Source: Candidatus Bathyarchaeia archaeon | GTDB lineage: Archaea > Thermoproteota > Bathyarchaeia > Bathyarchaeales > Bathycorpusculaceae | NCBI GenBank assembly: GCA_038728085.1 | Contig: JAVYUU010000003.1 | Span: forward strand, 124,001 to 188,000 | DNA length: 64,000 nt | Direction: 5' to 3' | Shown: positions 1-64,000 of the stretch, piece by piece | Layout of the letters: the number at the start of each line of letters is the position of its first letter | Position numbering within the stretch: position 1 is the stretch's first letter | The notes under the pieces: generated by a model | What the model was told of the DNA's origin: nothing | The model's input: the letters and a program-made list of their open reading frames with translations, nothing else | Database searches by the model: none | Program-made: the position numbers and the translations under genes

Positions 1-58
1 AAGCATAAAAGAGTTAGAGATCACCCGTGAAGAGGACCTCTTCAGAGACGCCCTATGA
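1..58 (+). CDS. C-terminal fragment of an unidentified protein (5' end outside window)
   Basis: An open frame enters from the left edge and ends at a TGA at 56-58, giving only about 18 residues rich in Glu and Asp and ending in DAL. It stops a few bases before the convergent metallo-hydrolase gene. The fragment is too short to assign a family. It is called only because the frame is open from the edge and the spacing to the next gene is tight. Confidence 0.4.
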   Translation, partial: SIKELEITREEDLFRDAL

Positions 59-64
59 CTGATG

Positions 65-700
65 TCAGCCCCAAACAAGGAAAGGGTTGCTTTTTTTCTC
101 CTCTCCAATGGTTGTCGGCGGCCCATGTCCCGGATAAACCTTGAAGTGGTCGGGTAGGCTTTTCAATTTTTCAAGCGAATTCTTCATGTCTTTCTCAGAG
201 CCCTGTGGGAGGTCTGTCCTTCCTATTGAGCCAGCAAAGAGAGTGTCTCCTGTAAAGACTTCTCCTTCACCCAGAAGGCACATGCTTCCGGGGCTGTGAC
301 CCGGAGTATGCATGACTTTTAAGGTTAGGTTTCCGAACTTTACGGTGTCTCCGTCTTTGAGTAGGATATCCGCCGGCGGCGAGGAGTTCTTGAAGCCGAA
401 GAGTTTGGCGACAACTTTTCCAAGAGCCCCAAGCATGAAGGCATCCCTCTCGTGGATAAGGATGGGCGTGTTAAATTGCTCCTTAACGATTCCATTTCCG
501 CAGATGTGGTCCGGATGCCCATGAGTGTTTACTGTAAACTTTAGCTTTAACGATTTTTCCTCGACAAAATTGAAGATTTCAGCTGCTTCATTGGGGTTTT
601 CGAAGCCCGGGTCGATTATTATGGCTTCCCTTGTGTCGGGGCAAGCGGCAATGTAGCAGTTTGTGAGAAGTTTTCCCACGACAAACATTTGAATAATCAT
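65..700 (-). CDS. MBL-fold metallo-hydrolase, glyoxalase II-like
   Basis: A single-domain metallo-beta-lactamase fold hydrolase of about 211 residues. The metal ligands are all visible: the THGHPDH motif near residues 59-65, the His of TPGHSPGS near 135, the Asp of FTGDTLF near 152 and the final His of YPGHGP near 192. This pattern is typical of glyoxalase II-like thioester hydrolases, but the C-terminal substrate-binding helices of true glyoxalase II are absent, so the substrate is unknown. The start is placed at the ATG at 698-700, where the family's usual beta strand begins; an upstream in-frame ATG at 727 would add nine unlikely residues. It is probably cytoplasmic. Confidence 0.85.
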   Translation of the reverse strand: MIIQMFVVGKLLTNCYIAACPDTREAIIIDPGFENPNEAAEIFNFVEEKSLKLKFTVNTHGHPDHICGNGIVKEQFNTPILIHERDAFMLGALGKVVAKLFGFKNSSPPADILLKDGDTVKFGNLTLKVMHTPGHSPGSMCLLGEGEVFTGDTLFAGSIGRTDLPQGSEKDMKNSLEKLKSLPDHFKVYPGHGPPTTIGEEKKSNPFLVWG

Positions 701-817
701 TTTTGCTCTCTCATGATGGCTTGACAAACTTCATAATTCTCTGGATAGGTTTAAAGAATATTTTGGTCTAAACAGTAATCTATAAATTGTCAGCTTTCCC
801 CACTCTCTTATTGGAGA

Positions 818-1042
818 TTGGAGAGCTTGAAACTAGAGGAAATTTTGGCTGCTTCAGCCCAAATAACCCTATGTCCAAAATGCGGCTCTAAAGAGGGATT
901 TTGGCTCGGATTCAAACGAGACCATGTCTACGTTCAGTGTAAGGGTTGCGGGGCAAACTTTGAACTCTACCAAATCTATAATCTAGGCGGAAAAAACAAT
1001 AAGGACAGAACTAGTCAAAGCCCAAGATTCTTGAGAAAATAG
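818..1042 (+). CDS. small zinc-ribbon protein
   Basis: A 74-residue protein with one CPKC pair near residue 19 and a CKGC pair near 41, spaced as in a zinc ribbon. The C-terminal tail is basic and probably disordered. The start is a TTG preceded by a purine-rich GGAGA stretch; no ATG lies in the frame. Its role is unknown, and small zinc ribbons in archaea often bind RNA or partner proteins. It stands alone between two genes on the opposite strand. Confidence 0.6.
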   Translation: MESLKLEEILAASAQITLCPKCGSKEGFWLGFKRDHVYVQCKGCGANFELYQIYNLGGKNNKDRTSQSPRFLRK

Positions 1043-1084
1043 GCTGAGACGAGTCTGGCGAAGCTGAGAAAAAATGGAGGTTGG

Positions 1085-1888
1085 TCAGAACCTTTCCCGT
1101 CTCTTCTTTGCTAAGGCAAGGATTATTGCGGTTATGGGCAGCAGCGCCATTGCTACAATCTTCCAATATTCTGGTATTATGTGCGATGTAAAGTAGACGC
1201 CTGTTGTTGGAGTTTGAGCCATGTTTCCAGCCAAGTCCACAGCCCTAATGTAGTATTGGATTGTTGTGCATGGCGGGTAACTGCTGCAAGGTATTGTGGC
1301 AGTATACTCGCCGCTGGCCGCCTTGGCCATTTGGATTTCCATCCATTGTGTAGCTGAAATGTTATAGTAGAGGGAGACCTTTTCGATGGCGAAATCTGTG
1401 ACCGAAACCTTTACTGTTATGTCGAAGCCTGCTTCCACATCCACACTCTCGCCAGGCTGAACTGTTTGTCCAGGTGGGTCTTGGTATGGGGTGGATATTT
1501 GGGGCGGAGTTGTATCTATCACTGTTAGATTCAGCGTTAGGAAGGTTCCTTGGCGGAAAATTATCCTAGTTACATTAATGTTTTCAACCCACAGGTCTAT
1601 TGGTATGCCGTCTGAGGATGCGCCGGCTCCTAGCATGTAATAGCCATTTGCGTTGGTTATCCATCTTTTTTGAGAGTCTTCAACGTTGATTATCTTTGTA
1701 CCCTCCTTTGCGTAGACGGCGAATCCCGCCGGAACCCTTATGTTTGTTCCGTCAACCCTATGAATAAACACATAGCCATCTATAGTCATTGGGATTGGCG
1801 GCACTTGGGATTTAGCCAATGAAACAGAAAGAGTTACAGCTAACATTGCCAGCAAAGCTATTGCCACAAGTTTTAGAGATCTCTCCAT
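1085..1888 (-). CDS. secreted, membrane-anchored protein with Ig-like fold and C-terminal anchor
   Basis: A 267-residue exported protein. Residues 1-25 form a signal peptide (basic start, hydrophobic core, cleavage likely near Ala-Lys-Ser). The middle looks like beta-sandwich material, with a carboxypeptidase-regulatory-like segment followed by an Ig/fibronectin-like segment carrying the common TPP start. The end reads IPEYW, a hydrophobic segment of about 19 residues, then a KKRRERF cluster, which is the layout of a C-terminal anchor or sorting signal. It follows the large surface protein by 43 bases on the same strand, so the two are probably cotranscribed. The function is unknown; a cell-surface role is inferred. 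Confidence 0.75.
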   Translation of the reverse strand: MERSLKLVAIALLAMLAVTLSVSLAKSQVPPIPMTIDGYVFIHRVDGTNIRVPAGFAVYAKEGTKIINVEDSQKRWITNANGYYMLGAGASSDGIPIDLWVENINVTRIIFRQGTFLTLNLTVIDTTPPQISTPYQDPPGQTVQPGESVDVEAGFDITVKVSVTDFAIEKVSLYYNISATQWMEIQMAKAASGEYTATIPCSSYPPCTTIQYYIRAVDLAGNMAQTPTTGVYFTSHIIPEYWKIVAMALLPITAIILALAKKRRERF

Positions 1889-1931
1889 TCCTTTTCTGCC
1901 TCCATACTTATTGGAGTAAAGAAAAGTGGGA

Positions 1932-4250
1932 CTATGGAATCGGCGGAATCAAGTCCTGATCTTGGTAGAGGTATATCCAGAAGGCTTGCCCCGGAGCTAA
2001 TAAGTCAGTTGACTCTGGTCTGGTATCAACCATGGTCCAGCTTTGTGCCGCGGCATCCCACACGTAGAGCCATCGGAAGTAGCTTCCCGGTTCAAGGCTT
2101 TCTAGGTAAACGTCTGCCTCCATGGAGGTTGTTTCTGTGAAGCCTGCTAGGCACCATCCTGCTGGCAGATGGTACGTGGTTGGCAGGGCCGGCGGTTCTG
2201 GTGTTGGCAAGCCTTGCACTATTAGGACATCGTAAGCTTTCATGTAGATCCAGTAGCCTTTCCCATCGGCCATGGTGGTTGGGTTCATGATCCATGATTT
2301 GGCTGTGTTGTCGAAGCCATAGGTGACCGTTACTCCAGCTGCACCCTGCTTCAGTATCAGCGAGTAAATGCTGGAAGTCGCTGTGTTGTTGGGTATTAGT
2401 GGCAACGACACCAAGTTCCAGCCTTCATGAAGCACTATTGGATACCACGTGCCCTTGGGAACCAAAATTATTGTTGAGACGGCTGGACCTTCATTGCCAC
2501 CGTAGTCCACCGCCGCTATTGTTATGTTTGCCTTTTTACCCGCATAGCCCGTTAAGTTGAGAACCAGTATGCCTGAGAATGTTCGGTGGACGCCTACGCT
2601 GGTTAGTGTTTGGGCTTGAAGACTTGTAAGAGGCACATTGACTGTGGGTGTTCCGTTAACGTAGACTTTGAAGCTTAAGACACCTACATTGTCTGTTGCT
2701 GTTAAAGCTTTTATTATTGCTCCGCTGCAGATAGGCTGAACCGTAAACGTTGGAGCAGAAGGCTTCTCTTTGTCTCGCTTAATTTCCCATGTTCTAGTGA
2801 AGTTGTTGGGCGTTGGCCAGGCACTGTCAATCAAAGTTATCTTTAGAACCACATAACTAGAGCTTGTGACATTTATTTGGGTCGTTGTTATATTGGTGCC
2901 ATTGGTAACGTTAGCCCATAACGTGCTATTGTAATAGACTTTACCAGTTATAGGTGTTGCAGGATTAGAGAATGACGCATTAACCCGTATCCATGTTGTT
3001 TCTGCACCCATCCAGTAAATTCCATTAACGAATGGCAGTTCATTGTCATTTTGGTCGAGAACTTTGACGTAGACCGGTCGGGGTGCAGTGTTGTCTATTG
3101 TCGTTTGCCTCTCAGCGGAACCTGTGCGTCCAGAAGCGTCTGTGGCTGTTATCTTAACGGCTAGTTTGCCGTCTGGAATGGCTGTTTTGTTGGCGAAGGC
3201 GAAATCGTATGTGGTGTGGCTGTCCCCATGTCTCGCATAAACTATACGTTCAAATCTTGTGTCGTCGATTGTTAGGGTTAATCCATACTTTGTTATGTTT
3301 AGGTCGTCGCTAACGGTTCCGTTTATCCATATCTTCTTCCCAAAGCCCACACTATAGTACCCGCCAGCTGCAGGGTAGTCTATGTTAACTGTTGGAGCTT
3401 GTCCGTCGACTGTTACTGGGAGGTTGCGGGTTCCGAGAAGGGCTCCGCTTATATCCCGAGCCGTGACAAGCCAGTTAGTTGGATCTTCGCCTGTGGATTG
3501 TGTGGTCATGTTGACGAGTATCCAGACATATTCGCCTGTCAGTAGGTTTGGACCTGAAAGCTTGAAAGTTCTAAGAGGTTCGTCGTGGATTGCTGACCAT
3601 GGTCTGCTGCCGCCATAGTTTATTATGGCTCTAAAAGTCCATTCGGGCGGATAAGTTATGTTTATTGTTCCAAGGCCAGTGCTTGAGGCTATGTTTTTAA
3701 TTGTAATGTTGAAGTTGTAGCTTCTGCTACTTTGGACAAGTGACGGCGTTATTGTGGCTGTGAATTGAGGATTGAATGTCACAGTGAGCCAAAGGGTGTT
3801 GTTGAGGCTTGCGGTAGTCTCTGAAAAGGCGTCTACACCAAACTTGACAGTTGTCGGAGGGACAGCAGGCCACTGCACGGTAACCTCAAATCTAGTCCAT
3901 TGATTTGCCGTCAAATTTGTAGCATTGCTATCCTCGGCTATAGAAAAGTTGTAAGATTTTTTTGCAGATACCCATTGGACAACCCACTTGCCTGTGTCAT
4001 TCTTAGCTCGTGCGCTTATCGGAGTAAAACTTGCAGGTAAAATTATGCTTGTCTTGTTTATGCTTCCGGATTTACATGTTACGTTAAAGATATAAGTGAC
4101 TACCGGAACCGTTGTGGTTAATGGTGTCACAGTGGCTGTATGCTGCGGATTGGAGTTTCCGCTTACAAAGGGTTTGTGTGTGAGCACCAGCATCGTTGAT
4201 ATTATCAGAAGGCTGGTTACAACTAATGGTGCTAATTTCTTCTTATTCAT
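1932..4250 (-). CDS. large secreted surface protein with Ig-like repeats and paired GWNL/GYWIY C-terminal modules
   Basis: About 772 residues. The start chosen (ATG at 4248-4250) gives a lysine-rich N-terminus and hydrophobic signal sequence; a GTG nine bases upstream is possible, while the longer frame would place 29 non-signal residues first. The body consists of Thr/Ser/Asn-rich beta domains with many N-glycosylation sequons, including an Ig-like segment with the phrase DNTAPRPV. The last roughly 170 residues contain two related units, one with GWNLVSLPL then GKGYWIYM, the second with GWCLAGF then GQAFWIYL. There is no C-terminal membrane helix, so it may be held by the smaller downstream partner or by the S-layer. 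The substrate or ligand is unknown. Confidence 0.8.
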   Translation of the reverse strand: MNKKKLAPLVVTSLLIISTMLVLTHKPFVSGNSNPQHTATVTPLTTTVPVVTYIFNVTCKSGSINKTSIILPASFTPISARAKNDTGKWVVQWVSAKKSYNFSIAEDSNATNLTANQWTRFEVTVQWPAVPPTTVKFGVDAFSETTASLNNTLWLTVTFNPQFTATITPSLVQSSRSYNFNITIKNIASSTGLGTINITYPPEWTFRAIINYGGSRPWSAIHDEPLRTFKLSGPNLLTGEYVWILVNMTTQSTGEDPTNWLVTARDISGALLGTRNLPVTVDGQAPTVNIDYPAAGGYYSVGFGKKIWINGTVSDDLNITKYGLTLTIDDTRFERIVYARHGDSHTTYDFAFANKTAIPDGKLAVKITATDASGRTGSAERQTTIDNTAPRPVYVKVLDQNDNELPFVNGIYWMGAETTWIRVNASFSNPATPITGKVYYNSTLWANVTNGTNITTTQINVTSSSYVVLKITLIDSAWPTPNNFTRTWEIKRDKEKPSAPTFTVQPICSGAIIKALTATDNVGVLSFKVYVNGTPTVNVPLTSLQAQTLTSVGVHRTFSGILVLNLTGYAGKKANITIAAVDYGGNEGPAVSTIILVPKGTWYPIVLHEGWNLVSLPLIPNNTATSSIYSLILKQGAAGVTVTYGFDNTAKSWIMNPTTMADGKGYWIYMKAYDVLIVQGLPTPEPPALPTTYHLPAGWCLAGFTETTSMEADVYLESLEPGSYFRWLYVWDAAAQSWTMVDTRPESTDLLAPGQAFWIYLYQDQDLIPPIP

Positions 4251-4404
4251 TTTGTTCACGCTCAGATGGTTTGTGCGATGTTTTGTTATTAAAAAGTTTT
4301 TAGGGGTTCGGAATCCGAACCCAAAACCGACCAGCATCCAATAAACTTTTTTACCACAACATTATTACTAGAACAGCCAACAAAAGCTCGGAAAAGGCGA
4401 AGCC

Positions 4405-5526
4405 ATGACTGCAGAACAGCCCAACACAACAGTCCAAACAGAATTCGAAAAACTAAGGGAAGTGGTCATAGCTCATTTTCAGGTGGAAGATGCCCTAATA
4501 GAGCATGGCATTCCGACCTTCTATCTGAAGCAGCCTCAAGAGACAAAACAGCCTTTCCTACAATTGCTCAAAACGTTGGAGCCAATGGGTTTGATGGCTG
4601 TCCTGCGGAAAATCGACGGGAGAATAGTCTTGAAAATTTTGCAGAAGCCGCCCTCTAGGCCAAGCAATATCCTCGTTAACTGGCTACTCCTATTCGCAAC
4701 TATAGGAACAACTTTCATAACTGGATACATTCTTTCCGAAGGCTTTACAGACCCTCTTATCGGCGGGGCAACCTTTACCATAGCCATAATGGCGGTTCTT
4801 GGACTGCATGAAATGGGCCATAAATTAACCGCAAATAAAGAGGGGATAGAAGCCACACCGCCATACTTCATACCTGGCCCTCCGCCTCTTGGCCGCTTTT
4901 TAGGCATTGGAACCTTCGGAGCCGTGATAATGCAGAAGTCGCTTCCGCCAAACAGAGACTCGCTTTTTGATATTGGCGTAAGCGGGCCAATATTTGGCTT
5001 CATAATATCCGCCATAGTCACAATAATAGGCATTCCATTCTCAAGCTATGAGTGGATTAGGCCGGATACTTCGACATTACCACCCTTACTGCTCTTTAGA
5101 CTGGTCCTACAGTTTATACAACCACAAAACCAAATACCAAGTCCACCGGGGCCAGACTATGTTTTAGCAGTGAGACTGCATCCCGTGGCCTTCGCTGGAT
5201 GGGTAGGCCTATTCGTCACAATGCTTAATTTGATGCCGGCCGCCATGCTGGACGGAGGACATGTTGCCAGATCCCTTTTCGGCGAAAAGGCCAGGACCGT
5301 GTTAACAATTCTTTCAATAGTCTTCTTGGCCTACGTGAGCTTACCTATGGCCTTCTTTGTCATGTTCATGTCCATGTTCAGGCATCCCGGCCCATTAGAT
5401 GATGTATCTGAACTTTCAATGAGTAGGAAGCTTCTAATCATCGTGTTGGTGGCGATTTTTATTCTTTCTTCGTTCCTGTATGACTTGGTGTATGCCTTAG
5501 TATTGTTCTTGAAAGGGCTTTTCTAA
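4405..5526 (+). CDS. site-2 protease family membrane metalloprotease (M50)
   Basis: A 373-residue intramembrane metalloprotease. The zinc motif HEMGH is at residues 135-139 and the third ligand motif LDGGH at 282-286, each inside hydrophobic segments; about six membrane spans follow residue 90. The first 90 residues are a soluble domain, common in archaeal and plant EGY-type members. Members cleave membrane-embedded substrates, often regulators; no substrate is indicated here. It lies divergent from the surface-protein operon with a short AT-rich spacer. Confidence 0.9.
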   Translation: MTAEQPNTTVQTEFEKLREVVIAHFQVEDALIEHGIPTFYLKQPQETKQPFLQLLKTLEPMGLMAVLRKIDGRIVLKILQKPPSRPSNILVNWLLLFATIGTTFITGYILSEGFTDPLIGGATFTIAIMAVLGLHEMGHKLTANKEGIEATPPYFIPGPPPLGRFLGIGTFGAVIMQKSLPPNRDSLFDIGVSGPIFGFIISAIVTIIGIPFSSYEWIRPDTSTLPPLLLFRLVLQFIQPQNQIPSPPGPDYVLAVRLHPVAFAGWVGLFVTMLNLMPAAMLDGGHVARSLFGEKARTVLTILSIVFLAYVSLPMAFFVMFMSMFRHPGPLDDVSELSMSRKLLIIVLVAIFILSSFLYDLVYALVLFLKGLF

Positions 5527-5615
5527 AGTGTAGTTTTGTTCTTCAACCGTACAGTAATGTTTATTAAATATTAAGATGCATGAGACGCTTGAGGAATGAT
5601 CCTCGGTGAAGGGGC

Positions 5616-5837
5616 TTGAAAGGCGTCCCCATACTACTAGTCTTCTTTGTGATTTTCCTAGCAGCTTCGCTTCTTATTCCCACGCCTATGTTTCCGGGAA
5701 ACATCCTCTGCGCTCTAATTGGAGACTTTGCAGCCGAGTATAAGGAATGGGTAAGCGCGGCTTTTAACGCGGTTTTTTATGGAGTCATCTTATGGCTTGT
5801 TTTTATTGCGGTAAGCCGCAGATTTGAGGAGAAATAG
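5616..5837 (+). CDS. small two-helix membrane protein
   Basis: A 73-residue protein with hydrophobic segments at about residues 2-25 and 45-65 separated by a short polar stretch. The start is a TTG about seven bases after GGTGAAGG, a good ribosome binding site. A TATA-like TTTATTAAATATT at about 5559-5571 lies in a suitable place for a short-leader transcript, and a GAGGA/TCCTC hairpin lies near the predicted start of transcription. No family is recognised. Confidence 0.6.
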   Translation: MKGVPILLVFFVIFLAASLLIPTPMFPGNILCALIGDFAAEYKEWVSAAFNAVFYGVILWLVFIAVSRRFEEK

Positions 5838-5854
5838 CCTGAAAAGGCAACGGC

Positions 5855-6106
5855 CTAAATTTCGGATAATTGTAGAAAGCCTACAAGCCTTATGGTGCTT
5901 CCGCATTTTTTGCATTGAAGGACTAGCTCAGCCAGTGATGTCCCTCGAACCACCGTGTCCACGATCTCATAAACTTCGTCGCTTTCATCATCTGGGGATA
6001 TTATTACCCCACATTTGGGACATGGAAAAGCACCATCACCATCAATCTTTGTTAAGTCAATCGTGTAAGCACCCACATCCTTTTTGAACGCAACTTTCTT
6101 CATCAT
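5855..6106 (-). CDS. small protein with zinc-ribbon pairs
   Basis: An 83-residue protein with CPKC near residue 29 and CKKC near residue 65, the typical four-Cys layout of a zinc ribbon. The 36-residue insert between the pairs is acidic. There are two adjacent ATG codons at the start, and either is possible. No catalytic motif is visible. It converges on the small membrane protein gene with a 17-base gap. A general nucleic-acid or partner-binding role is only an inference from the fold. Confidence 0.65.
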   Translation of the reverse strand: MMKKVAFKKDVGAYTIDLTKIDGDGAFPCPKCGVIISPDDESDEVYEIVDTVVRGTSLAELVLQCKKCGSTIRLVGFLQLSEI

Positions 6107-6220
6107 TTCGTTACCAGCCCTCTCTCGTTGGTTGTTCCAATTCGCCCATACTATAATTAACGATTGTGAATCAACAATTCATATTAAAACTACATAGACT
6201 TCAAACTTAATAGCTCCCTT

Positions 6221-7210
6221 CTATGGAGAGGGTATCCCAGCAACTTTTGGGAATGGAACGGCATCCCAAATGTTTTCGAGTCCGCAGATGAATCTTGTAA
6301 GCCTTTCAACACCTATGCCGAAACCAGCGGATGGCGGAATGCCCGCCTTTAGCATGTCTAGGTACCACCCATACTGTGAGGGATCTTCACCGCTACGCTT
6401 CATTCTCTCAACTAGTCGTTCGTAGCGATGTTCCCTTTGGCCTCCTGAAATTGCCTCCCCGAAACCTTCTGGATAGATAAGGTCAAAGTCTTCTAGAATC
6501 CCTGGGTTTTCTTCGCTTTCCATATAGTAGAAGCTTCTGGCCGTTGCTGGATAGTTCGTTATCCAGAATGGTTCGCTATGGGCTTTTGATATGGCCTCCT
6601 CCGCCTCCCATGGAATTTCCTCGCCATACCTAACCTTTATGCCCATACTTTCAAGAACCTCGAGAGCTTCTCTGTAAGTGTACCGTTTAAATGGCCTTTT
6701 TGGAACCTTTAGGGCTTTACAGCGTTCTCCAAGTTCTTTGCGGCATTTTGCCTTCACATCGGCTATAACTTGGCAGAGCATTTTCTCCCCAAGGTCCATA
6801 ACATCTTCACATGTGGCATATGCCACCTCAAGGTCTACTTGCCTAAACTCTGTTAGGTGACGTCGCGTCTTCAAGGTTTCCAGTGGTTCAAGGCGAATGT
6901 TGGGGGAAAGCGCAAAAACCTTTGGTAGCGCAGTGATAATCATTTGCTTGTATAGGATCATGCTGCTCATAACTTTAAATGGAACACCATAGTAGTCGAT
7001 GGTAACCTGCTTTGCGCCTCTGATTCCAGGATCTGTAACGGGTCCGATGATAGGCGCCAGTATTTCAGTGAATCCCTCGCTTTTCAAGAAGGCTCTTATT
7101 GAGGATATGATCTCATCTTGAACCTTGAGAACATTAGCCAGTCTTTTCTCCCTTATGGTCAGGTATCTTCTTCCCAGTTTTTCTGCAAGGTCTACAGTTG
7201 GGCAGCTCAT
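6221..7210 (-). CDS. archaeal asparagine synthetase related to asparaginyl-tRNA synthetase
   Basis: A 329-residue class II synthetase core without the N-terminal OB-fold anticodon-binding domain. Motif 2 (RRHLTEFRQVD) is near residues 117-127 and motif 3 (GFGIGVERLTRF) near 297-308. This architecture is that of the archaeal AS-AR enzyme characterised in Pyrococcus, which makes asparagine from aspartate, ATP and ammonia rather than charging tRNA. The gene is divergent from an Lrp/AsnC regulator with a 103-base shared promoter region, the same pairing as bacterial asnA-asnC. An AT-rich TATA element about 27 bases upstream of the ATG suggests a nearly leaderless mRNA. Confidence 0.88.
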   Translation of the reverse strand: MSCPTVDLAEKLGRRYLTIREKRLANVLKVQDEIISSIRAFLKSEGFTEILAPIIGPVTDPGIRGAKQVTIDYYGVPFKVMSSMILYKQMIITALPKVFALSPNIRLEPLETLKTRRHLTEFRQVDLEVAYATCEDVMDLGEKMLCQVIADVKAKCRKELGERCKALKVPKRPFKRYTYREALEVLESMGIKVRYGEEIPWEAEEAISKAHSEPFWITNYPATARSFYYMESEENPGILEDFDLIYPEGFGEAISGGQREHRYERLVERMKRSGEDPSQYGWYLDMLKAGIPPSAGFGIGVERLTRFICGLENIWDAVPFPKVAGIPSP

Positions 7211-7299
7211 GGGAGTTTAAATGGATGCTGAGACTATTAAATTTTTTATTTAAAGCCTTGTACTTTTCTCAAACAGATAACTATTTAAGTGTGATTTTA

Positions 7300-7312
7300 T
7301 GTAATTTTTACA
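7300..7312. promoter_or_regulatory. TGTAA-N3-TTACA inverted repeat, candidate AsnC-type operator
   Basis: A perfect 5-bp inverted repeat ends one base before the regulator's ATG. A TATA-like CTATTTAAG at about 7281-7289 puts the likely transcription start at or next to the start codon, so a protein bound here would block initiation of its own gene. Autoregulation is common in the Lrp/AsnC family; binding here is inferred, not shown. Confidence 0.45.
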
Positions 7313-7313
7313 C

Positions 7314-7850
7314 ATGAAGGCAAAACTTGATGAGAAGGATTTGGCTATATTGGCTTTGCTTCAGGAAAACTGCCGCATGACGGCTAGGGAAATCGCCCAG
7401 AAGATAGGGTCGCCCATAACGACGGTTTTTGCAAAGATAAAGCGGATGGAACAGCTGGGAATAGTAAAGGAGTATAGAGCAATTTTGGATCATAAAAAAC
7501 TTGATTATGGCGTGACCGCCTTTATTTTGGCATCATTCTCCTACAGAACTAGCAAGGATGAGGTGCCATTGTCTCAGAGGGCTATTGCAGAGCAAATATC
7601 AAAGTTTCCAGAGGTTCAGGAGGTTCACATAATATCTGGCGACTGGGATATATTGATAAAGGTTAAGGAAAGAGACGTTGATGCTGTTGGAAAGTTTGTG
7701 GTGGATAAGCTTCGCACAGTAAAGGGCATAGAGAAAACCCTAACCTGCATGGTTTTTGACACCTTAAAGGAGACGACCGCTGTGCCAATACCGGCGGGAA
7801 GGTTGAACAAGGAAAGTAGGCGGCAGCGCAGCTTAAAAGTAAAGGTTTAG
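7314..7850 (+). CDS. Lrp/AsnC-family transcriptional regulator
   Basis: A 178-residue regulator. Residues 5-55 form the winged helix-turn-helix (the phrase LALLQENCRMTAREIAQKIG leads into the recognition helix), and residues about 65-150 form the RAM effector-binding domain with the GDWDILIKV strand. The C-terminal 20 residues are basic. The mRNA is probably leaderless from the TATA element at about 7281. Because it is divergent from asparagine synthetase, control of that gene in response to an amino acid is likely. It is followed by geranylgeranyl reductase after 27 bases. Confidence 0.9.
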   Translation: MKAKLDEKDLAILALLQENCRMTAREIAQKIGSPITTVFAKIKRMEQLGIVKEYRAILDHKKLDYGVTAFILASFSYRTSKDEVPLSQRAIAEQISKFPEVQEVHIISGDWDILIKVKERDVDAVGKFVVDKLRTVKGIEKTLTCMVFDTLKETTAVPIPAGRLNKESRRQRSLKVKV

Positions 7851-7877
7851 TATTACGACACGTTGTAGAACCAAACC

Positions 7878-9251
7878 ATGGGGAAGTGCCAAATGAAGTA
7901 CGATGTTGTGGTCGTGGGTGCTGGAACAGCGGGCTGTTTAGCCGCGAAAACTGCGGCTGAGGCTGGGCTGAAAGTTTGCATTGTCGAGCGGAAAAGTCGA
8001 AGAGAGATAGGCGAAAAAGTCTGTGGAGATGCTTTAGGAGAACATCACTTGAAGGCTTTGGGGCTGAGTCCACCTCAACATGGCGAGCTTGAGCGGAGAA
8101 TTGAAGGCGTCAAAATTTACTCACCGGACATGGAGACGGTTTTCACGGTTAGACATGAGGATTTTTCCGGCTATCTGCTGAATAGGCGACTTTTTGGGCA
8201 GTGGCTTTTGAAGTTGGCTTTAGACGAGGGAGCAGTCCTTTACGATTCCACCCAGTGTCTCGAGCCCATAATTGAGGGAGGCTATGTTGTTGGGGTTTTG
8301 GCAAAAAACATGAAAACCGGGGAAAAAGTTCGATTTGAGGGCAAGACGGTCGTGGATGCCAGCGGTTTCTTGGCTGTCATCAGGCGAAAGCTTCCAAAAG
8401 AGATGATGATAGAAAATGAGATTTCAAGGGAGGACGTGGAAGCCTGCTATAGGGAGATAAGGCAGCTGAAAGAGGAAAATCCTGACAAAAGTTTTTGTGA
8501 AATTTATCTGAACCAGAAAGTTTCGCCCGGAGGCTACACATGGATTTTTTATAAGGGCAACGCGAAGGTTAATGTTGGCCTCGGCGTCTGCATGCGAGGC
8601 GACTTTCCAAACCCCAAGAAGCAACTTTACGAGCATGTTTTAAAAAGGCCGCTCTTTGAAGGCTCGCTATTGCTAGAGGGGGGTGCATGGTATGATCCTA
8701 CAAGACGGCCTCTTGACAACATGGTTGGGAATGGAGTAATAATTACGGGAGATGCCGCGTGTCTTGTGAATCCCATTCATGGTGGCGGTATAGGCCCATC
8801 AATGCTAAGTGGTTATTTAGCTGGAAAGACCATAGTTGAGGCTTTGGAGAAGAGCGACGTCAGCCAAGACGGCTTGTGGTCCTACAATGTTAGGTACATG
8901 GAGGAGTATGGGACTAAGCAGGCGGGGCTTGACGTTTTTAGGCTTTTGCTTATAACATGTCGGGACGAGGACTTGAACTATGGCATGAAATACCAGCTTT
9001 TGACGGAGGAAGACGTCCTAAAAGCCGGCTTAGGCGAAGATTTCAGCCTGAAAATAACTGAGACGGCCAAACGAGTGTTTAGAGGGATTAGGCGCATCGG
9101 CTTTCTAAATAAGCTAAGGATCACTGTAAACCTTATGAACAGGGTTAAAGCCCACTACAGAAACTACCCGAAAACTCCGGGGGATTTTGAAAAGTGGCGC
9201 TTGAAAACCGAGGCGCTATTTAACGAGGCTAGGTCAAAACTTTTAGAGTAG
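7878..9251 (+). CDS. geranylgeranyl reductase family FAD-dependent oxidoreductase
   Basis: A 457-residue flavoprotein. The FAD dinucleotide motif GAGTAGCLAA is near residues 14-23, the family motif KVCGDALG near 49-56 and the second FAD motif GDAACLVNPIHGGGIGPS near 293-310. This is the archaeal group that reduces geranylgeranyl chains of membrane ether lipids, at the membrane surface. A second ATG five codons in is an alternative start. The gene is only six bases from dph6, so the two are probably cotranscribed, although the functions are unrelated. Confidence 0.87.
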   Translation: MGKCQMKYDVVVVGAGTAGCLAAKTAAEAGLKVCIVERKSRREIGEKVCGDALGEHHLKALGLSPPQHGELERRIEGVKIYSPDMETVFTVRHEDFSGYLLNRRLFGQWLLKLALDEGAVLYDSTQCLEPIIEGGYVVGVLAKNMKTGEKVRFEGKTVVDASGFLAVIRRKLPKEMMIENEISREDVEACYREIRQLKEENPDKSFCEIYLNQKVSPGGYTWIFYKGNAKVNVGLGVCMRGDFPNPKKQLYEHVLKRPLFEGSLLLEGGAWYDPTRRPLDNMVGNGVIITGDAACLVNPIHGGGIGPSMLSGYLAGKTIVEALEKSDVSQDGLWSYNVRYMEEYGTKQAGLDVFRLLLITCRDEDLNYGMKYQLLTEEDVLKAGLGEDFSLKITETAKRVFRGIRRIGFLNKLRITVNLMNRVKAHYRNYPKTPGDFEKWRLKTEALFNEARSKLLE

Positions 9252-9257
9252 TAAAAT

Positions 9258-9935
9258 ATGCGAGTTGCAGTCCTGGCCACTGGTGGAAAGGATTCAACCC
9301 TTGCCCTCTATAAAGTTCTGAAGGGTGGCTATGAGGTGAAGTATCTTGTGAGCATGATTCCAAGGCGGGAGGATAGTTGGATGTTCCATTACCCCAATAT
9401 GCATTTGGTAGATTTGTTTGCCGAGGCTGTTGGGCTGCCTCTTATGAAGGGTGAAACTTCCGGAGAAAAAGAGGTTGAAGTTGAAGATTTGAAAAGACTT
9501 GTTGCCGGACTTGACGTTGAAGGTTTAGTGTGTGGTGCAATAGCATCTACCTATCAGAAAACAAGAATAGAGCAGATATGCAAGCAGTTAAATCTTAAGT
9601 GCATAGCACCTCTCTGGCAGCAGAACCCCTACAACATCTTGAGGGAAATTCTGAACTTAAAATTTGAGGTCATTATCACGGGTGTTTACGCCCACGGCTT
9701 TTCAAAGGAATGGCTTGGAAGAAAAATTGACACGGAAACCGTTGATGCTTTGATGGATCTAAATAGACGATTTGGAGTTTCTCCGGTGGGGGAGGGAGGC
9801 GAATACGAAACCCTAGTGCTTGATGCTCCATTCTTCACAAAGAGATTGAAAATTGTTGAGGCGGAAATTGTTTGGAAGGGGCAAAGTGGACATTTGCTTA
9901 TTAAAAGGGCTGAGCTAATGGACAAGACAAAATAG
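9258..9935 (+). CDS. dph6: diphthine--ammonia ligase (Dph6-type ATP-PPase)
   Basis: A 225-residue member of the MJ0570/Dph6 family. The PP-loop TGGKDSTLALY lies at residues 8-18, and the family signature GEGGEYETLVLDAPFF near the C-terminus is intact. The enzyme amidates diphthine on elongation factor 2, the last step of diphthamide synthesis. The other dph genes are not in this window. The length is normal for the archaeal single-domain form. Confidence 0.85.
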   Translation: MRVAVLATGGKDSTLALYKVLKGGYEVKYLVSMIPRREDSWMFHYPNMHLVDLFAEAVGLPLMKGETSGEKEVEVEDLKRLVAGLDVEGLVCGAIASTYQKTRIEQICKQLNLKCIAPLWQQNPYNILREILNLKFEVIITGVYAHGFSKEWLGRKIDTETVDALMDLNRRFGVSPVGEGGEYETLVLDAPFFTKRLKIVEAEIVWKGQSGHLLIKRAELMDKTK

Positions 9936-9992
9936 GCAGTCGCTCGTTTGGAAAAGTTTATTTTGCTGGCTTGTGATTCATTGAAAGCCGAG

Positions 9993-10011
9993 TGGCGGAC
10001 AGAGTCCGCTG
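9993..10011 (+). promoter_or_regulatory. GC-rich hairpin in the leader of the rpl15e operon
   Basis: GCGGAC, AGA, GTCCGC form a perfect 6-bp stem with a three-base loop, extendable by two wobble pairs. It lies in the predicted 5' leader of rpl15e: a TATA-like AGTTTATTTTG at about 9955-9965 would start the transcript near 9986, and the strong ribosome site GGTGAGGTGA is at about 10043. The position fits a ribosomal-protein leader element, but only the hairpin itself is seen. Confidence 0.35.
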
Positions 10012-10057
10012 GGATGTAACCGTTTGGTTGAACCATAAACTAGGGTGAGGTGAAAAA

Positions 10058-10633
10058 ATGGCGTATAAATATATTGCAGAAGCTTGGAAAAAGCCGGAAG
10101 AATCCTACGTTGAAGAGCTGATGCGTCAGAGGCTTGTAGAGTGGCGGAAGCAGCCCGCAGTGATTCGTATAGACAAGCCGACACGCTTGGATAGGGCTAG
10201 GAAGCTTGGCTACAAGGCTAAACAAGGTTTTGTGGTGGTTCGTGTCCGAGTGCGACGTGGTGGACTGCGCAAGCAGCGTCCAAGATCTGGGAGAAGACCA
10301 AAAAGGATGGGTGTTAGAAAATACAAGCCCGCCAAAAGTTTGAGGCTTATAGCTGAAGAACGCGCTGCAAGAAAGTTTCCAAATCTTGAGGTTTTAAACT
10401 CATATTGGGTTGGCGAAGACGGCCGCTACAAGTGGTTTGAAGTGATAATGGTTGACCCCAATCATCCAGCCATAAAATCTGACAAGGACATTAACTGGAT
10501 TTGCCAGAAACAGCACAAGGGACGCGTCTTCAGAGGATTAACAAGTGCGGGCAAAAAGGTTAGGGGACTGCGAAAGAAAGGCCGAGGAGCAGAAAAAGTT
10601 AGACCAAGCAGAAAAGCGGCTACAGAGGAGTAA
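10058..10633 (+). CDS. rpl15e: 50S ribosomal protein L15e
   Basis: A 191-residue, strongly basic protein matching the archaeal/eukaryal L15e family. The N-terminal [20 protein letters not shown] and the [14 protein letters not shown] stretch are typical. It is the first gene of a cluster with rpl13e, a COG1325 RNA-binding protein and two RNase P proteins, a known archaeal arrangement. A long GGTGAGGTGA ribosome binding site precedes the ATG. Confidence 0.96.
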
Positions 10634-10638
10634 TCCTC

Positions 10639-10911
10639 ATGGAGCCTTTAAAGCCGCTGGTATTTAAGAGGGATGGAAAGCCACGTTTAGGGAAAGGCTT
10701 CAGTCTAGGCGAGTTAAAAGCGGTTGGACTAAACCCAAAACAAGCCCTAAAACTTGGAATTCCGATAGACACTAGAAGAAAAACAGCCCATGAAGAAAAC
10801 ATTGAAATGCTAAGAAAAGCCTTAGAAGCCAAAAAAGAAGCCGGGAAATCTGAACAAGAAAAAATGAACAACAAAGAGAAAACTAGAAAGGGCGAGAAAG
10901 GGAAAAAGTAA
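10639..10911 (+). CDS. rpl13e: 50S ribosomal protein L13e
   Basis: A 90-residue basic protein. The segment [15 protein letters not shown] followed by [17 protein letters not shown] is characteristic of the short archaeal L13e, a protein limited to some TACK-group archaea and eukaryotes. The last 25 residues are a Lys/Glu-rich tail. It starts five bases after the L15e stop, so the two are translationally close. Confidence 0.88.
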
Positions 10912-10927
10912 AACGTGATGAGTCATT

Positions 10928-11374
10928 TTGTCTTCTAAAACACCTGTGACTCATATTGAGATAAGGGTGTTCGCCCACGCAACAGAGGATGAAGATAAAG
11001 TCTTAACGGCCGTGCGGAACACACTTCCACCACGAATCTCCGAAAACATAACCTTTAAGCGGTCAAGCCTTACAGGACACCATGGAAACCCAATAGTGCT
11101 TTTCGAGGCAAAAATAAGGGACAAGGAGGAAGCGAAGGCTTTTCTGCAAAAGCTTGCATCATCATTAAGCAGCTTGGACAAGGAAGCCCTAGCCAACGAG
11201 ATTGAACAGCATGTTGAAAAGGGATGCTTATATCTGAGGCTAGATAAGCAGTCCGCCTACCTAAACGAGATTAGGCTCTGCACAACGGATCCCATACACT
11301 TCCGAATTCATTTCAAGAGGGCGAACCTAAAGGAAATAGTGGCGTTCTGCAGGGAAATAGGGTTAATCCCATGA
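10928..11374 (+). CDS. COG1325 RNA-binding protein, predicted exosome-associated
   Basis: A 148-residue protein of the archaeal COG1325 family, predicted to bind RNA and linked to the exosome by gene context. The phrases EIRVFAHATEDEDKV near the start and TDPIHFRIHF near the end are family features. The start is TTG. The stop overlaps the start of rpp30 by four bases, which supports coupled translation with RNase P subunits. Confidence 0.82.
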   Translation: MSSKTPVTHIEIRVFAHATEDEDKVLTAVRNTLPPRISENITFKRSSLTGHHGNPIVLFEAKIRDKEEAKAFLQKLASSLSSLDKEALANEIEQHVEKGCLYLRLDKQSAYLNEIRLCTTDPIHFRIHFKRANLKEIVAFCREIGLIP

Positions 11375-12123
11375 AACGCCGTTTCGTCGACCTACATCTG
11401 CAACCAAACCTAGGCGACGCCGAACAGACCAGAAGCATGCTGATAAAGGCTGCTGAGTTAGGCTACCGTTTGGTGGCAGTGCCGCTTCCAATGGCTTCTA
11501 TGGAGAGCTTCGCCAAAAAACTAATGGCGATGTGCCATGAGGCGAAAATTGATTTCGCATCTCGCCTTGACTTGAAGCCAAAAACGCCTAGAGAACTGCT
11601 ACATCAGCTTAGAAAATTCAGGAGAAGAGTTGAGGTAATTGCCGTGGCTTGTGAATCAAAGGATGTTGCACGGCAAGCCGCAAAGGATCATAGAGTGGAT
11701 ATCCTGAATTTTCCAGCTATAGATCCACGTAGGAGGTTTTTTGATAGGGCTGAAGCTGAGCTTGCCTCAGGCAGCACCTCAGCACTTGAGATAGACCTGA
11801 AACCAATTTTAACATTAAAGGGCCCCGTTAGAATAAGGCTTTTAGCAACTCTTAGGAGGGAGATAGCAATAGCTGAAGATTACCACGTGCCAATTGTAAT
11901 TTCAAGCGGCGCGACAAATCCTTTACAGATGCGGAAACCCATGGAGATGGCGGCTTTAGCCTCGCTATTCGACCTGGACAAGCCCACAGCGCTAGATGCT
12001 ATCTCTAAAATACCCCTTGCCATAGTCGGAAGGAATAGGGAGAAACTTAGTTCAAACTTTGTTGCACCGGGCATCCGCATAATACGTATGGGAAGAGATT
12101 GCCCCCATGAAGGAAAAAATTAG
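11371..12123 (+). CDS. rnp3: ribonuclease P protein component 3 (Rpp30)
   Basis: A 250-residue TIM-barrel-like protein. The opening FVDLHLQPN, the VDILNFPA strand and the late segment with the SSGATNPLQMRKP loop are typical of archaeal Rpp30. Rpp30 pairs with Pop5 to support the catalytic domain of RNase P RNA in tRNA 5' maturation. It overlaps the COG1325 gene by four bases and pop5 by 17, so the three are cotranslated. Confidence 0.92.
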   Translation: MKRRFVDLHLQPNLGDAEQTRSMLIKAAELGYRLVAVPLPMASMESFAKKLMAMCHEAKIDFASRLDLKPKTPRELLHQLRKFRRRVEVIAVACESKDVARQAAKDHRVDILNFPAIDPRRRFFDRAEAELASGSTSALEIDLKPILTLKGPVRIRLLATLRREIAIAEDYHVPIVISSGATNPLQMRKPMEMAALASLFDLDKPTALDAISKIPLAIVGRNREKLSSNFVAPGIRIIRMGRDCPHEGKN

Positions 12124-12442
12124 ACGCAGATATCTAGCATTAAAAATCGATTCAGACCAAAGATTCAACCAGAAGGAGTTTATGGACGCAGTTTGGGAGG
12201 CCATTTTAAAGCTTTATGGGGAATATGGCGCCAGCAGAATGAATCTTGCACTCATAGACTATGACACAGAGAAAGGACTGGCCATAACCCGTGTTACTCA
12301 CACCGAAATCGAGAAATTCAGAGCCGCCATAGCATCCATAACGGAAATAGCTGCAAAACCAGCGGCGGTGCACGTTCTGAGGATCTCTGGAACTCTAAAA
12401 GCACTTCAAAGAAACGCCAAAAGGCTTAGCGTGAAACCATAA
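12107..12442 (+). CDS. rnp2: ribonuclease P protein component 2 (Pop5)
   Basis: A 111-residue protein with the RRYLALKI opening and the ferredoxin-like alpha/beta pattern of Pop5. It is encoded directly after, and overlapping, its known heterodimer partner Rpp30. Many archaea continue this operon with proteasome alpha and exosome genes; here it ends, and a candidate guide RNA follows 33 bases later. Confidence 0.9.
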   Translation: MKEKIRRRYLALKIDSDQRFNQKEFMDAVWEAILKLYGEYGASRMNLALIDYDTEKGLAITRVTHTEIEKFRAAIASITEIAAKPAAVHVLRISGTLKALQRNAKRLSVKP

Positions 12443-12475
12443 CGCATTAATTGTGTAAGTAAAGTTTCTATTACT

Positions 12476-12538
12476 GGGGGATGATGTAGCCGTCCCAGTC
12501 TGACAGATGCAATGAGGAACTCATGACGGGCAGACCCC
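12476..12538 (+). ncRNA. candidate box C/D guide RNA
   Basis: A 63-base unit has every expected part in order. It starts with a GGGGG stem strand, then box C ATGATGT (12481-12487), a 12-base guide (12488-12499), box D' CTGA (12500-12503), a short spacer, box C' ATGAGGA (12512-12518), a second 12-base guide (12519-12530), box D CAGA (12531-12534) and a closing CCCC. C, C' and D each differ from consensus at one position, while the tandem G/A bases of the kink-turn are kept. The first guide can pair with the conserved ACUGGGGCGG of the 23S rRNA P-loop. It may be processed from read-through of the RNase P operon, since no clear promoter of its own is visible. Confidence 0.6.
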
Positions 12539-12552
12539 ATTCTCTGGATCAT

Positions 12553-13242
12553 TTAGAGGCGGAGTTTCGCGTCCCTTTCCCTTTTTCTTTTCAATCCAAA
12601 GGAAACCGCCAAAATCATCCCCATAATGAAGCCGCCTATGTGCGCCCAATAGGCTATGTCACTGCCCACGTCAAATAATCCGTAAAGCCACTGAAGCAGA
12701 AACCAGAACCCCAAAAACAGAACTGCTGGAATGGGCAGTATAAAATAGCCTATCCACGTCAAAATTTTCGCTTTGGGAAACAACACGAAATAGGCGCCTA
12801 AAACTCCAGATATCGCCCCCGAAGCACCCACAACCGGAGTGTTGAAGTCTCCCGGATAAGTTAAGCCAAGATATAGGCTGGCTATGTGAGCGATGGCCGC
12901 TGCTAATCCGCATGTAATGTAGAGAATTAGGTAGCTTCCGTGACCGAAGATATCTTCAACGTTGTCTCCGAATATGTATAGGAAGAGCATGTTGCCAAGC
13001 AGATGCCACCAGTCGGCATGCATGAACATGGATGAAAACAGCGTGTAAAGTCTCTCTCCATGCACGATCTCCTGGGGAATCATGACAAACTTGTCCTGAA
13101 TCTGGCTGGCAACTCTCGACGAGAGGAAAATTTCCTTTGCGGACAACCAGTAGACGAGAAATATGATTATGTTGGCGATTAGCAGCATACGATTTACATG
13201 AGGTGTCCTCAGTGGGCGATTTAAGTCTTTAAGTGGAAGCAC
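12553..13242 (-). CDS. rhomboid family intramembrane serine protease
   Basis: A 229-residue protein with six hydrophobic segments. The catalytic Ser is in GASG (Ser near residue 141) and the catalytic His in YWAHIGGF (near 201). The loop motif HADWWHLLGNM before the second half, which carries His and Asn residues supporting the oxyanion hole, is intact. It cleaves transmembrane proteins; the substrate is not indicated. It is transcribed alone. Confidence 0.92.
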   Translation of the reverse strand: MLPLKDLNRPLRTPHVNRMLLIANIIIFLVYWLSAKEIFLSSRVASQIQDKFVMIPQEIVHGERLYTLFSSMFMHADWWHLLGNMLFLYIFGDNVEDIFGHGSYLILYITCGLAAAIAHIASLYLGLTYPGDFNTPVVGASGAISGVLGAYFVLFPKAKILTWIGYFILPIPAVLFLGFWFLLQWLYGLFDVGSDIAYWAHIGGFIMGMILAVSFGLKRKRERDAKLRL

Positions 13243-13315
13243 TCTCGAGTCTCACCAGACTTCCATGCATACTACTGCACTTAAATGCTTTTATCGCGTC
13301 TCGCAAGGGATGCCA

Positions 13316-13675
13316 TTAGGTTAAACAATCAATCATCTTGTTGCATGTTAAACATTCATCGGGTATGGGCATATTTTTCGGGCGTTTCTTTAGGAAACCG
13401 AAAAAGTGTTGACATTCGCTTCCAGCCTTTTCATGTCCCTCTGAGGCTCTCCGGGACGCCGAGTCCCTTCTTGGCTCCTCGGTTTTTGGAGAGGGAACCT
13501 CTTTCACCCTCGTTAAACAGCGAGGACAAGCATAGTAAGTTTTTGAGGTATCACCAGAAGAAACTGTCGCCAGAACGGGTTTTTCAAAAATTTCTCCACA
13601 CTCATCACATGTTAAGCTCTTCATTTTTGCCATATCAGGAGGATACAGGCTTGTTTCATATTCTGTAGACGTCAT
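13316..13675 (-). CDS. small protein with zinc-ribbon Cys pairs
   Basis: About 119 residues from the ATG at 13673-13675. This start is preferred because a TATA-like element (TTTATTAAATATT on the coding strand, about 13705-13718) would start the transcript just upstream, and GAGG lies at a ribosome-site distance. A CDEC pair and a CPRC pair form a zinc ribbon of about 35 residues. A charged linker follows, and the last residues hold another CLTC pair plus Cys. No family name can be given. Confidence 0.6.
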   Translation of the reverse strand: MTSTEYETSLYPPDMAKMKSLTCDECGEIFEKPVLATVSSGDTSKTYYACPRCLTRVKEVPSPKTEEPRRDSASRRASEGHEKAGSECQHFFGFLKKRPKNMPIPDECLTCNKMIDCLT

Positions 13676-13765
13676 GGGATGTAGCCTCGCGTTATTCCAA
13701 ACCTTAATATTTAATAAACTTTTTTGAACAAGCGTGCAACACAAAAACACATGAAACATCCAAAG

Positions 13766-13839
13766 TGGGCCGGGCCGGATTTGAACCGGCGACCTTCGCC
13801 GCGTGAGGGCGACGTCCTAGCCAGCTAGACTACCGGCCC
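13766..13839 (-). tRNA. tRNA-Val (anticodon CAC)
   Basis: A 74-base cloverleaf read on the minus strand. The acceptor stem GGGCCGG pairs with CCGGCCC, the anticodon stem TCGCC/GGCGA encloses loop CTCACGC, giving anticodon CAC, and the T arm is GCCGG-TTCAAAT-CCGGC. The discriminator is A and no CCA is encoded. There is no intron. Confidence 0.95.
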
Positions 13840-13930
13840 ATTTGGGAGGCTGTTGCTTACCCAGAATTAGTATTACTGCTTCATAAAACCTTTTTCAAAT
13901 GCTCACAAAACACTCAGCGAGTGATGTCTC

Positions 13931-14056
13931 ATGGGAGACTTAAAGGATGATAAATGTTTAAAGCCTTGGAGCGAAATGGATGTTTTTATGCTGTTTTTAT
14001 GTTTTATAGCCTTTGCCGTGTTGGGATATTTTCTTGCAAGGCAAATCTTGTCCTAA
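13931..14056 (+). CDS. 41-residue single-span membrane protein
   Basis: An ATG-started short frame encoding a polar, Lys/Asp-containing N-terminus of about 15 residues and then one hydrophobic helix (about residues 17-36) ending in ARQILS. A GTGATG element lies upstream of the ATG. It fills the space between tRNA-Val and a small gene on the other strand. The composition is that of a real one-pass small protein; no homologue is known to me. Confidence 0.45.
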   Translation: MGDLKDDKCLKPWSEMDVFMLFLCFIAFAVLGYFLARQILS

Positions 14057-14074
14057 TGAGCAGCCATTTTAGGT

Positions 14075-14239
14075 TTATTCTTCTTCCTTCATCACGATGC
14101 TCTTGACTTTCTTAACCCATGGGATTGAGAAGCAGTTTTCTTCAAACCACTCTAGAAGTTCCCTTCGAATTGTATCTGCCTTTTCTGCAGCGCTTTCATC
14201 AACCAGCTCAACGGTTATCACAGCGAATTTACCTTTCAC
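14075..14239 (-). CDS. 54-residue conserved-looking hypothetical protein
   Basis: A GTG-started frame with the ribosome site GGTGAT about six bases upstream and a TATA-like CTTTAAAAATG further up. The product alternates strand and helix: a KFAVITVELV strand, then an acidic-basic helix ending in RRELLEWFEE, then IPWVKKVKSIVM and a run of Glu. This looks like a small alpha/beta fold. The function is unknown. Confidence 0.5.
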   Translation of the reverse strand: MKGKFAVITVELVDESAAEKADTIRRELLEWFEENCFSIPWVKKVKSIVMKEEE

Positions 14240-14399
14240 TTTTAATCACCCCTTTTTCCCAAAAACTTGGACACCGCATTTTTAAAGGATGTTTCAGCTG
14301 CCGATTTATCCTAAATACAGATTCGGAATATCGGAATATAAACAATTAGTTATCTAAGAAACGCAAATAAGCATCCTCCAAAAATCATTTAATAGTCTT

Positions 14400-14473
14400 G
14401 CCGAGGTAGCTCAGCCTGGGAGAGCGCCCGGCTGAAGACCGGGTTGTCGCCGGTTCAAATCCGGCCCTCGGCA
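14400..14473 (+). tRNA. tRNA-Phe (anticodon GAA)
   Basis: A 74-base cloverleaf. The acceptor stem GCCGAGG pairs with CCTCGGC, the anticodon stem CCCGG/CCGGG encloses loop CTGAAGA, so the anticodon is GAA, and the T arm is GCCGG-TTCAAAT-CCGGC. The discriminator is A. No CCA is encoded and no intron is present. An AT-rich stretch with TTTAAT lies just upstream. Confidence 0.96.
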
Positions 14474-14578
14474 TGTATACCTCAGTTCTATCTCCTAATA
14501 AACTGATTTTCTGGAAGCTGTGAGATTTGAATCAACTATTGGTGCTGAGTGCTTGTGAATAAAGAAGGGGTGTGGTGG

Positions 14579-14821
14579 CTATTTTGGTGATTCTTCAACT
14601 ATTATCATTGTGAGGGTTGATCTAACCTTGTCAAGTCTTCTTATGCGCCATGTTACTATTTCCTTAAGTTTGTCCATGGATTCGGCGCCGACTCGGCAGA
14701 TTATGTCATATACTCCGTAAACGGCGAAGGCTTCTTCAACGCCCTCAATTTTTCTTAGCTCTTTTAGGACATCTGCCTCTGAACCTATTTCAGTGTTGAT
14801 GAGTACAAAGGCTTTTGGCAA
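14579..14821 (-). CDS. stand-alone RAM (Lrp/AsnC ligand-binding) domain protein
   Basis: An 80-residue protein equal to the effector-binding half of Lrp/AsnC regulators, with no DNA-binding domain. The strands FVLINTEIG and VYDIICRVG and the helix DKLKEIVTWRI follow the RAM pattern. Such proteins form oligomers that bind amino acids, and in some archaea may join full-length Lrp proteins. The start is TTG with GAGGAGGA seven bases upstream. Partners could be the two full Lrp proteins at 7.3 and 55 kb, which is speculation. Confidence 0.85.
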   Translation of the reverse strand: MPKAFVLINTEIGSEADVLKELRKIEGVEEAFAVYGVYDIICRVGAESMDKLKEIVTWRIRRLDKVRSTLTMIIVEESPK

Positions 14822-14977
14822 CTCAAATCCTCCTCGGTAATATTGTCTATCCTTGAAACCTTATAAAATATTTGTGTTGCTTAGTTTGTGAAATTGAATC
14901 TGGTTTGCTTTAAGCTTCTGATATTGAAAACATTATTATGGGATAGCCCCACAATATTAGCTGTAGGTTTGGAGCAA

Positions 14978-16528
14978 ATGTCCACTAGAAGCCCCTGGGA
15001 TATAATTACAAGCCGTGAGATGCGAGCTTTAGAGTTGAACGCTGAGTATTTTGGGATCTCCCAGCTTCAACTCATGGAAAATGCTGGGCGAAGTGTAGCG
15101 CAAGAAATAGCCTCAAGGTTTACACCCGATAAGAGAGTTGTGGTTTTTTGTGGTTTGGGCGGTAATGGTGGAGATGGTTTTGTGGCGGCGAGACATTTGG
15201 CGGCCATGGGCTTTAAGGTGACGGTTATTCTTGCAGGAAAGGCAAGCGAAATTTCTCATAGAGCAGCCTTTGAAAACTGGAAAGCATTGCAATTTCTGAG
15301 GGAAAACGTCACCATTTACGAGGTTTACGATGATTCGCTCATGCCGGAAATAAATGCGGATGTGATTGTGGACGCTCTTCTTGGAACGGGAACAAAGGGC
15401 ATGCTTAGGCCGCCAATAAAACAGCTTGTTGAGAAGATAAACGCCTTGAACGCCTTTAAAGTGGCGGTGGATGTGCCGACTGGGATAGACTCCGACACCG
15501 GTGAAGTTTTGGGGGTGGCTGTAAAAGCCAACCTGACAGTAACCTTCTATAAAAACAAAGCGGGGCTGGAAAAAGCCGGAGAATATGCGGGCGAGGTGAT
15601 TATTAGAGACATTGGGTTGCCGGCGGAGCTTGAATGCTATGCTGGACCGGGAGACGTCAAACTTGTGGTAAAGGATCGTGTTCCAGAATCCCGCAAGGGA
15701 GACTTCGGAAGGTTGCTTGTGGTTGGGGGGAGCGAAACTTTTTCCGGTGCTCCAGCCTTAGTGGCACTTGCCGCACTGAGAACGGGTGTTGATTTGGCTT
15801 ATGTTGCCGCGCCACGGAAAACGGCTTATGCGATTTCAGCCATGTCGCCCGACTTAATCACTATAAAGCTTGATGGGGAACACTTGAACACTGGCAACAT
15901 CCCAACCTTAAAAACCTATATTGAAAAAGCAGACGCCATTGTTATGGGTCCAGGACTGGGGCTTCACACCGAGACAATGGATGCTGTTAAAGCCTTGATC
16001 GATAGTGTAGAGGAGGCTGGCAAACCCCTTTTGCTGGATGCAGATGGCTTAAAGGCTTTCGCGGCTTTCAAAAGGAAGCTAAACATGCCCGCAGTTTTAA
16101 CGCCCCATGCTGGAGAATATATGATACTAACTGGGAAAACGTTGCCGAAAAACCTTAGAGAAAAAGCCCTAGAAACCCAAAGGACTGCCGCCGAGCTGGG
16201 CGCCGTGATCCTCCTTAAGGGCCCAGTTGACGTTATCGCTGACGAAAAGAGATTCAAGCTTAATTTCACAGGAAACCCAGGGATGACTGTCGGCGGAACT
16301 GGCGATGTGCTTTCAGGAATTATTGGGGCCTTTTTGGCACAAGGCTCGGATCCCTTTGAGGCCGCCGTCGCCGGAGCTTTTGTTAATGGTGCTGCTGGAG
16401 ACTTCGCCGTCTCAGAGAAGGGGTATCACATTATAGCCTCTGACCTTTTAGAGTGGATTCCCAAGGTTTTAGATGATCCCATGAGTCATGCAAAGGTGCA
16501 AAAGGCAAGTGCAGCAAAAATCGCTTAA
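14978..16528 (+). CDS. nnr: bifunctional NAD(P)H-hydrate epimerase / ADP-dependent NAD(P)H-hydrate dehydratase
   Basis: About 516 residues from the ATG at 14978, which has GGTTTGGAG upstream; the longer frame would add 30 non-conserved residues. The N-terminal half is the epimerase domain with the glycine-rich GLGGNGGDGFVAARHL. The C-terminal half is the ribokinase-like dehydratase with GPGLG and GGTGDVLSGIIGAFLA. Together they repair hydrated NAD(P)H. The 3' end overlaps tsr3 by about 40 bases in another frame. Confidence 0.93.
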   Translation: MSTRSPWDIITSREMRALELNAEYFGISQLQLMENAGRSVAQEIASRFTPDKRVVVFCGLGGNGGDGFVAARHLAAMGFKVTVILAGKASEISHRAAFENWKALQFLRENVTIYEVYDDSLMPEINADVIVDALLGTGTKGMLRPPIKQLVEKINALNAFKVAVDVPTGIDSDTGEVLGVAVKANLTVTFYKNKAGLEKAGEYAGEVIIRDIGLPAELECYAGPGDVKLVVKDRVPESRKGDFGRLLVVGGSETFSGAPALVALAALRTGVDLAYVAAPRKTAYAISAMSPDLITIKLDGEHLNTGNIPTLKTYIEKADAIVMGPGLGLHTETMDAVKALIDSVEEAGKPLLLDADGLKAFAAFKRKLNMPAVLTPHAGEYMILTGKTLPKNLREKALETQRTAAELGAVILLKGPVDVIADEKRFKLNFTGNPGMTVGGTGDVLSGIIGAFLAQGSDPFEAAVAGAFVNGAAGDFAVSEKGYHIIASDLLEWIPKVLDDPMSHAKVQKASAAKIA

Positions 16529-17060
16529 AATAGTCGTTTATCACGCTGGACAATGCGACCCCAAAAAATGTACAGCCTTAAAGCTCAAACGCCATGGCCT
16601 TGTCCGCTTGGTGCGCCAAATTAAACTATTACCAAAGGGCGCTGTGATCTTGAATCCCTTTTCTAAGATTGCCTTTTCACCCGCTGATAAAGAACGCATA
16701 GAGAAGTGTGGTTTAGCCGCCTTAGACTTTAGTTGGGAACACGCCGAAAAACCGCTGATGAAAAACGTTAGGGGGGCTTCCAGATGCCTACCATATTTGA
16801 TAGCCGGAAACCCCGTCAACTTTGGTTGCCCAACAAAACTAAGCACCGTTGAGGCTTTGGCGGCAGCCCTCTACATAGCTGGATTTAAGGAGGACGCCTA
16901 TAGACTGTTAGCCATATTCAAGTGGGGACACACGTTCATCGAACTAAACAGGGAGATGCTTGAAGAATACGCAAGGGCGAAGAACAGCCGTGAAGTCATA
17001 GAAAAACAGAAAAAATTTTTGAGCCAGCATGAGATAAAAACTCCAAAAACCGTTGAATAA
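16488..17060 (+). CDS. Tsr3-type 16S/18S rRNA aminocarboxypropyltransferase
   Basis: A 190-residue protein of the Tsr3 (DUF367) family, which transfers an aminocarboxypropyl group from SAM to a pseudouridine derivative in the small-subunit rRNA. The opening HAGQCDPKKCTALKL, the AEKPLMKNVRGASRCLPYL loop and the FKWGHTFIELN segment near the C-terminus are family signatures. The first ATG lies inside nnr; a GTG at 16509 is an alternative start. Confidence 0.88.
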   Translation: MQRCKRQVQQKSLKIVVYHAGQCDPKKCTALKLKRHGLVRLVRQIKLLPKGAVILNPFSKIAFSPADKERIEKCGLAALDFSWEHAEKPLMKNVRGASRCLPYLIAGNPVNFGCPTKLSTVEALAAALYIAGFKEDAYRLLAIFKWGHTFIELNREMLEEYARAKNSREVIEKQKKFLSQHEIKTPKTVE

Positions 17061-17061
17061 A

Positions 17062-17685
17062 ATGGAGCCCGTAATGGATTTACCCATATTCATAGCTTCC
17101 GTAGTCTTGATTTCCCTATCGGGTGTAATGGCACCCGGGCCAGTTTTTGCGGTGACTGTTGCAAAGGGTTATGAAAGTAAGAAAGCTGGGGCTTTGATAG
17201 CCCTCGGCCATGGGGTAATAGAATTTCCTTTAATCTTCCTCTTGTATCTTGGGCTTTCAGAGTTCTTCCGCTCTGTTCATGTCCAAAAAACGATCAGCTT
17301 CGTGGGAGGTATAGTTCTCATTTTCTTAGGTTTCCAAATGTTTAGGAACCGTGGAAAAATCGGTTTAAAACCACAGTCCTCGGGGTACACCTCCCTTGTC
17401 GCAGGTTTTATCGCGACGACTGCGAATCCCTATTTTTTCCTCTGGTGGGCAACTGTTGGCGCAACCCTAGTCCTTAATGCTTCGATGTTTGGCTATCTGG
17501 GCATTGTCCTGTTTGCCGTTGTCCACTGGTCTTGTGATCTAGTATGGGACACTTTTGTATCTATAACGGTCTTCAAGTCGCGACGTTTATGGACCCAGAA
17601 AGTTTTTGACGTAATATTCGCGTTTTGTTTTGCAGTTTTGGCAGTTTTCGGCGTGTGGTTTATAGCTTCAGCCCTTCTATGGTAG
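17062..17685 (+). CDS. LysE family amino-acid exporter
   Basis: About 207 residues with six hydrophobic segments and the LysE signature APGPVFAVTVAKG near the N-terminus, followed by GHGVIEFPL. The family exports amino acids such as lysine, homoserine or threonine; the substrate cannot be read from sequence. A TTG three codons upstream overlaps the tsr3 stop and could also serve as the start. The 3' end overlaps the convergent serine hydrolase by nine bases. Confidence 0.87.
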   Translation: MEPVMDLPIFIASVVLISLSGVMAPGPVFAVTVAKGYESKKAGALIALGHGVIEFPLIFLLYLGLSEFFRSVHVQKTISFVGGIVLIFLGFQMFRNRGKIGLKPQSSGYTSLVAGFIATTANPYFFLWWATVGATLVLNASMFGYLGIVLFAVVHWSCDLVWDTFVSITVFKSRRLWTQKVFDVIFAFCFAVLAVFGVWFIASALLW

Positions 17686-19053
17686 ACCGCTCACTTTCTT
17701 GAACCTATAGCGCTCATAAATTAGCTCGACACTGTTGTTTTCAATTATGAACTCTACTGGAAGCTTTCCGCCCGCTTGGAATGCATAAAATTTTTTCACG
17801 TTGCCTTCAAGGTTTTCTGGAATCAGCGGAATCACCATATCCACGTACTTGTCACAAATTTCTATTTGGAGGAGACCTCCCTTGGCCACAACTTTCGCGT
17901 CCATTGTCCCCTTATAGGTTTCGTATATCCCGGTAAGCTGCTCGTACGTGCTTTCAACCTTTACGAATGGAAGTTTCTCCGGGTCTTCTCCCACCAGCAT
18001 GACGAGAGCATAGAGGCCCATCTGAGACATAGGATAGCCGCTTCCATTAGCCAATAGGACGACTCCAACCTTCTTCTCCGGAATATAGCCCATATAAGCC
18101 GTGTAGACAAGCACCGAACCCCCGTGGCCCACCAGTTTGTACCCGAAAAAGTTTGGAATTATGCTCAGCCCATAGCCGTAGGATTCACCGCCAAAAATCT
18201 GTAGAGGAAGCTTAACCCTTGGTTTTTCCATCTCCTCAATGGAATCTGGAGATGCTATCACGTGGTCGTTGTACTTTCCACGGTTAAGGTACATGATTAT
18301 GTAATGCGCTAGGTCGATTGCGTTGCTTATGAGACCACCATCGGCGTATATGCCGTAGGGATGCCTAGATTTCATGCATTCTCCATTTCTGGTGATAATG
18401 TATGGAGTTGCTACGTCGGCATCAGCATCCACCTCTTTCTTTTGGAAGAAGCTTCGGTTCATCCCTAGGGGTTTGAGAATATTCTCTCTTACATACCTGT
18501 CGTAGCTTATGCCAGAAACCTTTTCAATGATGTGGCCCAATATGACGTAGCCCTCGTTAAGGTAGAACCACCTCTCTCCAGGTTTGGAAAAAGCCCACTG
18601 GTTTGCCTCTCGCATAAAGGTGATCAGGTCTTCAGAGGTCGCTATTGGAACCCATTTACCACCAGCCCCGACAACATAGCGAATCAAGGCTTCTGCATAG
18701 GCTAAAGCGGGTATACCCGAAGCGTGGCAGAGCAGGTGCCACACCTTCACTGGTTCACCTTTCCACTCTAGGTTTAGCGAGACATACTTGCTGACTGGAT
18801 CATCAAGACTCAATTTTCCCTTTTCAACCAGCTGCATTATTGACAGGGCTGTGAAGGATTTTGTAACCGAGCCTACGCCATAAAGGGTTTGCGGGGTTGC
18901 TCTCAAACCATACTCGAGGTCTCTGAAACAGAAGCCCCTGCTATAAGCTAGTTCTCCATCTTTTACTACTGCAACGCTTAGACCTGGAAGGTGGGTTTTT
19001 GATATTTTCTCAAAGACAAAACTTTCAAATTTTCCATAGTCCACAAAGCTCAC
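17677..19053 (-). CDS. serine hydrolase of the class C beta-lactamase / penicillin-binding fold
   Basis: 458 residues. The catalytic SVTK is at residues 62-65, the YLN motif at 164-166 and the HGG motif at 310-312, all three expected elements. A C-terminal beta-rich domain of about 100 residues follows, as in Pab87-like and esterase-like members. No signal peptide is visible, so it probably acts in the cytoplasm on a peptide or ester. It should not be read as antibiotic resistance. Confidence 0.88.
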   Translation of the reverse strand: MSFVDYGKFESFVFEKISKTHLPGLSVAVVKDGELAYSRGFCFRDLEYGLRATPQTLYGVGSVTKSFTALSIMQLVEKGKLSLDDPVSKYVSLNLEWKGEPVKVWHLLCHASGIPALAYAEALIRYVVGAGGKWVPIATSEDLITFMREANQWAFSKPGERWFYLNEGYVILGHIIEKVSGISYDRYVRENILKPLGMNRSFFQKKEVDADADVATPYIITRNGECMKSRHPYGIYADGGLISNAIDLAHYIIMYLNRGKYNDHVIASPDSIEEMEKPRVKLPLQIFGGESYGYGLSIIPNFFGYKLVGHGGSVLVYTAYMGYIPEKKVGVVLLANGSGYPMSQMGLYALVMLVGEDPEKLPFVKVESTYEQLTGIYETYKGTMDAKVVAKGGLLQIEICDKYVDMVIPLIPENLEGNVKKFYAFQAGGKLPVEFIIENNSVELIYERYRFKKVSGLP

Positions 19054-19132
19054 CCCTTCTACTGTCAGGTTTTTGTCTAATAAGTTTAAACTTTAAAGGT
19101 TGAGGCTTCAAAACTTTAAACGGGTGCTGGGC

Positions 19133-19711
19133 ATGGACGAGGAGATTTGTGAATTTCAAGTTGGCAAGGCGAAAGTCTGCATTGTCCAAGGTGACATAAC
19201 TGAGATGGATACTGATGCTATTGTTAACGCGGCAAACCCCTCCCTCATGGGAGGCGGAGGCGTGGATGGAGCTATTCACCGCAAGGGTGGACCGAAAATC
19301 CTTGAAGAATGCAAGAGAATAAGGGCAACCGAATATCCCAACGGACTTCCAACAGGAAAGGCGGTTATCACCACAGGGGGCAATCTCAAGGCTAGATATG
19401 TCATCCATACTGTTGGACCGATTTGGCGGGGTGGAGACCATGGTGAACCGGAGCTTCTAGCCGAAGCCTATTGCAACTCCCTGAAGCTAGCAGTTTCCAG
19501 AGGACTAAAAACTATATCCTTTCCATCGATTAGCACGGGGGCTTATGGCTACCCGATAGAGAAGGCGTGCAGAGTAGCCCTAACAACAGTTAAGGAGTTT
19601 CTGGAAAGGGAAAACCAACTCGAGAAAGTTGTGCTTGTCCTATTCAGCAAACGTGACTTTGAAATTTACAAGGAAGCTGCAAAAGAAATTTTGGGAAAGG
19701 CTAATATCTAA
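19133..19711 (+). CDS. macrodomain ADP-ribose hydrolase
   Basis: About 192 residues from the ATG at 19133. The macrodomain motifs are clear: DAIVNAANPSLMGGGGVDGAIH near the N-terminus and FPSISTGAYGYPIEKA in the second half. Such proteins bind ADP-ribose and remove it from proteins or hydrolyse O-acetyl-ADP-ribose. A TTG 33 bases upstream is an alternative start. The 3' end overlaps a small gene on the other strand by 11 bases. Confidence 0.92.
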   Translation: MDEEICEFQVGKAKVCIVQGDITEMDTDAIVNAANPSLMGGGGVDGAIHRKGGPKILEECKRIRATEYPNGLPTGKAVITTGGNLKARYVIHTVGPIWRGGDHGEPELLAEAYCNSLKLAVSRGLKTISFPSISTGAYGYPIEKACRVALTTVKEFLERENQLEKVVLVLFSKRDFEIYKEAAKEILGKANI

Positions 19712-19865
19712 TGTAGACTTTACCTCCAAGCTCTTCAACGCTTAACTTGAGCTTTTCCAAAATCCGTTTCATTTTATCATTAACAGTTTCCTGCCATCCC
19801 TTTGGACCGCTTGGAATTCGCACCTCTATAATGCAGTAGTATTGCTCTCCCAAGGGGCTCGTCAA
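19701..19865 (-). CDS. 54-residue hypothetical protein
   Basis: A TTG-started frame immediately preceded by GTGAGGG, with an in-frame TGA two codons up that fixes this as the furthest possible start. A TATA-like ATTTAAG about 30 bases upstream suggests a very short leader. The product has a strand (YYCIIEVRIP), a PKGWQ turn and a long amphipathic helix. Codon use resembles its neighbours. The function is unknown. Confidence 0.5.
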   Translation of the reverse strand: MTSPLGEQYYCIIEVRIPSGPKGWQETVNDKMKRILEKLKLSVEELGGKVYIRY

Positions 19866-19966
19866 CCCTCACATGCATAGTCCGGGGTTGAGAACTTAAA
19901 TCATGCGAATTTTAGGTATGAATCAGACGTATTCTAATGTCAGATTCCGAAAAAGTACAAGCGCTG

Positions 19967-20578
19967 TTAGTCGAGATCAAGAATTAAACATGGAATTAAA
20001 CTCATGTACAATGGATCGTTGACATCACTTTTAACCAAAAGGGGATCAACATATGCAACTAGAGTTTTTCCATAGGCATCCGTTTTAATTCTCCAAAAGC
20101 GTTTCAAGTCCTTTTCGGCAAGCTTCCTCCTGCCTTCCATGTCGGATTTAGCTGCGAGTTCTATGGATTTTAGGTAGAAGTCCGTGATGGAGTAATTCAC
20201 TAGCCTAATGTTGAACTTCAAATCCTTGTCACTGAGCTTCTCCGAGGTTTTTAGACTGGCAATCACAGCGTTTCCGAAATCATTTAGGCTTTGTTCTTTT
20301 AAAACGATCAAGGGGCAGATGAAGCGGGAGGCTTGGAAAAGTGAATCTAAAATTGGGTTATCCTCTATTTTTGGCAGAGTTAAAAGCTTCTTCCACTTTA
20401 GGTCAAGTTGCAAAGTCTCCGAAACTCCAAGTTCTCTATACCTAAACTTTCTTTTAAGCCATTCAAACTCCGCCTTGGGGGAGATAGCCCTCGAAAAGTA
20501 GACCACTCCCCTAAGGTTCTTAACGAGGTAGAGGTGCAAAGGCTCTGGATAGTCCACAAAATACTCTTGCGTTTTCAA
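19967..20578 (-). CDS. hypothetical protein, cotranscribed with the TtuA-like gene
   Basis: A 203-residue soluble protein with no recognised motif. It is helical and rich in Lys and Leu, with an aromatic N-terminus (EYFVDYPEPLHLYL). It overlaps the upstream TtuA-like gene by four bases (ATGA-type junction), so translation is coupled and a link to tRNA thiolation is possible. No signal peptide, membrane helix or Cys cluster is present. Confidence 0.65.
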   Translation of the reverse strand: MKTQEYFVDYPEPLHLYLVKNLRGVVYFSRAISPKAEFEWLKRKFRYRELGVSETLQLDLKWKKLLTLPKIEDNPILDSLFQASRFICPLIVLKEQSLNDFGNAVIASLKTSEKLSDKDLKFNIRLVNYSITDFYLKSIELAAKSDMEGRRKLAEKDLKRFWRIKTDAYGKTLVAYVDPLLVKSDVNDPLYMSLIPCLILDLD

Positions 20579-21510
20579 AGTTTAAGTTTTATCGGTTCTT
20601 TTACAAGGCTTATGCGCTTGCAAAAGGCGCAAATTTCACCTGAAGATGGAAAACCACAGACTTTACATCTGCCAAGTGATGGCGTTTTCAGCTTAAGACC
20701 TTCAAGTAGGGGTATGAGTTCTAGAAACCTGTTTAAAAGCTGATGTTTAAAGTACGGGTTGTACTTAGATATGGTTTCCAGAATTTCTGTTCTCTTCCGC
20801 ACCCCAGTCCTCTTAGAAAAGGGGCAATCAATCTCTCTGAAGGGTATATCCTCAAACAAGCAGTAGAGGAGATTCTCGTTTTCTGGACTGCGGATAAGCG
20901 GCTTAACTTTTGAAGCCATACCCTCAGCGAGGGGCGGCAGAACCGGTTTAAGTCTGACAAACTGCTCCCATCGTCCATATATAAAGTTGTTGAGCATCAC
21001 GCCGACAACATCTTCAAGGTTATGTCCCGTTGCAAGCACTTGAACTTGAGCTTTCACTGCCATTTCTTCGAAAACTCGCCGCTTTATGGTGCCACAAACC
21101 GAACATAGCTTCTTCTTAAAGGATGTTTTCCTGAAATCATCTATTCTGATGCCTAATTCTTTATAAAGGTCGAAGACTTGCAATTCCACGTCCAACATGT
21201 CAGCCAGTTTCTCAACTTTTGCCTGGCAGTGTCCTGAATACTCAGGTATTCCTAGGTTTATGTGCAACGCCACAAGCTTAGTCTCCGGAAAAGCCCTTCG
21301 AAGGGCGTGGAGAAGCGCAGCGCTATCTTTGCCACCTGAAACCGCCACGCCCACTACGTTGTTCTCACGGAACATTTTGAATTCCTCCACAGTTTTCCTA
21401 ATCCGGTTAACGTAAAATTCAATGAAACACTTGGAACACAAATTCATTCTGGCATATGGAATTTGCACCTCAGTTTTCGCTGAGCGGCACTTTCCGCAAA
21501 TTAGGGGCAT
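20575..21510 (-). CDS. TtuA/Ncs6-family tRNA thiolation enzyme
   Basis: 311 residues. An N-terminal zinc finger (CGKC and CSKC) precedes the PP-loop SGGKDSAALL near residue 59. The pair CSVC near 137-140, with a later Cys in the DCPFSKR segment, corresponds to the iron-sulphur site of TtuA. A C-terminal zinc finger (CKVC and CAFC) closes the protein. Members thiolate U34 or U54 of tRNA using a ubiquitin-like sulphur carrier; the MoaD-like protein at 29.97 kb is a possible carrier. It is divergent from the cPGS-like gene. Confidence 0.88.
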   Translation of the reverse strand: MPLICGKCRSAKTEVQIPYARMNLCSKCFIEFYVNRIRKTVEEFKMFRENNVVGVAVSGGKDSAALLHALRRAFPETKLVALHINLGIPEYSGHCQAKVEKLADMLDVELQVFDLYKELGIRIDDFRKTSFKKKLCSVCGTIKRRVFEEMAVKAQVQVLATGHNLEDVVGVMLNNFIYGRWEQFVRLKPVLPPLAEGMASKVKPLIRSPENENLLYCLFEDIPFREIDCPFSKRTGVRKRTEILETISKYNPYFKHQLLNRFLELIPLLEGLKLKTPSLGRCKVCGFPSSGEICAFCKRISLVKEPIKLKL

Positions 21511-21546
21511 AGTTGCATCAACCCCTCAATGTTGCATCGCTGATAA

Positions 21547-21566
21547 AAGCGTTTAGTTCAACGCTT
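21547..21566. promoter_or_regulatory. AAGCGTT-N6-AACGCTT inverted repeat between divergent genes
   Basis: A perfect 7-bp inverted repeat with a six-base spacer in the 140-base space between the TtuA-like gene and the cPGS-like gene. It lies next to the TATA-like CTTTTATC element of the leftward gene, about 35 bases from its ATG. The position fits an operator; no regulator is known. Confidence 0.35.
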
Positions 21567-21650
21567 AAACGAATTTCAGCCCAAAATGGTTTTATAGATT
21601 CAAACCAATACTCTAAACCTCTGAGTTCAAAGTTAAATGGAAGTTTGATT

Positions 21651-23015
21651 ATGTCTCAGGACAATTTGTTATTCTCTAGGAGACGAAAGCGTGTAATCAT
21701 AATGGGGGCCGCTGGCAGAGACTTTCACAACTTTAACGTCTACTTTAGGGATAACGACGCATACGAAGTTGTAGCCTTCACGGCTACGCAGATACCGGGA
21801 ATAGAGGGAAGAATCTATCCTCCGGAACTTGCAGGCAAAAATTATCCAAACGGCATACCCATATACCCTGAAGAAGACCTGGAGAGGCTGATAAGGGAAT
21901 ACGATGTTGACGAAGTTGTTTTTGCTTACAGTGATGTTTCCCACGAATACGTCATGCATAGGGCGTCCATTGCACTGGCAAATGGTGCAGACTTCAGGTT
22001 AATGGGACCGAAAACAACAATGTTGAAAGCCAACGTTCCCGTGGTGTCCGTTGGAGCTGTTAGGACGGGTTGTGGAAAAAGCCAAACCTCCAGACGCATC
22101 GCAAAAATATTGAAGGACAAGGGCTTAAACGTCGTCGTGGTCCGGCATCCAATGCCCTACGGAGACTTGCGAAAGCAGATTTGCCAACGCTTCGCAACCC
22201 ATGAGGATCTGGACAAGTATAATTGCACAATAGAGGAAAGGGAAGAGTTTGAACCCCACTTGGAAAATGGTGTAATTGTTTATGCTGGTGTTGATTACGA
22301 GAAGATCCTCAGAGAAGCAGAGAAAGAAGCAGACGTAATAGTTTGGGATGGAGGAAACAACGACATACCCTTCTACAAGCCAGACCTGCACATAGTCGTT
22401 GCTGACCCCCATAGAGCCGGGCATGAACTGGCATATCATCCCGGAGAAACCAACCTCAGAATGGCAAACATCGTAATAATAAACAAAGTGGACACGGCAG
22501 ACCCAGAAGACGTCAACCGCGTTAAAGAGAACATCAGAAAAGCAAACCCAAAAGCCCTTATTCTTGAGGCTGCATCGCCAATAACCGCCGACAAACCAGA
22601 GCTAATTAAAGGGAAACGTGTCCTAGTAATCGAAGATGGACCCACGCTGACCCATGGAGAAATGCCTTATGGCGCCGCAACAATTTTAGCCAAACAGCTT
22701 GGAGCCAGCGAGCTCGTTGACCCGAGACCCTACGCCGTTGGATCCATAAAAGAGGCTTATGAGGGATACCCCCACCTTGGCTCCGTGCTTCCAGCCCTCG
22801 GCTACGGCGAAAAACAAATCGCAGAACTTAACGAGACAATTGCCCGCACGCCATGCGACGTGGTTGTTATAGGGACACCTGTCGATTTAAGAAGACTCAT
22901 AACCATAAACAAACCAACAGTCATGGTGAGGTATGAACTCAAAGTTTTAGGTCCCGTGTCCCTAGAGCAAGTTCTAGAAGACTTCCTTCAGAAGGCTTAC
23001 AAACATGAACGGTGA
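21651..23015 (+). CDS. cyclic 2,3-diphosphoglycerate synthetase-like GTPase (COG2403)
   Basis: About 454 residues from the ATG at 21651. An N-terminal Rossmann-like domain (IIMGAAGRDFHNFN near 16-29) is followed by a P-loop domain with GAVRTGCGKS near 135-144 and a later NKVD, as in G3E GTPases. The family includes the cPGS of Methanothermus, which makes the thermolyte cyclic 2,3-bisphosphoglycerate, but most archaeal homologues have no tested function. The 3' end overlaps the next gene by 11 bases. Confidence 0.8.
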   Translation: MSQDNLLFSRRRKRVIIMGAAGRDFHNFNVYFRDNDAYEVVAFTATQIPGIEGRIYPPELAGKNYPNGIPIYPEEDLERLIREYDVDEVVFAYSDVSHEYVMHRASIALANGADFRLMGPKTTMLKANVPVVSVGAVRTGCGKSQTSRRIAKILKDKGLNVVVVRHPMPYGDLRKQICQRFATHEDLDKYNCTIEEREEFEPHLENGVIVYAGVDYEKILREAEKEADVIVWDGGNNDIPFYKPDLHIVVADPHRAGHELAYHPGETNLRMANIVIINKVDTADPEDVNRVKENIRKANPKALILEAASPITADKPELIKGKRVLVIEDGPTLTHGEMPYGAATILAKQLGASELVDPRPYAVGSIKEAYEGYPHLGSVLPALGYGEKQIAELNETIARTPCDVVVIGTPVDLRRLITINKPTVMVRYELKVLGPVSLEQVLEDFLQKAYKHER

Positions 23016-23388
23016 AGGGGCAGAAATTTCCAGGATAAAAATAAGATTCACAATCGAGGGCTTAGGTGAAGCTGAGGGCGAGCTTGTCCGCCATCTAGCC
23101 CCAAGAACCGTAGACATGATTGTCCGGAAGCTTCCATTTGAAGGGAGGGCGGCTCTATGGGGAGAAGAAGTCTATTTCGAGATTCCGGTTAAGATGGGCG
23201 AGGAAAAAGCCAAAAGAACCGTTGAAAGGGGCACAATAGCCTTTTGGCCCATGGGAAGCGCCCTCTGCATATTCTATGGGGAAACTCAACCATATAGTTC
23301 GGTAAACGTTTTGGGAAGAATAACGAAAAACCTTGAAATTTTCAGTAAGGTGAAAAGTGGCGCCGTAATCAAGGTGGAAAAACTATAG
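23005..23388 (+). CDS. cyclophilin-like fold protein (COG2164)
   Basis: A 127-residue protein of the small archaeal family with a cyclophilin-like beta barrel. The segments RHLAPRTVDMIVRKLPFEGRA and ALCIFYGETQPYS are typical. No peptidyl-prolyl isomerase activity can be assumed. The start overlaps the cPGS-like gene, so the two are cotranslated. It converges on the next gene with a six-base overlap. Confidence 0.78.
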   Translation: MNGEGAEISRIKIRFTIEGLGEAEGELVRHLAPRTVDMIVRKLPFEGRAALWGEEVYFEIPVKMGEEKAKRTVERGTIAFWPMGSALCIFYGETQPYSSVNVLGRITKNLEIFSKVKSGAVIKVEKL

Positions 23389-23874
23389 GTAAACGCTTTC
23401 GCTCCAACTTTTGAGGAGCCTTTCACATTCCTCTTTTACTTCACGCTTCCTGGTCTTGTTTCTCAGAGTTTTAATGAATTCTATACGTTTTTCCACAGAG
23501 CGCCTTTCGGCTTCCCCGCCATAATACATTTTGCTCTCAATGTATTCCTTCATGTGGTTTGCTTTTTGTATGAATAGACTTGCGGCGTCAATGGGGTTGG
23601 CTACGGCGTATTTGTTTGCCCATATTACCGCTTCTGATTCGCGAAGCTGTGTGAAACCGTCAATCTCAATTATTCCTCGAATATAGGTTCTTAGAAAGTC
23701 ATAGTAGCCCGCGGTTTTAACAAGTTTGAGGGCTTCTCTAACCTTTTGTTTAAATTCGGGGCTTCCCTTAACCCTTAAACGGTGCTTATAACCTTCTCTG
23801 GTAAGCTTTTCCGCTTCTTTAATTTCTTCTTCTGTACAGATCCTCTCGGGATAAGGCAAGCAGGCTCGCCCCAA
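23383..23874 (-). CDS. hypothetical helical protein
   Basis: A 163-residue, highly charged helical protein with no signal peptide or known motif. It begins MGRACLPYPERICTEEE and continues with long Lys/Glu/Arg helices. It follows rps25e after 20 bases on the same strand, so it is probably in the same transcript and may act in translation or RNA metabolism. It looks like a conserved archaeal gene, but I cannot name the family. Confidence 0.65.
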   Translation of the reverse strand: MGRACLPYPERICTEEEIKEAEKLTREGYKHRLRVKGSPEFKQKVREALKLVKTAGYYDFLRTYIRGIIEIDGFTQLRESEAVIWANKYAVANPIDAASLFIQKANHMKEYIESKMYYGGEAERRSVEKRIEFIKTLRNKTRKREVKEECERLLKSWSESVYL

Positions 23875-23894
23875 AATGGGATGTGTAAAGATTG

Positions 23895-24224
23895 TTAATC
23901 CACAGCCTTGTATATTTTGATGTCATGGTTTCCGGAGACCAGTTGGACCAAACCATCATTTTCAAGTCGTTCGAGCAAGTCTTTTGCGGCGCTTATCCTA
24001 ATGTTAAAACGGGATGCGACGGCATAGGGTGTTAAAACCCGCATTTTTCTTAGTTCTTCCAACATTTTGCCGCCTTTAATGTCTGGAACCAATATTCCAG
24101 CCATCTTTTTCTCTTTCGGAGCTGCTTTTTCCTTCTCTTTTTCCTTTTTCTTTTTCTCCTCCTCGCTTTTTCGCATTTGCATGCGTTCCATTTGTTTTAG
24201 TGATAGCTTCTTTTTTCCACCCAC
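23895..24224 (-). CDS. rps25e: 30S ribosomal protein S25e
   Basis: A 109-residue protein. The first 50 residues are a Lys/Glu-rich extension, and the rest is the winged-helix S25e domain (VLTPYAVASRFNIRISAAKDLLERLENDGLV). S25e occurs in eukaryotes and a subset of archaea, mostly TACK lineages, so it helps place the organism. Confidence 0.92.
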   Translation of the reverse strand: MGGKKKLSLKQMERMQMRKSEEEKKKKEKEKEKAAPKEKKMAGILVPDIKGGKMLEELRKMRVLTPYAVASRFNIRISAAKDLLERLENDGLVQLVSGNHDIKIYKAVD

Positions 24225-24305
24225 AGCTTGACACCCTGGTTTTTAGAATATTCGCTCCGCGCCTTATATCTATTACTAAAAATTGTGAAAAAGAGGGGTT
24301 TTGGG

Positions 24306-24527
24306 TTATCGGCCCATAACTTTTCGAGCAGCGATTTCGATGTCCTCAGCCTTTATCGTTTTTCGCCCCGTGTGCATAGCGAAGTCCAAAGCTTCCTTGG
24401 CTATTTTAATCCCAATTTCTTCTAAAGCCTTTGCAAGCTCTTTGGCGGCAGCTTCGCTTACTCTTTCTGCACCGGCTTTCTTGCAAATTCTATGCATGGG
24501 GGCTATTGCCAACTCTAAATCAGCCAT
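24306..24527 (-). CDS. archaeal histone
   Basis: A 73-residue single histone fold without tails. Helix 1 ([15 protein letters not shown]), the long central helix ([23 protein letters not shown]) and the [17 protein letters not shown] end match archaeal histones that form extended DNA-wrapping polymers. GGAGGCG precedes the ATG. The gene stands alone behind rps25e. Confidence 0.95.
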
Positions 24528-24684
24528 AAAGACGCCTCCATGGCTTCTTTTTGTATTTGAAGCAATATTTAACGTTTATTGCATTTTATCTTCCAAAAAT
24601 ACAGTCTAAAGCTCAGCATTCTTTATTCAACAGAGGAAATTATAAAAACTTCCGGTAGTCAGTTTATGCTCAAAGTGGAGCAAA

Positions 24685-25482
24685 ATGAAACAGTTGAGGT
24701 TCGTTGACGCACACATACACCTTTCAGACGAGGAGTATTCGGGAAAAATTGAAGAGATCCTTTTGGACGCTAGGAATTCCAATGTTGTCGCGTTGGTTTC
24801 CAATTCCATGGATCTTGAAACCAGCATCAAAAGCCTAGAACTGGCTATGCAATACGAGGGGGAGGTCTATGCCGCCTTGGGAATTCACCCTTGGAGTGTC
24901 AACAATTTGACCGAGGAAGCGCTTCGTCAAACCTGCGAATTTATCCTAAAGCAAAGGCGGAACAAGGCTGTTGTAGCCATCGGAGAGGTTGGCTTAGACT
25001 ACAAGTATGACGAGATATGGGATCAGCAGCTGAGGGTTTTTGATGAAATGCTTAGGCTGGCTGAAAAATTGGACTTGCCCGTCATAATTCATTCCAGAGG
25101 GACAACTGCAAGTATTGTGGACATGCTTCCATCCTATCGCTTGAAAAAGGTTCTTCTCCACTGGTTCAGCAACCCCATAAGCGCGCTGTCTAAGGCTATA
25201 GATCATGGATACTACATAAGCGAAGGTCCTCCCGTAGTCTATTCCGAGGGCATTCGAGACGTTGTTAAACGTGTTCCTCTGGAAAATCTCTTGACGGAAA
25301 CTGATGGGCCAGTGCGCTATTTTAGAAGCCCATTTGATGGTAGATTAACAAGTCCAGCTTTTCTGCCGAAAGTTGTTAACGCTATAGCTGAAATTAAGAG
25401 GAAAGATGTCTCTGAAGTTGCTGAACAGATACTGAAAAACTTTGAGGAATTTTTCGGGTTAAAGTTGAAAAAAGAGGACTAA
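24685..25482 (+). CDS. TatD-family metal-dependent hydrolase/deoxyribonuclease
   Basis: 265 residues. The metal-binding DAHIHL is at residues 8-13, followed by ALGIHPW, AIGEVGLDYK, IIHSRG and TETDGPVR, the full set of TatD metal ligands. Members are 3'-5' exonucleases or other TIM-barrel hydrolases. A TATA-like GAAATTATAAAAA at about 24638 and a GTGGAG ribosome site precede the ATG. Confidence 0.9.
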   Translation: MKQLRFVDAHIHLSDEEYSGKIEEILLDARNSNVVALVSNSMDLETSIKSLELAMQYEGEVYAALGIHPWSVNNLTEEALRQTCEFILKQRRNKAVVAIGEVGLDYKYDEIWDQQLRVFDEMLRLAEKLDLPVIIHSRGTTASIVDMLPSYRLKKVLLHWFSNPISALSKAIDHGYYISEGPPVVYSEGIRDVVKRVPLENLLTETDGPVRYFRSPFDGRLTSPAFLPKVVNAIAEIKRKDVSEVAEQILKNFEEFFGLKLKKED

Positions 25483-25512
25483 AACGCGTAAAGTTAAAAT
25501 TAGGTTGTGTTA

Positions 25513-25525
25513 ATGAATGATTCAT
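25513..25525. repeat. ATGAAT-N1-ATTCAT palindrome upstream of rps17e
   Basis: A perfect 6-bp inverted repeat around a single base, about 52 bases upstream of the S17e start. It could be an operator or a short hairpin in the leader. No other evidence of function is visible. Confidence 0.25.
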
Positions 25526-25577
25526 CCACCATCAGAAGCGGCGAGAAGCATGTTTAGGTCAACGTGGAGGCAAGTGT

Positions 25578-25802
25578 TTGGGGAAAGTTCGAACAGAACA
25601 AATTAAACGCGTAGCCAGAGAACTCATCAGACGTTTTCCCAACAAATTTTCGAGGAATTTTGAGGAAAATAAACGTCTGGTCGCCATGCTTGTGCCCGGA
25701 GCAACGACAAGGGTGCGAAATCAAATAGCAGGCTACATAACACACGTTTATGGCGGTATTGCACTAGCAGAATCTTCCAGCGAAAATGAAGAGAGCGAGT
25801 AG
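25578..25802 (+). CDS. rps17e: 30S ribosomal protein S17e
   Basis: A 74-residue basic protein starting at TTG with GGAGG seven bases upstream. The opening GKVRTEQIKRVARELIRRFPNK and the RVRNQIAGYITH segment identify archaeal S17e. The acidic Ser/Glu tail is short. It is followed by a helical protein gene after 44 bases. Confidence 0.92.
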   Translation: MGKVRTEQIKRVARELIRRFPNKFSRNFEENKRLVAMLVPGATTRVRNQIAGYITHVYGGIALAESSSENEESE

Positions 25803-25846
25803 CTTATTAGCCACTCCTCAAATTTTAAAGCACAGGCGACTGGGCG

Positions 25847-26221
25847 ATGATTGACCCTTATAGGCGAGGATGGGCTTTGCGTTATCTGCGTGAGGCAAAG
25901 GCGGAGCTGGAAGCGGCTAGAAAACTACCCTACATGGCTCCAAGCCTAGTTCTTGAGGCAATAAGGAAAGCCAGAAACGCCATATACTATAGTCTAGGCG
26001 ATCCAGCTTTTGTTGAGAACATTGTGAGGGAGGCCATGGAGAAAGCCCAAGTCGTAAACGATCCCATTCTTAAGTGTCTCGTGGAAATAGAAGAAATCAT
26101 GCAACAGATGACACAGGTTGAGGAGATAGATGAGAAAAAAGCCATAAAACAGGCGGACAGCCTAATCCAAACCGCCTCTGAAATTGTTGAGGCTGTTATA
26201 GGAGAAAAAGTGGAAAAGTAG
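25847..26221 (+). CDS. helical hypothetical protein, HEPN-like pattern
   Basis: A 124-residue all-helical protein. The first half (YLREAKAELEAARKLP through AIRKARNAIYYSLG) resembles the helix pattern of HEPN domains, but the catalytic R-X4-6-H motif is absent and no nucleotidyltransferase partner lies nearby. A toxin role is therefore not supported. The second half is a Glu/Gln-rich helix bundle. It ends two bases before the convergent aminotransferase. Confidence 0.6.
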   Translation: MIDPYRRGWALRYLREAKAELEAARKLPYMAPSLVLEAIRKARNAIYYSLGDPAFVENIVREAMEKAQVVNDPILKCLVEIEEIMQQMTQVEEIDEKKAIKQADSLIQTASEIVEAVIGEKVEK

Positions 26222-26223
26222 GT

Positions 26224-27396
26224 TTAAAGTTTCTTTAAGGCTTCGTCTATTCTTCTCAAAGCTTCTCTTATGTTTTCAATTGAGTTTGCGAAGGATATTC
26301 GGAGGTATCCCTCGCCATACTTCCCAAAAGATGTCCCTGGTAAAACAGCTACACCCGCCTCATTAAGCAAGTAGTCTGAAAGCTCCTTTGAGCGCATGCC
26401 TATGCCTGTTATGTTGGGGAACACGTAAAAGGCGCCTTTTGGCTTCTTGCATGTTATGCCCTTAATCCTGTTTAGACCTTCAACTATTATTTCTCTGCGT
26501 CTCCTGAACTCGGCAACCATTCTATCAACCGAGTCTTGGGGTCCTCTTAGGGCTTCTATACCTGCCATCTGCACAAAAGCACATGTGCATGAATTGGAGT
26601 TGACCATTAGTTGCGTGATTTTTTCAGCTAAATCCCTTCGCATGACACCGTAGCCAAGCCTCCAACCCGTCATTGCGTAGGTTTTTGAGAAGCCGTCAAG
26701 GATTATCGTTTTTTCTTTCATTCCTGGAAGGGAGGCTATGCTTTCATGGGTTCCCTCATAGATTATGCGGCTGTAAATTTCGTCTGACAAAACTATTACG
26801 TCGTCCCTATTGGACATACAATCCGCTATAAGCTTCAAGTCCTCCCTCGTTAAAACTCCGCCTGTAGGATTTTCCGGCGAATTCAGAATAATCATTTTCG
26901 TCTTCTTTGTTATCTTCCCTTTAACATATTCATGGTCAAGTCTGAAGTCATTTTCCTCCTTTAAGGGAATGGGCACTGGTTTCGCTCCAACAAAATTTAT
27001 CATGGACTCGTAAATTGGAAAACCAGGATTCGGATAAAGAACCTCCTCACCCGGGTTTACACAGGCCAATATTGCAAAAAACATTATCGGCTTCGCACCG
27101 GGCGTGACGACGACCTCTTCTGGATCAACGGGAATCCTTCTGGTTTTAGATATGTATTCAGCTATGGCCTCACGGAGCTCTGGGATACCCGCCGCTGGCA
27201 CATAGTGGGTGTATCCCGCGTAGAGGGCTTTAACGGCGGCTTCCTTTATGTTTTGGGGTGTGTCGAAGTCTGGTTCTCCTATTTCTAGGTGGATTATGCT
27301 TTTTCCTTGCCTTTCAAGGGCTTTAGCTTTTGCAAGTACTTCAAAGGCTGTCTCTGTTCCAAGAACGGACATCCTATCCGCGAATATGGAAGGCAT
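26224..27396 (-). CDS. class I/II PLP-dependent aminotransferase
   Basis: 390 residues. The PLP lysine is in SKTYAMTGWRLGYG (Lys near residue 238), and NPTGG (near 176-180) and the cofactor Asp of LSDEIYS (near 205) are present. It belongs to the archaeal aspartate/alanine/aromatic aminotransferase group, and the substrate cannot be fixed. It shares its strand and region with a 2-hydroxyacid dehydrogenase that is itself divergent from glycerate kinase, so an amino-donor role in a serine/hydroxypyruvate route is plausible. Confidence 0.88.
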   Translation of the reverse strand: MPSIFADRMSVLGTETAFEVLAKAKALERQGKSIIHLEIGEPDFDTPQNIKEAAVKALYAGYTHYVPAAGIPELREAIAEYISKTRRIPVDPEEVVVTPGAKPIMFFAILACVNPGEEVLYPNPGFPIYESMINFVGAKPVPIPLKEENDFRLDHEYVKGKITKKTKMIILNSPENPTGGVLTREDLKLIADCMSNRDDVIVLSDEIYSRIIYEGTHESIASLPGMKEKTIILDGFSKTYAMTGWRLGYGVMRRDLAEKITQLMVNSNSCTCAFVQMAGIEALRGPQDSVDRMVAEFRRRREIIVEGLNRIKGITCKKPKGAFYVFPNITGIGMRSKELSDYLLNEAGVAVLPGTSFGKYGEGYLRISFANSIENIREALRRIDEALKKL

Positions 27397-27438
27397 AGAA
27401 TCACCATTTTAGAATTGTAGGGTTTGTATTGTGGAATA

Positions 27439-27469
27439 TTTAACCATTACATTTCGCAATATGGTTAAA
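27439..27469. promoter_or_regulatory. TTTAACCAT-N13-ATGGTTAAA inverted repeat before the aminotransferase
   Basis: A perfect 9-bp inverted repeat between gyaR and the aminotransferase gene. One arm overlaps the TATA-like GGTTAAATATT element that would serve the aminotransferase about 42 bases downstream. It could also form a hairpin just past the gyaR stop. The overlap with the TATA element makes an operator the better guess. Confidence 0.4.
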
Positions 27470-27475
27470 ACATGA

Positions 27476-28483
27476 TCAAAGGATCTTCGAGGGAGGCCTT
27501 ATTTTAAGGACTTCTGGATTTACAAGGTTCGGCGGCTGTTTTCCCTCGAAGAAGGCGATTAGGTTTTCTGCAACCATTTCAGCCATTCTTGAGCGGGTTT
27601 CGTAGCTTGCGCTGGATATATGAGGGGCAACCACAACGTTATCAAGTTTAAGCAATGGGTTATCTACCGGCGTGGGCTCCTGCTCGAAAACGTCTAGAGC
27701 GGCACCCGCAATCCACCCCTCCTTTAACGCCTTGTAGAGGGCTTTCTCGTCAACCACAGCCCCCCTAGAATTGTTGATTAGGTAGGCTGTTTTCTTCATT
27801 AATTTAAGCCTCTCCTCATTTACAAGGTGATAGGTTTCCTTCGTCAGCGGGACATGTATGCTTATGAAGTCAGCTTCCCTGAAAAGCGTGTCTAAGTCAA
27901 CTCTTTTGGCGCCGAGTTCCTTTTCTACCTCCGGCGGCATGGGTACAATATCATAGTAGAGGATTTTCATGTTGAAGCCCTTGGCTCTCCGGGCAACAGC
28001 CATTCCAATTCTACCGGCGCCTATAATGCCAATTGTTGCGCCGTAAACGTCTCTTCCCAGAAGCATACTGGGATGCCAGCTTACTTTCCACTGTCCAGTG
28101 CGCACATATCTATCCGCTTCAACGACTCGCCTTGCAACAGCCAAAAGTAGCGCCCAAGCAAAGTCCGCGGTTGTTTCGGTTAAGACGCCGGGCGTGTTTG
28201 TGACGTAGATTCCTCTTTTCGTCGCCTCAGCCACATCAATGTTGTCGTAGCCTACAGCCATTTGGGCAACTATCTTCAACTTCGGAGCAGCGTCGAAAAC
28301 CTCTGCGTCTATCCTATCAGACAACAGTGTGACCAAAGCGTCAACATCCCTAATCTTTCTTATTATTTCCTCTTTGGGAGGAGGCCCATACTCGGGCCAA
28401 ACCTCCGCATCAAAGTGTTGCAGTATCAGTTTCATGCCCCTTTCGGGGAGCTCTCTGGTCACGTAAACTTTTGGTTTTGCCAT
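27476..28483 (-). CDS. gyaR: glyoxylate/hydroxypyruvate reductase (D-2-hydroxyacid dehydrogenase)
   Basis: About 335 residues from the ATG at 28483; an in-frame start four codons upstream is possible. The nucleotide-binding [16 protein letters not shown], the catalytic Arg in [10 protein letters not shown], the Glu of DVFEQEP and the His of APHISS are all present. It matches archaeal GyaR-type enzymes that reduce glyoxylate or hydroxypyruvate with NAD(P)H. Divergent to it is glycerate 2-kinase, which would phosphorylate the glycerate product. Confidence 0.88.
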
Positions 28484-28551
28484 ACGGTTCACCATGACAA
28501 CTGGTGCAAAACACTTATGGACGTTGAACTTATTACATTTACTATTCCCTC

Positions 28552-28563
28552 TACAAATTTGTA
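28552..28563. promoter_or_regulatory. TACAAATTTGTA perfect palindrome at the glycerate kinase start
   Basis: A 12-bp perfect palindrome ending directly before the ATG. A TATA-like AACTTATTACATTTA lies about 25 bases upstream, so the likely leaderless transcript would start within the palindrome. This placement suits a repressor site controlling the gyaR/glycerate kinase divergent pair. Confidence 0.35.
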
Positions 28564-29952
28564 ATGGGAAAAATTATGACTATCATCAAGAATTTGGAAC
28601 AACTTATCCAGAATGGACGGAGTCAAGCGGACAGAAAGGCTAGAGAGTTGGCGCTGAAAAGTCTTGAAACTGCCATTAAGGCGGTGGATCCGAGAAAATT
28701 GATTACCTCAAAATTGATGCTGAAAAATTCCCTTTTAAAGGTTGGCGGCTACACCTTCGATTTGAACCAGTTTAGGGACATATACGTTATCGGAGGGGGC
28801 AAAGCCAGCGGCTCAATGGCTGAGGCCCTAGAGGCCCTTCTTGGCGAAAGAATAACAGATGGTTTGGTCAATGTGCCTAGGGGAAGCATACATAAAACGA
28901 GAATTGTGAAGCTCCACGAGGCAAGTCACCCAATACCCGATGAATCCGGAGTTGAGGGAGTCAAGCGAATGCTGGAAATCGTGGAGAAGGCGGGAGAAAA
29001 CGACTTAATAATATGCTTGATATCTGGGGGAGGATCCAGTTTGATGCCCCTGCCGAGAAATGGGATAACATTAGCAGACAAGAGAAGGATCACCGAAAGC
29101 CTCCTCAAATGCGGCGCAACAATAAATGAGATAAACACTGTGAGAAAACATATTTCAGGGATTAAGGGTGGCTGGTTGGCGAAGAAGGCCTATCCAGCCA
29201 CAGTTTTGAACCTTATTCTCTCAGATGTTTTAGGCGACCCCCTCGAGTTTATCGCTTCTGGGCCCACGGTTCCAGATTCAACAACCTTCAGCGACGCTGT
29301 GAGAATCTTGAAAAAGTATGGGTTGTGGGAAGAAGCCCCCGAGTCCATTAAAAAGGTCTTGCTTGAAGGTGAGAAAGGGCTGATTCCCGAAACGCCAAAG
29401 GCCAACGACGAAGCCTTTAAGAAAGTTTTCAATATTGTGATTGGAAACTGCAGAGACGCTAGCATTGCCGCATGCAATGCCCTAAAATCTGAGGGGTTAA
29501 ACACGCTTCTCTTAACCTCCCTTCTTGAGGGGGAAGCACGTCATATAGGAACCGTTCTAGCTTCAGTAGTGTGGGAGATAGCCGCTTCCGGAAACCCCGT
29601 CCAAAAACCAGCCGCCATAGTGGCTGGAGGAGAAACCACGGTTACCGTTGTCGGAAAGGGCAAGGGCGGAAGGAACCAGGAAATAGCTTTAGCTGCTGCA
29701 CTAAAAATCAACAGTCTGGAAGGGTGTGTGGTTGCTTCGCTTAGCACTGATGGAGCGGACGGCCCCACGGATGCTGCCGGAGCAGTAGCCGACGGAAAAA
29801 CAATAGCGAGGGCTGAGGAAGCGGGGCTTGATGCGGAAAACTTCTTGACCGAAAATGATTCCTACAATTTCTTCTCAAAGATTGGTGATTTGATATTCAC
29901 TGGACCCACGGGCACAAACGTAAATGACATATCCGTTGTCATAGTTCTATAG
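28564..29952 (+). CDS. glycerate 2-kinase (MOFRL family)
   Basis: 462 residues. The N-terminal domain has [14 protein letters not shown] and [12 protein letters not shown], and the C-terminal MOFRL domain has [22 protein letters not shown]. It phosphorylates glycerate to 2-phosphoglycerate, feeding the lower glycolytic pathway, as in Pyrococcus and Thermoproteales enzymes. An ATG four codons in is an alternative start. The partner gyaR lies divergently across 80 bases. Confidence 0.92.
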
Positions 29953-29967
29953 GAGGGAAGCCGCGTT

Positions 29968-30258
29968 TTGGAAAGGGGCATAACTGTACGATTCGTTGGC
30001 AGCCTACGCAACATAACCGGAAAAAGCAGGATTACATTGAAACTTGACGGGGAGAAAACCCTCAAAGAGATTATGGAGATTCTTGTCAAAAAGTTTCCTG
30101 AAACTGAAAGGGTCCTCATAGACCCGGAACTTGAAGATCCTCGACCAAACACCTTGATAATAGTTAATGGAATAGAGATCAGTGTTTTGAATGGTTTGGA
30201 AACCATCTTGAAGGATGGAGACGAAGTAGTCTTTGTTCCAGTTTCTCATGGCGGATAA
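29968..30258 (+). CDS. MoaD/ThiS-like small ubiquitin-like protein (SAMP candidate)
   Basis: A 96-residue beta-grasp protein ending in the diglycine VSHGG needed for adenylation and thiocarboxylate or isopeptide formation. The KVPVS-like strand (EVVFVPVSHGG) is conserved in MoaD. It may supply sulphur for molybdopterin (MoaE is at 52.4 kb) or for tRNA thiolation (TtuA-like at 20.6 kb), or act as a protein modifier. The start is TTG, with AGGAGGG upstream. Confidence 0.85.
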   Translation: MERGITVRFVGSLRNITGKSRITLKLDGEKTLKEIMEILVKKFPETERVLIDPELEDPRPNTLIIVNGIEISVLNGLETILKDGDEVVFVPVSHGG

Positions 30259-30260
30259 TC

Positions 30261-31070
30261 ATGAAAATGCGTTCTGAAACTCAAGTTATAACGTTGACCA
30301 CCGATTTTGGGCTGGCTGACCCTTATGTTGCTGAAATGAAAGCGGTTATTTTGGGAATAAATCCGGACGCAGAAATAGTCGATATAACTCATCAAGTGGA
30401 AAAGTTCAACGTTAGGAACGGTGCCTTCATACTTGCCGCTGCAGCCCCATACTTTCCAAGGGGCACAATACATGTGGCGGTTGTTGACCCCGGTGTTGGA
30501 ACAAAACGCAAGCCCATACTCATAGAAGCCGAAAAAGACTTTTTTATAGGTCCAGACAATGGCGTACTGGCGTTGGCAGCAAGAAGTCAGGGGATAAGGC
30601 ATGTTTATGAAATAGCAAATCCGAAGTTCATGCTCCCCAAAGTGTCTTCAACGTTTCACGGCAGAGACATATTTGCCCCAGCCGCAGCGTTCCTTTCAAA
30701 GGGAGTTGAGCCCTCCGAGTTTGGACCGGAAATCCGCAAGATCGTTAAGCCGAGGTTTGCTAAGGTTGTTAAGAGGGGCGACACATTGGTTGGCGAGGTT
30801 ATTCACGTTGACAGCTTTGGAAATATCATTACAAATTTCACGGTGAAACATCTTGAAGCTTTGGGGGTCGAGAATTGCATACATGCAAGGCTTATTGATA
30901 AACTGTTAACGTTAAAGCTTTGCAAGGCTTATGCTGAAGTGGAAATCCGGAAACCCCTCGCCATAATTGGAAGCCATGATTTTCTAGAAATATCCATAAA
31001 CATGGGCAATGCAGCTCAGACTTTCGGAGTGAAAGTTGGAGATAGAATCACACTTTATCGGTCCTTGTGA
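30261..31070 (+). CDS. SAM hydroxide adenosyltransferase (DUF62)
   Basis: 269 residues of the fluorinase/chlorinase superfamily. LTTDFGLADPYVAEMK near residues 13-28, VDPGVGTKRKP and GPDNGVLA form the SAM site. The archaeal enzymes hydrolyse SAM to adenosine and methionine instead of halogenating it. It starts two bases after the MoaD-like gene and overlaps convergent nadM by 23 bases at the 3' end. Confidence 0.9.
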   Translation: MKMRSETQVITLTTDFGLADPYVAEMKAVILGINPDAEIVDITHQVEKFNVRNGAFILAAAAPYFPRGTIHVAVVDPGVGTKRKPILIEAEKDFFIGPDNGVLALAARSQGIRHVYEIANPKFMLPKVSSTFHGRDIFAPAAAFLSKGVEPSEFGPEIRKIVKPRFAKVVKRGDTLVGEVIHVDSFGNIITNFTVKHLEALGVENCIHARLIDKLLTLKLCKAYAEVEIRKPLAIIGSHDFLEISINMGNAAQTFGVKVGDRITLYRSL

Positions 31071-31572
31071 GGTCTTTAAGCCTTTTAACGCCGTCTATTT
31101 CCCTTATGAATTTTGCCACGCTTTCAGGGACGAGTTCCTCCCAGTTTTCATCCCTAAGCATTCTTTCCCTTATCTCGGTGGCTGAGTAAACTTCACGCTT
31201 GTGAAAGCGTATAGGCTTGACCTCGTAGCCAGCTTCGATGAAAAGCCTCCGGGTAAGGGGTTCATTGGAGTAAACAACATCAAAGGGTGGAGTGTAGCCT
31301 TCAACGACGGAAACCCAAACCATGTGGATATGCACGTCGGGCACAGGCACAATCCATATACGCTTCAAGTCTATTTTCGCTTCCTCCAAGGCTTTCCTAA
31401 TCATTACAAGCCTTTCCCCCGTTGTAAATGGATTGTCAATGCGATGGCTGTATTGGGCGCTTCCGACAACAATCACAAGCTCATCAACTTCGCCGAGAAT
31501 ATCCCTCACGGCTTGAAGGTGCCCCTTATGAAAAGGCTGAAATCTTCCGACAAAAAGCCCACGTCTAACCAT
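31048..31572 (-). CDS. nadM: nicotinamide-nucleotide adenylyltransferase
   Basis: 174 residues of the archaeal NadM type. GRFQPFHKGHLQ near residues 9-20 is the HxGH nucleotidyltransferase motif, and the YSATEIRERML near the C-terminus carries the ISSTxIR-type motif. It makes NAD from NMN and ATP. NadC, the quinolinate step, is at 34.9 kb and NAD(P)HX repair at 15 kb. Confidence 0.94.
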   Translation of the reverse strand: MVRRGLFVGRFQPFHKGHLQAVRDILGEVDELVIVVGSAQYSHRIDNPFTTGERLVMIRKALEEAKIDLKRIWIVPVPDVHIHMVWVSVVEGYTPPFDVVYSNEPLTRRLFIEAGYEVKPIRFHKREVYSATEIRERMLRDENWEELVPESVAKFIREIDGVKRLKDLTRTDKV

Positions 31573-31582
31573 AAATATCCCT

Positions 31583-32203
31583 TCAAGATTTAGGCATTAA
31601 GCTTTTATTATTTGCGTTGCCATCTAATTGTTTCAAAACAAATTCAACTGGAAAGACCCGCAGAAAATTACCATTCACAGCGATTTCCTTTAGCGTATTG
31701 TAACCTCTTTTTTCGCGTTTCAAAATTTCCAGTTTAACGTGTAAGCCGCCGCCATAACCGCCTAATGTAAAGTCTGAGGCTACAACCCTATGGCATGGGA
31801 CAAGGAGCGGAAGCGGGTTCAAGGCCATAACACGTCCAACAGCCCTCGGGCTTCCGCCGACAGCCCTAGCAACTGAACCGTAAGTTGATACATAACCAAC
31901 GGGAATCAAGGAAACAGCCCCCAGAACTTTCTGCGCATAAACCGACAGTGAACCCATATCGAGGGAAAACTTTTCAGTGCAACCCCTCCCACTGTAGATG
32001 TCTGCCAGCGAAGAAACCACCTTCTCAGCGAATTTTGTTGGCTTCTCCGAGTGTTGGAAGGGAATGTCAAAGGGTATGTTTCTGAGCAAACCACGCAAAG
32101 CATGGTTTCTATCGAAGGCGAAAGCCGTAGCAAAAACCGTTTCATTTTCATGCGCAACCCCAAACCAGACATCCTTAATAAAACCAACGTAGAGTGTAAG
32201 CAT
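31583..32203 (-). CDS. ogt: methylated-DNA--protein-cysteine methyltransferase
   Basis: About 206 residues. The active-site PCHRVV is intact, followed by LGGYGGGLHVKLEIL, as in archaeal Ogt. The preceding SYGSVA-like segment (VSTYGSVARAVGGSPRAVGRVM) is the DNA-binding helix-turn-helix. It removes O6-alkylguanine by a suicide reaction. A GTG two codons upstream of the chosen ATG is an alternative start. Confidence 0.93.
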   Translation of the reverse strand: MLTLYVGFIKDVWFGVAHENETVFATAFAFDRNHALRGLLRNIPFDIPFQHSEKPTKFAEKVVSSLADIYSGRGCTEKFSLDMGSLSVYAQKVLGAVSLIPVGYVSTYGSVARAVGGSPRAVGRVMALNPLPLLVPCHRVVASDFTLGGYGGGLHVKLEILKREKRGYNTLKEIAVNGNFLRVFPVEFVLKQLDGNANNKSLMPKS

Positions 32204-32276
32204 CCTCACGCCTCGTTAAAGCGTTTTAAATCTGTAGCTATTTTAATTCTGTGGAGGAGCACTATCTTGGAGAAGT

Positions 32277-32417
32277 ATGAACTTCTTTAGGCACTTTGAA
32301 GTTCGAGAAACTATAGCCAAACCTCTATGTCGCGTCAAGAAATTTCCGGAGTTTGAAAGTCAAGATTGGAGGGGTAATCTGGAAAGCTATTACCTGCCGT
32401 TTAGGAGACAAGTTTAA
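32277..32417 (+). CDS. 46-residue small protein upstream of the proteasome beta gene
   Basis: An ATG-started frame with GGAG five bases upstream and a TATA-like TATTTTAAT about 38 bases before the ATG. The product has an aromatic/basic composition with a helix-like start (NFFRHFEVRETIAKPL), then KKFPEFESQDWRGNLESYY and PFRRQV. It lies 39 bases before psmB on the same strand, so the two may share a transcript. No family is recognised. Confidence 0.55.
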   Translation: MNFFRHFEVRETIAKPLCRVKKFPEFESQDWRGNLESYYLPFRRQV

Positions 32418-32456
32418 TAGGTTGTGCCCGTATATCACGTGGAAAGGTGAAAGCTC

Positions 32457-33077
32457 TTGGAAAGGGAAGGGCAAATGCCTCAGTACCTATGGGTTCCAGG
32501 CGCAACCACCGTTGGCATTGTCTGCAGAGACGGTGTCATACTGGCTTCTGAAAAACGGGTTTCCTATGGTTATCTGGTCGTCAGCAAAGGAGGCAAAAAA
32601 GTTTTTAAAATAACCGATCACATAGGCGCTGCATGCGCCGGGCTTGTTTCAGACATGCAAATTTTGGTCCGTGAAGTCGAAGCTTATGCAAACCTTTACA
32701 GCATGGATGTTGGTAGAACCATATCCGTTAGGTCTGCAGCCAAGCTTATGTCTAATCTGCTTTTCGCCAATAGGCTGGCTCCATTGATAACCCAGACCAT
32801 TGTTGGAGGCATAGACGATGAGGGTGCATCGCTATACGTTTTAGATGTTTTAGGTTCAGTAATACCAGATAAATATGCAGTTGTCGGCTCGGGAACCGAA
32901 ATCGCCATGGGTGTCCTCGAAGAGGGCTACCGTGAAGGCTTAAGCGTCGAGGAAGGAAGAGAGCTTGTTGTCAGAGCCATTAAGTCAGCGATCAGCCGAG
33001 ACATTATGAGCGGCGACGGCATCGACTTCCTATTCATAACAAAGGATGGAACCCGCGAAGAATCCATAAAATTCTAG
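32457..33077 (+). CDS. psmB: proteasome subunit beta
   Basis: 206 residues. A 16-residue propeptide ends in GA before the catalytic TTVG, placing the nucleophile at Thr17. Lys, Asp and Ser residues of the active site are in place in the following segments (KITDHIGAACAGLVSDMQ and SGDGIDF). It forms the inner rings of the archaeal 20S proteasome. The start is TTG with GGAAAGGTGA upstream. The alpha subunit is not in this window. Confidence 0.95.
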   Translation: MEREGQMPQYLWVPGATTVGIVCRDGVILASEKRVSYGYLVVSKGGKKVFKITDHIGAACAGLVSDMQILVREVEAYANLYSMDVGRTISVRSAAKLMSNLLFANRLAPLITQTIVGGIDDEGASLYVLDVLGSVIPDKYAVVGSGTEIAMGVLEEGYREGLSVEEGRELVVRAIKSAISRDIMSGDGIDFLFITKDGTREESIKF

Positions 33078-33093
33078 GAAAGGCGAACAAGCA

Positions 33094-33714
33094 TTGACTT
33101 TTGACCTGAGCCTAGAAGAAGGAAAACTGTTGGTTAGGCTTGCCCGAAACGCCGTTGAAGAATACTTGAAAACCAGAAAACGCATCCGCCCACCGGAGGG
33201 CCTTCCACAGAAACTCATGCAACCCTGCGGGGTCTTCGTGACAATAAACAGCGTAAGAGGTGAAGAAAAGGAGCTACGCGGGTGTATTGGCCTCCCATAT
33301 CCAACAAAGCCTCTGGCAGAGGCTGTCATAGAATCCGCCATAAGTTCTGCAACTCAGGATCCAAGGTTTTATCCCCTGTCCTTAGAGGAGTTGGACAGTG
33401 TGGTTTTCGAGGTCAGCGTGCTTACCCCACCGCAGTTGGTGGAGGTGAAAAACCCCAGCGAGTACCCATCTAAGATAAAAGTGGGCATTGACGGATTAAT
33501 CATCGAAAGAGGCTTTTACAAGGGGCTATTGCTCCCGCAAGTGCCTGTGGAGTGGGGATGGGATGAAGAAGAGTTTCTATGCCAATGCTGTTTGAAGGCT
33601 GGACTTCCGCCAGATTGCTGGCTCATGAAAGGCACGAAAGTCTACAAGTTTCAAGCCATAATATTTGAAGAGGAAAAACCAAAGGGCGAAATTAGGCGAA
33701 AAACCCTCACTTAG
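33094..33714 (+). CDS. AMMECR1 family protein
   Basis: 206 residues. The family hallmark LRGCIGLPYPTKPL near residues 65-78 is clear, followed by SATQDPRFYPLS. Archaeal members are conserved but without a defined biochemical role. A TTG start is used, 16 bases after psmB, so cotranscription with the proteasome gene is likely. It overlaps the convergent glycosyltransferase by four bases. Confidence 0.9.
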   Translation: MTFDLSLEEGKLLVRLARNAVEEYLKTRKRIRPPEGLPQKLMQPCGVFVTINSVRGEEKELRGCIGLPYPTKPLAEAVIESAISSATQDPRFYPLSLEELDSVVFEVSVLTPPQLVEVKNPSEYPSKIKVGIDGLIIERGFYKGLLLPQVPVEWGWDEEEFLCQCCLKAGLPPDCWLMKGTKVYKFQAIIFEEEKPKGEIRRKTLT

Positions 33715-34859
33715 CTTTGTGCGACTCTCTCGATTATTTCTACGGCTCTATCGACGCCCTTGAAACCGCTAGCATACTGATTTAATCTCTGCATGTTTTT
33801 CTTGTAGGTATCTAGGTTTTCTTCAATTTCGCGGATAGCCTGAGCCACTTGCTTCTTATTATGGGCGACTATGGAACAGCCCATTTCCTGCATTTTCTTG
33901 GCATTCGCCAGTTGTTCAGGTTGAGTTGGAAGGCATATGCTTGGCTTCATGTATTTTATAACCTCGAAACAAGTGTTGTGTCCTCCGCTAAAGATTACCA
34001 GTTTGGCGTTTGCCATGCATCTGCTTCTCTCTTCCGGGGAAAGCCACGTGTAAACCGTGCAATTTCCAATGGTTATCGCCCTTTTTTCGCCTCGTTCCCC
34101 TAAGCTAACTATGCTCTTGGCTTTTAGACTGCTTAAAACTGGAATTATTACCCTTTTTAAATGAGACCTTGTTCCAACTGGTCCGCTTATGGATGCAAAA
34201 ATGTGGTCTTCTCTCCCCGTTATGGATGCACCGCTAAGATTGACAAAGCTTCCCACAAACTCAACTTTGTCCGCAACTCCAACATCCCTTAGGTTTCCTA
34301 GGTTGTATTCGCAGATTGTATAGGGCGGCGGGACGTCTGGAACAACTATTTTAGCGCAATTCCGTAGATAGCGTTCGGCAAACCTTTCCCCCGGAATAAG
34401 CAGCCTAGGGAAACCGCAGCTTGGACGAATAACATTTGTTATGTATACTGAGGAGAAGTGCCAGCGGCTGGCTAAACGCAAAGCGTGCAAGTCACCATCC
34501 GAAACAATTGCGTTCGGCTTCATTTTCAGAATGTTTCTTCGAAGATCATAGTAGCGACGTATGGTTTCCATACCACTTGAAAGCTTAAAGCCGAATCTTC
34601 CAGTTTCCGGGTTAATTCGCGGCAACGGAAAGAGAATGTTTAAGACGGAGACAGAGACAACTATCCCACGGGCGGTTTCATACCAGCCCACGGGAGTACA
34701 GGGGTAAACGTTTCTAAAAACTCCCTTGAGTAGTTCATAGGCGTTCCCACCAGAGAAAAAGAAAAGCTCATGTCCCCTCTCTTCCAGTTTTTTCCCCAAA
34801 GTTATTAGTCTGGAGACGTGTCCCAATCCCAGCTCTGAGCAGCTAAGCATCAATCGCAT
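33711..34859 (-). CDS. glycosyltransferase of the MurG/UDP-glucuronosyltransferase type (GT-B)
   Basis: 382 residues. The N-terminal domain opens with CSELGLGHVSRLITLGKKL, and the C-terminal nucleotide-sugar site includes the SGGHNTCFEVIKYMKPSICLP segment. It belongs to the archaeal COG1819-like group that makes glycolipids or glycoproteins; the acceptor is unknown. It stands apart from the sugar-nucleotide genes at 59-63 kb but could use their product. Confidence 0.8.
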   Translation of the reverse strand: MRLMLSCSELGLGHVSRLITLGKKLEERGHELFFFSGGNAYELLKGVFRNVYPCTPVGWYETARGIVVSVSVLNILFPLPRINPETGRFGFKLSSGMETIRRYYDLRRNILKMKPNAIVSDGDLHALRLASRWHFSSVYITNVIRPSCGFPRLLIPGERFAERYLRNCAKIVVPDVPPPYTICEYNLGNLRDVGVADKVEFVGSFVNLSGASITGREDHIFASISGPVGTRSHLKRVIIPVLSSLKAKSIVSLGERGEKRAITIGNCTVYTWLSPEERSRCMANAKLVIFSGGHNTCFEVIKYMKPSICLPTQPEQLANAKKMQEMGCSIVAHNKKQVAQAIREIEENLDTYKKNMQRLNQYASGFKGVDRAVEIIERVAQS

Positions 34860-34945
34860 AATTCAAAAGGAGTATCGCCGTCATTTATTTTGGTTGCTCC
34901 GCAAAATTGTTAAATAAAAAGCGCTGAGATGAAAAACGGACAGCT

Positions 34946-35824
34946 ATGTTCCTTCCAAAGAAGATTTTGGAAAAGAGACTCCTAAAGATGTTTGCGGAGG
35001 ACATTGGACAGGGCGACATAACAACAGCCCTCCTAGTTCCGGAAGAATGCATAGCCGAAGCCGAGATAATAGCCAAAGAGGAGGGTGTAGTTGCCGGAAT
35101 AGAAGAGGCAAAAATACTCCTCGAAATCTTGGGTTTGAAATTTGAAGCCTTAGTTTCAGATGGAGAGCAAATAAAGCCTAGGCAAGTGTTGATGAAGATT
35201 TCTGGAGAAGCACGAACCATATTAGCAGCTGAACGCACCCTTCTGAACATTCTCTCGCGGATGAGCGGCATAGCCACAGCCACAAGAAAAATTGTTGAGA
35301 AGATTCAAAGAGCCGGATACAAGGCGAAAATTGCATGTACAAGAAAAACAGCTCCGGGGCTACTCTACTTTGACAAGAAAGCAGTGCTGATAGGCGGCGG
35401 TGATACTCATAGATTTCATTTGGATGACATGATCCTAATAAAAGACAATCACATAGTTGTAGCTGGAGGTATTGAAGAAGCCGTCAAAAAAGCCAAGGAA
35501 AAAGCGTCCTTCAGCAAGAAAATCGAGGTTGAAGTGACAACCGTTAAGGATGTTTTAAAAGCAGCTGAAGCTGGGGCAGACATAATAATGCTGGATAATT
35601 TTTCACCTGAACAAGTGGAAGAAGCCATCAAACTTCTCAAAAGAGCAGGTTTTTATGGTAGGGTAATTCTAGAAGCCAGTGGCGGCATAACAACTGACAA
35701 CATTCTTGAATATGCTTCAAAAGGAGTGAATGTAATAAGCCTAGGTGAAATAACCCACAGTGCAAAAGCCCTAAACATAAGCCTAGAGATAACAAAGATT
35801 AAGAGGATGCCGAAAGAGCCTTAA
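34946..35824 (+). CDS. nadC: nicotinate-nucleotide pyrophosphorylase (carboxylating)
   Basis: 292 residues. EDIGQGDITTALLV near residues 18-31, TRKTAPGLLYFDKKAV (substrate-binding Arg and Lys) and the DDMILIKDNH segment are all typical. It converts quinolinate and PRPP to NaMN. The 3' end overlaps a convergent SpoIIM-like gene by 26 bases. nadA and nadB are not in the window. Confidence 0.94.
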   Translation: MFLPKKILEKRLLKMFAEDIGQGDITTALLVPEECIAEAEIIAKEEGVVAGIEEAKILLEILGLKFEALVSDGEQIKPRQVLMKISGEARTILAAERTLLNILSRMSGIATATRKIVEKIQRAGYKAKIACTRKTAPGLLYFDKKAVLIGGGDTHRFHLDDMILIKDNHIVVAGGIEEAVKKAKEKASFSKKIEVEVTTVKDVLKAAEAGADIIMLDNFSPEQVEEAIKLLKRAGFYGRVILEASGGITTDNILEYASKGVNVISLGEITHSAKALNISLEITKIKRMPKEP

Positions 35825-36380
35825 TTATCGCTATTTCAATAAAGGCCGCTGCCAGCAGCACTATCGCACATATAGTGATTAAGATACAGGCGTTAACAAG
35901 TTCCCTTTTCCAGTCACGTTTTATGATGCGCCATGTAAGCCAAGCGTTTTCAGCAAAAGCTGTAGAGTACGCCAAAAACTCAAGCCAAGAGAATGGCATA
36001 ATGAAAAGTGACAGGAAAATTAGGTGGGGGTTTACGCCTCCAACTATGCTTTGAGCCGCAATCACAACTCCAGTGCTGTAAAGCACATAAAAACCAAATA
36101 GGATTCCAACAACCGGGACAAAGAAGGATAAGCATAAAGCGAAATTATTGCCGAAAATCAATGTGGCCCCACGAAGCACGTCAACAGTTAAAACATAATT
36201 CTGCATATCCTTAACTTCCTCAGTTATCGCAGAAGCCTCCTCCTTAGAGAGGGGTGCTGAAACACCCGTAGCTGTGACGGCTACTGAAAGGATAAAGAAC
36301 ATTAGAATGGTGATTACACGTTTCACTTTTGACGGAAACCCTCTCCAGACATCCAATGCCAAGGTTTCTGCCACTTCCAC
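35799..36380 (-). CDS. stage II sporulation protein M (SpoIIM)-like membrane protein
   Basis: 193 residues with about four to five membrane segments, including one at residues 20-42 after a basic N-terminus, a central GFYVLYSTGVVIAA stretch and a C-terminal helix before IIKALSASS. The pattern NNFALCLSFFVPVVGILFG and PHLIFLSLFIMP matches archaeal SpoIIM/DUF95 proteins. The function in archaea is unknown; membrane remodelling or cell-surface transport is a guess. Confidence 0.75.
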   Translation of the reverse strand: MEVAETLALDVWRGFPSKVKRVITILMFFILSVAVTATGVSAPLSKEEASAITEEVKDMQNYVLTVDVLRGATLIFGNNFALCLSFFVPVVGILFGFYVLYSTGVVIAAQSIVGGVNPHLIFLSLFIMPFSWLEFLAYSTAFAENAWLTWRIIKRDWKRELVNACILITICAIVLLAAAFIEIAIIKALSASS

Positions 36381-36387
36381 GATGGCC

Positions 36388-37089
36388 CTATGTTTTCGGG
36401 GCTATTTTTAGGGTTCTAAAACCCCTTGCACATGGGTTGAGCATCTCCACAATATTAACTTTTTCCAATACCCCTTCAACGTCCACTGCATAGCCCGAAA
36501 CGTCATGCTCCGCCGCCATCAACGAGCATAAGTAAACCTTGTTCTCGACTATTTTTGGCTGACATTTAGAGGGCAATCCAAGCATAAGGGGCTCCCTCTG
36601 CTTCAGAGCTTTCTCAGAGGCATATATTATGGCGTGAGCCCCCGCCGTCAGTTCGGCTATCCTCACTGGGATACTTTCTTTACCTATAGCTAAAACGTCT
36701 ACACCATATTTTTGCGAGATTTCTCCAGAAACCCTTCTGAGTTTCGGAAGGATCTTCACAAGGTTCGTCCTCGCCTTGCTGGAAATCTTCATACTCGAAA
36801 ACTGTATGGGGGAAAGCTCTTCAAGGGACACAGCTCCAAGGGACATGTCGAGATGAACGATGTCAGCCTCGACACTTGCAAGTAGCTGTCTACAAAGCTC
36901 AGCCTCGTAAACTATTGCCTCGTGACTGTTTCCAGCATCCACGAAAACGGGTTTCGCCAAAAAGCGGTTGGGTCCACGGTAGGGTGGCTCAACGACAACG
37001 GCAGCCGTTGCAACAATTGCCCTTGGCTCAAATTTTTCATCAAGAATTGCCGAAGCAGAATCCGCAGCAACTATCCTCAAAATCTCCAC
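36388..37089 (-). CDS. DUF4152-like protein
   Basis: 233 residues with an alpha/beta composition. The opening RIVAADSASAILDEKFEPRAIVA and the long strand-rich remainder resemble the archaeal DUF4152 family, seen in hyperthermophiles. There is no signal peptide or membrane helix. It is eight bases from the SpoIIM-like gene on the same strand, so the two are probably cotranscribed. The family call is from memory of the N-terminal pattern and is moderately sure. Confidence 0.6.
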   Translation of the reverse strand: MEILRIVAADSASAILDEKFEPRAIVATAAVVVEPPYRGPNRFLAKPVFVDAGNSHEAIVYEAELCRQLLASVEADIVHLDMSLGAVSLEELSPIQFSSMKISSKARTNLVKILPKLRRVSGEISQKYGVDVLAIGKESIPVRIAELTAGAHAIIYASEKALKQREPLMLGLPSKCQPKIVENKVYLCSLMAAEHDVSGYAVDVEGVLEKVNIVEMLNPCARGFRTLKIAPKT

Positions 37090-37149
37090 CTCTCCTTAAA
37101 GATTAGGTGCCTTTAGAAATTTAGGTCTACCGCCCCTCAAACAAGGCTT

Positions 37150-37767
37150 CTAAACAGCTCGTAAACGTAAACCTAACACAAAAAGCTCCGAACTTTTCGC
37201 CCTGCTAGCCCTTGGCTTAATAACTTTAACATCTCTGAAATGTTTTTTAACTCTGCCTATGAAGTCGCTCAGCATATCCCCCTGAAAAACCTTAACGAAA
37301 AAGTTTCCATTAGGCTTTAGTATTTGGAGGGCTATTTCTAAAGCCTTCTGAGCAAGATCTATCTGGCGGGCATGATCTAGCTCCCAGATTCCGGAAATAT
37401 TAGGTGAAGCGTCTGAAATCACCACGTCAGCCCTTCTTGGAAGTATCTCCAAAATCTGCCTAACGGTTTCCTCCTCTGTTATGTCGCCTATGATTGTTTT
37501 AACATTAGGCTCCGGGAAGGGCTCAATGGGTTTTAGGTCAACTCCTAGAACAAAGCCTGTTGACCCAACAATTTTTCTTGCCGCTTGAGTCCATCCTCCC
37601 GGAGCAGCGCCCAAATCAACTACAACATCGCCTTCTCGGATGAAACGGTATTTTTCTACTGCTTGAAAAAGCTTGTAGGCTGCCCTTGAACGGTATTTTT
37701 CCTCCTTAGCCTTTCTATAATAGTAATCTCTTTTGCGCTCTTGAATCCAAGCCTTCGGCAAAATCAA
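37150..37767 (-). CDS. rlmE: 23S rRNA 2'-O-methyltransferase RlmE/FtsJ
   Basis: 205 residues. An RSRAAYKLFQ motif opens the fold, LGAAPGGWTQAARKI is the SAM site, VISDASPNISG carries the second catalytic element and FVKVFQGD the third. RlmE methylates U2552 of 23S rRNA in the A-loop. It is translationally coupled, overlapping by four bases, to the upstream RPC34-like gene. Confidence 0.93.
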   Translation of the reverse strand: MILPKAWIQERKRDYYYRKAKEEKYRSRAAYKLFQAVEKYRFIREGDVVVDLGAAPGGWTQAARKIVGSTGFVLGVDLKPIEPFPEPNVKTIIGDITEEETVRQILEILPRRADVVISDASPNISGIWELDHARQIDLAQKALEIALQILKPNGNFFVKVFQGDMLSDFIGRVKKHFRDVKVIKPRASRAKSSELFVLGLRLRAV

Positions 37768-38138
37768 CTGTCACCTAAAAAGTTCTGAGACTCAGCTACT
37801 CGGAAAAGCCATTCAGTTAATTTTTCACAGCTTTGAGGTGTAATATTTCCTGTGGGTCCACACTTTGAGCTATCTGGACACATCATGCATGGGCAGTCAA
37901 CTATGGAGTTTATGGAGGCCGGCAGTCTCCTCGGATAAAGCCTATAAGTCCATCGGCCATTGCGGAGCTCTTTCTCCCGCCTAATGAGCCCCTTGCTTTC
38001 CAGTTTAAGAGCTATCCTAGAGCCTTCTCGGCTGCTTGCCCCCAGCTTCTTCCATAGTTCCGACTGGAGCAGCCCATTGTTTCCGGCGCTCATTATTATT
38101 TGTAAGGCTCTTTGCTCTAGATCGTTGGGTTTCGGCAT
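37764..38138 (-). CDS. archaeal RPC34-like RNA polymerase-associated winged-helix Fe-S protein
   Basis: A 124-residue protein. Residues 8-66 form one winged helix (LQIIMSAGNNGLLQSELWKKLG through RNGRWTYRLYP). The C-terminus has a Cys pattern C84-X2-C87-X5-C93-X10-C104 with ITPQSC and TEWL around the last Cys. From memory, this is the same spacing and context as the 4Fe-4S site of the RNA polymerase III subunit RPC34/RPC39. Archaeal orthologues have been reported in Cren- and Thaumarchaeota. It overlaps rlmE and is divergent from kae1. Confidence 0.8.
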   Translation of the reverse strand: MPKPNDLEQRALQIIMSAGNNGLLQSELWKKLGASSREGSRIALKLESKGLIRREKELRNGRWTYRLYPRRLPASINSIVDCPCMMCPDSSKCGPTGNITPQSCEKLTEWLFRVAESQNFLGDS

Positions 38139-38189
38139 TCTTTCCCCTTCACTTTCCGTATGTGTATGCCATCTTCAGTAAGTTGTATG

Positions 38190-38220
38190 TTATCACAAAC
38201 ATAAATAATTTAGGTGATAA
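38190..38220. promoter_or_regulatory. TTATCAC-N17-GTGATAA inverted repeat in the kae1/RPC34-like divergent promoter
   Basis: A perfect 7-bp inverted repeat. The arms flank an AT-rich ATAAATAATTTA that may be the TATA element for kae1, and the right arm ends 20 bases before its ATG. A regulator binding both arms would sit over the promoter. There is no proof of function. Confidence 0.3.
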
Positions 38221-38239
38221 AAACTTAGGGCGAAATGGA

Positions 38240-39262
38240 ATGTCTCCTAGAAAAATGCGTGAAGGCTACTGTTTGGGAATCGAGAGTACAGCGGACGATT
38301 TCAGTGTTGGAATAGCATCCTTCAATGGGGAGATACTAGCCAACATCATAGATGCCTATGTTCCATCCGAGGGCGGAATCCATCCTAGGGAGGCGGCTAG
38401 ACACCATGCTGAAGTTGCCGCCCAAGTTCTTGAGGAAGCCTTTGAGAGGGCGGGAATAAAACCGAAGGACCTAACCGTTATAGCGTTTTCGCAAGGTCCG
38501 GGGCTTGGTCCATGCCTTAGGACAGGTGCAACTGTGGCGCGGGCATTAGCGTCCTATTTACGCGTACCCCTCGTGGGCGTTAATCACTGTGTAGCGCATA
38601 TTGAGATAGGTAAGCTGAAAACAGGAGCCGTTGACCCTGTCACTCTATACGTTTCAGGAGGGAACACTATAGTGGCGGCTTTTGACGCTGGACGCTACAG
38701 GGTTTTTGGCGAAACATTGGATATAGCCTTGGGAAACTGCTTAGACGTTTTTGCAAGGCAGGCTGGGCTCAAGCAGAAACCCGGTGAACCCTTCGGAGCT
38801 ATTGTGGAGAAGCTTGCTAGAAAAGGTGAGCGGCTTATCCCCTTACCCTACACTGTCAAGGGCATGGACGTCTCCTTTAGCGGTTTACTGACCGCTGCCG
38901 TAAACGCACTGCAGAAGGGAAAGCATAGACTTGAAGACGTATGCTATAGTTTGCAGGAAACCGCCTTTTCAATGGTTGTAGAGGTAACTGAGAGGGCTCT
39001 GGCTCATACGGAGAAAAGGGAGGTTTTGTTAACGGGAGGAGTAGCCGCCAACAAAAGGCTCCAGGAAATGGTGCGCTCGATAGCCGAGGAGCATAATGCA
39101 AGATTCTGCACTGTTCCAAGTCAGTTTGCCGTCGACAATGGAGCCATGATAGCGTGGACTGGCGTCTTAGCCTTCACCCATGGCATTACAACCCCCATTG
39201 AAGAGAGCTTCGTCCGGCTGAGATGGCGCCTCGACGAGGTTGAAACTCCATGGGTGAGGTAA
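38240..39262 (+). CDS. kae1: KEOPS subunit Kae1, tRNA t6A37 threonylcarbamoyltransferase
   Basis: About 340 residues from the ATG at 38240; the longer open frame upstream is non-coding. The FSQGPGLGPCLR segment, the metal-binding VNHCVAHIEIG and the SGGNT motif are present, as is VTLYVSGG. One family motif differs: most archaeal Kae1 read ESTAHT near the N-terminus, here ESTADD. The 3' end overlaps bud32 by 13 bases. The complex adds t6A to tRNAs reading ANN codons. Confidence 0.94.
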   Translation: MSPRKMREGYCLGIESTADDFSVGIASFNGEILANIIDAYVPSEGGIHPREAARHHAEVAAQVLEEAFERAGIKPKDLTVIAFSQGPGLGPCLRTGATVARALASYLRVPLVGVNHCVAHIEIGKLKTGAVDPVTLYVSGGNTIVAAFDAGRYRVFGETLDIALGNCLDVFARQAGLKQKPGEPFGAIVEKLARKGERLIPLPYTVKGMDVSFSGLLTAAVNALQKGKHRLEDVCYSLQETAFSMVVEVTERALAHTEKREVLLTGGVAANKRLQEMVRSIAEEHNARFCTVPSQFAVDNGAMIAWTGVLAFTHGITTPIEESFVRLRWRLDEVETPWVR

Positions 39263-39918
39263 GCCAGTCTCAACTGATCAAAAAGGGAGCAGAGGCACAC
39301 CTCTATCTTGTGATGTGGGAAGGCAGAAGAGCCGTCTTAAAAAAGCGTTTACCAAAAGATTATAGGCTTCCAGCTTTAGACGAGAGAATCAGAGCCTATA
39401 GAACCATCCACGAGCCTCAGCTAATGCATGAGGCAAAGAAGGCTGGAGTGCCCACTCCGACAATATTTTTCGTTGACGTAAAAAACTCCGCTATAGTGAT
39501 GGAATACATTGAAGGAAAACAGCTTAAGCAGTTGCTAAATGAGGTTTCCGGAGAGAAGAGAAGAGACCTGTGCCGTAAAGTTGGGGAGCTTGTTGGCAAA
39601 CTACATAAATATGGAATTGTCCACGGCGACCTGACAACGTCCAACATGATTCAAAGCTACAGTGGCAAAATCTTTTTCGTGGATTTTGGACTTGGCGAAA
39701 AGACAAAGGAGCTTGAGGCAATGGGCGTGGACTTGCATCTTATGAAAAGAGCTTTGCAAAGCACTCACTACAAGTTTGCCGAAGAATGTTTTAAAGGCGT
39801 GATTGAGGGATACTCCAGCGTTTTAGACGCTGAAACTGTGAAAAACGTTTTAGACAAGATTAGGGAGATAGAAAGGAGAGGCCGATACATAGCTGAAAGA
39901 AGCCTAAAGAAAGCGTGA
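39250..39918 (+). CDS. bud32: KEOPS-associated kinase/ATPase Bud32
   Basis: 222 residues. The atypical small kinase fold shows the Lys of AVLKKRLPKDYR, the catalytic HGDLTTSNM near residues 124-132 and the DFGLG metal motif. Bud32 acts as an ATPase that activates Kae1. It overlaps kae1 upstream and the XTPase gene downstream by four bases, so the three are cotranslated. Confidence 0.95.
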   Translation: MGEVSQSQLIKKGAEAHLYLVMWEGRRAVLKKRLPKDYRLPALDERIRAYRTIHEPQLMHEAKKAGVPTPTIFFVDVKNSAIVMEYIEGKQLKQLLNEVSGEKRRDLCRKVGELVGKLHKYGIVHGDLTTSNMIQSYSGKIFFVDFGLGEKTKELEAMGVDLHLMKRALQSTHYKFAEECFKGVIEGYSSVLDAETVKNVLDKIREIERRGRYIAERSLKKA

Positions 39919-40511
39919 GGCAAATGAGTTTCCAATTGAAGGGAAAAGTCGTCTTCTTCGCAACAAACAACATTAACAAATTCAATGAAGCCCGCAGAGT
40001 TTTAGGTCGCTATAAAATAGCCGTGGGCATGTTGAGAGTGAAAACCGTTGAAATTCAAAGCGAAAGCCTCGAAGAAATTGCAAAAACAAGCGCCATCTAC
40101 GCTTTCCAGCAATGCCACCTTCCAATAATAGTTGAGGACGCCGGCCTATTCATAGAAGCCCTAAACGGCTTTCCGGGACCCTATGCGTCATACATTTACA
40201 AGACCATTGGAAACGAGGGTCTCTTAAGGCTCATGAAGGAAACCCCCAATCGAAAAGCACGCTTTCAATCAGTGGTCGCCTACTTCTCTGAAGAACTGGA
40301 TACACCTATGTGTTTTAAGGGGGAGGTTCTCGGAGAAATAACGGAGGCCGTTCGAAAGGGCTGTTCTGGTTTCGGTTTCGACCCAATATTCAAGCCCGAT
40401 GGAAGCGAGAAAACCTTCGCAGAAATGAGCATAGATGAGAAGAACAAGTATTCACATAGGGCTGAGGCTCTTCGGAAATTCGCAAAGTGGTATAAAGGCT
40501 TAAAAGTTTAA
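39915..40511 (+). CDS. XTP/dITP diphosphatase (RdgB/HAM1)
   Basis: 198 residues. FFATNNINKFNEARRVL near the N-terminus, VEDAGLFIEALNGFPGPYASYIY in the middle and GFGFDPIFKPDG near the end are the ITPase signatures. It removes deaminated purine nucleotides. The GTG start overlaps the bud32 stop; an ATG three codons in is an alternative. Confidence 0.93.
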   Translation: MRQMSFQLKGKVVFFATNNINKFNEARRVLGRYKIAVGMLRVKTVEIQSESLEEIAKTSAIYAFQQCHLPIIVEDAGLFIEALNGFPGPYASYIYKTIGNEGLLRLMKETPNRKARFQSVVAYFSEELDTPMCFKGEVLGEITEAVRKGCSGFGFDPIFKPDGSEKTFAEMSIDEKNKYSHRAEALRKFAKWYKGLKV

Positions 40512-40528
40512 GGGTTGAGTAAACCTTT

Positions 40529-41080
40529 GTGGGGTTTTCATTGAGTGAAAGACAGGCTAACATTCCAAGGGAAATCGTGATAGCGCCAAACGAGAAGGTC
40601 CTAATGGTTCTAGAGAGGCATTACATTTCATACGCAACCATCGCAACAGTAGGCCTAATAGTGTTATGGTTTATCACTGTAATTGCAAGCTTTACAATGC
40701 CATCCGAATTTAGATGGATAATGTTTCCAATACAAATATTCGTGTTTTTGGTTCTGCCTGTTCTTGTTTATGGATTGGGCTACCTCTACGTTAAGGGACA
40801 CCGCTACGTAATCACGAACGAGCGAATAATCATGTTTAGGAAATTCATTGGAATCCTCATGAGAACGGTAACTCACGATAAAATCACGGACATCATTGTG
40901 AATCAAGGTCCTATAGGCAGACTCTTCAATTATGGTAGGGTCTCACCAATAACTGCTGGGATGATCATGCCGATGGGCGCTGCAATATTCTCAATTTCCG
41001 GTGTGAAGAACCCGTATGAGGTCAGGGACGCCATTGCAAAACTTGTAAAGGAGATTACGTCAAAAAAGGCGGAAGGCTGA
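40529..41080 (+). CDS. bacterial PH-domain (DUF304-like) membrane protein, copy 1
   Basis: 183 residues. Two membrane helices (about residues 35-55 and 65-90) precede a small PH-like domain with the GHRYVITNERIIMFRK strand and DKITDIIVNQGPIGRLFNYGRV. The second copy follows four bases later. The start is GTG or a TTG four codons in. The function is unknown; a membrane-associated scaffold role is only a suggestion. Confidence 0.8.
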   Translation: MGFSLSERQANIPREIVIAPNEKVLMVLERHYISYATIATVGLIVLWFITVIASFTMPSEFRWIMFPIQIFVFLVLPVLVYGLGYLYVKGHRYVITNERIIMFRKFIGILMRTVTHDKITDIIVNQGPIGRLFNYGRVSPITAGMIMPMGAAIFSISGVKNPYEVRDAIAKLVKEITSKKAEG

Positions 41081-41084
41081 TGGT

Positions 41085-41672
41085 GTGGAGCTTGCCCGAA
41101 AATATGTGTCGCTCCTTCCCGACGAAAGGATTTTAGCGACGCTGAGGAGACGCTATCCCTCCATCTTTTCCTCTATACTATCAACAATTGCAGCTGCGTT
41201 TCTCATATACTGGTGGTCAATGTTTAGGTATATTATTCAATACTCTGGCCTCATCACGGAGGTGCTTTTTACACTTCTTTATGCAGTGATAGCCATTATT
41301 GCCTTCATCTTCATTTTGATGGCGTTGGTGGGCTACCTCTACGTGGAAGGGCACCTTTACATCCTAACTGATAAACGCATTATCCTACTAAGGAAATTCA
41401 TCACAGTGTCCGTCAGAGAACTAGCATACAGTGAGATAACCGATATAATTGTAAGTCAAGGCCCCCTTGCTAGGTGGTTAAATTACGGATCCATAATACC
41501 ATTAAGCCCAGGGGTTAGGGGTCTCTATGCTTCTCCATACCCATTTTTTAGGAGGCCTTCCTATGCAAGGGTTGAGTTGAAGGATGTCAGCGACCCGTTT
41601 AAGATTGCAAATGAAATATTTAATTTAACTCGGCCTACAGTTTTGGCTGAAGGTTTAAATCGAAGGTCTTAA
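41085..41672 (+). CDS. bacterial PH-domain (DUF304-like) membrane protein, copy 2
   Basis: 195 residues. Membrane helices at about residues 25-45 and 55-80 are followed by the EGHLYILTDKRIILLRK and SEITDIIVSQGPLARWLNYGSI pattern, clearly paralogous to the preceding gene. Its C-terminus is longer and richer in Pro/Tyr. The GTG start is four bases after the stop of copy 1, so the two are probably cotranscribed and may form a heterocomplex. Confidence 0.8.
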   Translation: MELARKYVSLLPDERILATLRRRYPSIFSSILSTIAAAFLIYWWSMFRYIIQYSGLITEVLFTLLYAVIAIIAFIFILMALVGYLYVEGHLYILTDKRIILLRKFITVSVRELAYSEITDIIVSQGPLARWLNYGSIIPLSPGVRGLYASPYPFFRRPSYARVELKDVSDPFKIANEIFNLTRPTVLAEGLNRRS

Positions 41673-41714
41673 ATATACGTCTAACTTCGCTCTTACAGAG
41701 TTCATGGGGTAGAT

Positions 41715-42155
41715 ATGCCGAAACAGGAAAAGGGAAAATCTCATTCGACAAGGCCTGTTAGCAAGCGTCCGCCAAGCTGGTGTAAGTATCAGCCTGAAGA
41801 GGTGGAGGCGCTTGTTATCAAGTTGGCTAGGGAGGGGTATCCTCCAAGCCGTATTGGCACGATTCTGAGAGATCAATACGCCATTCCGCTTGTTAAACCT
41901 TTAACCGGGAAAACTATAACACAGATCCTTAGAGAGGCGGGTCTCGCCCCATCTATACCCGAAGATCTTGCAAACCTTCTTAAGAAGGCGGCACGGCTTT
42001 CAGCCCATCTTGAAAAGCATAGGAAGGATGTGCATAACAAGAGGGCTCTGCAGCTTGTTGAAGCTAAAATTCATAGGCTTGCGGAGTACTACAAGCAGGA
42101 GGGAATACTGCCTCCCGACTGGAAATATGAGCCTAAGGCAGCATCAATAGCATAG
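41715..42155 (+). CDS. rps15: 30S ribosomal protein S15 (eukaryal S13)
   Basis: 146 residues. The N-terminal extension KRPPSWCKYQPEEVEALVIKLAREG and the PPSRIGTILRDQYAIP core are characteristic of the archaeal form. The LEKHRKDVHNKRALQLVEAKIHRL helix contacts rRNA. It precedes recJ, pcc1, serS and rps3ae on the same strand, a conserved archaeal cluster. Confidence 0.96.
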   Translation: MPKQEKGKSHSTRPVSKRPPSWCKYQPEEVEALVIKLAREGYPPSRIGTILRDQYAIPLVKPLTGKTITQILREAGLAPSIPEDLANLLKKAARLSAHLEKHRKDVHNKRALQLVEAKIHRLAEYYKQEGILPPDWKYEPKAASIA

Positions 42156-42207
42156 CGTATAGAAGCCTCTAACCTTGAACTTTTAAAGCCGAAAGCTTCA
42201 AGTTATT

Positions 42208-43665
42208 GTGGTGGTAATGCTGGAGGATAATCAAGTCAAAAGTTTTTTTGAGGCTGTTTTGAAGGCTGCTGATGCAATCCGCGAGACTGTTAAAAAAGAC
42301 AGCACAATTCACGTTTTTTCGCATTTAGATGCAGATGGAATAGCCGCCGCTGGAATTGTTGGAAAAGCCTTGTATAGGCTTGAGGCGCGGTTCCGCATCA
42401 GAATAACCCAGTGGATTGATGATAGGCTTGTGGATGAGATAGTCGGCGAAAAACCGAGAATCGTTGTTTTCACAGACCTGGGAAGCGACTACGCAAAAAT
42501 GCTGAAACAGAGGGCTCCAGAAGTTGAGGTTGTGGTGCTTGACCACCATCAAATAGCAGGCGAGAACCTTGAGAGAGTTCTATGTGTAAATCCGCACCTT
42601 CATGGCATAGATGGAGCACGAGATGTAAGCAGTTCCGGCGTAGCCTACTTTGTGGCTAAAGCGATTGATAAGATAAACATGGATTTGGCGCCCATCGCCG
42701 TTGTGGGAGCCCTTGGAGACTTGCAGGATAAATATGACCAGCGGATGCTCGGAGGCTTAAACGAGATGATAGTTGAGGACGCTAAAAGCCAGGGACTGCT
42801 AGCGGTTGAAAAGGACTTAATGTTTTTTGGAAGGGAAACTCGCCCCATTCACAAAGCCTTGGCATCTACAACAAACCCATTTATCCCTGGAATAAGCGGG
42901 GATGAGGGCAAAAGCTTCGCATTTTTGAAAAGCCTCGGAATAGAGGTAAAAGTTGATGATAAATGGCGTGCTTTAAGAGACCTGAATGAGGAGGAAAAGA
43001 GGAGGCTATGCTCAGCCCTTGCAGATTATCTTCTCTCGAAGGGATTACATTATGAGGTCTCAAACCTAATAGGACATGTTTACACGCTGACCAAGGAAGA
43101 TGCATGGACGCCTCTCCGGGATGCAAGGGAATTCGCCGTTTTACTGAATGCAACTGGACGTATGGACAAGCCTGGAGTTGGCATTGCCGTCTGCATGGGC
43201 GACAGAGGGACAATTCTCGAAGAGGCAAATAGAATACTTGACGAGTACAGGAGGACGGTTAATAAATACCTAGAGTGGGTGATGGAGAAACCCGGAAGAA
43301 TGAAGGAGCTGGAGAACATTTACGTTGTATATGGTGAAGACTACATAGACGACAAAATAGTTGGCACAATATCTTCCATCCTTTCCACGTCTCTGCCGAA
43401 CCCGGAGAAACCTATAATTGTATATGCAGAGGTTAAGGAGGAAGGACTCGTTAAAGTGTCTGCCAGAACTATAGACGCTGTTGCCTCAAAGGGTGTAAAC
43501 CTTGGGGAGATAATGCAGGTTGCCGCTGAAAAGTGTCTCGGAAAGGGTGGGGGACACGACGTGGCGGCGGGGGCGCAAATCCCCCTTGAAAACGTTGAAA
43601 TCTTCATCAAGCTTGTCAACGAACTGGTGGGGAGACGACTAGCCGGTGGAAATGTTGGAGGCTGA
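42208..43665 (+). CDS. archaeal RecJ/GAN-like DHH phosphoesterase
   Basis: 485 residues. SHLDADGIAAAGIVG near the N-terminus, FTDLGSD, VVLDHHQ and GALGDLQD form the DHH site, and GGGHDVAAGAQI is the C-terminal DHHA1 motif. Archaeal members are single-strand exonucleases that work with GINS/MCM or in repair. The start is GTG, or the ATG three codons in. The 3' end overlaps pcc1 by 20 bases. Confidence 0.9.
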   Translation: MVVMLEDNQVKSFFEAVLKAADAIRETVKKDSTIHVFSHLDADGIAAAGIVGKALYRLEARFRIRITQWIDDRLVDEIVGEKPRIVVFTDLGSDYAKMLKQRAPEVEVVVLDHHQIAGENLERVLCVNPHLHGIDGARDVSSSGVAYFVAKAIDKINMDLAPIAVVGALGDLQDKYDQRMLGGLNEMIVEDAKSQGLLAVEKDLMFFGRETRPIHKALASTTNPFIPGISGDEGKSFAFLKSLGIEVKVDDKWRALRDLNEEEKRRLCSALADYLLSKGLHYEVSNLIGHVYTLTKEDAWTPLRDAREFAVLLNATGRMDKPGVGIAVCMGDRGTILEEANRILDEYRRTVNKYLEWVMEKPGRMKELENIYVVYGEDYIDDKIVGTISSILSTSLPNPEKPIIVYAEVKEEGLVKVSARTIDAVASKGVNLGEIMQVAAEKCLGKGGGHDVAAGAQIPLENVEIFIKLVNELVGRRLAGGNVGG

Positions 43666-43903
43666 AATCACAATTTTCTACAAGGATGAAAGGGATGCAA
43701 GAGCCATTGTTGAAGCCGTTTCCCCAGACAATATTAAGGTGCCTACCGGCCTCTATGTGAAGACTGAAAGGAGGGACAATAGCGTCTGGGCATATGTGAG
43801 GTGCAAGAGGGGGTTTAGAACCTTCATTGCAACAATTGACGATCTACTCTCCGCAATAACAACAGCGGAGAAAACCCTAAAAGCAGCACAGAAACTTGAA
43901 TAA
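43646..43903 (+). CDS. pcc1: KEOPS subunit Pcc1
   Basis: 85 residues, alpha/beta. The VEAVSPDNIKVPTGLYVKTERR stretch and the late TFIATIDDLLSAITTAEKTL helix are Pcc1 features. Pcc1 dimerises and binds tRNA with Kae1. It is apart from kae1-bud32 (about 4 kb) but in a conserved neighbourhood with rps15 and serS. The start could be the GTG at 43646 or the ATG at 43652. Confidence 0.9.
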   Translation: MEMLEAEITIFYKDERDARAIVEAVSPDNIKVPTGLYVKTERRDNSVWAYVRCKRGFRTFIATIDDLLSAITTAEKTLKAAQKLE

Positions 43904-43940
43904 CATGTTTTATCTCTTAGATGAAGGTTGGCCAGCGGAA

Positions 43941-45230
43941 ATGTTGGACATAAAGCTTGTGAGAGAAAAACCCGAGCTTGTAAGGGAGAACCTAGCCAGA
44001 AGAGGCGATCCTGAAAACCTCAGAATGCTGGACGAGCTCATCGAATGCGACAAGCTTTGGCGCCAAAACCTGACAAGGCTCAATGAACTGCGACAAAAGA
44101 GAAACCGGATAACAGCTGAAATTGCAAAGGCAAAAAAGAGGGGGGAAGACGCCACTCCCATAATTTTAGAGGCTAAAAGCATCGACGAGGAAATCACAAA
44201 ACTGGAGAAGCTAGTAGCGGACCTCGAAGAAAAAGTGCATAACTATCTCATGCTCCTCCCAAACCTTCTACACGAATCCGTTCCGATAGGTAGGGATGAG
44301 AGCGACAACGTTGTCGTCAGAACTTGGGGGGTGCCACCAAAATTCAATTTTCCACCAAAAGATCACATCGAACTCGGATTAAGCCTAGACATAATGGACA
44401 TCGAAAGGGCTGGGAAGGTTGCCGGTGCCAGATTCTTCTACCTGAAAAATGAAGGCGTTTTACTAGACATGGCTCTAATGAATTTCGCCCTAGAAGAAAT
44501 GGTAAAGAAAGGATACAAGCCCATTGAGCCGCCTTTTCTGATGAGACGCAAACCCTATGAGGGCGTTATAGCCCTCAGCGACTTCGAAAACGACTTATAC
44601 AAGATTGAGGGCGAAGACCTCTATTTGATTGCAACTTCCGAGCACCCAATGGCAGCCATGTACATGAACGAGGTTTTAAAGGCTGAAGACTTGCCCATCA
44701 AACTTGTAGGAATAAGCACAAACTTTAGGAAGGAGGCTGGAGCCCACGGCAAAGACACTCGGGGGATTTTCCGCACCCACCAATTCAATAAAGTCGAGCA
44801 GTTCGTTTTTTGCAAGCCTGAAGATTCATGGAAAATACACGAGGAACTTTTGAGGAACGCCGAGGAGCTGGTGCAGAAGCTAGGCTTGCCATATCGTGTT
44901 GTAAATGTCTGCACCGGAGACATTGGAAAAGTTGCCGCCAAAAAATATGATATTGAAGCATGGATGCCAGCCCAAAACGCCTACAGAGAAATAATATCAT
45001 GCAGCAACTGCACAGACTATCAGGCGAGAAGGCTCAACATCCGCTATCGGGAAAAAGAGGGCGAGCCGCCGAAGGGTTTCGTGCACACCCTCAACTCTAC
45101 AGCACTAGCTACTGGAAGAACTATTGTGGCTATATTAGAAAATTACCAACAGGAGGATGGTTCAGTGATAATTCCAGAGGTTTTAAGAAAATACATGATG
45201 GGCATAGAAAAGATATCCCCAAAAAAGTAA
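43941..45230 (+). CDS. serS: seryl-tRNA synthetase
   Basis: About 429 residues from the ATG at 43941, where MLDIKLVREKPELVREN matches the family start. A coiled-coil tRNA-binding arm (about residues 30-110) is followed by the class II core with motif 2 (TNFRKEAGAHGKDTRGIFRT) and motif 3 (GRTIVAILENYQQEDGS). It is the common bacterial-type SerRS, not the rare methanogen type. Confidence 0.95.
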   Translation: MLDIKLVREKPELVRENLARRGDPENLRMLDELIECDKLWRQNLTRLNELRQKRNRITAEIAKAKKRGEDATPIILEAKSIDEEITKLEKLVADLEEKVHNYLMLLPNLLHESVPIGRDESDNVVVRTWGVPPKFNFPPKDHIELGLSLDIMDIERAGKVAGARFFYLKNEGVLLDMALMNFALEEMVKKGYKPIEPPFLMRRKPYEGVIALSDFENDLYKIEGEDLYLIATSEHPMAAMYMNEVLKAEDLPIKLVGISTNFRKEAGAHGKDTRGIFRTHQFNKVEQFVFCKPEDSWKIHEELLRNAEELVQKLGLPYRVVNVCTGDIGKVAAKKYDIEAWMPAQNAYREIISCSNCTDYQARRLNIRYREKEGEPPKGFVHTLNSTALATGRTIVAILENYQQEDGSVIIPEVLRKYMMGIEKISPKK

Positions 45231-45281
45231 AGCTTAATACACAAGCATGAGACTTTTCTCCGCTGTTAATGGAGGATTCCC

Positions 45282-45914
45282 TTGTCCACAAAAAAGGTAC
45301 GCGATAAATGGCGTAGCAAAGTTTGGTATACTGTACTGGCTCCCCCATACTTCGGAAACGTTGAAATCGGATCTATACCAGCAGACGAGCCGGAAAAACT
45401 ACTCGGAAGAGTTATCGAGGTCACCCTTTACGAGATTACGGGAGATTTTTCTCATCAGTATCTCAAAATCTACTTCCAGATAATACGTGTTGAAGGAAAA
45501 ACAGCCTATACCACGTTTAAGGGTCACGAGTATTCAAGGGATTACCTGCGAAGTCTGGTGCGTCGGAGAACCACAAAGGTTGACGGCATATTCAATGTCA
45601 CAACAAAGGATGGGTATAGGCTAAGAGTCGCCGTCTGTGCTTTTACCCTTACAAGGATCAAGACTTCACAGGAAAGTGCCATACGCAAGATTATGGCGAA
45701 AATTGTCGAGGAAAAAAGCAAGACTCTAACATTGGATCAGTTCGCCCAGGAAATGGTTCTGGGGAAAATAGCCTCGGACGTCTACAATGAGGCAAAGAAA
45801 ATTGTTCCGCTGAGGCATGTAGGCGTTAGGAAGTCAAAGCTCCTAACACCAGTTGTTCAACTGCAGGCGCAGGCCCAGGCACAAGCGCCTTTACAAGAGT
45901 CTGGGCAAAGCTAG
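45282..45914 (+). CDS. rps3ae: 30S ribosomal protein S3Ae
   Basis: 210 residues. The opening KVRDKWRSKVWYTVLAPPYFG, the DFSHQYLKIYFQI strand and the RRRTTKVDGIFNV segment are typical. The C-terminus has a low-complexity Gln-Ala run. The start is TTG with GGAGG six bases upstream. The 3' end overlaps convergent korC by four bases. Confidence 0.95.
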   Translation: MSTKKVRDKWRSKVWYTVLAPPYFGNVEIGSIPADEPEKLLGRVIEVTLYEITGDFSHQYLKIYFQIIRVEGKTAYTTFKGHEYSRDYLRSLVRRRTTKVDGIFNVTTKDGYRLRVAVCAFTLTRIKTSQESAIRKIMAKIVEEKSKTLTLDQFAQEMVLGKIASDVYNEAKKIVPLRHVGVRKSKLLTPVVQLQAQAQAQAPLQESGQS

Positions 45915-46456
45915 CTTTCCACAAGTTTTCTGCCATATTCATAGCCTTTCTCGAAAGCCTTTAGGTTTATCTCCTCCAACTCTTTTGGAACGTTTGCCTT
46001 GATCGCCTTTATCATGGCCTCCTTGTCCACAGCCCCCGTTATGGCGGTGAGGGCGCCAAGCATTATGATGTTTGCAACAATTTTTACGCCAAGTTCTTCT
46101 GCTATTCTTACAGCTGGCACCCGAAAAACCTTTACGTTTTCAAGCTTCTTCTCGTTGGGAATCATGTCTGGGTCAAGAATTATTATGCCATTCTTCTTCA
46201 CGTTTTCTACGTATTCGTTGTATGCATGTTGGGACATTAAAACTAGGATATCTGGTTCCAAAACCTTTGGGAAGTCTATTTCATCATCTGAAATTACCAC
46301 TTCGGACCTGCAGGCGCCTCCGCGGGATTCAGGTCCATAAGACTGGGTCTGTACGGCATGTTTTCCGCCGTAAATGCATGCAGCCGTAGCCGTAATTATT
46401 CCGGACTTTATTATTCCTTGCCCGCCGAATCCTGCAAACCTTATCTCAACACGCAT
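45911..46456 (-). CDS. korC: 2-oxoacid:ferredoxin oxidoreductase gamma subunit
   Basis: 181 residues. The opening RIRFAGFGGQGI-type motif (RFAGFGGQGIIKSG) and the SYGPESRGGACRSEV segment mark the gamma subunit. It is the last gene of korDABC and starts directly at the end of korB. The complex oxidises a 2-oxoacid, with CoA, to an acyl-CoA and reduced ferredoxin. Confidence 0.93.
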   Translation of the reverse strand: MRVEIRFAGFGGQGIIKSGIITATAACIYGGKHAVQTQSYGPESRGGACRSEVVISDDEIDFPKVLEPDILVLMSQHAYNEYVENVKKNGIIILDPDMIPNEKKLENVKVFRVPAVRIAEELGVKIVANIIMLGALTAITGAVDKEAMIKAIKANVPKELEEINLKAFEKGYEYGRKLVES

Positions 46457-47293
46457 TCATGCACCCTCTCCCTCTGCGATCTGAGCCATCTTGGCATGAA
46501 GCAGCTGTTCATAAGTCGGCTTTTCCATCTCTACAAATTCTCCGACAACGATCCTGTCGCGGGTTATTTCCGCCCTCGCAGGATCTGAAAAATTCGCTAT
46601 CACGGAGGCTCTTCTAAACCACTCCATTATTTCAAGCCCCGTTCGCATGTTATTGTGGCGCCCATAGATTTCAGGACACTGGGATAAAACTTCAATGAAG
46701 GAAAATCCCTTCCGCTGCAACATCTTCTTTATCGACATCGTCAACATGCGCACATGAAAGGTTGTCCATCTCGCCACGTAAGTTGCTCCGGAGGCCGCTG
46801 CCAAGTGAACAAGATTAAAAGGATGTTCTATATTACCATAGGGGGTTGTGGTTGTTAAGGCTTCCAGCGGTGTCGTGGGTCCCACTTGCCCACCAGTCAT
46901 CCCATAGTTAAAGTTGTTGGCGCAAATCACTTTTATGCCTATGTTTCGCCTTGCCGCATGGATGAAGTGGTTTCCTCCTATGGCAAATAGGTCGCCGTCG
47001 CCGCTTATGACGACAACTTCCAAATCCGGCTTTGCAAGCTTTACTCCCGTGGCAAAGGCTATTGGGCGACCGTGGGTTGTATGAAATGAGTCCACATTTA
47101 TGTATCCAGCAGCCCGCCCTATGCAACCTATTCCAGAAACCACCACGAGCTTGTCTAGGTCTAATGGCAGTTCATCTAGGGCGCGTGCAAAAGCGTTTAG
47201 GATTATGCCATTTCCACAGCCTGGGCACCAGATGTGAGGCATCATCGCTGCCCTCAGATACTTTGCGAGGGGGTGCTTAACAACCTCGGTCAT
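46457..47293 (-). CDS. korB: 2-oxoacid:ferredoxin oxidoreductase beta subunit
   Basis: 278 residues. The WCPGCGNGI segment near the N-terminus, the thiamine pyrophosphate motif GDGDLFAIGGNHFIHAARRN and the ANNFNYGMTGGQVGPTTP stretch are present. This is the TPP-binding catalytic half. It follows korA with a one-base overlap. The motif set favours 2-oxoglutarate over pyruvate. Confidence 0.94.
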   Translation of the reverse strand: MTEVVKHPLAKYLRAAMMPHIWCPGCGNGIILNAFARALDELPLDLDKLVVVSGIGCIGRAAGYINVDSFHTTHGRPIAFATGVKLAKPDLEVVVISGDGDLFAIGGNHFIHAARRNIGIKVICANNFNYGMTGGQVGPTTPLEALTTTTPYGNIEHPFNLVHLAAASGATYVARWTTFHVRMLTMSIKKMLQRKGFSFIEVLSQCPEIYGRHNNMRTGLEIMEWFRRASVIANFSDPARAEITRDRIVVGEFVEMEKPTYEQLLHAKMAQIAEGEGA

Positions 47294-48441
47294 CAGCTAT
47301 ACCTCCTTATAGCCTGAAAAATTTCCATAGGCGTGTGTGGCTCCTCTCCAAGCTTTGGAAGATGATACACCGGTGTTATCTTCGCAGCCCTTTCAACTTC
47401 CCGCACCATTTGACCGCAATTCATTTCCGGAACAACCATGGCTTTCGCCCTTTCAGCAGCCTCTGCTACATGCTTATCCGGGAAAGGCCAAAGGGTGATT
47501 AAGCGGAGAAGACCAGCCTTTACGCCTTTCTCTCTGGCTTTTCTCACAGCGCTTAAGGCTGCCCTCGCAACTATTCCATAGGCAATTACTACGACATCCG
47601 CGTCATCCAACAATACTTCCTCAACTCGGATTATTTTGTCGGCATTCCTCCTTATCTTGTCGCATAACCTCTTAACAAGCCTCATTTGAACATCTGAATC
47701 CTGCGTTCTTGGATAGCCGTACTCATCGTGAGTCAAGCCCGTGGCATGGAAACGGTAGCCCTCGCCGAAGCAAGCCATAGGTGGAACCAAATCATCGTCG
47801 GGACCGAAGGGCAGATACTTGCCGGGCGGAACGTTTGGCTTTTTGCGATTAACAACCTTTATCTCTTCAACCGGTGGTATGACCACCCTCTCCCACATGT
47901 GAGCTACAACTTCATCAGCCATCAGAAGCGTCGGAACACGATACATCTCAGCCAAGTTAAAAGCCTCAACAGTTAAATCAAACATTTCCTGAACCGAGGA
48001 AGGAGCCAACGCTATGATCTCATAATCCCCATGAGAACCCCACTTAGCCTGCATAACATCCTGCTGTCCCGGAAGAGTTGGCTGTCCAGTGCTTGGCCCT
48101 CCACGCATGACATCCACAATCACACAGGGAGCCTCCGTCATAACAGCCAACCCAATATTTTCCTGCATGAGGCTGAAGCCGGGACCCGACGTCGCCGTCA
48201 TAGCCTTTAAACCAGCATATGAAGCACCTATAACCGCCGCTATCGAGGCTATTTCATCCTCCATTTGAATGTATATTCCGCCAACCTTCGGCATCCTTAC
48301 AGCCATATGTTCAGCTATTTCCGTTGCGGGTGTAATTGGATATCCGGCGAAGAAACGGCAGCCAGCAGCTATGGCGCCTTCAGCGCATGCAACATCACCG
48401 CTCATAAAATGAACGCCCGTCAAAACAGCCTTCTTCTCCAT
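47293..48441 (-). CDS. korA: 2-oxoacid:ferredoxin oxidoreductase alpha subunit
   Basis: About 382 residues from the ATG at 48441, with GGGTG upstream; an ATG four codons earlier is possible, and further upstream would clash with korD. The FFAGYPITPATEIAEHM opening, the MEDEIASIAAVIGASYAG core and SGPGFSLMQENIG are the alpha-subunit signatures. Together with korB, korC and korD it forms a 2-oxoglutarate-type enzyme. Confidence 0.93.
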   Translation of the reverse strand: MEKKAVLTGVHFMSGDVACAEGAIAAGCRFFAGYPITPATEIAEHMAVRMPKVGGIYIQMEDEIASIAAVIGASYAGLKAMTATSGPGFSLMQENIGLAVMTEAPCVIVDVMRGGPSTGQPTLPGQQDVMQAKWGSHGDYEIIALAPSSVQEMFDLTVEAFNLAEMYRVPTLLMADEVVAHMWERVVIPPVEEIKVVNRKKPNVPPGKYLPFGPDDDLVPPMACFGEGYRFHATGLTHDEYGYPRTQDSDVQMRLVKRLCDKIRRNADKIIRVEEVLLDDADVVVIAYGIVARAALSAVRKAREKGVKAGLLRLITLWPFPDKHVAEAAERAKAMVVPEMNCGQMVREVERAAKITPVYHLPKLGEEPHTPMEIFQAIRRYS

Positions 48442-48442
48442 G

Positions 48443-48712
48443 TCAACACCCATCCTTGCATTGTTTCTCTTTAACGAAAATCGCGAAGTCTGGGCAAATC
48501 GCGGTGCAAAGACTGCACAATATGCATTCACTTTCGTTAACGACTTTGGGAGGGTGAGCACCCCTCGCATTTATCTCATCAGATTCCCCTAGAACCTTTC
48601 TAGGGCAATAGTATATGCAAAAGCCACATCCCTTGCATTGATCTTTTATTATGTGGATTTCAGCCTTCGGCTTAGCTCCAGCTTGCGATGGGACTTCCCA
48701 AGTTATCGGCAT
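48443..48712 (-). CDS. korD: 2-oxoacid:ferredoxin oxidoreductase delta (ferredoxin-like) subunit
   Basis: 89 residues with two 4Fe-4S motifs, CKGCGFCIYYCP near residues 26-37 and CILCSLCTAICP near 63-74. It passes electrons from the TPP subunit to external ferredoxin. GGGAGGTG lies about seven bases before the ATG. A TATA-like CATATAAG at about 48774 is the likely promoter of the four-gene operon. Confidence 0.94.
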   Translation of the reverse strand: MPITWEVPSQAGAKPKAEIHIIKDQCKGCGFCIYYCPRKVLGESDEINARGAHPPKVVNESECILCSLCTAICPDFAIFVKEKQCKDGC

Positions 48713-48780
48713 CTAAACCACACCTCCCAGAGCACCTAAGTCCAAGCCCCTTCCTTATTATTGAATGCTCTTCATATAAG

Positions 48781-48796
48781 CTTTACAAACGTAAAG
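48781..48796. promoter_or_regulatory. CTTTAC-N4-GTAAAG inverted repeat between korD and the oxidoreductase
   Basis: A perfect 6-bp inverted repeat in the 147-base divergent spacer, next to the TATA-like CATATAAG of the korDABC promoter and about 30 bases upstream of the TATA-like TTTTATAC of the rightward operon. One protein here could control both operons. Confidence 0.35.
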
Positions 48797-48859
48797 TCTC
48801 CTACCTGGCGCACTTCTTTTATACGCTGATAAAGCACCATAAGATTGACTGGTGGGAAG

Positions 48860-49897
48860 TTGGAAGCCATTAAAGTTGCCCTCTACGGAGTTGGAGCTGT
48901 TGGAAGCTTGATCGCTAAAGCCCTATTAGAGAAAAAAGGCGTTAAAGTCGTCGGAGCCATCGACATGGCAGAAGACAAGGTTGGTAGGGATTTAGGTGAA
49001 ATACTAGGCTTGGGTAAAAAACTTGGTGTGAGGGTTCACAGAACCCCCGAAGAACTTTTTTCTAGCGTAAAAGCCGACGTGGCAATCCATGCGACTTCAT
49101 CATACCTAAAAGACGTTTATCCGCAAATAGCCTCCCTCATAAAAAGCGGAGCAAACGTGATATCCACATGTGAAGAACTATCATATCCCTATCATTCTGA
49201 ACCCGAACTAGCCAAAAAGCTTGACAAACTAGCCAAAAAACATGATGCAACGGTTTTAGGGACGGGAATAAATCCCGGTTTCCTAATGGATACTCTTGTA
49301 ATAACATTAACAGCCGTATGCCAGAAAATAGAAAAGATTGAGGCAGTTAGGGTCATGAATGCAGCTACGAGGCGCTTACCCTTCCAGAGGAAAATAGGCG
49401 CTGGCCTCACGGTGGAGGAGTTTAAGCAGAAAATTAAGAGCGGGCAGATCACTGGACACGTGGGACTTGAACAGTCAATCGCCATGATCGCCGACGCATT
49501 GGCATGGAGGCTGGAAAAGATAGAAGCTGAACCCGCCGAGCCTGTGATTGCTGAAAAACCGGTTGAAAGCGAAACCGTCAAAGTTGAAGCTGGAAAAGTG
49601 GCGGGTTTGAGGCAAACCGCAAAGGGAGTTATGAAGGGCACAGAAGTTATAGTCTTAGATTTTCAGGCCTACATAGGTGCCAAGGAGGAATACGACGCCA
49701 TAACAATCACCGGTGTGCCAACAGTTAAACAGAGAATACAGCCATGCATTCATGGAGACACTGGCACAGTTGCAATGGTTATCAATGCAATTCCAAAAGT
49801 GCTTAATGCCCCTGCAGGACTGCTCACCATGAAAGACCTACCAGTTCCATCAGCCGCATTAGAAGATATGCGAAAATATCTGAAAAGCTACCTCTAA
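48860..49897 (+). CDS. dihydrodipicolinate-reductase-like NAD(P)-dependent oxidoreductase (2,4-diaminopentanoate dehydrogenase-like)
   Basis: About 345 residues from a TTG with GGTGGGAAG upstream; a TTG five codons earlier is an alternative. VALYGVGAVGSLIAKALLEKKG is the nucleotide-binding motif and VLGTGINPGFLMDTL a second feature of the DapB-like/2,4-DAP dehydrogenase group. A roughly 35-residue Glu/Pro/Val-rich insert interrupts the C-terminal half. The rightward neighbours are pxpABC, so a role in amino-acid catabolism is likely. Confidence 0.8.
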   Translation: MEAIKVALYGVGAVGSLIAKALLEKKGVKVVGAIDMAEDKVGRDLGEILGLGKKLGVRVHRTPEELFSSVKADVAIHATSSYLKDVYPQIASLIKSGANVISTCEELSYPYHSEPELAKKLDKLAKKHDATVLGTGINPGFLMDTLVITLTAVCQKIEKIEAVRVMNAATRRLPFQRKIGAGLTVEEFKQKIKSGQITGHVGLEQSIAMIADALAWRLEKIEAEPAEPVIAEKPVESETVKVEAGKVAGLRQTAKGVMKGTEVIVLDFQAYIGAKEEYDAITITGVPTVKQRIQPCIHGDTGTVAMVINAIPKVLNAPAGLLTMKDLPVPSAALEDMRKYLKSYL

Positions 49898-49908
49898 GGT
49901 GGTGTATC

Positions 49909-50685
49909 TTGAAATTTCGCGTCGACATAAACTGTGACATGGGAGAGGGCTATGGACACTTTACAGTTGGAAATGACGCTGAAATAATGCCATACATAAC
50001 CTCTGCAAACGTTGCATGCGGCTTTCACGCTGGAGAACCCCTAACAATTGCGCAAACAATAGCTCTTGCGAAAAAGCACGGGGTAGCTGTTGGCGCTCAC
50101 CCGGGATACCCCGACCTCATGGGTTTTGGAAGAAGAGAAATGAAACTCACATATGAAGAGGCAAAAAGTTACATTATTTATCAGATTGGAGCTCTTCAAG
50201 GCTTCGCAAAAATTTTCGACATAACCCTCCAACATGTCAAGCCTCATGGAGCCATGTACAACACAGCCCTAAAGGACGTGGAACTCGCCAGAGCCATAAC
50301 AGAAGCTGTATTGGAGTTAGATCCCAGACTTATAATTTTTGCACCACCAAAGTCGGCGCTGGCAAAGACGGCTACCTACGCGGGGCTCCGCGTTGCCCAT
50401 GAATTTTTTGCTGACAGAGCGTATAACTCCGATGGAAGCTTGGTTTCCAGAAAGGTAGCTGGCGCTGTGATTGAGGAACCGAAGAAAGTTGTTGAGAGAA
50501 CTGTTAAAGCCGTGAAAGAGGGGGTGGTAGAATCTGTTAATGGGGAGCTGGTGGAGCTGGGTACAGTGCATACTATATGCATTCACGGCGATACCCCTTC
50601 AGCCTCAAAACTCGCTCAAGCCTTGAGAGAGAGCCTTGCAAGATCAAATATAGAGGTTAAGCCCGTCAGCCAATTTATCCAATGA
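49909..50685 (+). CDS. pxpA: 5-oxoprolinase (ATP-hydrolysing) subunit A
   Basis: 258 residues of the LamB/YcsF family. DINCDMGEGYG near the N-terminus, SANVACGFHAGEP, GAHPGYPDLMGFGRR and HVKPHGAMYN are signatures. With PxpB and PxpC it opens 5-oxoproline to glutamate at the cost of ATP. The start is TTG with AGGTGGTG upstream; it overlaps pxpB by four bases. Confidence 0.94.
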   Translation: MKFRVDINCDMGEGYGHFTVGNDAEIMPYITSANVACGFHAGEPLTIAQTIALAKKHGVAVGAHPGYPDLMGFGRREMKLTYEEAKSYIIYQIGALQGFAKIFDITLQHVKPHGAMYNTALKDVELARAITEAVLELDPRLIIFAPPKSALAKTATYAGLRVAHEFFADRAYNSDGSLVSRKVAGAVIEEPKKVVERTVKAVKEGVVESVNGELVELGTVHTICIHGDTPSASKLAQALRESLARSNIEVKPVSQFIQ

Positions 50686-51425
50686 AATTAGAATCTAAGG
50701 ACATCGAGGAGGCCGCCTTGGACCAGATTTATCCGTCTGCTCGCTACTTGCCCTTTGGAGACGCTGCCCTTGTAGTTGAGTTTGGCAATGTGATAGATCT
50801 AGCTATAAACCGTAAAGTTGCAGCCTTAAATGAAACCGTCTTAAGGGCGAACATTCAAGGGATTGAGGAAACGGTCCCTACTTATAGGTCACTGCTTATT
50901 CGCTATGACCCTGCAAAAATAACCTATAACCACCTTGTTGCCAAAATCAGAGAGATAGAAAAAAGTTTGATGGACAGACCTCTCGAAGAAAAGGGGAGAA
51001 AATTCATAATTCCGGTCGTTTATGGAGGCGTTTATGGACCTGATTTAAAGGACGTGGCGGAATATCACGGCTTGACGGAAGACCAAGTGATTGAGGTACA
51101 CTCTGGAAGGTTTTATAGAGTCTACATGATCGGTTTTGTCGCCGGCTTTCCATATTTGGGCGAAGTGTCAGAAGAAATTGCGACTCCACGTCTCGAAACT
51201 CCCCGCCCAAAAGTTCCCGCAGGTTCCGTAGGCATTGCAGATAAGCAAACGGGTATATATCCATGCGAAGCTCCGGGTGGATGGCGCATAATAGGTAGGA
51301 CACCCCTCAAGCTTTTCGATCCAAACTGGCAGCCACCAGCCCTTCTTAGGCCAGGGGATATTGTCAAATTCACGCCAATTTCAGAGGAAGAATTCAAGGA
51401 GTTTTTTGAGGCCAACGCCCATTAA
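50682..51425 (+). CDS. pxpB: 5-oxoprolinase subunit B (KipI-like)
   Basis: 247 residues. The FGDAALVVEFGN opening, the GFVAGFPYLGEV segment and the RPKVPAGSVGIADKQTGIYP and PGGWRIIGRTPLKLFDP stretches are diagnostic. It is coupled to pxpA by a four-base overlap and followed by pxpC after 21 bases. Confidence 0.94.
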   Translation: MKLESKDIEEAALDQIYPSARYLPFGDAALVVEFGNVIDLAINRKVAALNETVLRANIQGIEETVPTYRSLLIRYDPAKITYNHLVAKIREIEKSLMDRPLEEKGRKFIIPVVYGGVYGPDLKDVAEYHGLTEDQVIEVHSGRFYRVYMIGFVAGFPYLGEVSEEIATPRLETPRPKVPAGSVGIADKQTGIYPCEAPGGWRIIGRTPLKLFDPNWQPPALLRPGDIVKFTPISEEEFKEFFEANAH

Positions 51426-51446
51426 CCGGGGTTAGAGGGATAGGAA

Positions 51447-52397
51447 GTGGTGCTTTTTCACGTTTTAAAGGCTGGGTTCTTCACAACGGTGCAGGATTTA
51501 GGAAGATACGGTTACTTAAAGTACGGGGTTCCCATCTCAGGTGCAATGGACACATTTTCTATGATTGTGGCGAACCTTCTGGTGGCAAACAATCCCAATG
51601 ACGCTTGTTTAGAAATAACTCTTATCGGACCCGAACTCCGAGCGTTGGCAGACACGCAAATCGCTGTTACCGGTGGAGAAATCTCCGTAAAAATTAATGG
51701 AAGAGAAATGCCCATGTGGCAGACATTAACCGTACATAAGGGCGAAACGGTTTCGCTTGGAAAAGTAGAAAAGGGCTGCAGAAGCTACCTCTCCGTCAGA
51801 GGGGGCATAAACACGCCAATAGTTCTTGGAAGCAGATCCACATACACGCGGGGCAAGTTTGGAGGAATTGAAGGCAGACCATTAAAGGCTGGGGACATAA
51901 TCCATGGGTTTGATGTTTCCTCACTGGAAACATGCCTTAAAATGCCTGAAAACATGATACCTCAATTTTCCAATGAATTTACGGTTCACGTTGTTTTAGG
52001 ACCGCAATCATACATGTTCACGGATAAAGGCATTGAAACATTTCTATCAAGCGAGTATAAGGTCACTCTTGAGTCAGATCGCATGGGCTACCGTCTTGAC
52101 GGCCCAGTTGTGGAGTATAAAGATAAGGCGGAAATGGTTTCGGATGCGCTTCTTCCAGGAGCTGTTCAGGTTCCAAGAGATGGAAGGCCAATTGTGATTA
52201 TGCGGGATGCTCAGACAACGGGTGGCTACCCAAAAATAGCGGTAGTGGTATCCTCTGACTTGGACTTGCTTGGACAGGCGAAACCAAACAGCACAATAAG
52301 ATTTTCAAGAATCACGTTAGAGGAGGCTCATGAAAGGTTTTTGGAGTACCGCAAAAAGCTTTCTAGCTTGGCTCAAAAGCTGATCGCGGTAAGTTAA
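51447..52397 (+). CDS. pxpC: 5-oxoprolinase subunit C (KipA-like)
   Basis: 316 residues. FTTVQDLGRYGYLKYGVPISGAMD near the N-terminus, SRSTYTRGKFGGIEGRPLKAGD and ESDRMGYRLDGP identify the biotin-dependent-carboxylase-like KipA family. It completes the pxpABC set. The start is GTG with GAGGGATAGG upstream. Adjacent 2-oxoglutarate oxidoreductase could use the glutamate-derived 2-oxoglutarate. Confidence 0.93.
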   Translation: MVLFHVLKAGFFTTVQDLGRYGYLKYGVPISGAMDTFSMIVANLLVANNPNDACLEITLIGPELRALADTQIAVTGGEISVKINGREMPMWQTLTVHKGETVSLGKVEKGCRSYLSVRGGINTPIVLGSRSTYTRGKFGGIEGRPLKAGDIIHGFDVSSLETCLKMPENMIPQFSNEFTVHVVLGPQSYMFTDKGIETFLSSEYKVTLESDRMGYRLDGPVVEYKDKAEMVSDALLPGAVQVPRDGRPIVIMRDAQTTGGYPKIAVVVSSDLDLLGQAKPNSTIRFSRITLEEAHERFLEYRKKLSSLAQKLIAVS

Positions 52398-52441
52398 AGC
52401 TTTAAAACATTAATAGATACTCTGTGTACGCGTGTGTGTCG

Positions 52442-52897
52442 ATGTCTGCGAAATACATTCATAAGAAGGGTTCTTTGTCTCTTGAGGGGTTAATTGCCGA
52501 ATTAAAAGGCAAGCCTGACTTTCATAAGGCTGGAGCCATAGCCATCTTTATTGGGGTTGTTAGAGGGGAAAACCTCGAGGGTGAGAAGGTTCAGAAGTTG
52601 GAGATTGAGACTTATGAGGAAATGGCTGACAAGGTTTTGTCGAGAATTTGCCAAGACTTGAAGATGCGGAAGGGTGTGGTGGACGTTCAAATACATCATT
52701 TTTCCGGCGAGTTCAGTGTAGGCGAGGATCTAGTGTATGTTTTGGTTGCGGGTGTCCATAGGGAGAACGTATTTCCGGTTTTAAGAGAAGCCGTTGAAAG
52801 GTACAAGAGGGAGGCTCCAATATTCAAGAAGGAACAGGTTATTACCAAGGATGGAAAAGTGAAATCCTACTGGGTTGCCGAGAAAGGGGAAAGTTAA
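52442..52897 (+). CDS. moaE: molybdopterin synthase catalytic subunit MoaE-like
   Basis: About 151 residues from the ATG at 52442. GAIAIFIGVVRGENLEGEKV, ETYEEMADKVL and the APIFKKEQVITKDG segment with catalytic Lys residues match MoaE. It converts precursor Z to molybdopterin with sulphur from MoaD; a MoaD-like protein lies at 29.97 kb. No other molybdopterin gene is in the window. An upstream GTG could extend the protein by six residues. Confidence 0.9.
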   Translation: MSAKYIHKKGSLSLEGLIAELKGKPDFHKAGAIAIFIGVVRGENLEGEKVQKLEIETYEEMADKVLSRICQDLKMRKGVVDVQIHHFSGEFSVGEDLVYVLVAGVHRENVFPVLREAVERYKREAPIFKKEQVITKDGKVKSYWVAEKGES

Positions 52898-52942
52898 TTT
52901 TGAAAAGTGTTATTAAATGATCCACAAAACATGTGAAGTGGG

Positions 52943-53620
52943 ATGAAAGGCTTGGAAAGTAAAAGTTACACCTGGTTTGAAAGGCGACGAAGGGCGAAAG
53001 CCCTAGACTTGGCACAGGAACAGATAACGAAAGCCCTTGACACTGTAACGCTTCTTCATCAGGCTATGCAGAAAATGGCTGAGAACAACAGAAAGGAAGC
53101 TATGCAACACATAGACAACATCTTTAAGGTTGAGAAGGAAGTTGACAGACTACGCACAGAAGTTTTTAAGGAACTTTCAAAGGGTGTGGCTCTTTTCGCC
53201 GAATACCGTGAAGACTTGATGCATCTCGTTAAGAGGTTGGACACGCTTGCAGACCACGTGAAGGACGCTGCACGATGCATCAAAATGCTTGAAGAAGCTA
53301 AAATCCCAAAGGAGTTGTGGGAGAAAACCGCCCGCACCACCGCCTACCTTCTGGATTGCGCTCATGCCTTGAGGGGGAGCATTGAAAAGATAGCAGTTGA
53401 CTCAGCCGCGGCAATAGATGGAGCCAAAAAGGTTGAAGAGATTGAGAGAAAAATAGATGATGAATACTTAAAAACTAAAACGCTGTTCATCAAATATGCC
53501 GGAGAAATGGACAGCGGCTCGATGGTTATATTTGACGATCTTGTGGAGTTTATCGAACACGCTGCAGACATGTGTGCAGACACAGCTGACTACATTGTTA
53601 TTCTGGCGAACAGAGAGTAG
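52943..53620 (+). CDS. DUF47/PhoU-like protein
   Basis: 225 residues of long antiparallel helices. The segments QHIDNIFKVEKEVDRLRTEVFKEL and LVKRLDTLADHVKDAARC match the DUF47 family related to PhoU, which often accompanies a phosphate permease of the Pit type. No such transporter is adjacent here. The ATG follows GTGGG closely. A role in phosphate or metal regulation is inferred from the family. Confidence 0.87.
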   Translation: MKGLESKSYTWFERRRRAKALDLAQEQITKALDTVTLLHQAMQKMAENNRKEAMQHIDNIFKVEKEVDRLRTEVFKELSKGVALFAEYREDLMHLVKRLDTLADHVKDAARCIKMLEEAKIPKELWEKTARTTAYLLDCAHALRGSIEKIAVDSAAAIDGAKKVEEIERKIDDEYLKTKTLFIKYAGEMDSGSMVIFDDLVEFIEHAADMCADTADYIVILANRE

Positions 53621-53631
53621 CACTCCACTGT

Positions 53632-53904
53632 CTAACCAGTTTTTGATAATGCCCTCCCAAGGGCGAATGCTAGGCTAAGCACTAGGGCTGTTCCAAATAA
53701 GCCTGCAAGCAATGTTGACAGGTAAGGGTTTTCAATCAACGGCATAGAGTAATCGGGCATTAACCCATCCCACAAGGGCTGATTTTCCTCCACGCCAAGG
53801 GTTTCGGCAACAGTTTCTAACCCGTCTGGATACGAAGAGGCAAAGGGCAAAAGGATTGCAAAGCCGACAAGCATAATGATCAAGGCCTTTACATAGTCCT
53901 TCAA
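53632..53904 (-). CDS. CbiN/NikN-like PDGLE-domain protein
   Basis: 90 residues with two membrane helices (about 6-24 and 62-85). The PDGLE motif at residues 26-30 marks the small accessory of cobalt or nickel ECF transporters. It overlaps cbiM by four bases. The energising subunits CbiQ and CbiO are not in this window, so they must be encoded elsewhere. Confidence 0.87.
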   Translation of the reverse strand: MKDYVKALIIMLVGFAILLPFASSYPDGLETVAETLGVEENQPLWDGLMPDYSMPLIENPYLSTLLAGLFGTALVLSLAFALGRALSKTG

Positions 53905-54563
53905 ACAGCATCCCTTCTAAGGAGGACTAAGCCATTTAGGATGGCTGGTTGAAGTCTATATAACTGCGTTGTGAAAGTTGTGGTTATCGCAGCTTCGCAT
54001 AAACCGATTAAAGTATGCCAGAAAAGCATAGCTGGAACGGTCACGGCAATGCCGCCCACCTGCGAGAAAGCCGGAGACGCACCTATCTCTAAGCCACATG
54101 CCAAAGCTCCTAAAACAACCGAAAGCCAAGAAGCCGCAAAAACCCCCAAGGCGAAACGCTTACCCTTAATGGAGTTTCCAGCAACAAGCTTCACTATGTA
54201 AAAGCTCAACCCGCCTATCACAGCCATATTAAAAACGTTAGCGCCGAAGGCGGATATCCCGCCATCCGCAAAGAATAAGGCCTGCACTAGCAAAACAATC
54301 GTCATGCTTAAAACCGCCGCGTAGGGGCCTAAAAGCACGGCAAGAAAAGTGCCACCCACCAAGTGGCCACTTGTTCCATAAGTTATCGGAAAATTAATCA
54401 TCTGAGCAACAAAAACAAAGGCGCTTGAAACAGCCAATAGTGAGGCAAAGTGCTTAGGATATTCCTTCTTTGCTTTCCTCCAACACCAGACAAGGAAGGC
54501 TATAGAAACAACGTTCATTAGAATCGAAACTTCAGGGCTCAAGTAGCCGTCAGGTATATGCAA
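53901..54563 (-). CDS. cbiM: cobalt/nickel ECF transporter S component CbiM/NikM
   Basis: 220 residues with about six membrane helices. The N-terminal MHIPDGYLSP is the metal-binding loop that inserts into the substrate site, and the GTSGHLVGGTFLAVLLGP stretch is a family signature. Cobalt and nickel versions cannot be told apart by sequence alone. A perfect inverted repeat sits between its TATA-like element and its start. Confidence 0.92.
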   Translation of the reverse strand: MHIPDGYLSPEVSILMNVVSIAFLVWCWRKAKKEYPKHFASLLAVSSAFVFVAQMINFPITYGTSGHLVGGTFLAVLLGPYAAVLSMTIVLLVQALFFADGGISAFGANVFNMAVIGGLSFYIVKLVAGNSIKGKRFALGVFAASWLSVVLGALACGLEIGASPAFSQVGGIAVTVPAMLFWHTLIGLCEAAITTTFTTQLYRLQPAILNGLVLLRRDAV

Positions 54564-54575
54564 GCAGTCAACCTC

Positions 54576-54605
54576 AGTAATACTCTTTAAGACAAAAGTA
54601 TTACT
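54576..54605. promoter_or_regulatory. AGTAATACT-N12-AGTATTACT inverted repeat, candidate metal-regulator operator of cbiMN
   Basis: A perfect 9-bp inverted repeat lies between a TATA-like TTTATAAG (about 54603-54611) and the cbiM ATG, over the expected transcription start. Read as GTAATA-N16-TATTAC, its half-site spacing equals that of the classical NikR site GTATGA-N16-TCATAC, though the half-site bases differ. A nickel or cobalt repressor is the natural guess; no such gene is in the window. Confidence 0.5.
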
Positions 54606-54663
54606 TATAAATCTTACCCTGCAAGCTTAGATTTTCACTGGAAGTTCAGGTGTGTAGTGAAAG

Positions 54664-54770
54664 TGCGGGGGGTGGGATTTGAACCCACGAACCCCTACGG
54701 GACAGCCGTTCTGCAAAGCTTATGGCTTCTCCTCAGGGCTGCGCCTTTGACCAGGCTTGGCAACCCCCGC
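54664..54770 (-). tRNA. tRNA-Leu (anticodon GAG) with an intron
   Basis: A 107-base gene on the minus strand with acceptor GCGGGGG/CCCCCGC and discriminator A. The D-arm GCC/GGC, the long variable arm and the T arm GTGGG-TTCAAAT-CCCAC are present. The anticodon stem CAGCC/GGCTG encloses CTGAGG and, after removal of a 22-base intron, C38, giving anticodon GAG. The mature length would be 85 bases. No CCA is encoded. Confidence 0.93.
54709..54730 (-). other. tRNA-Leu intron with bulge-helix-bulge splice site
   Basis: A 22-base insert directly after anticodon-loop position 37. On the transcript, the GAAGC/GCTTT helix is closed inside the intron, the central helix pairs CTGA with GCAG (one mismatch), and three-base bulges GGA and AAC are left at the two sites. 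The cuts would fall at GG^A and AA^C, as expected for the archaeal splicing endonuclease. Confidence 0.8.
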
Positions 54771-54841
54771 ACACGCGCTGTTAATTTTCTAATTTGCGGG
54801 ATGGAATTAAGTTTTCCCTTTGCGTCGAAGGGTCGCTCCAT

Positions 54842-54854
54842 AAAAAGGGGGGGG
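54842..54854 (-). terminator. C8T5 tract downstream of the Lrp gene
   Basis: Sixteen bases downstream of the stop of the Lrp-family gene, the coding strand reads eight C followed by five T. T-rich tracts end transcription in archaea, and this is the only such tract near the stop. The C-run may slow the polymerase. The assignment is from position and composition only. Confidence 0.3.
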
Positions 54855-54869
54855 AAGAACGTTGTTGTT

Positions 54870-55385
54870 CTAGACTAGTTCTCTGAAGTCCTCTTTTATT
54901 GTTGTCAGCACTACGTGGGTGTTTGTTCTTTCCACGTAGGGCATCGCCAGCAGTCTCTTTGCAAACCTGCTTAGTTCTTCTCTGCTTTTGAATTTGGCGA
55001 TTATTATGGCGTCTATTAAACCAGTCACGTCGTAGACACAGCAGACGTTAGGTATTTTTGCAACTTCGTTTTCCACCTCCAATAAACGCCCTTTAGAAAC
55101 CGTTAATTCAACCACAACTGTTAGCTCGTAGCCAAGTTTTTCATGGTCAACTATGGTGGTGTACCCCCTTATTACACCGCTTTCTTCCAGCCTCTTAATC
55201 CTTGAAAGCACAGTGCTCGTTGAAACACCACACTGTTTAGCAAGCTGCCTTGAGGATAATCGAGCATCCGATGTTAAAGCCTTCAATATTCTGAGGTCAA
55301 CATCGTTCAGAGCAACATTCTTTTTGGCACCTAACGCCTTCGCTTCTTCCTCAAAAATGTCTCCTTGAATATTTGCACGGCTCAT
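54870..55385 (-). CDS. Lrp/AsnC-family transcriptional regulator next to glnA
   Basis: About 171 residues from the ATG at 55385. This start is preferred because a TATA-like GTTAAATAG at about 55436-55444 would start transcription downstream of the alternative ATG at 55433. Helix-turn-helix with SSRQLAKQCGVSTSTVLSRIKRLEESG is followed by the RAM domain (CCVYDVTGLIDAIIIAKF). It is divergent from glutamine synthetase, so control of nitrogen assimilation is likely. Confidence 0.9.
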   Translation of the reverse strand: MSRANIQGDIFEEEAKALGAKKNVALNDVDLRILKALTSDARLSSRQLAKQCGVSTSTVLSRIKRLEESGVIRGYTTIVDHEKLGYELTVVVELTVSKGRLLEVENEVAKIPNVCCVYDVTGLIDAIIIAKFKSREELSRFAKRLLAMPYVERTNTHVVLTTIKEDFRELV

Positions 55386-55470
55386 TTCCCACAAACCCCT
55401 CAGATGCTTTACATTTGTGCGAATAATCCTCATACTATTTAACGTTTGTTGATATTTTTGTGGAAAAACT

Positions 55471-55491
55471 TTTTATATTTACAGTTTAAAC
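55471..55491 (+). promoter_or_regulatory. glnA promoter: TATA element and GTTTAAAC palindrome
   Basis: TTTTATATT at 55471-55479 is a strong archaeal TATA box with a purine-rich BRE-like GGAAAAAC just upstream. GTTTAAAC at 55484-55491 is a perfect 8-bp palindrome between the TATA box and the predicted transcript start near 55500, a typical place for an Lrp-family site. The ribosome site GTGGAGTGA precedes the glnA ATG. Confidence 0.5.
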
Positions 55492-55524
55492 CATTTCTGC
55501 CGTAAAAATTGAAGTGGAGTGAAT

Positions 55525-56916
55525 ATGCCAAGTTGGTGGTACAATCAGAACAAAAATGTTGAGTTATGCTTTAAGCTCATGAGAAACGCTGAGCATGTTT
55601 TACTTCATTTTACGGATCTGCTTGGATACTTTAGAGGTAGGACAGTGCCTATAGAGGAAGTTGAGGACGCTATATCTGAGGGCGTAGGCTTTGACGGGTC
55701 ATCCTTGGTTGGCGGCGTCGGCATAGAGGAAAGCGACATGATTATGAAGCCTGACATAAGCACATTCACCGTTTGCCCCTACTACTTTTACGATAAAAGT
55801 GTTGTCAGCTTCATCTGCAACATATACACACCAGAAGGAGAACCCTTCGAAAGGGATCCCCGCTACATATGCCAAAAAAGCCTCGAAAAAATGCGCGCTG
55901 AAGGATACGAACCGACAGCCGCCGCAGAACTCGAATTTTATTTGGTGCGGAAGACTCCAGATGAAGGCTTTCAGCCTGTTGAAAACCATTTAACAGACAA
56001 GCATAGGTACTTTGACATAGCTCCGGGCCGCGACCTAACTGAAAGCTTTAGACTGGATTTGACTAACGCCCTTTTCACCATGGGCATAGAGGTCGAAAGG
56101 GAACACCACGAGGTCGGACCTGCCCAAAACGAGATAACCTTCAAATATTCAGATCCCGTGACCACTTCGGATAACATTGTGCGATATAAGTTTGCAGCCA
56201 AAGCCGTTGCAGATAGGAAATATGGTTGGATAGCCACTTTCATGCCTAAACCATGGTTTGGAAAGCCTGGAAGCGGCATGCACATTCACCTTGGGCTCTT
56301 CGACGTAAAAACTGGAAGAAACCTATTCTATGACAGGAATGGGTACGCTTACCTATCGCAGAAATGCCGCTACTTTATAGGTGGAATCCTTGAGCATGCA
56401 AGGGCCCTATGCGCCATCGTAGCTCCAACAGTTAACAGCTACAAGAGACTTGTGCCGGGCTATGAGGCGCCAGTTTACGTTACATGGGGCAGGAAAAACC
56501 GTTCAGCCTTAATAAGAGTGCCCGAATACTTCCCGGGAAAGGAGAATGAAGCGAGAATAGAGTTTCGATGTCCAGATCCTCTATGCAATCCTTATCTGGC
56601 TTATGTTGCAGTTTTTGAGGCTGGCCTTGACGGCATTAGAAAGAAGATTGAGCCAGGTGCCCCAGTGGACGCGAACGTTTACCATTTAAGTGAGGCTAAG
56701 CGTAGAGAGCTTGGAATCAAAATGTTGCCGGGTTCGCTTAAAGAGGCATTGGAAGAATGGGAAAGCGACGACATCTGCATAAGAGCCTTAGGCAGAGAGA
56801 CGGCCGAAAAATACTTGGAGTTGAAAATGCAGGAGTGGAGGGAATACGAGCCCTACATGCCAGAAAACAGAAACGAAGTTACATTGTGGGAGCAGCAAAA
56901 ATACATTTACGCCTAA
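55525..56916 (+). CDS. glnA: glutamine synthetase type I
   Basis: About 463 residues from the ATG at 55525, two codons after a possible GTG. GFDGSSLVG near the N-terminus, AAELEFYLV, the GSGMHIHLGLFD ATP site and NEARIEFRCPDP are intact. The loop equivalent to the bacterial adenylylation site reads NVYHLS, and the enzyme is more likely controlled at transcription, by the divergent Lrp protein, than by adenylylation. Confidence 0.94.
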   Translation: MPSWWYNQNKNVELCFKLMRNAEHVLLHFTDLLGYFRGRTVPIEEVEDAISEGVGFDGSSLVGGVGIEESDMIMKPDISTFTVCPYYFYDKSVVSFICNIYTPEGEPFERDPRYICQKSLEKMRAEGYEPTAAAELEFYLVRKTPDEGFQPVENHLTDKHRYFDIAPGRDLTESFRLDLTNALFTMGIEVEREHHEVGPAQNEITFKYSDPVTTSDNIVRYKFAAKAVADRKYGWIATFMPKPWFGKPGSGMHIHLGLFDVKTGRNLFYDRNGYAYLSQKCRYFIGGILEHARALCAIVAPTVNSYKRLVPGYEAPVYVTWGRKNRSALIRVPEYFPGKENEARIEFRCPDPLCNPYLAYVAVFEAGLDGIRKKIEPGAPVDANVYHLSEAKRRELGIKMLPGSLKEALEEWESDDICIRALGRETAEKYLELKMQEWREYEPYMPENRNEVTLWEQQKYIYA

Positions 56917-56962
56917 CATGTTCTGGTAAATTGCGTCGGCGCGTCTTTGAGAGGCTAAGCAT

Positions 56963-58516
56963 GTGAAAAATATGAAATACGATGCGATATTGGTGTTGGA
57001 TTTCGGTGGGCAATATTGCCATCTTATAGGGAGACGCATTAGGGAAAACAATGTATATTCAGAAATAGTGCCCTACGACATAAATCCGGAGGAAATTAAA
57101 GTTTTAGGCGAAAAACTCAACGTTAAAGGGATCATCCTATCCGGCGGACCTGCCAGCGTTTTTGACGATAATGCGCCTAAGCCAGATATGCGCATTTTTG
57201 ATCTAGGCTTGCCTGTTTTAGGCTTATGTTATGGACACCAGCTCATAGCCAAAATTTTCGGCGGCGATGTTAAACGGGCTGAGCGCAGAGAATATGGTCC
57301 AGCCTATGCAATTATTAAAAAGCCAGTAGGAGTTCTTGAAGGCTTAAATAGGAAAGAAAAGGTTTGGATGAGTCACAGTGACACCGTGTTTTCGGTTACG
57401 TCGGATTTTGAAGTTCTAGCATTTACGAAAAATTGTCCCGTGGCTGCTTTCAAGCATAAAACTAAGCCAATTTATGGTTTGCAATGGCATCCTGAGGTTA
57501 CGCACACCATTAAAGGCATGCAAATGATTCATAACTTCATTTTTAAGGTGTGTGGTTGTTCCGCAAATTGGAAGATGGAGGACGTTATAGAGCGAATGGT
57601 TGATGAAGTGAAAAGCGAGGTTGGTGATGGAAAAGCGATAATAGCGTTAAGCGGTGGAATAGATTCCAGCGTGGCTACCTTAATTGCGGCCAAGGCGTTA
57701 GGCGACAGGCTGACAGCCGTTTTCGTTGACCATGGCTTCATGCGGGAGAAGGAACCAGAATTTGTGAAAAACACGTTTGAAAAGTTTGGGATAAATCTTG
57801 TAGTGGCTAATGCTCAAGACAGATTTTTGGAAAAGCTTAAGGGCATAAAAGACCCAGAGGCAAAAAGAAAGGTAATAGGTGAAGAGTTTATCCGTGTTTT
57901 CGAGGAAATAGCTGAAAGAGTAGGCGCGGAATACTTGATTCAAGGGACCATCTACCCTGACAGAATAGAATCTGGTTTCAGAAGGTTTTCAGACAAGATT
58001 AAAACGCATCATAACGTTGCAGGTCTCCCGATTAAAGTGAAATTTAAGAAGATAGTGGAGCCTCTAAGAGACCTCTATAAAGACGAAGTTAGAAAGGTTG
58101 CACAACTTCTCGGGTTGCCGGAGGAAATAGTTCACAGACAACCGTTCCCAGGTCCGGGGCTTGCCGTGAGGGTTATCGGTGAGGTAACACGGGAAAAAAT
58201 TGACATTGCAAGAAAGGCGGATGAGATTGTAAGAAAGGAAATTGAGAAGAGCGGGTTAAAGGATAGGTTTTGGCAGTATTTTGCAGTTCTAACGGATACA
58301 AAAGCCACTGGTGTTAAGGGTGACGCAAGGGCATACGGCTATGTTGTCGCCATCAGAGTTGTGGAAAGCCGGGAAGCCATGACCGCGAGTTTCGCTAAAA
58401 TACCGTTCAAGATTTTAGAAAAAATTTCCACAAGGATAACCAGCGAGATCCCCCATGTTGCAAGAGTAGTCTATGACATAACTCATAAGCCTCCGGCAAC
58501 GATAGAGTGGGAGTAG
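56963..58516 (+). CDS. guaA: GMP synthase, fused glutaminase and synthetase
   Basis: 517 residues. The amidotransferase domain has the nucleophile in GLCYGHQ (Cys near 89) and the His/Glu of WHPE near 176-178. The ATP-PPase has SGGIDSS near 230-236, and the C-terminal dimer domain ends with KPPATIEWE. Many archaea encode the two activities separately; here they form one chain as in bacteria. The start is GTG, or the ATG three codons in. Confidence 0.95.
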
Positions 58517-58520
58517 CCGC

Positions 58521-59279
58521 CTAGATCTTTGACTTAGCCATTAAATCTTCTATCCTCGCGTTCTTCAACAAATTGACGTGTTTAACCAGCTCGTTGACAA
58601 CAGCCTCAAAGATTTTTCTTCCTTTTTCCGCAGAGGCTGTTGTTGATTTGCCGAAAACCCCTGAACTAGTGTAGTCGGCCGTGTCTAGAGGTAGGGTTAT
58701 GCCTGCACCTTCAGCGAAGTATCTGCGTACCTCCTCGTCAACGGCTTTATCCATGCACACAAGACGTGGATGAAGGGCTAGGTTCATGGATGTTTCCTCA
58801 GCCCCAGCGTGTCCCCTTTCCTCGGGCTTGAAAATGTCTGGGAGGAGTTTGCCGGCTGCAGGCCACCATTGGAAGATGGATACGAAAATGCCGTTTTCTC
58901 TTAACTCTCTAGCAAGCTCCGCTAAAGCTGCGAGGTTTCCACCATGCCCGTTAACTATGACTATCTTTCTTACGCCGAAATAGCTTAAGGATAGACAAAC
59001 CTCCTTCACGTAGCTTTTGAATGTTTTTGGAGAAATGTGAATTGTGCCCCAGAACTGTCTGTGATGGTGGCTCACACCGAAGGGTATAACTTGTAGACAT
59101 ACGACGCCAGTGCGTTTGGCTGTTTCCTCTGCAATGGCTTTAGCAATTAAATGATCTGTTCCAAGGGGATTTTGCGGGCCATGCTGCTCGTTCGAACCCA
59201 CGGGGATTATGGCAATATCATTTTTGCTGAAATACTCTTTTGCCTCAACCCAGCTCATCTCGTGAAGCATAACCTTCAT
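58521..59279 (-). CDS. creatininase-family amidohydrolase
   Basis: 252 residues. IIPVGSNEQHGPQNPLGTDHLI near residues 24-45 carries the metal ligands, with VNGHGGNLAAL and RGHAGAEETSM as the further sites. The family includes creatinine amidohydrolases and the archaeal enzymes that open formamidopyrimidine rings in riboflavin and F420 synthesis. No co-located cofactor gene indicates which is meant here. Confidence 0.88.
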   Translation of the reverse strand: MKVMLHEMSWVEAKEYFSKNDIAIIPVGSNEQHGPQNPLGTDHLIAKAIAEETAKRTGVVCLQVIPFGVSHHHRQFWGTIHISPKTFKSYVKEVCLSLSYFGVRKIVIVNGHGGNLAALAELARELRENGIFVSIFQWWPAAGKLLPDIFKPEERGHAGAEETSMNLALHPRLVCMDKAVDEEVRRYFAEGAGITLPLDTADYTSSGVFGKSTTASAEKGRKIFEAVVNELVKHVNLLKNARIEDLMAKSKI

Positions 59280-59387
59280 TTTCCCCCTTCACGAAACCGT
59301 TTTATTGGAAGGACCCGAATTAATAGGCTTGCGGCTCGTCAAGACGGCAATGAGCATCACACTCGAACATGAAAGGTGTCGCGTTAA

Positions 59388-60764
59388 ATGCTAAGCTCCA
59401 GAAGATTGTTTGGAACAAATGGGATTCGAGGAACAGCAAACAGAGAGTTAACTCCAGACCTTGTGGCGAAAATTGGAGCGGCCATAGGCACTTTCTTTAA
59501 ATGCGGAAGACTAATAGTGGGGCATGATGCCAGAACAAGCAGCCCGATGCTTACAAAAGCGGTGATTTCTGGTCTAAACGCCGCAGGCTGCGATGTCATG
59601 TTTACTGGTATGGCCCCAACCCCCGCATTACAGTACGCCGTAAAAAATCATGGGGTGAACGGAGCGGTTATAGTGACGGCCTCCCATAACCCGCCAGAAT
59701 ATAATGGAATAAAAGTCGTGTGGAATGATGGAATAGAAATTTCACGAGAGCAAGAAGTGGAGATTGAAAGCATATTTTTCGAGGGTAGGATACGGTATGC
59801 TGAATGGGATAGGATAGGGGAAACAAAGACCATTCATGGAATCATTGGTGAATACGTGGAGGCTATCAAGAGGCATGTAGACATTGCAAGAATAGCGGGA
59901 AAACGCTACCATGTGGTTATTGACGCGGCAAACAGCGTGGCAGCCCTTGCAGCTCCGAAGCTTTTGAGGGATTTGGGCTGCAAAGTTACAACAATAAACG
60001 CGAATATCGATGGAACATTTCCGACAAGACCGCCGGAACCCCGTCCAGAGAATCTTTCAGAATTGGCTTTGACTGTTAAGGCTTTAAATGCGGATGTGGG
60101 TGTCGCCTTTGACGGGGACGCTGACCGCGCTATTTTTGTCGATGAAACTGGGGAAATCCACTGGGGTGATAAGACCTTCGCCCTCGTTGAGAAACATTTC
60201 TTGATGAAGAATCCGGGTGAAAAAATTGTTTCGCCAATAAGTTCCTCCACGCTGGTTAAGGATATTGCCGAGGCTTATGGCGGAGAGGTTGTTTGGACAA
60301 AAGTTGGAAGCGTAACAGTGTCCCATACCATGAAAAGGCTTAACGCGAAACTGGGAGGGGAAGAGAACGGTGGAATCTTTTACGGGCCCCATCAGGCAGT
60401 TAGGGATGGAGCCATGGCAACAGCCTTGATACTGGACATAATGGCGAACACAAATAAGCCGCTCTCTAAGCTCCTAGGCGAACTCCCAAAATATTACATT
60501 GAGAAGGGCAAAGTGGACTGCCCAAACGAAATTAAGGAAAAGGTTTTGGAGAAACTTATCGAGCAAACAAAGGGACAAAACATAAGCACAATTGACGGGA
60601 TCAAAATATGGTTTGAGGACAAAAGCTCAATTCTAATGAGGCCGAGTGGAACCGAACCCCTTTACAGGCTTTATGCAGAGGCAAAAACGAAGGAGAAAGC
60701 TGAAGAGCTTATTCACGAGTTTAGTCTAAAGCTTAAAAGGATAATTGATAATGTAAAGGGCTAA
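59388..60764 (+). CDS. glmM: phosphoglucosamine mutase / phosphohexomutase (GlmM-like)
   Basis: 458 residues. The catalytic TASHNPPEYNG (Ser near 99), the metal-binding DGDADR and the phosphate-binding RPSGTEPLYRLYAEA are all present. It interconverts hexosamine or hexose 6- and 1-phosphates. It precedes the dehydrogenase-like protein by 19 bases and the Gfo/Idh/MocA enzyme, so UDP-sugar synthesis is the likely context. Confidence 0.9.
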   Translation: MLSSRRLFGTNGIRGTANRELTPDLVAKIGAAIGTFFKCGRLIVGHDARTSSPMLTKAVISGLNAAGCDVMFTGMAPTPALQYAVKNHGVNGAVIVTASHNPPEYNGIKVVWNDGIEISREQEVEIESIFFEGRIRYAEWDRIGETKTIHGIIGEYVEAIKRHVDIARIAGKRYHVVIDAANSVAALAAPKLLRDLGCKVTTINANIDGTFPTRPPEPRPENLSELALTVKALNADVGVAFDGDADRAIFVDETGEIHWGDKTFALVEKHFLMKNPGEKIVSPISSSTLVKDIAEAYGGEVVWTKVGSVTVSHTMKRLNAKLGGEENGGIFYGPHQAVRDGAMATALILDIMANTNKPLSKLLGELPKYYIEKGKVDCPNEIKEKVLEKLIEQTKGQNISTIDGIKIWFEDKSSILMRPSGTEPLYRLYAEAKTKEKAEELIHEFSLKLKRIIDNVKG

Positions 60765-60783
60765 AAGGCAGTCGGGAGATCAG

Positions 60784-62157
60784 ATGTCGCCAACGATGGA
60801 TCCGCCAAGGGCTTTGGAGGAAAAAGGTGCGCATGGAAGCGAGAAAACCACGGTTAGTGTTATTGGATGCGAACGTATCGGCATACTTCACGCATGCCTC
60901 TTAGCGGAGGCGGGATTCAGAGTTTTATGTGTTGACTATGACAGAGCTTTAATTGAGCAAATCTCTAAGGGCAGAGCCCCATTCTTAAATCAGGAGATAG
61001 AGCCCATTCTTCAGAAAGGCTTGGAAAATAAAAAAATACAAGTTTCATGCAGTCTCGAGGAGGCTGCCGGAAATGAGATTATACTGGTTTCAACAGCTGT
61101 TAAAGTGAATGAAAGAGGAGCCGTAGACTACTCGGATATTGAAAGAATATTCAAGAAAGTCGGCTCGCACCTCCGAAAAAACGCGTTAGTTATAAACGTT
61201 AGCACTGTTGGGATAGGCGTTAACGAGGGGATCATCAGGGAAACCATTGAGAACGCATCCGGGTTCAAAGTTGGCGAAGACGTTTATTTTGCATATTGCC
61301 CTGTCCCCCTACCTGAAAAGCAGACATTGAGAAGCTTGGCAAACTGCAGGCGTATTGTAGCAGCGCAAGATAAAGCAAGTTTAGAGAAAGCGTCAAACAT
61401 TATGGCCGCTATAACGAGAGCGGGGTTTGCGAAGTCGTTAGACCTTAAGGCGGCAGAGGCTGCAGTGCTTTTTGAGACTTTATGTAGAAACGTTGATTCA
61501 GCGTTAGCTAACGAGTTCGCTGCCTTTTGTGAGAAGATTGGAGTTGACTATTTGAGTGCCCAGAGTTTAGTGTTTACGAGTGTAGGCAGATTTTCTCAGC
61601 TTGCCTGGGACAGCTTTGGCGGTGAAAAAGCTCTTCCATTACTGTTTGAGGCTGCAGAAACCCAAAATGTTAAACTTAAAATTTCACAGACAGCCCTAGA
61701 GCTAAGCAAGGAGATGGCGAGGCGCATAGTTAGCCTTGTTCAAGATGCATTGAAAAGCTGCGGAAAATCCATCCGCAGGGCGAAAATCGCTGTGCTCGGC
61801 GCTTCCCAAACCCCAAATGTAGCAGATGTTCCCAAGAGTTCATTGAAAGATTTCGTAAAAATGCTTGAAAGGAAGGGGGCCAAGCCAAGCATTTACGACC
61901 CATACCTATCGCAAAAGGTCATAGACCTTGAACCACAATTGATTAAAGAAAACCTTATGGAAGCCCTAGAGGGAGTGGACTGTATAGTGATCTTCACGGG
62001 ACATGAACAATTTAAACGGTTAAATTTAAGAAAAATCAAGCTTTTAGCAAACATGCCAACTGCACTCGTTGACCTTGAGAGGCTTCTGGAGCCCGCGAAA
62101 GTTGAAGCTGAGGGCTTCGTGTATCGTGGTTTAGGAAGAGGTGTTTGGAAAAAATGA
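60784..62157 (+). CDS. UDP-sugar dehydrogenase-like protein lacking catalytic residues
   Basis: 457 residues with the complete three-domain layout of UDP-glucose/UDP-ManNAc dehydrogenases. The NAD motif GxGxxG reads GCERIG (residues 28-33). The AExxK-LFxN segment reads AEAAVLFET (224-232), so Lys and Asn are Val and Thr. The nucleophile motif GGxCxPKD reads GGEKALPL (279-286), without Cys. The YSPER-type segment reads YCPVPLP. The frame is intact, so the protein is probably expressed but not a normal dehydrogenase. It is coupled to the next gene by an ATGA overlap. Confidence 0.85.
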   Translation: MSPTMDPPRALEEKGAHGSEKTTVSVIGCERIGILHACLLAEAGFRVLCVDYDRALIEQISKGRAPFLNQEIEPILQKGLENKKIQVSCSLEEAAGNEIILVSTAVKVNERGAVDYSDIERIFKKVGSHLRKNALVINVSTVGIGVNEGIIRETIENASGFKVGEDVYFAYCPVPLPEKQTLRSLANCRRIVAAQDKASLEKASNIMAAITRAGFAKSLDLKAAEAAVLFETLCRNVDSALANEFAAFCEKIGVDYLSAQSLVFTSVGRFSQLAWDSFGGEKALPLLFEAAETQNVKLKISQTALELSKEMARRIVSLVQDALKSCGKSIRRAKIAVLGASQTPNVADVPKSSLKDFVKMLERKGAKPSIYDPYLSQKVIDLEPQLIKENLMEALEGVDCIVIFTGHEQFKRLNLRKIKLLANMPTALVDLERLLEPAKVEAEGFVYRGLGRGVWKK

Positions 62158-63104
62158 GTGGAAAAATTGGAGTGGCAGTGATCGGGGCCGGTTTTTGGGG
62201 TAAAAACCATGCCAGAGTGTTTAGCGAACTCGAAGAAACAGAGCTTTTGGCGATCTGCGACATCAACGCTGAAAGGGCAAAAAACATTGCTAAGCAGTTC
62301 GACGTCGAGGCTTACGTGGAAGTGGGGAAAATGCTTAAAAGAAAGGACATTGAGGCGGTGAGTGTTTGCACATGGTCCACAAGTCTTGCAAAAGAGGCAA
62401 TGAAGGCGTTAAAAGCTGGAAAACACGTCCTAGTTGAAAAGCCCATGGCAGCAAACTCAAAACAAGCAGAGGCCCTTATAAAAACGGCAGAAAAAGAGGG
62501 CTTACACCTCACAGTGGGATTTTTGATGCGCTTTATCCCGGGTTTACAGTACATTAAGAAAGCTATTGAGGATAAGAGAATAGGCGAACTTGTATGCGCA
62601 ACAGCAAAAAGGGTTTCCCAATGGCCTGAAAGGATAGGCGACGTAGGTGTTGTAAAAGACTTGGCAATCCACGACATCGACGTAGCCCGTTATCTCTTCG
62701 GCGGCGAACCAATCGCTGTTTACGCAAAAACTGGAAACATGAAACATAGACTTTATGAGGATTACGCCCACATAATGCTAACTTTCGAAGGCGGAAAAAA
62801 CGCTTTCATCGAATCCAATTGGCTGACACCATACAAAACACGGACATTAATAGTTACGGGAAGCGAAGCGATAATGAAGCTGGATTATATCACGCAGGAG
62901 CTAACGATAGAGGATGCAAAGGAAACAGTTCAGCCGAGACTTCCATGGCAAGAACCATTAAAACTTGAGCTTCAACACTTTGCAAATTGCATTTTAGGAA
63001 AGGAGAAACCCCTAATAACCGGGGAGGATGGGTTAAGAGCCCTAAGAATAGCTGAAGCTGCATTAAAATCCTCAAAAACCGGGAGACTCGTGAAATTAAA
63101 ATAA
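62154..63104 (+). CDS. Gfo/Idh/MocA-family oxidoreductase
   Basis: About 316 residues from the ATG that overlaps the preceding TGA. VAVIGAGFWGKNHARVF is the NAD-binding motif, VEKPMAANSKQAEALI carries the catalytic Lys (EKP), and DLAIHDIDVARYLFGG the substrate-site Asp/His. Members act on sugars or UDP-sugars (WlbA-like enzymes oxidise UDP-N-acetylglucosaminuronate). The genomic context with GlmM fits a sugar-nucleotide pathway. Confidence 0.88.
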   Translation: MSGKIGVAVIGAGFWGKNHARVFSELEETELLAICDINAERAKNIAKQFDVEAYVEVGKMLKRKDIEAVSVCTWSTSLAKEAMKALKAGKHVLVEKPMAANSKQAEALIKTAEKEGLHLTVGFLMRFIPGLQYIKKAIEDKRIGELVCATAKRVSQWPERIGDVGVVKDLAIHDIDVARYLFGGEPIAVYAKTGNMKHRLYEDYAHIMLTFEGGKNAFIESNWLTPYKTRTLIVTGSEAIMKLDYITQELTIEDAKETVQPRLPWQEPLKLELQHFANCILGKEKPLITGEDGLRALRIAEAALKSSKTGRLVKLK

Positions 63105-63109
63105 GCCTC

Positions 63110-63382
63110 TCACTTTTTCAGGCTGAAGGGCTTCCCCTCGAAAAGAATTTTCTCCGGGATTTTCTCCCTCCACTTTTTCAGAAATGGCAAATCCTCGCTT
63201 TCCTTCCTAAGTTCGTCTGGAAGCATTTCCGGAATCTCATCCCTTATGGGATACCACCTCAAACATTTCGGGCAGACAATCAAACCCTCAACGATCTCCT
63301 CCCTTTCCTCAAAAACATACAACTCCAAAGGATAATGTTTGTCTATTGGACATGCGAGTATTTCCATAAGCTTCCTTTTCAT
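63110..63382 (-). CDS. Trm112-like methyltransferase activator
   Basis: 90 residues. LACPIDK near residues 9-15 and VCPKCLRWYPIRDEIPEMLPDE near 36-57 form the zinc-binding Trm112p fold. In archaea and eukaryotes it stabilises several SAM-dependent methyltransferases for tRNA, rRNA and translation factors. It lies beside trm5, but Trm5 itself does not normally need it. Confidence 0.9.
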   Translation of the reverse strand: MKRKLMEILACPIDKHYPLELYVFEEREEIVEGLIVCPKCLRWYPIRDEIPEMLPDELRKESEDLPFLKKWREKIPEKILFEGKPFSLKK

Positions 63383-63401
63383 TCTGTTCCCATCTTCATG
63401 T

Positions 63402-63415
63402 AGGCTTATAAGCCT
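63402..63415. promoter_or_regulatory. AGGCTTATAAGCCT perfect palindrome over the TATA element of trm112
   Basis: A 14-bp perfect palindrome whose centre CTTATAAG is a good TATA box. Its centre is 26 bases from the trm112 ATG, which fits a leaderless transcript. A palindromic extension around the TATA box is unusual and could be an operator, or chance. Confidence 0.35.
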
Positions 63416-63425
63416 TTAAATTTTG

Positions 63426-64000
63426 CTAGACTTTCAAACCCTTGCACAGTATGTCCAAAACAACTTGATACCAGTTTGGCCCCGTCGTCCTAACTATTCG
63501 ACCACAATAAATGTCGAATTGCACCCCCAGTTTTTCAAGTTCAACGGCGACCTTTGCCTTAACCTTCTCAATAGGGTTTTCGCCTTTCCTTGCATGTTCA
63601 AAATCGTAGTAATGTATCCAGCCATAGCCATCTTTTAGCGATAAAAGGGCATGGGGGAGGTATTCAAAGGCTTTTTCGGGAAGAGGCATTAGAACCCTGT
63701 CTGCTATGCCTCGAAGCTTTTCTTGTATAATGTCTTTTGCATCTCCTTCTAGAGGCACTACCCTGTCATCAACTTGGTTAAGTTTGATGTTCTCCCGCAT
63801 GTATTGGACCGCCGCGGGGTTTATGTCTATGGAGTATATTTTCTCGGCTCTCGAGTGTTTAGCAGTAACTATGGAGAAGCATCCAACCCCAGCAAACATA
63901 TTCACTATGGTTTCGCCATCCTTAACAAGCTTCGCGATGCGCATTCTTTCAAAGGAAAGCCTAGGCGAGAAATAGCACGTTTTTAGGTCAACTAGGAATA
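63426..64000 (-). CDS. trm5: tRNA (guanine37-N1)-methyltransferase Trm5, partial (5' end beyond the window)
   Basis: The frame is open to the window edge. The residues before the internal Met read VDLKTCYFSPRLSFER, the Trm5 motif that comes before the SAM site, and NMFAGVGCFSI follows, then IDINPAAVQYMRENI and a Pro-rich MPLPEKAFEYLP near the active site. About 190 C-terminal residues are present. Trm5 makes m1G37, which prevents frameshifts. The gene starts outside this window. Confidence 0.9.
   Translation of the reverse strand, partial: FLVDLKTCYFSPRLSFERMRIAKLVKDGETIVNMFAGVGCFSIVTAKHSRAEKIYSIDINPAAVQYMRENIKLNQVDDRVVPLEGDAKDIIQEKLRGIADRVLMPLPEKAFEYLPHALLSLKDGYGWIHYYDFEHARKGENPIEKVKAKVAVELEKLGVQFDIYCGRIVRTTGPNWYQVVLDILCKGLKV

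Follow-up and report, generated by a model that had tools for sequence, protein, structure and literature searches.

On comparative sequence evidence, the 63-base element at 12476 to 12538 on the + strand of the window (the whole 64-kb stretch of DNA that was analyzed) is a real archaeal box C/D guide RNA gene, conserved in about half of the sampled Bathyarchaeia. It is highly likely to be an independently transcribed double-guide sRNA whose two targets lie in 23S rRNA, at nucleotides that we take to be the equivalents of Escherichia coli G2251 and U2593. The boxes, their order, the two 12-base guides, and the GGGG/CCCC stem described in the initial annotation were all located at the positions given there, in the arrangement GGGG G ATGATGT AGCCGTCCCAGT CTGA CAGATGCA ATGAGGA ACTCATGACGGG CAGA CCCC. 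The closing stem pairs GGGG (12476–12479) with CCCC (12535–12538), and its 5′ arm is followed by the k-turn loop base G12480 and by box C, ATGATGT (12481–12487; ATGATGA in some relatives). The D′ guide, AGCCGTCCCAGT (12488–12499), targets the 23S P-loop and precedes box D′, CTGA (12500–12503; CCGA in one large group). A C′/D′ loop linker, CAGATGCA (12504–12511), which is variable in sequence and in length (3 to 16 nt in relatives), separates box D′ from box C′, ATGAGGA (12512–12518). The D guide, ACTCATGACGGG (12519–12530), targets 23S helix 93 and runs into a noncanonical box D, CAGA (12531–12534). The GA of boxes D′, C′, and D is invariant among relatives.

Order and spacing fit the archaeal box C/D consensus (RUGAUGA for C and C′, CUGA for D and D′, order C-D′-C′-D), with box D one base off, and each guide falls within the usual 10 to 12 nt, pairs with rRNA over 10 bases with one wobble, and selects a target by the N+5 rule. 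A regular expression describing this entire anatomy, composed post hoc with the match already seen, matched once in the 64-kb window and in none of 60 locally shuffled copies. In an Rfam search of the element nothing exceeded its cut-off, and the best matches were all C/D snoRNA families. The best of these over the whole element, snoPyro_CD (RF00095; 18.7 bits versus a gathering threshold of 45), shares the box order and a GGG/CCC closing stem but has unrelated guides. A hairpin between box C′ and the D guide (AUGAG/CUCAU) is also visible, yet it is missing where the D guide has decayed and was set aside as a structure.

The case for the sRNA rests on conservation and covariation, since complementarity alone is modest evidence. 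All four genomes of the genus carry it, and its 63 to 65 bases are much better conserved than the surrounding spacer; in the three genus relatives the element is nearly identical base for base, whereas the spacer is far more variable. A covariance model built from the four genus sequences matched 70 of the 91 family genomes and, in the class as a whole, 140 of 257 genomes and 57 of 109 genera, a count whose weakest matches may include a few other C/D RNAs. Ninety-four matches were read, 90 of which were parsed automatically. Two or three copies on different contigs were present in G018 (L030, L101), G033 (L042, L100), and G153 (L072, L102), which may be true duplications or assembly redundancy. 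On contig C69 of G018, the sRNA gene (11982–12045) lies on the same strand as a 23S gene, about 1.3 kb from its helix 93 site (13352).

The initial annotation had named conservation of the boxes in relatives as a check, and the assignment to the box C/D class was strongly supported by it. Across 33 distinct box/stem combinations, the sheared G·A and A·G pairs of both motifs (C/D and C′/D′) are invariant, as are positions 3 and 4 (GA) of box C. The G at box C position 6 pairs with the C at box D position 1 in 33/33; the equivalent C′6–D′1 pair, which shows covariation, is present in 32/33. Three of the four closing-stem base pairs are kept in all 33 combinations, and the outermost one is kept in 26; G-C, A-U, and U-A versions occur, among them compensatory arms such as TTGA/TCAA, TTTA/TAAA, and TGGA/TCCA. 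Unlike other archaeal box C/D sRNAs, most homologues here carry CAGA as box D; this is the form in most families, with CGGA in two sister species and one further genome, CTGA in families f18, f19, and most of f5, and CCGA in f10 and f17. Box C position 5 covaries with box D position 2, giving 26 standard pairs of 33 (mostly U-A, G-U, and G-C) versus 15 expected from shuffles, figures that are descriptive because the expectation ignores relatedness. The archaeal C/D k-turn studied in PMC5689011 has a U:U pair at 3b:3n. On the basis of the covariation, we therefore read the CAGA box D as exchanging this U:U pair for U-A, with the k-turn core predicted to be kept.

A TATA-like element, ATTAATT (12446–12452, +), lies 24 to 30 bases upstream of the first stem base. 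In 85 homologous loci the A+T content is 92 to 95% at −28 to −25 versus about 55% around it, positions −34/−33 are A-rich, and the TATA-like peak persists at loci with different flanking genes. These features are consistent with the sRNA having its own promoter; a survey covering six archaea found an element of this kind at only about 20% of C/D genes (PMC7994747). The location after RNase P protein genes was confirmed: the gene immediately upstream encodes Rpp14/Pop5 (12107–12442, +; Pfam PF01900, E 4.8e-20), and the RNase P p30 gene (PF01876) is also upstream. The Rpp14/Pop5 context is kept in close relatives and lost in others. Downstream is a convergent gene for a rhomboid-family protease (12553–13242, −; Pfam PF01694, E 2.1e-34). 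That the element is a chance resemblance, or a cis-acting part of its flanking genes, seems to us next to impossible. Such a reading could point to complementarity not being rare in itself, as 55 of 1000 shuffled D′ guides and 19 of 1000 shuffled D guides found an equally good 10-base site in 16S plus 23S rRNA; it is opposed by the class-wide conservation in differing gene neighborhoods, the compensatory stem changes, and the separate TATA element. The 1.43-Mb assembly also encodes the protein partners of a guide RNA, L7Ae, Nop5, and fibrillarin: the genes for fibrillarin and Nop5 are neighbors on contig C2, and the genome has two genes of the L7Ae family.

The D′ guide very probably directs methylation of the 23S P-loop. 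This genome's own P-loop reads GCUGGGGCGGCA at 2387–2398 of the 23S rRNA, and comparison of the guide with it, as the initial annotation had suggested, gave pairing over 11 bases by guide positions 2 to 12, with wobbles at positions 12 and 6. The ten pairs of guide positions 2 to 11 with 23S 2388–2397 designate G2391 by the N+5 rule. We take G2391 to be the equivalent of E. coli G2251, the E. coli numbering here being set by known landmarks. All ten P-loop pairs are retained in 80 of 80 twelve-nt homologue guides, and positions 1 and 12 drift; the proposal that the first guide addresses the G2251 equivalent is thereby strongly supported. Ten conserved pairs with drifting ends match the limit of at most 10 nt of substrate used by C/D guides (reported by Yang 2016, as cited in PMC7089733). 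The paired stretch of the P-loop was identical in the ten 23S sequences read, and covariation with the D′ guide is therefore not to be expected. A second candidate site for this guide, an 8-base run at 23S 2359, 28 nt upstream of the P-loop, was rejected, its sequence not being conserved in relatives. Of 80 homologues, 79 have U at position 6 of the D′ guide, even though a C there would make the better pair; in both guides U at position 6 faces a 23S G, a wobble in the identical register.

The second guide had been assigned to the 16S decoding region, and this part of the initial annotation did not hold. Against the genome's own 16S sequence, CCCGUCGCUCC, the D guide forms a 7-base run that includes a wobble and then meets mismatches, short of the 9 to 10 pairs sought in helix 44. 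A target in helix 44 near U1406 is thus very improbable; the CCCGUC of the 16S does pair with the 3′ half of the guide, but guide position 12, the partner of the first C, is free to be A, G, T, or C in relatives. The best site lies instead in the genome's own 23S at 2733–2742, CCGUCGUGAG, in helix 93, where guide positions 2 to 11 pair over 10 bases with one wobble and the N+5 nucleotide is U2736. This residue is presumably E. coli U2593, again in numbering set by known landmarks. The sequence comparisons support reassignment of the second guide to helix 93 as a better predicted target than the 16S.

Two further observations tie the D guide to helix 93. Positions 1 and 12 are its most variable, as in the D′ guide, and 9 to 10 helix 93 pairs are kept in most 12-nt homologues. 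In addition, the equivalent of E. coli U2596 is C in one f19 genome (G212) and in six f10 genomes, and guide position 5 is G in f19 and f10, where others have A. Guides of f17 (G203) and f18 g87 (G204/G205) also carry G at position 5, and a C at the U2596 position of their 23S is accordingly predicted. The 23S has U at this site in 74 genomes, and the guide base is A in the U families wherever the guide is intact. One exception was seen, G196, which has C at the helix 93 site yet the A version of the guide; in f15 and f27 a C at the U2596 site occurs, but no sRNA homologue was found. A short 23S tree places f10 with f19, so that their guide-target covariation may reflect a single event. In the f10 genomes (L084–L089, e.g., G109, G103, and G110), both guides are about 13 nt long and contain one extra base, A or in some D guides another base, at the same register in each, base nine counted from box D or D′ (AGCC-A-GTCCCAG and CTC-A-GCGACGG); in both duplexes this base would form a bulge.

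Several genera have a degenerate D guide, 10 to 14 nt long, beside an unchanged D′ guide. A single RNA thus displays relaxed and constrained guides together, and a molecule with one constrained guide and one free to decay offers a natural experiment on guide selection. The same decay could mean that a genuine C/D sRNA is effectively single-guide, with only the P-loop guide methylating, the C/D half serving mainly as a terminal k-turn, and the D guide an ancestral remnant. The departure of box D from CUGA in most homologues would also fit. We regard this reading as unlikely, though worth keeping in view, given that most 12-nt D guides hold their helix 93 pairs with variation concentrated at the ends, that the D guide covaries with the 23S, and that a like D guide recurs in sRNAs of Asgard and Thermoprotei. 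At one locus, L080 (G180), the reverse combination was observed: the helix 93 D guide and the CAGA box are kept and the D′ guide is different (AACCGAAAAAC).

For a double-guide sRNA, the reading we prefer, L7Ae would bind the C/D k-turn and the C′/D′ motif of the transcript, after which Nop5 and fibrillarin would join. Each guide would form a 10-base duplex with 23S domain V; for 2′-O-methylation, the D′ guide would position G2391 in the P-loop and the D guide U2736 in helix 93. We infer transcription, RNP assembly, and both modifications from the RNA anatomy, the conserved promoter element, the 10-base pairing, the covariation, and the enzyme genes, all of which are present in the sequences themselves. 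Both target nucleotides are at the P side of the peptidyl transferase center. The usual target criterion, nine consecutive Watson–Crick pairs (PMC4644070), is reached by neither guide because of the internal U·G wobble at guide position 6. Such wobbles would ease release, and this might suit a chaperone role in which the RNA keeps the P-loop and helix 93 together in nascent 23S rRNA, with methylation secondary. About 345 nt separate the two targets in the genome's own 23S, but both are P-side elements of the catalytic center, and a chaperone role has been proposed for similar double guides (PMC4644070). We nonetheless judge it improbable as the main role: the 10-base limit, the 12-nt guide spacing, and the N+5 geometry are needs of methylation that would be superfluous for chaperoning, and several genera retain the D′ guide only.

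Outside the class, the data come from a single scan of the GTDB collection for an exact pattern, which returned at least 18 archaeal loci of other or unnamed groups together with a bacterial set. At least nine of the 18 archaeal loci listed combine the P-loop D′ guide with a helix 93-type D guide; among the matches listed, these two-guide loci occur in Asgard archaea (Jordarchaeia and Baldrarchaeia) and in Thermoprotei (Pyrodictium and Acidilobaceae). The C′ and D part was absent from all 14 bacterial matches examined among those listed. Also among the listed matches, Terraquivivens, Diapherotrites, and Micrarchaeota combine the P-loop guide with another second guide, namely CGGAAGAGCCGAG in L178, L199, and L161 (Terraquivivens and an uncultured archaeon) and a GGTAACT-type D guide in L183, L185, and L188 (Diapherotrites and Micrarchaeota). 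The association of the P-loop guide with other D guides suggests partner swapping. The two-guide loci outside the class are known from the sRNA sequence alone and could reflect common descent or convergence. We propose only tentatively, and with some doubt, that the sRNA with the P-loop guide at D′ and the helix 93 guide at D predates the split of Bathyarchaeia, Thermoprotei, and Asgard. If it does, this would be among the oldest traceable guide RNAs, and RNA-guided Gm2251 would be ancestral on the line to eukaryotic U31/snR67.

In length, boxes, 12-nt guides, k-turn pairs, N+5 geometry, 23S domain V targets, and the presence of two guides, the element resembles the archaeal box C/D sRNAs described in PMC7994747 and PMC4644070. 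According to the same sources, archaeal guides are poorly conserved, with no site common to all seven surveyed species; the guide pair here, in contrast, is conserved class-wide and present beyond the class. PMC4644070 reports one case in which both guides are common to several species, the crenarchaeal Tte sR114, Pca sR28, and Sac sR115, but those guides have different targets (A512/G491 in 16S helix 18) and are reported there from a few Crenarchaeota. As the same paper also lists G2251 as a predicted sRNA target in three archaeal species, both the kind of RNA and the prediction of this target are already known; the unusual feature is how deeply a single guide pair is conserved. Because archaeal C/D sRNAs are portrayed in published surveys as fast-changing, a class-wide, possibly older, guide RNA would be a useful marker.

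The G2251-equivalent residue is methylated in bacteria and mitochondria by proteins and in eukaryotes through snoRNAs (PMC7600485). Bacterial RlmB and mitochondrial MRM1/Pet56 act on the same nucleotide as the predicted D′ target without a guide RNA (PMC7600485). In another domain of life, yeast snR67 and human U31 guide methylation of the equivalent residue (PMC7600485, PMC11121408); the other residue lost in a triple deletion that includes snR67 is Um2724, not the U2593 equivalent. For an archaeal sRNA-guided route to G2251, the present comparison adds support beyond complementarity, drawn from a large class that is mostly uncultured, and the guide pair also occurs in Asgard. Elsewhere in the window, the segment 9995–10039, a short way upstream of the eL15 gene (10058–10633), matches the Rfam eL15-Euryarchaeota leader (RF03144, 40.9 bits), a family named for Euryarchaeota and matched here in a Bathyarchaeia genome, and two tRNA genes, at 13766–13839 (−) and 14400–14473 (+), lie about 560 bases apart.

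Follow-up and report, generated by a model that had tools for sequence, protein, structure and literature searches.

The window, the whole analysed stretch of 64,000 nucleotides from a Candidatus Bathyarchaeia archaeon, contains an open reading frame for a 457-residue UDP-sugar dehydrogenase-like protein, here called T, in which the catalytic residues of the enzyme family have been replaced. Its gene is flanked by two others on the same strand:

59388..60764, plus strand: glmM, archaeal phosphoglucosamine mutase, directly upstream of T (TIGR03990 567.8 bits, cut-off 439)
60784..62157, plus strand: T, UDP-sugar dehydrogenase-like putative pseudoenzyme of 457 residues (open frame, TIGR03026 230.8 bits, model pLDDT 89.1, Z-score 40.1 to 4r16_A)
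62154..63104, plus strand: Gfo/Idh/MocA dehydrogenase, UDP-GlcNAc 3-dehydrogenase-like (NF040723 320.8 bits, below the cut-off of 450)

The frame of T starts with ATG and is open throughout, and the C-terminal segment reads IYDPY, in agreement with the first-pass annotation, which described an intact UDP-sugar dehydrogenase homologue with a YDPY segment. T matches TIGR03026, the NDP-sugar dehydrogenase subfamily composed of PF03721, PF00984, and PF03720, over its full length and above the cut-off of 189.8 bits, which is passed by some, not all, of the T proteins from the same taxonomic family. Scores against the equivalog models are far below their cut-offs; NF040825, archaeal UDP-ManNAc dehydrogenase, gives only 157.9 bits against a cut-off of 750, which places T outside this group. 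The N- and C-terminal domains of UDP-glucose dehydrogenase (PF03721 and PF03720) are matched in T. The central domain (PF00984) scores 19.7 bits, below the cut-off of 25.4, and covers positions 2–42 of the 94 in the model; nearly the whole model is covered in a less eroded relative (L140, 69.8 bits), an order-level intermediate that has Lys, Asn, and Asp and no cysteine, and in a class-level relative that contains the active-site cysteine and lysine and no Glu141 (L168, 81.4 bits).

The structure of T was predicted by AlphaFold2 from an input of 81 family sequences, with a pLDDT of 89.1 and a pTM of 0.87. Superposition of the model, proposed earlier as a check of the annotation, identified UDP-N-acetyl-D-mannosamine dehydrogenase from Pyrococcus horikoshii (4r16_A) as the best match among solved structures, with a Z-score of 40.1, an rmsd of 2.4 over 414 residues, 26% sequence identity, and TM-scores of 0.82 and 0.89. 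T thus retains the three-domain fold of NDP-sugar 6-dehydrogenases and shares its overall fold and domain order with 4r16. However, 4r16 retains the glutamate of the PER motif, the lysine and asparagine of KLMEN, and the segment GGHCLPKDP, all of which are missing from T, as are the invariant catalytic residues of the TIGR03026 subfamily. The confidence of the model drops at the former catalytic loop (residues 261–280, block means of 65 and 55), which could be read as disorder; this reading was dropped because the cysteine-containing control L168 shows a dip there too (block means of 60 and 74 for residues 281–300).

A passage of PMC4794789 gives 18 residues that are invariant among 229 NDP-sugar dehydrogenases, together with their roles, and the positions and roles used here follow its numbering of the Streptococcus pyogenes UDPGDH. 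T retains seven of the 18 (Gly7, Gly12, Ser117, Thr118, Pro140, Glu201, and Asn219). Gly9 is replaced by Glu30, Glu141 by Val174, Lys204 by Val228, Asn208 by Thr232, Gly257 and Gly258 by Ser277 and Phe278, Cys260 by Gly280, Asp264 by Ala283, and Lys320 by Thr343; Thr83 and Asn287 are likewise replaced. The altered sites are located as follows:

60865..60882, plus strand: remnant of the GxGxxG NAD motif, G28-C-E-R-I-G33, with Glu30 in place of the second Gly (from the alignment)
61303..61305, plus strand: Val174 at the Glu141 position of the SPER motif (Glu in 0/83 family members and 18/19 canonical sequences)
61465..61467, plus strand: Val228 at the position of the catalytic Lys204 (Lys in 1/85 family members and 19/19 canonical sequences)
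61477..61479, plus strand: Thr232 at the Asn208 position (Asn in 0/85 family members)
61612..61632, plus strand: replaced catalytic loop (GGHCIPKD in canonical enzymes), with Ser277, Phe278, Gly280 at Cys260, and Ala283 at Asp264
61810..61812, plus strand: Thr343 at the position of Lys320, which binds the UDP diphosphate (from the alignment)

The family was counted over 85 sequences, excluding L047 and L059; contig ends truncate at least four of these sequences. Because Asn208, Asp264, Lys320, Thr83, and Ser117 vary even among the 19 canonical sequences (present in 13, 10, 13, 14, and 13, respectively), the most weight is carried by Cys260 (19/19), Lys204 (19/19), and Glu141 (18/19). The claim that the nucleophilic cysteine and the catalytic lysine and asparagine are replaced holds for T, and these losses are common to its family. 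The claim about the second glycine of the NAD motif holds only for the window: T has GCERIG, which no longer fits GxGxxG, whereas the glycine is present in 59/82 family members. The annotation was to be given up if another cysteine and lysine took the catalytic positions; in the alignment, no other cysteine or lysine occupies them. With neither nucleophile nor general base, and without the Lys/Asn pair or the lysine that binds the diphosphate, T should, on the evidence of its sequence, be catalytically inactive in the four-electron oxidation of C6.

The losses form a graded series across relatives. The median number of invariant residues kept is 18 in canonical sequences (range 13–18, n = 19), 14 in class-level relatives (8–16, n = 23), 10 in the rest of the order (4–15, n = 36), and 7 in the family of T (3–10, n = 85). 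Glu141 is missing from all T-like sequences. Cys260 is present in 19/19 canonical sequences, 20/23 class-level relatives, 0/36 sequences from the order, and 1/82 from the family (L044, where it is not within any GGHC motif), and Lys204 in 21/23, 17/36, and 1/85 of the class, order, and family sequences, respectively. Most relatives outside the order thus have the cysteine and the lysine without Glu141; within the order the cysteine is gone and the lysine and asparagine are often retained; in the family of T all are gone. In a tree of 98 sequences (quick IQ-TREE search, SH-aLRT support), one branch (98) separates the canonical sequences from all T-like ones, among which the order together with class families f16 and f17 (97) encloses parts of the order with the family of T, and these enclose the family itself (100). 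A tree of 55 sequences that included other classes of the phylum contains a 29-member clade without Glu141 (97), and inside it a 16-member clade without the cysteine (95). Both trees are quick searches in which several forks are open. Mapped on the tree, Glu141 takes two changes, the cysteine three, and the lysine at least nine, so that the loss of the lysine recurred. The order of loss supported by the trees is Glu141, then Cys260, then Lys204 and Asn208 together with the loop, with some parallel losses. Two other class families (L178 and L184) represent separate cases in which the active-site lysine and cysteine were lost.

The genes around T are packed closely. GlmM ends at 60764, 19 nucleotides before the ATG of T, and the ATG of the Gfo/Idh gene (62154–62156) overlaps the stop codon TGA of T (62155–62157) in a four-nucleotide ATGA, in line with the earlier description of T as lying between GlmM and a Gfo/Idh/MocA gene with stop-start coupling to the latter. 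Among the 85 family loci, counted without the window, the Gfo/Idh gene directly follows T in the same orientation in 81 of the 84 with enough sequence. The overlap is four nucleotides in 51 loci; in 23 others it is recorded as longer, since the start codon chosen there was an earlier one, a choice that the ORF finder also makes in the window. GlmM directly precedes T in 76/78 loci, and a nucleotidyltransferase with hexapeptide repeats (PF00483) is found further upstream in 64/67; the window has no PF00483 gene beside glmM, and three are located elsewhere in the genome. The search for relatives with matching substitutions and neighbours, which the first-pass annotation had suggested, thus found them family-wide. 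Elsewhere in the order, the Gfo/Idh gene is next downstream in 17/35 loci, GlmM is next upstream in 10/34, and the nucleotidyltransferase is found further upstream in 17/28. At class level, the Gfo/Idh gene adjoins the T relative in 5/20 loci and GlmM in 0/22, counts that may be underestimates because the flanks are short (1.5 kb). Since the Gfo/Idh neighbour is already present in these five loci, the linkage may be no more than a gene order passed down from ancestors. GlmM linkage was also considered as a trigger of the lysine loss: the lysine is lost in 40/40 sequences with GlmM upstream and in 9/38 without it, which is suggestive and not significant once kinship is counted (four independent pairs). 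A divergent DUF354 gene (PF04007) is located directly upstream of many cysteine-containing class-level relatives (loci L164–L186).

The site of the Gfo/Idh partner is intact in 79/79 family sequences at Lys, Asp, and His, which we take to be its catalytic residues. UDP-GlcNAc as its substrate is a prediction, because the match to NF040723, the UDP-GlcNAc 3-dehydrogenase model, is below the cut-off. The arrangement resembles that of WbpA and WbpB from Pseudomonas aeruginosa, which presumably belong to the UGD and Gfo/Idh/MocA families, respectively. They act as UDP-GlcNAc 6-dehydrogenase and UDP-GlcNAcA 3-dehydrogenase in a pathway covered by PMC10622841. As at the T locus, a UGD-type 6-dehydrogenase gene lies beside a 3-dehydrogenase gene. 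Unlike that pair, the T locus has a dead WbpA-like member and GlmM in the operon, and we point out a likeness without claiming orthology.

We consider a new, non-catalytic job of T probable, because its active site has been dismantled, yet the gene is kept beside genes of UDP-GlcNAc metabolism in nearly all relatives. The explanation that we favour, with moderate confidence, is that T is a pseudoenzyme that has been neofunctionalised and probably assists the adjacent Gfo/Idh dehydrogenase as a non-catalytic partner. The ancestor of T would have been an active-type UDP-sugar dehydrogenase that lost Glu141 first, the cysteine next, and the lysine and asparagine with the loop last. T, which keeps the three-domain fold, would serve the Gfo/Idh dehydrogenase, whose catalytic residues are intact, whose translation is coupled to that of T, and whose predicted reaction is the oxidation of UDP-GlcNAc at C3; GlmM would presumably supply the same pathway. 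The operon and the conserved central helix of T would also fit a role as a scaffold.

Within the NAD site, the family largely retains the adenosine side (Gly7 in 73/82, Gly9 in 59/82, Gly12 in 79/82, and Asp29 in 79/82 members) and has largely lost the nicotinamide-ribose contacts (Thr83 kept in 6/83, Ser117 in 25/83, and Thr118 in 17/83). This pattern suggests that family members could bind the ADP half without hydride transfer. With Gly7, Gly12, and Asp29 in place, most family T proteins may still bind NAD(H) by its ADP half, and could sense or buffer the dinucleotide, or act merely as a scaffold. T of the window keeps Ser117 and Thr118, and its nucleotide binding is doubtful because Gly9 is missing.

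The same residues bear on an alternative that we regard as unlikely, in which T is an enzyme with a new activity and a relocated active site in the old fold rather than a non-catalytic partner. It would be consistent with the retention of GxGxxG and the NAD-ribose aspartate by most family members, and with the newly fixed C29, C49, K222, E292, N293, K367, and N414. Newly fixed residues speak for the favoured explanation as well; those that are fixed in the family and rare in canonical sequences include C49 (76/82 versus 0/19), E153 (75/82 versus 0/19), N293 (77/85 versus 0/19; Thr in T of the window), K367 (78/85 versus 3/19), and N414 (77/85 versus 3/19). Intermediates within the order have lost the cysteine and still carry Lys, Asn, and Asp, as if a partial reaction had persisted for a while. 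However, the fold places C29 in the Gly-rich loop and C49 at the end of strand beta-2, both presumably on the adenosine side and away from the expected place of C6 of the sugar; C249 and C400 are also common in canonical sequences (11/19 each); and most family members have lost the residues that contact the nicotinamide ribose (Thr83, Ser117, and Thr118). The two cysteines of the adenosine side, C29 (60868–60870) and C49 (60928–60930), occur together in 75/83 family sequences and are not present as a pair in class-level or canonical ones.

A role as a UDP-sugar-binding regulator, one of the functions proposed in the first-pass annotation, appears still less probable; T would then act as a UDP-sugar sensor that controls the enzymes encoded next to it. 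The operon is one of UDP-GlcNAc metabolism, and the C-terminal UDP-binding domain is conserved in the family like the rest of the protein, with a mean of 0.63 against 0.49 in the canonical set, values that are not directly comparable because the sets differ in diversity. Against this role, Lys320, Gly257, Gly258, and Arg327 are gone in nearly all family members: Lys320 is found in 0/36 of those with a residue aligned there (the position is a gap in 49/85), and Gly257 is mostly lost. These four residues contact or frame the UDP-sugar or cofactor in known structures, as stated in a passage of PMC4794789, and their loss weakens the proposal.

That T is a decaying gene without function is very improbable. 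T evolves faster than both of its operon neighbours (median identity to the window proteins 0.37 over 65 sequences for T, 0.70 over 58 for Gfo/Idh, and 0.66 over 56 for GlmM), and the parallel losses of the lysine need at least nine changes, as decay might produce. However, dN/dS between close pairs is 0.06–0.23, well below 1 (NG86; the 25 closest of 62 pairs with more than 72% identity), residues have been newly fixed, and the frame is open across the family except in one copy (L059). T is matched at an E-value of 1e-10 or better in 87 of 90 genomes of the family, one of which (G020, 82% complete) has a canonical-type match only, and in all 53 genomes with a completeness of 90% or more and a contamination of 5% or less. 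A search with the window protein matches 147/162 genomes of the order at 1e-20, and a family-profile search matches 200/256 genomes of the class at 1e-40, some canonical paralogues included. Catalytic residues of the T clade have thus been lost under purifying selection, as expected of pseudoenzymes.

A sequencing or assembly error is refuted as the cause, and we give it practically no credence, because replacements of the same kinds are carried by 84 further orthologues of the family, each from another genome; the relatives with more normal sites belong to other families and orders of the graded series and are not normal orthologues beside an error, the case that would have overturned the annotation. 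The copy with an interrupted frame (L059, G086:C39) has an in-frame TGA and motifs like those of family f6, and adjoins the GlmM and Gfo/Idh genes. A second T copy in G072 (L047:4998-6359) groups with family f4 of the order and may stem from bin contamination or transfer.

The pseudoenzyme reading of T is well supported by the family-wide losses, the lack of a substitute Cys or Lys, purifying selection, and conserved neighbours. A more far-reaching version, which we put forward tentatively, is that T is a core archaeal pseudo-dehydrogenase with traceable losses from an active type, which now serves a UDP-GlcNAc 3-dehydrogenase as an obligate subunit without catalysis of its own, the two being produced in step from overlapping genes. 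If so, the path from enzyme to pseudoenzyme would be visible, stage by stage, in its living relatives. Pseudoenzymes are usually viewed as end points; the T lineage, in a conserved operon with an intact partner, has living relatives at intermediate stages of active-site loss, so that purified proteins from successive branches lend themselves to tests of the sequence of events and of how a new function was gained. For many of these archaeal proteins, the TIGR03026 label "nucleotide sugar dehydrogenase" probably misstates the function, with consequences for the uronic-acid and glycan pathways inferred from it. A literature search, with most subscription papers outside its scope, brought up no description of an inactive NDP-sugar dehydrogenase from these archaea; passages of PMC8318041 mention pseudoenzymes and Bathyarchaeota in general terms only.

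Other UGD-like genes were also considered. A role of T as a regulatory subunit of an active UGD is ruled out in its own genome, because no second full-length homologue was found there; a separate full-length match above 300 bits is present in 30/90 genomes of the family (leaving out L047, the second match of G072). Among the genome contigs, the homologue search returned only distant canonical-type genes from Methylobacter and Methylococcaceae (24–26% identity), which served as outgroup sequences. A shorter UGD-like protein of 297 residues (L032:1438-2331, minus strand; G000:C1 near 98400) contains SPIR and GGHCLIPN, is without the UDP-binding domain, and is encoded next to DUF354-like and glycosyltransferase-like genes. 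Matches of 270–320 residues that resemble it occur in many genomes of the family.
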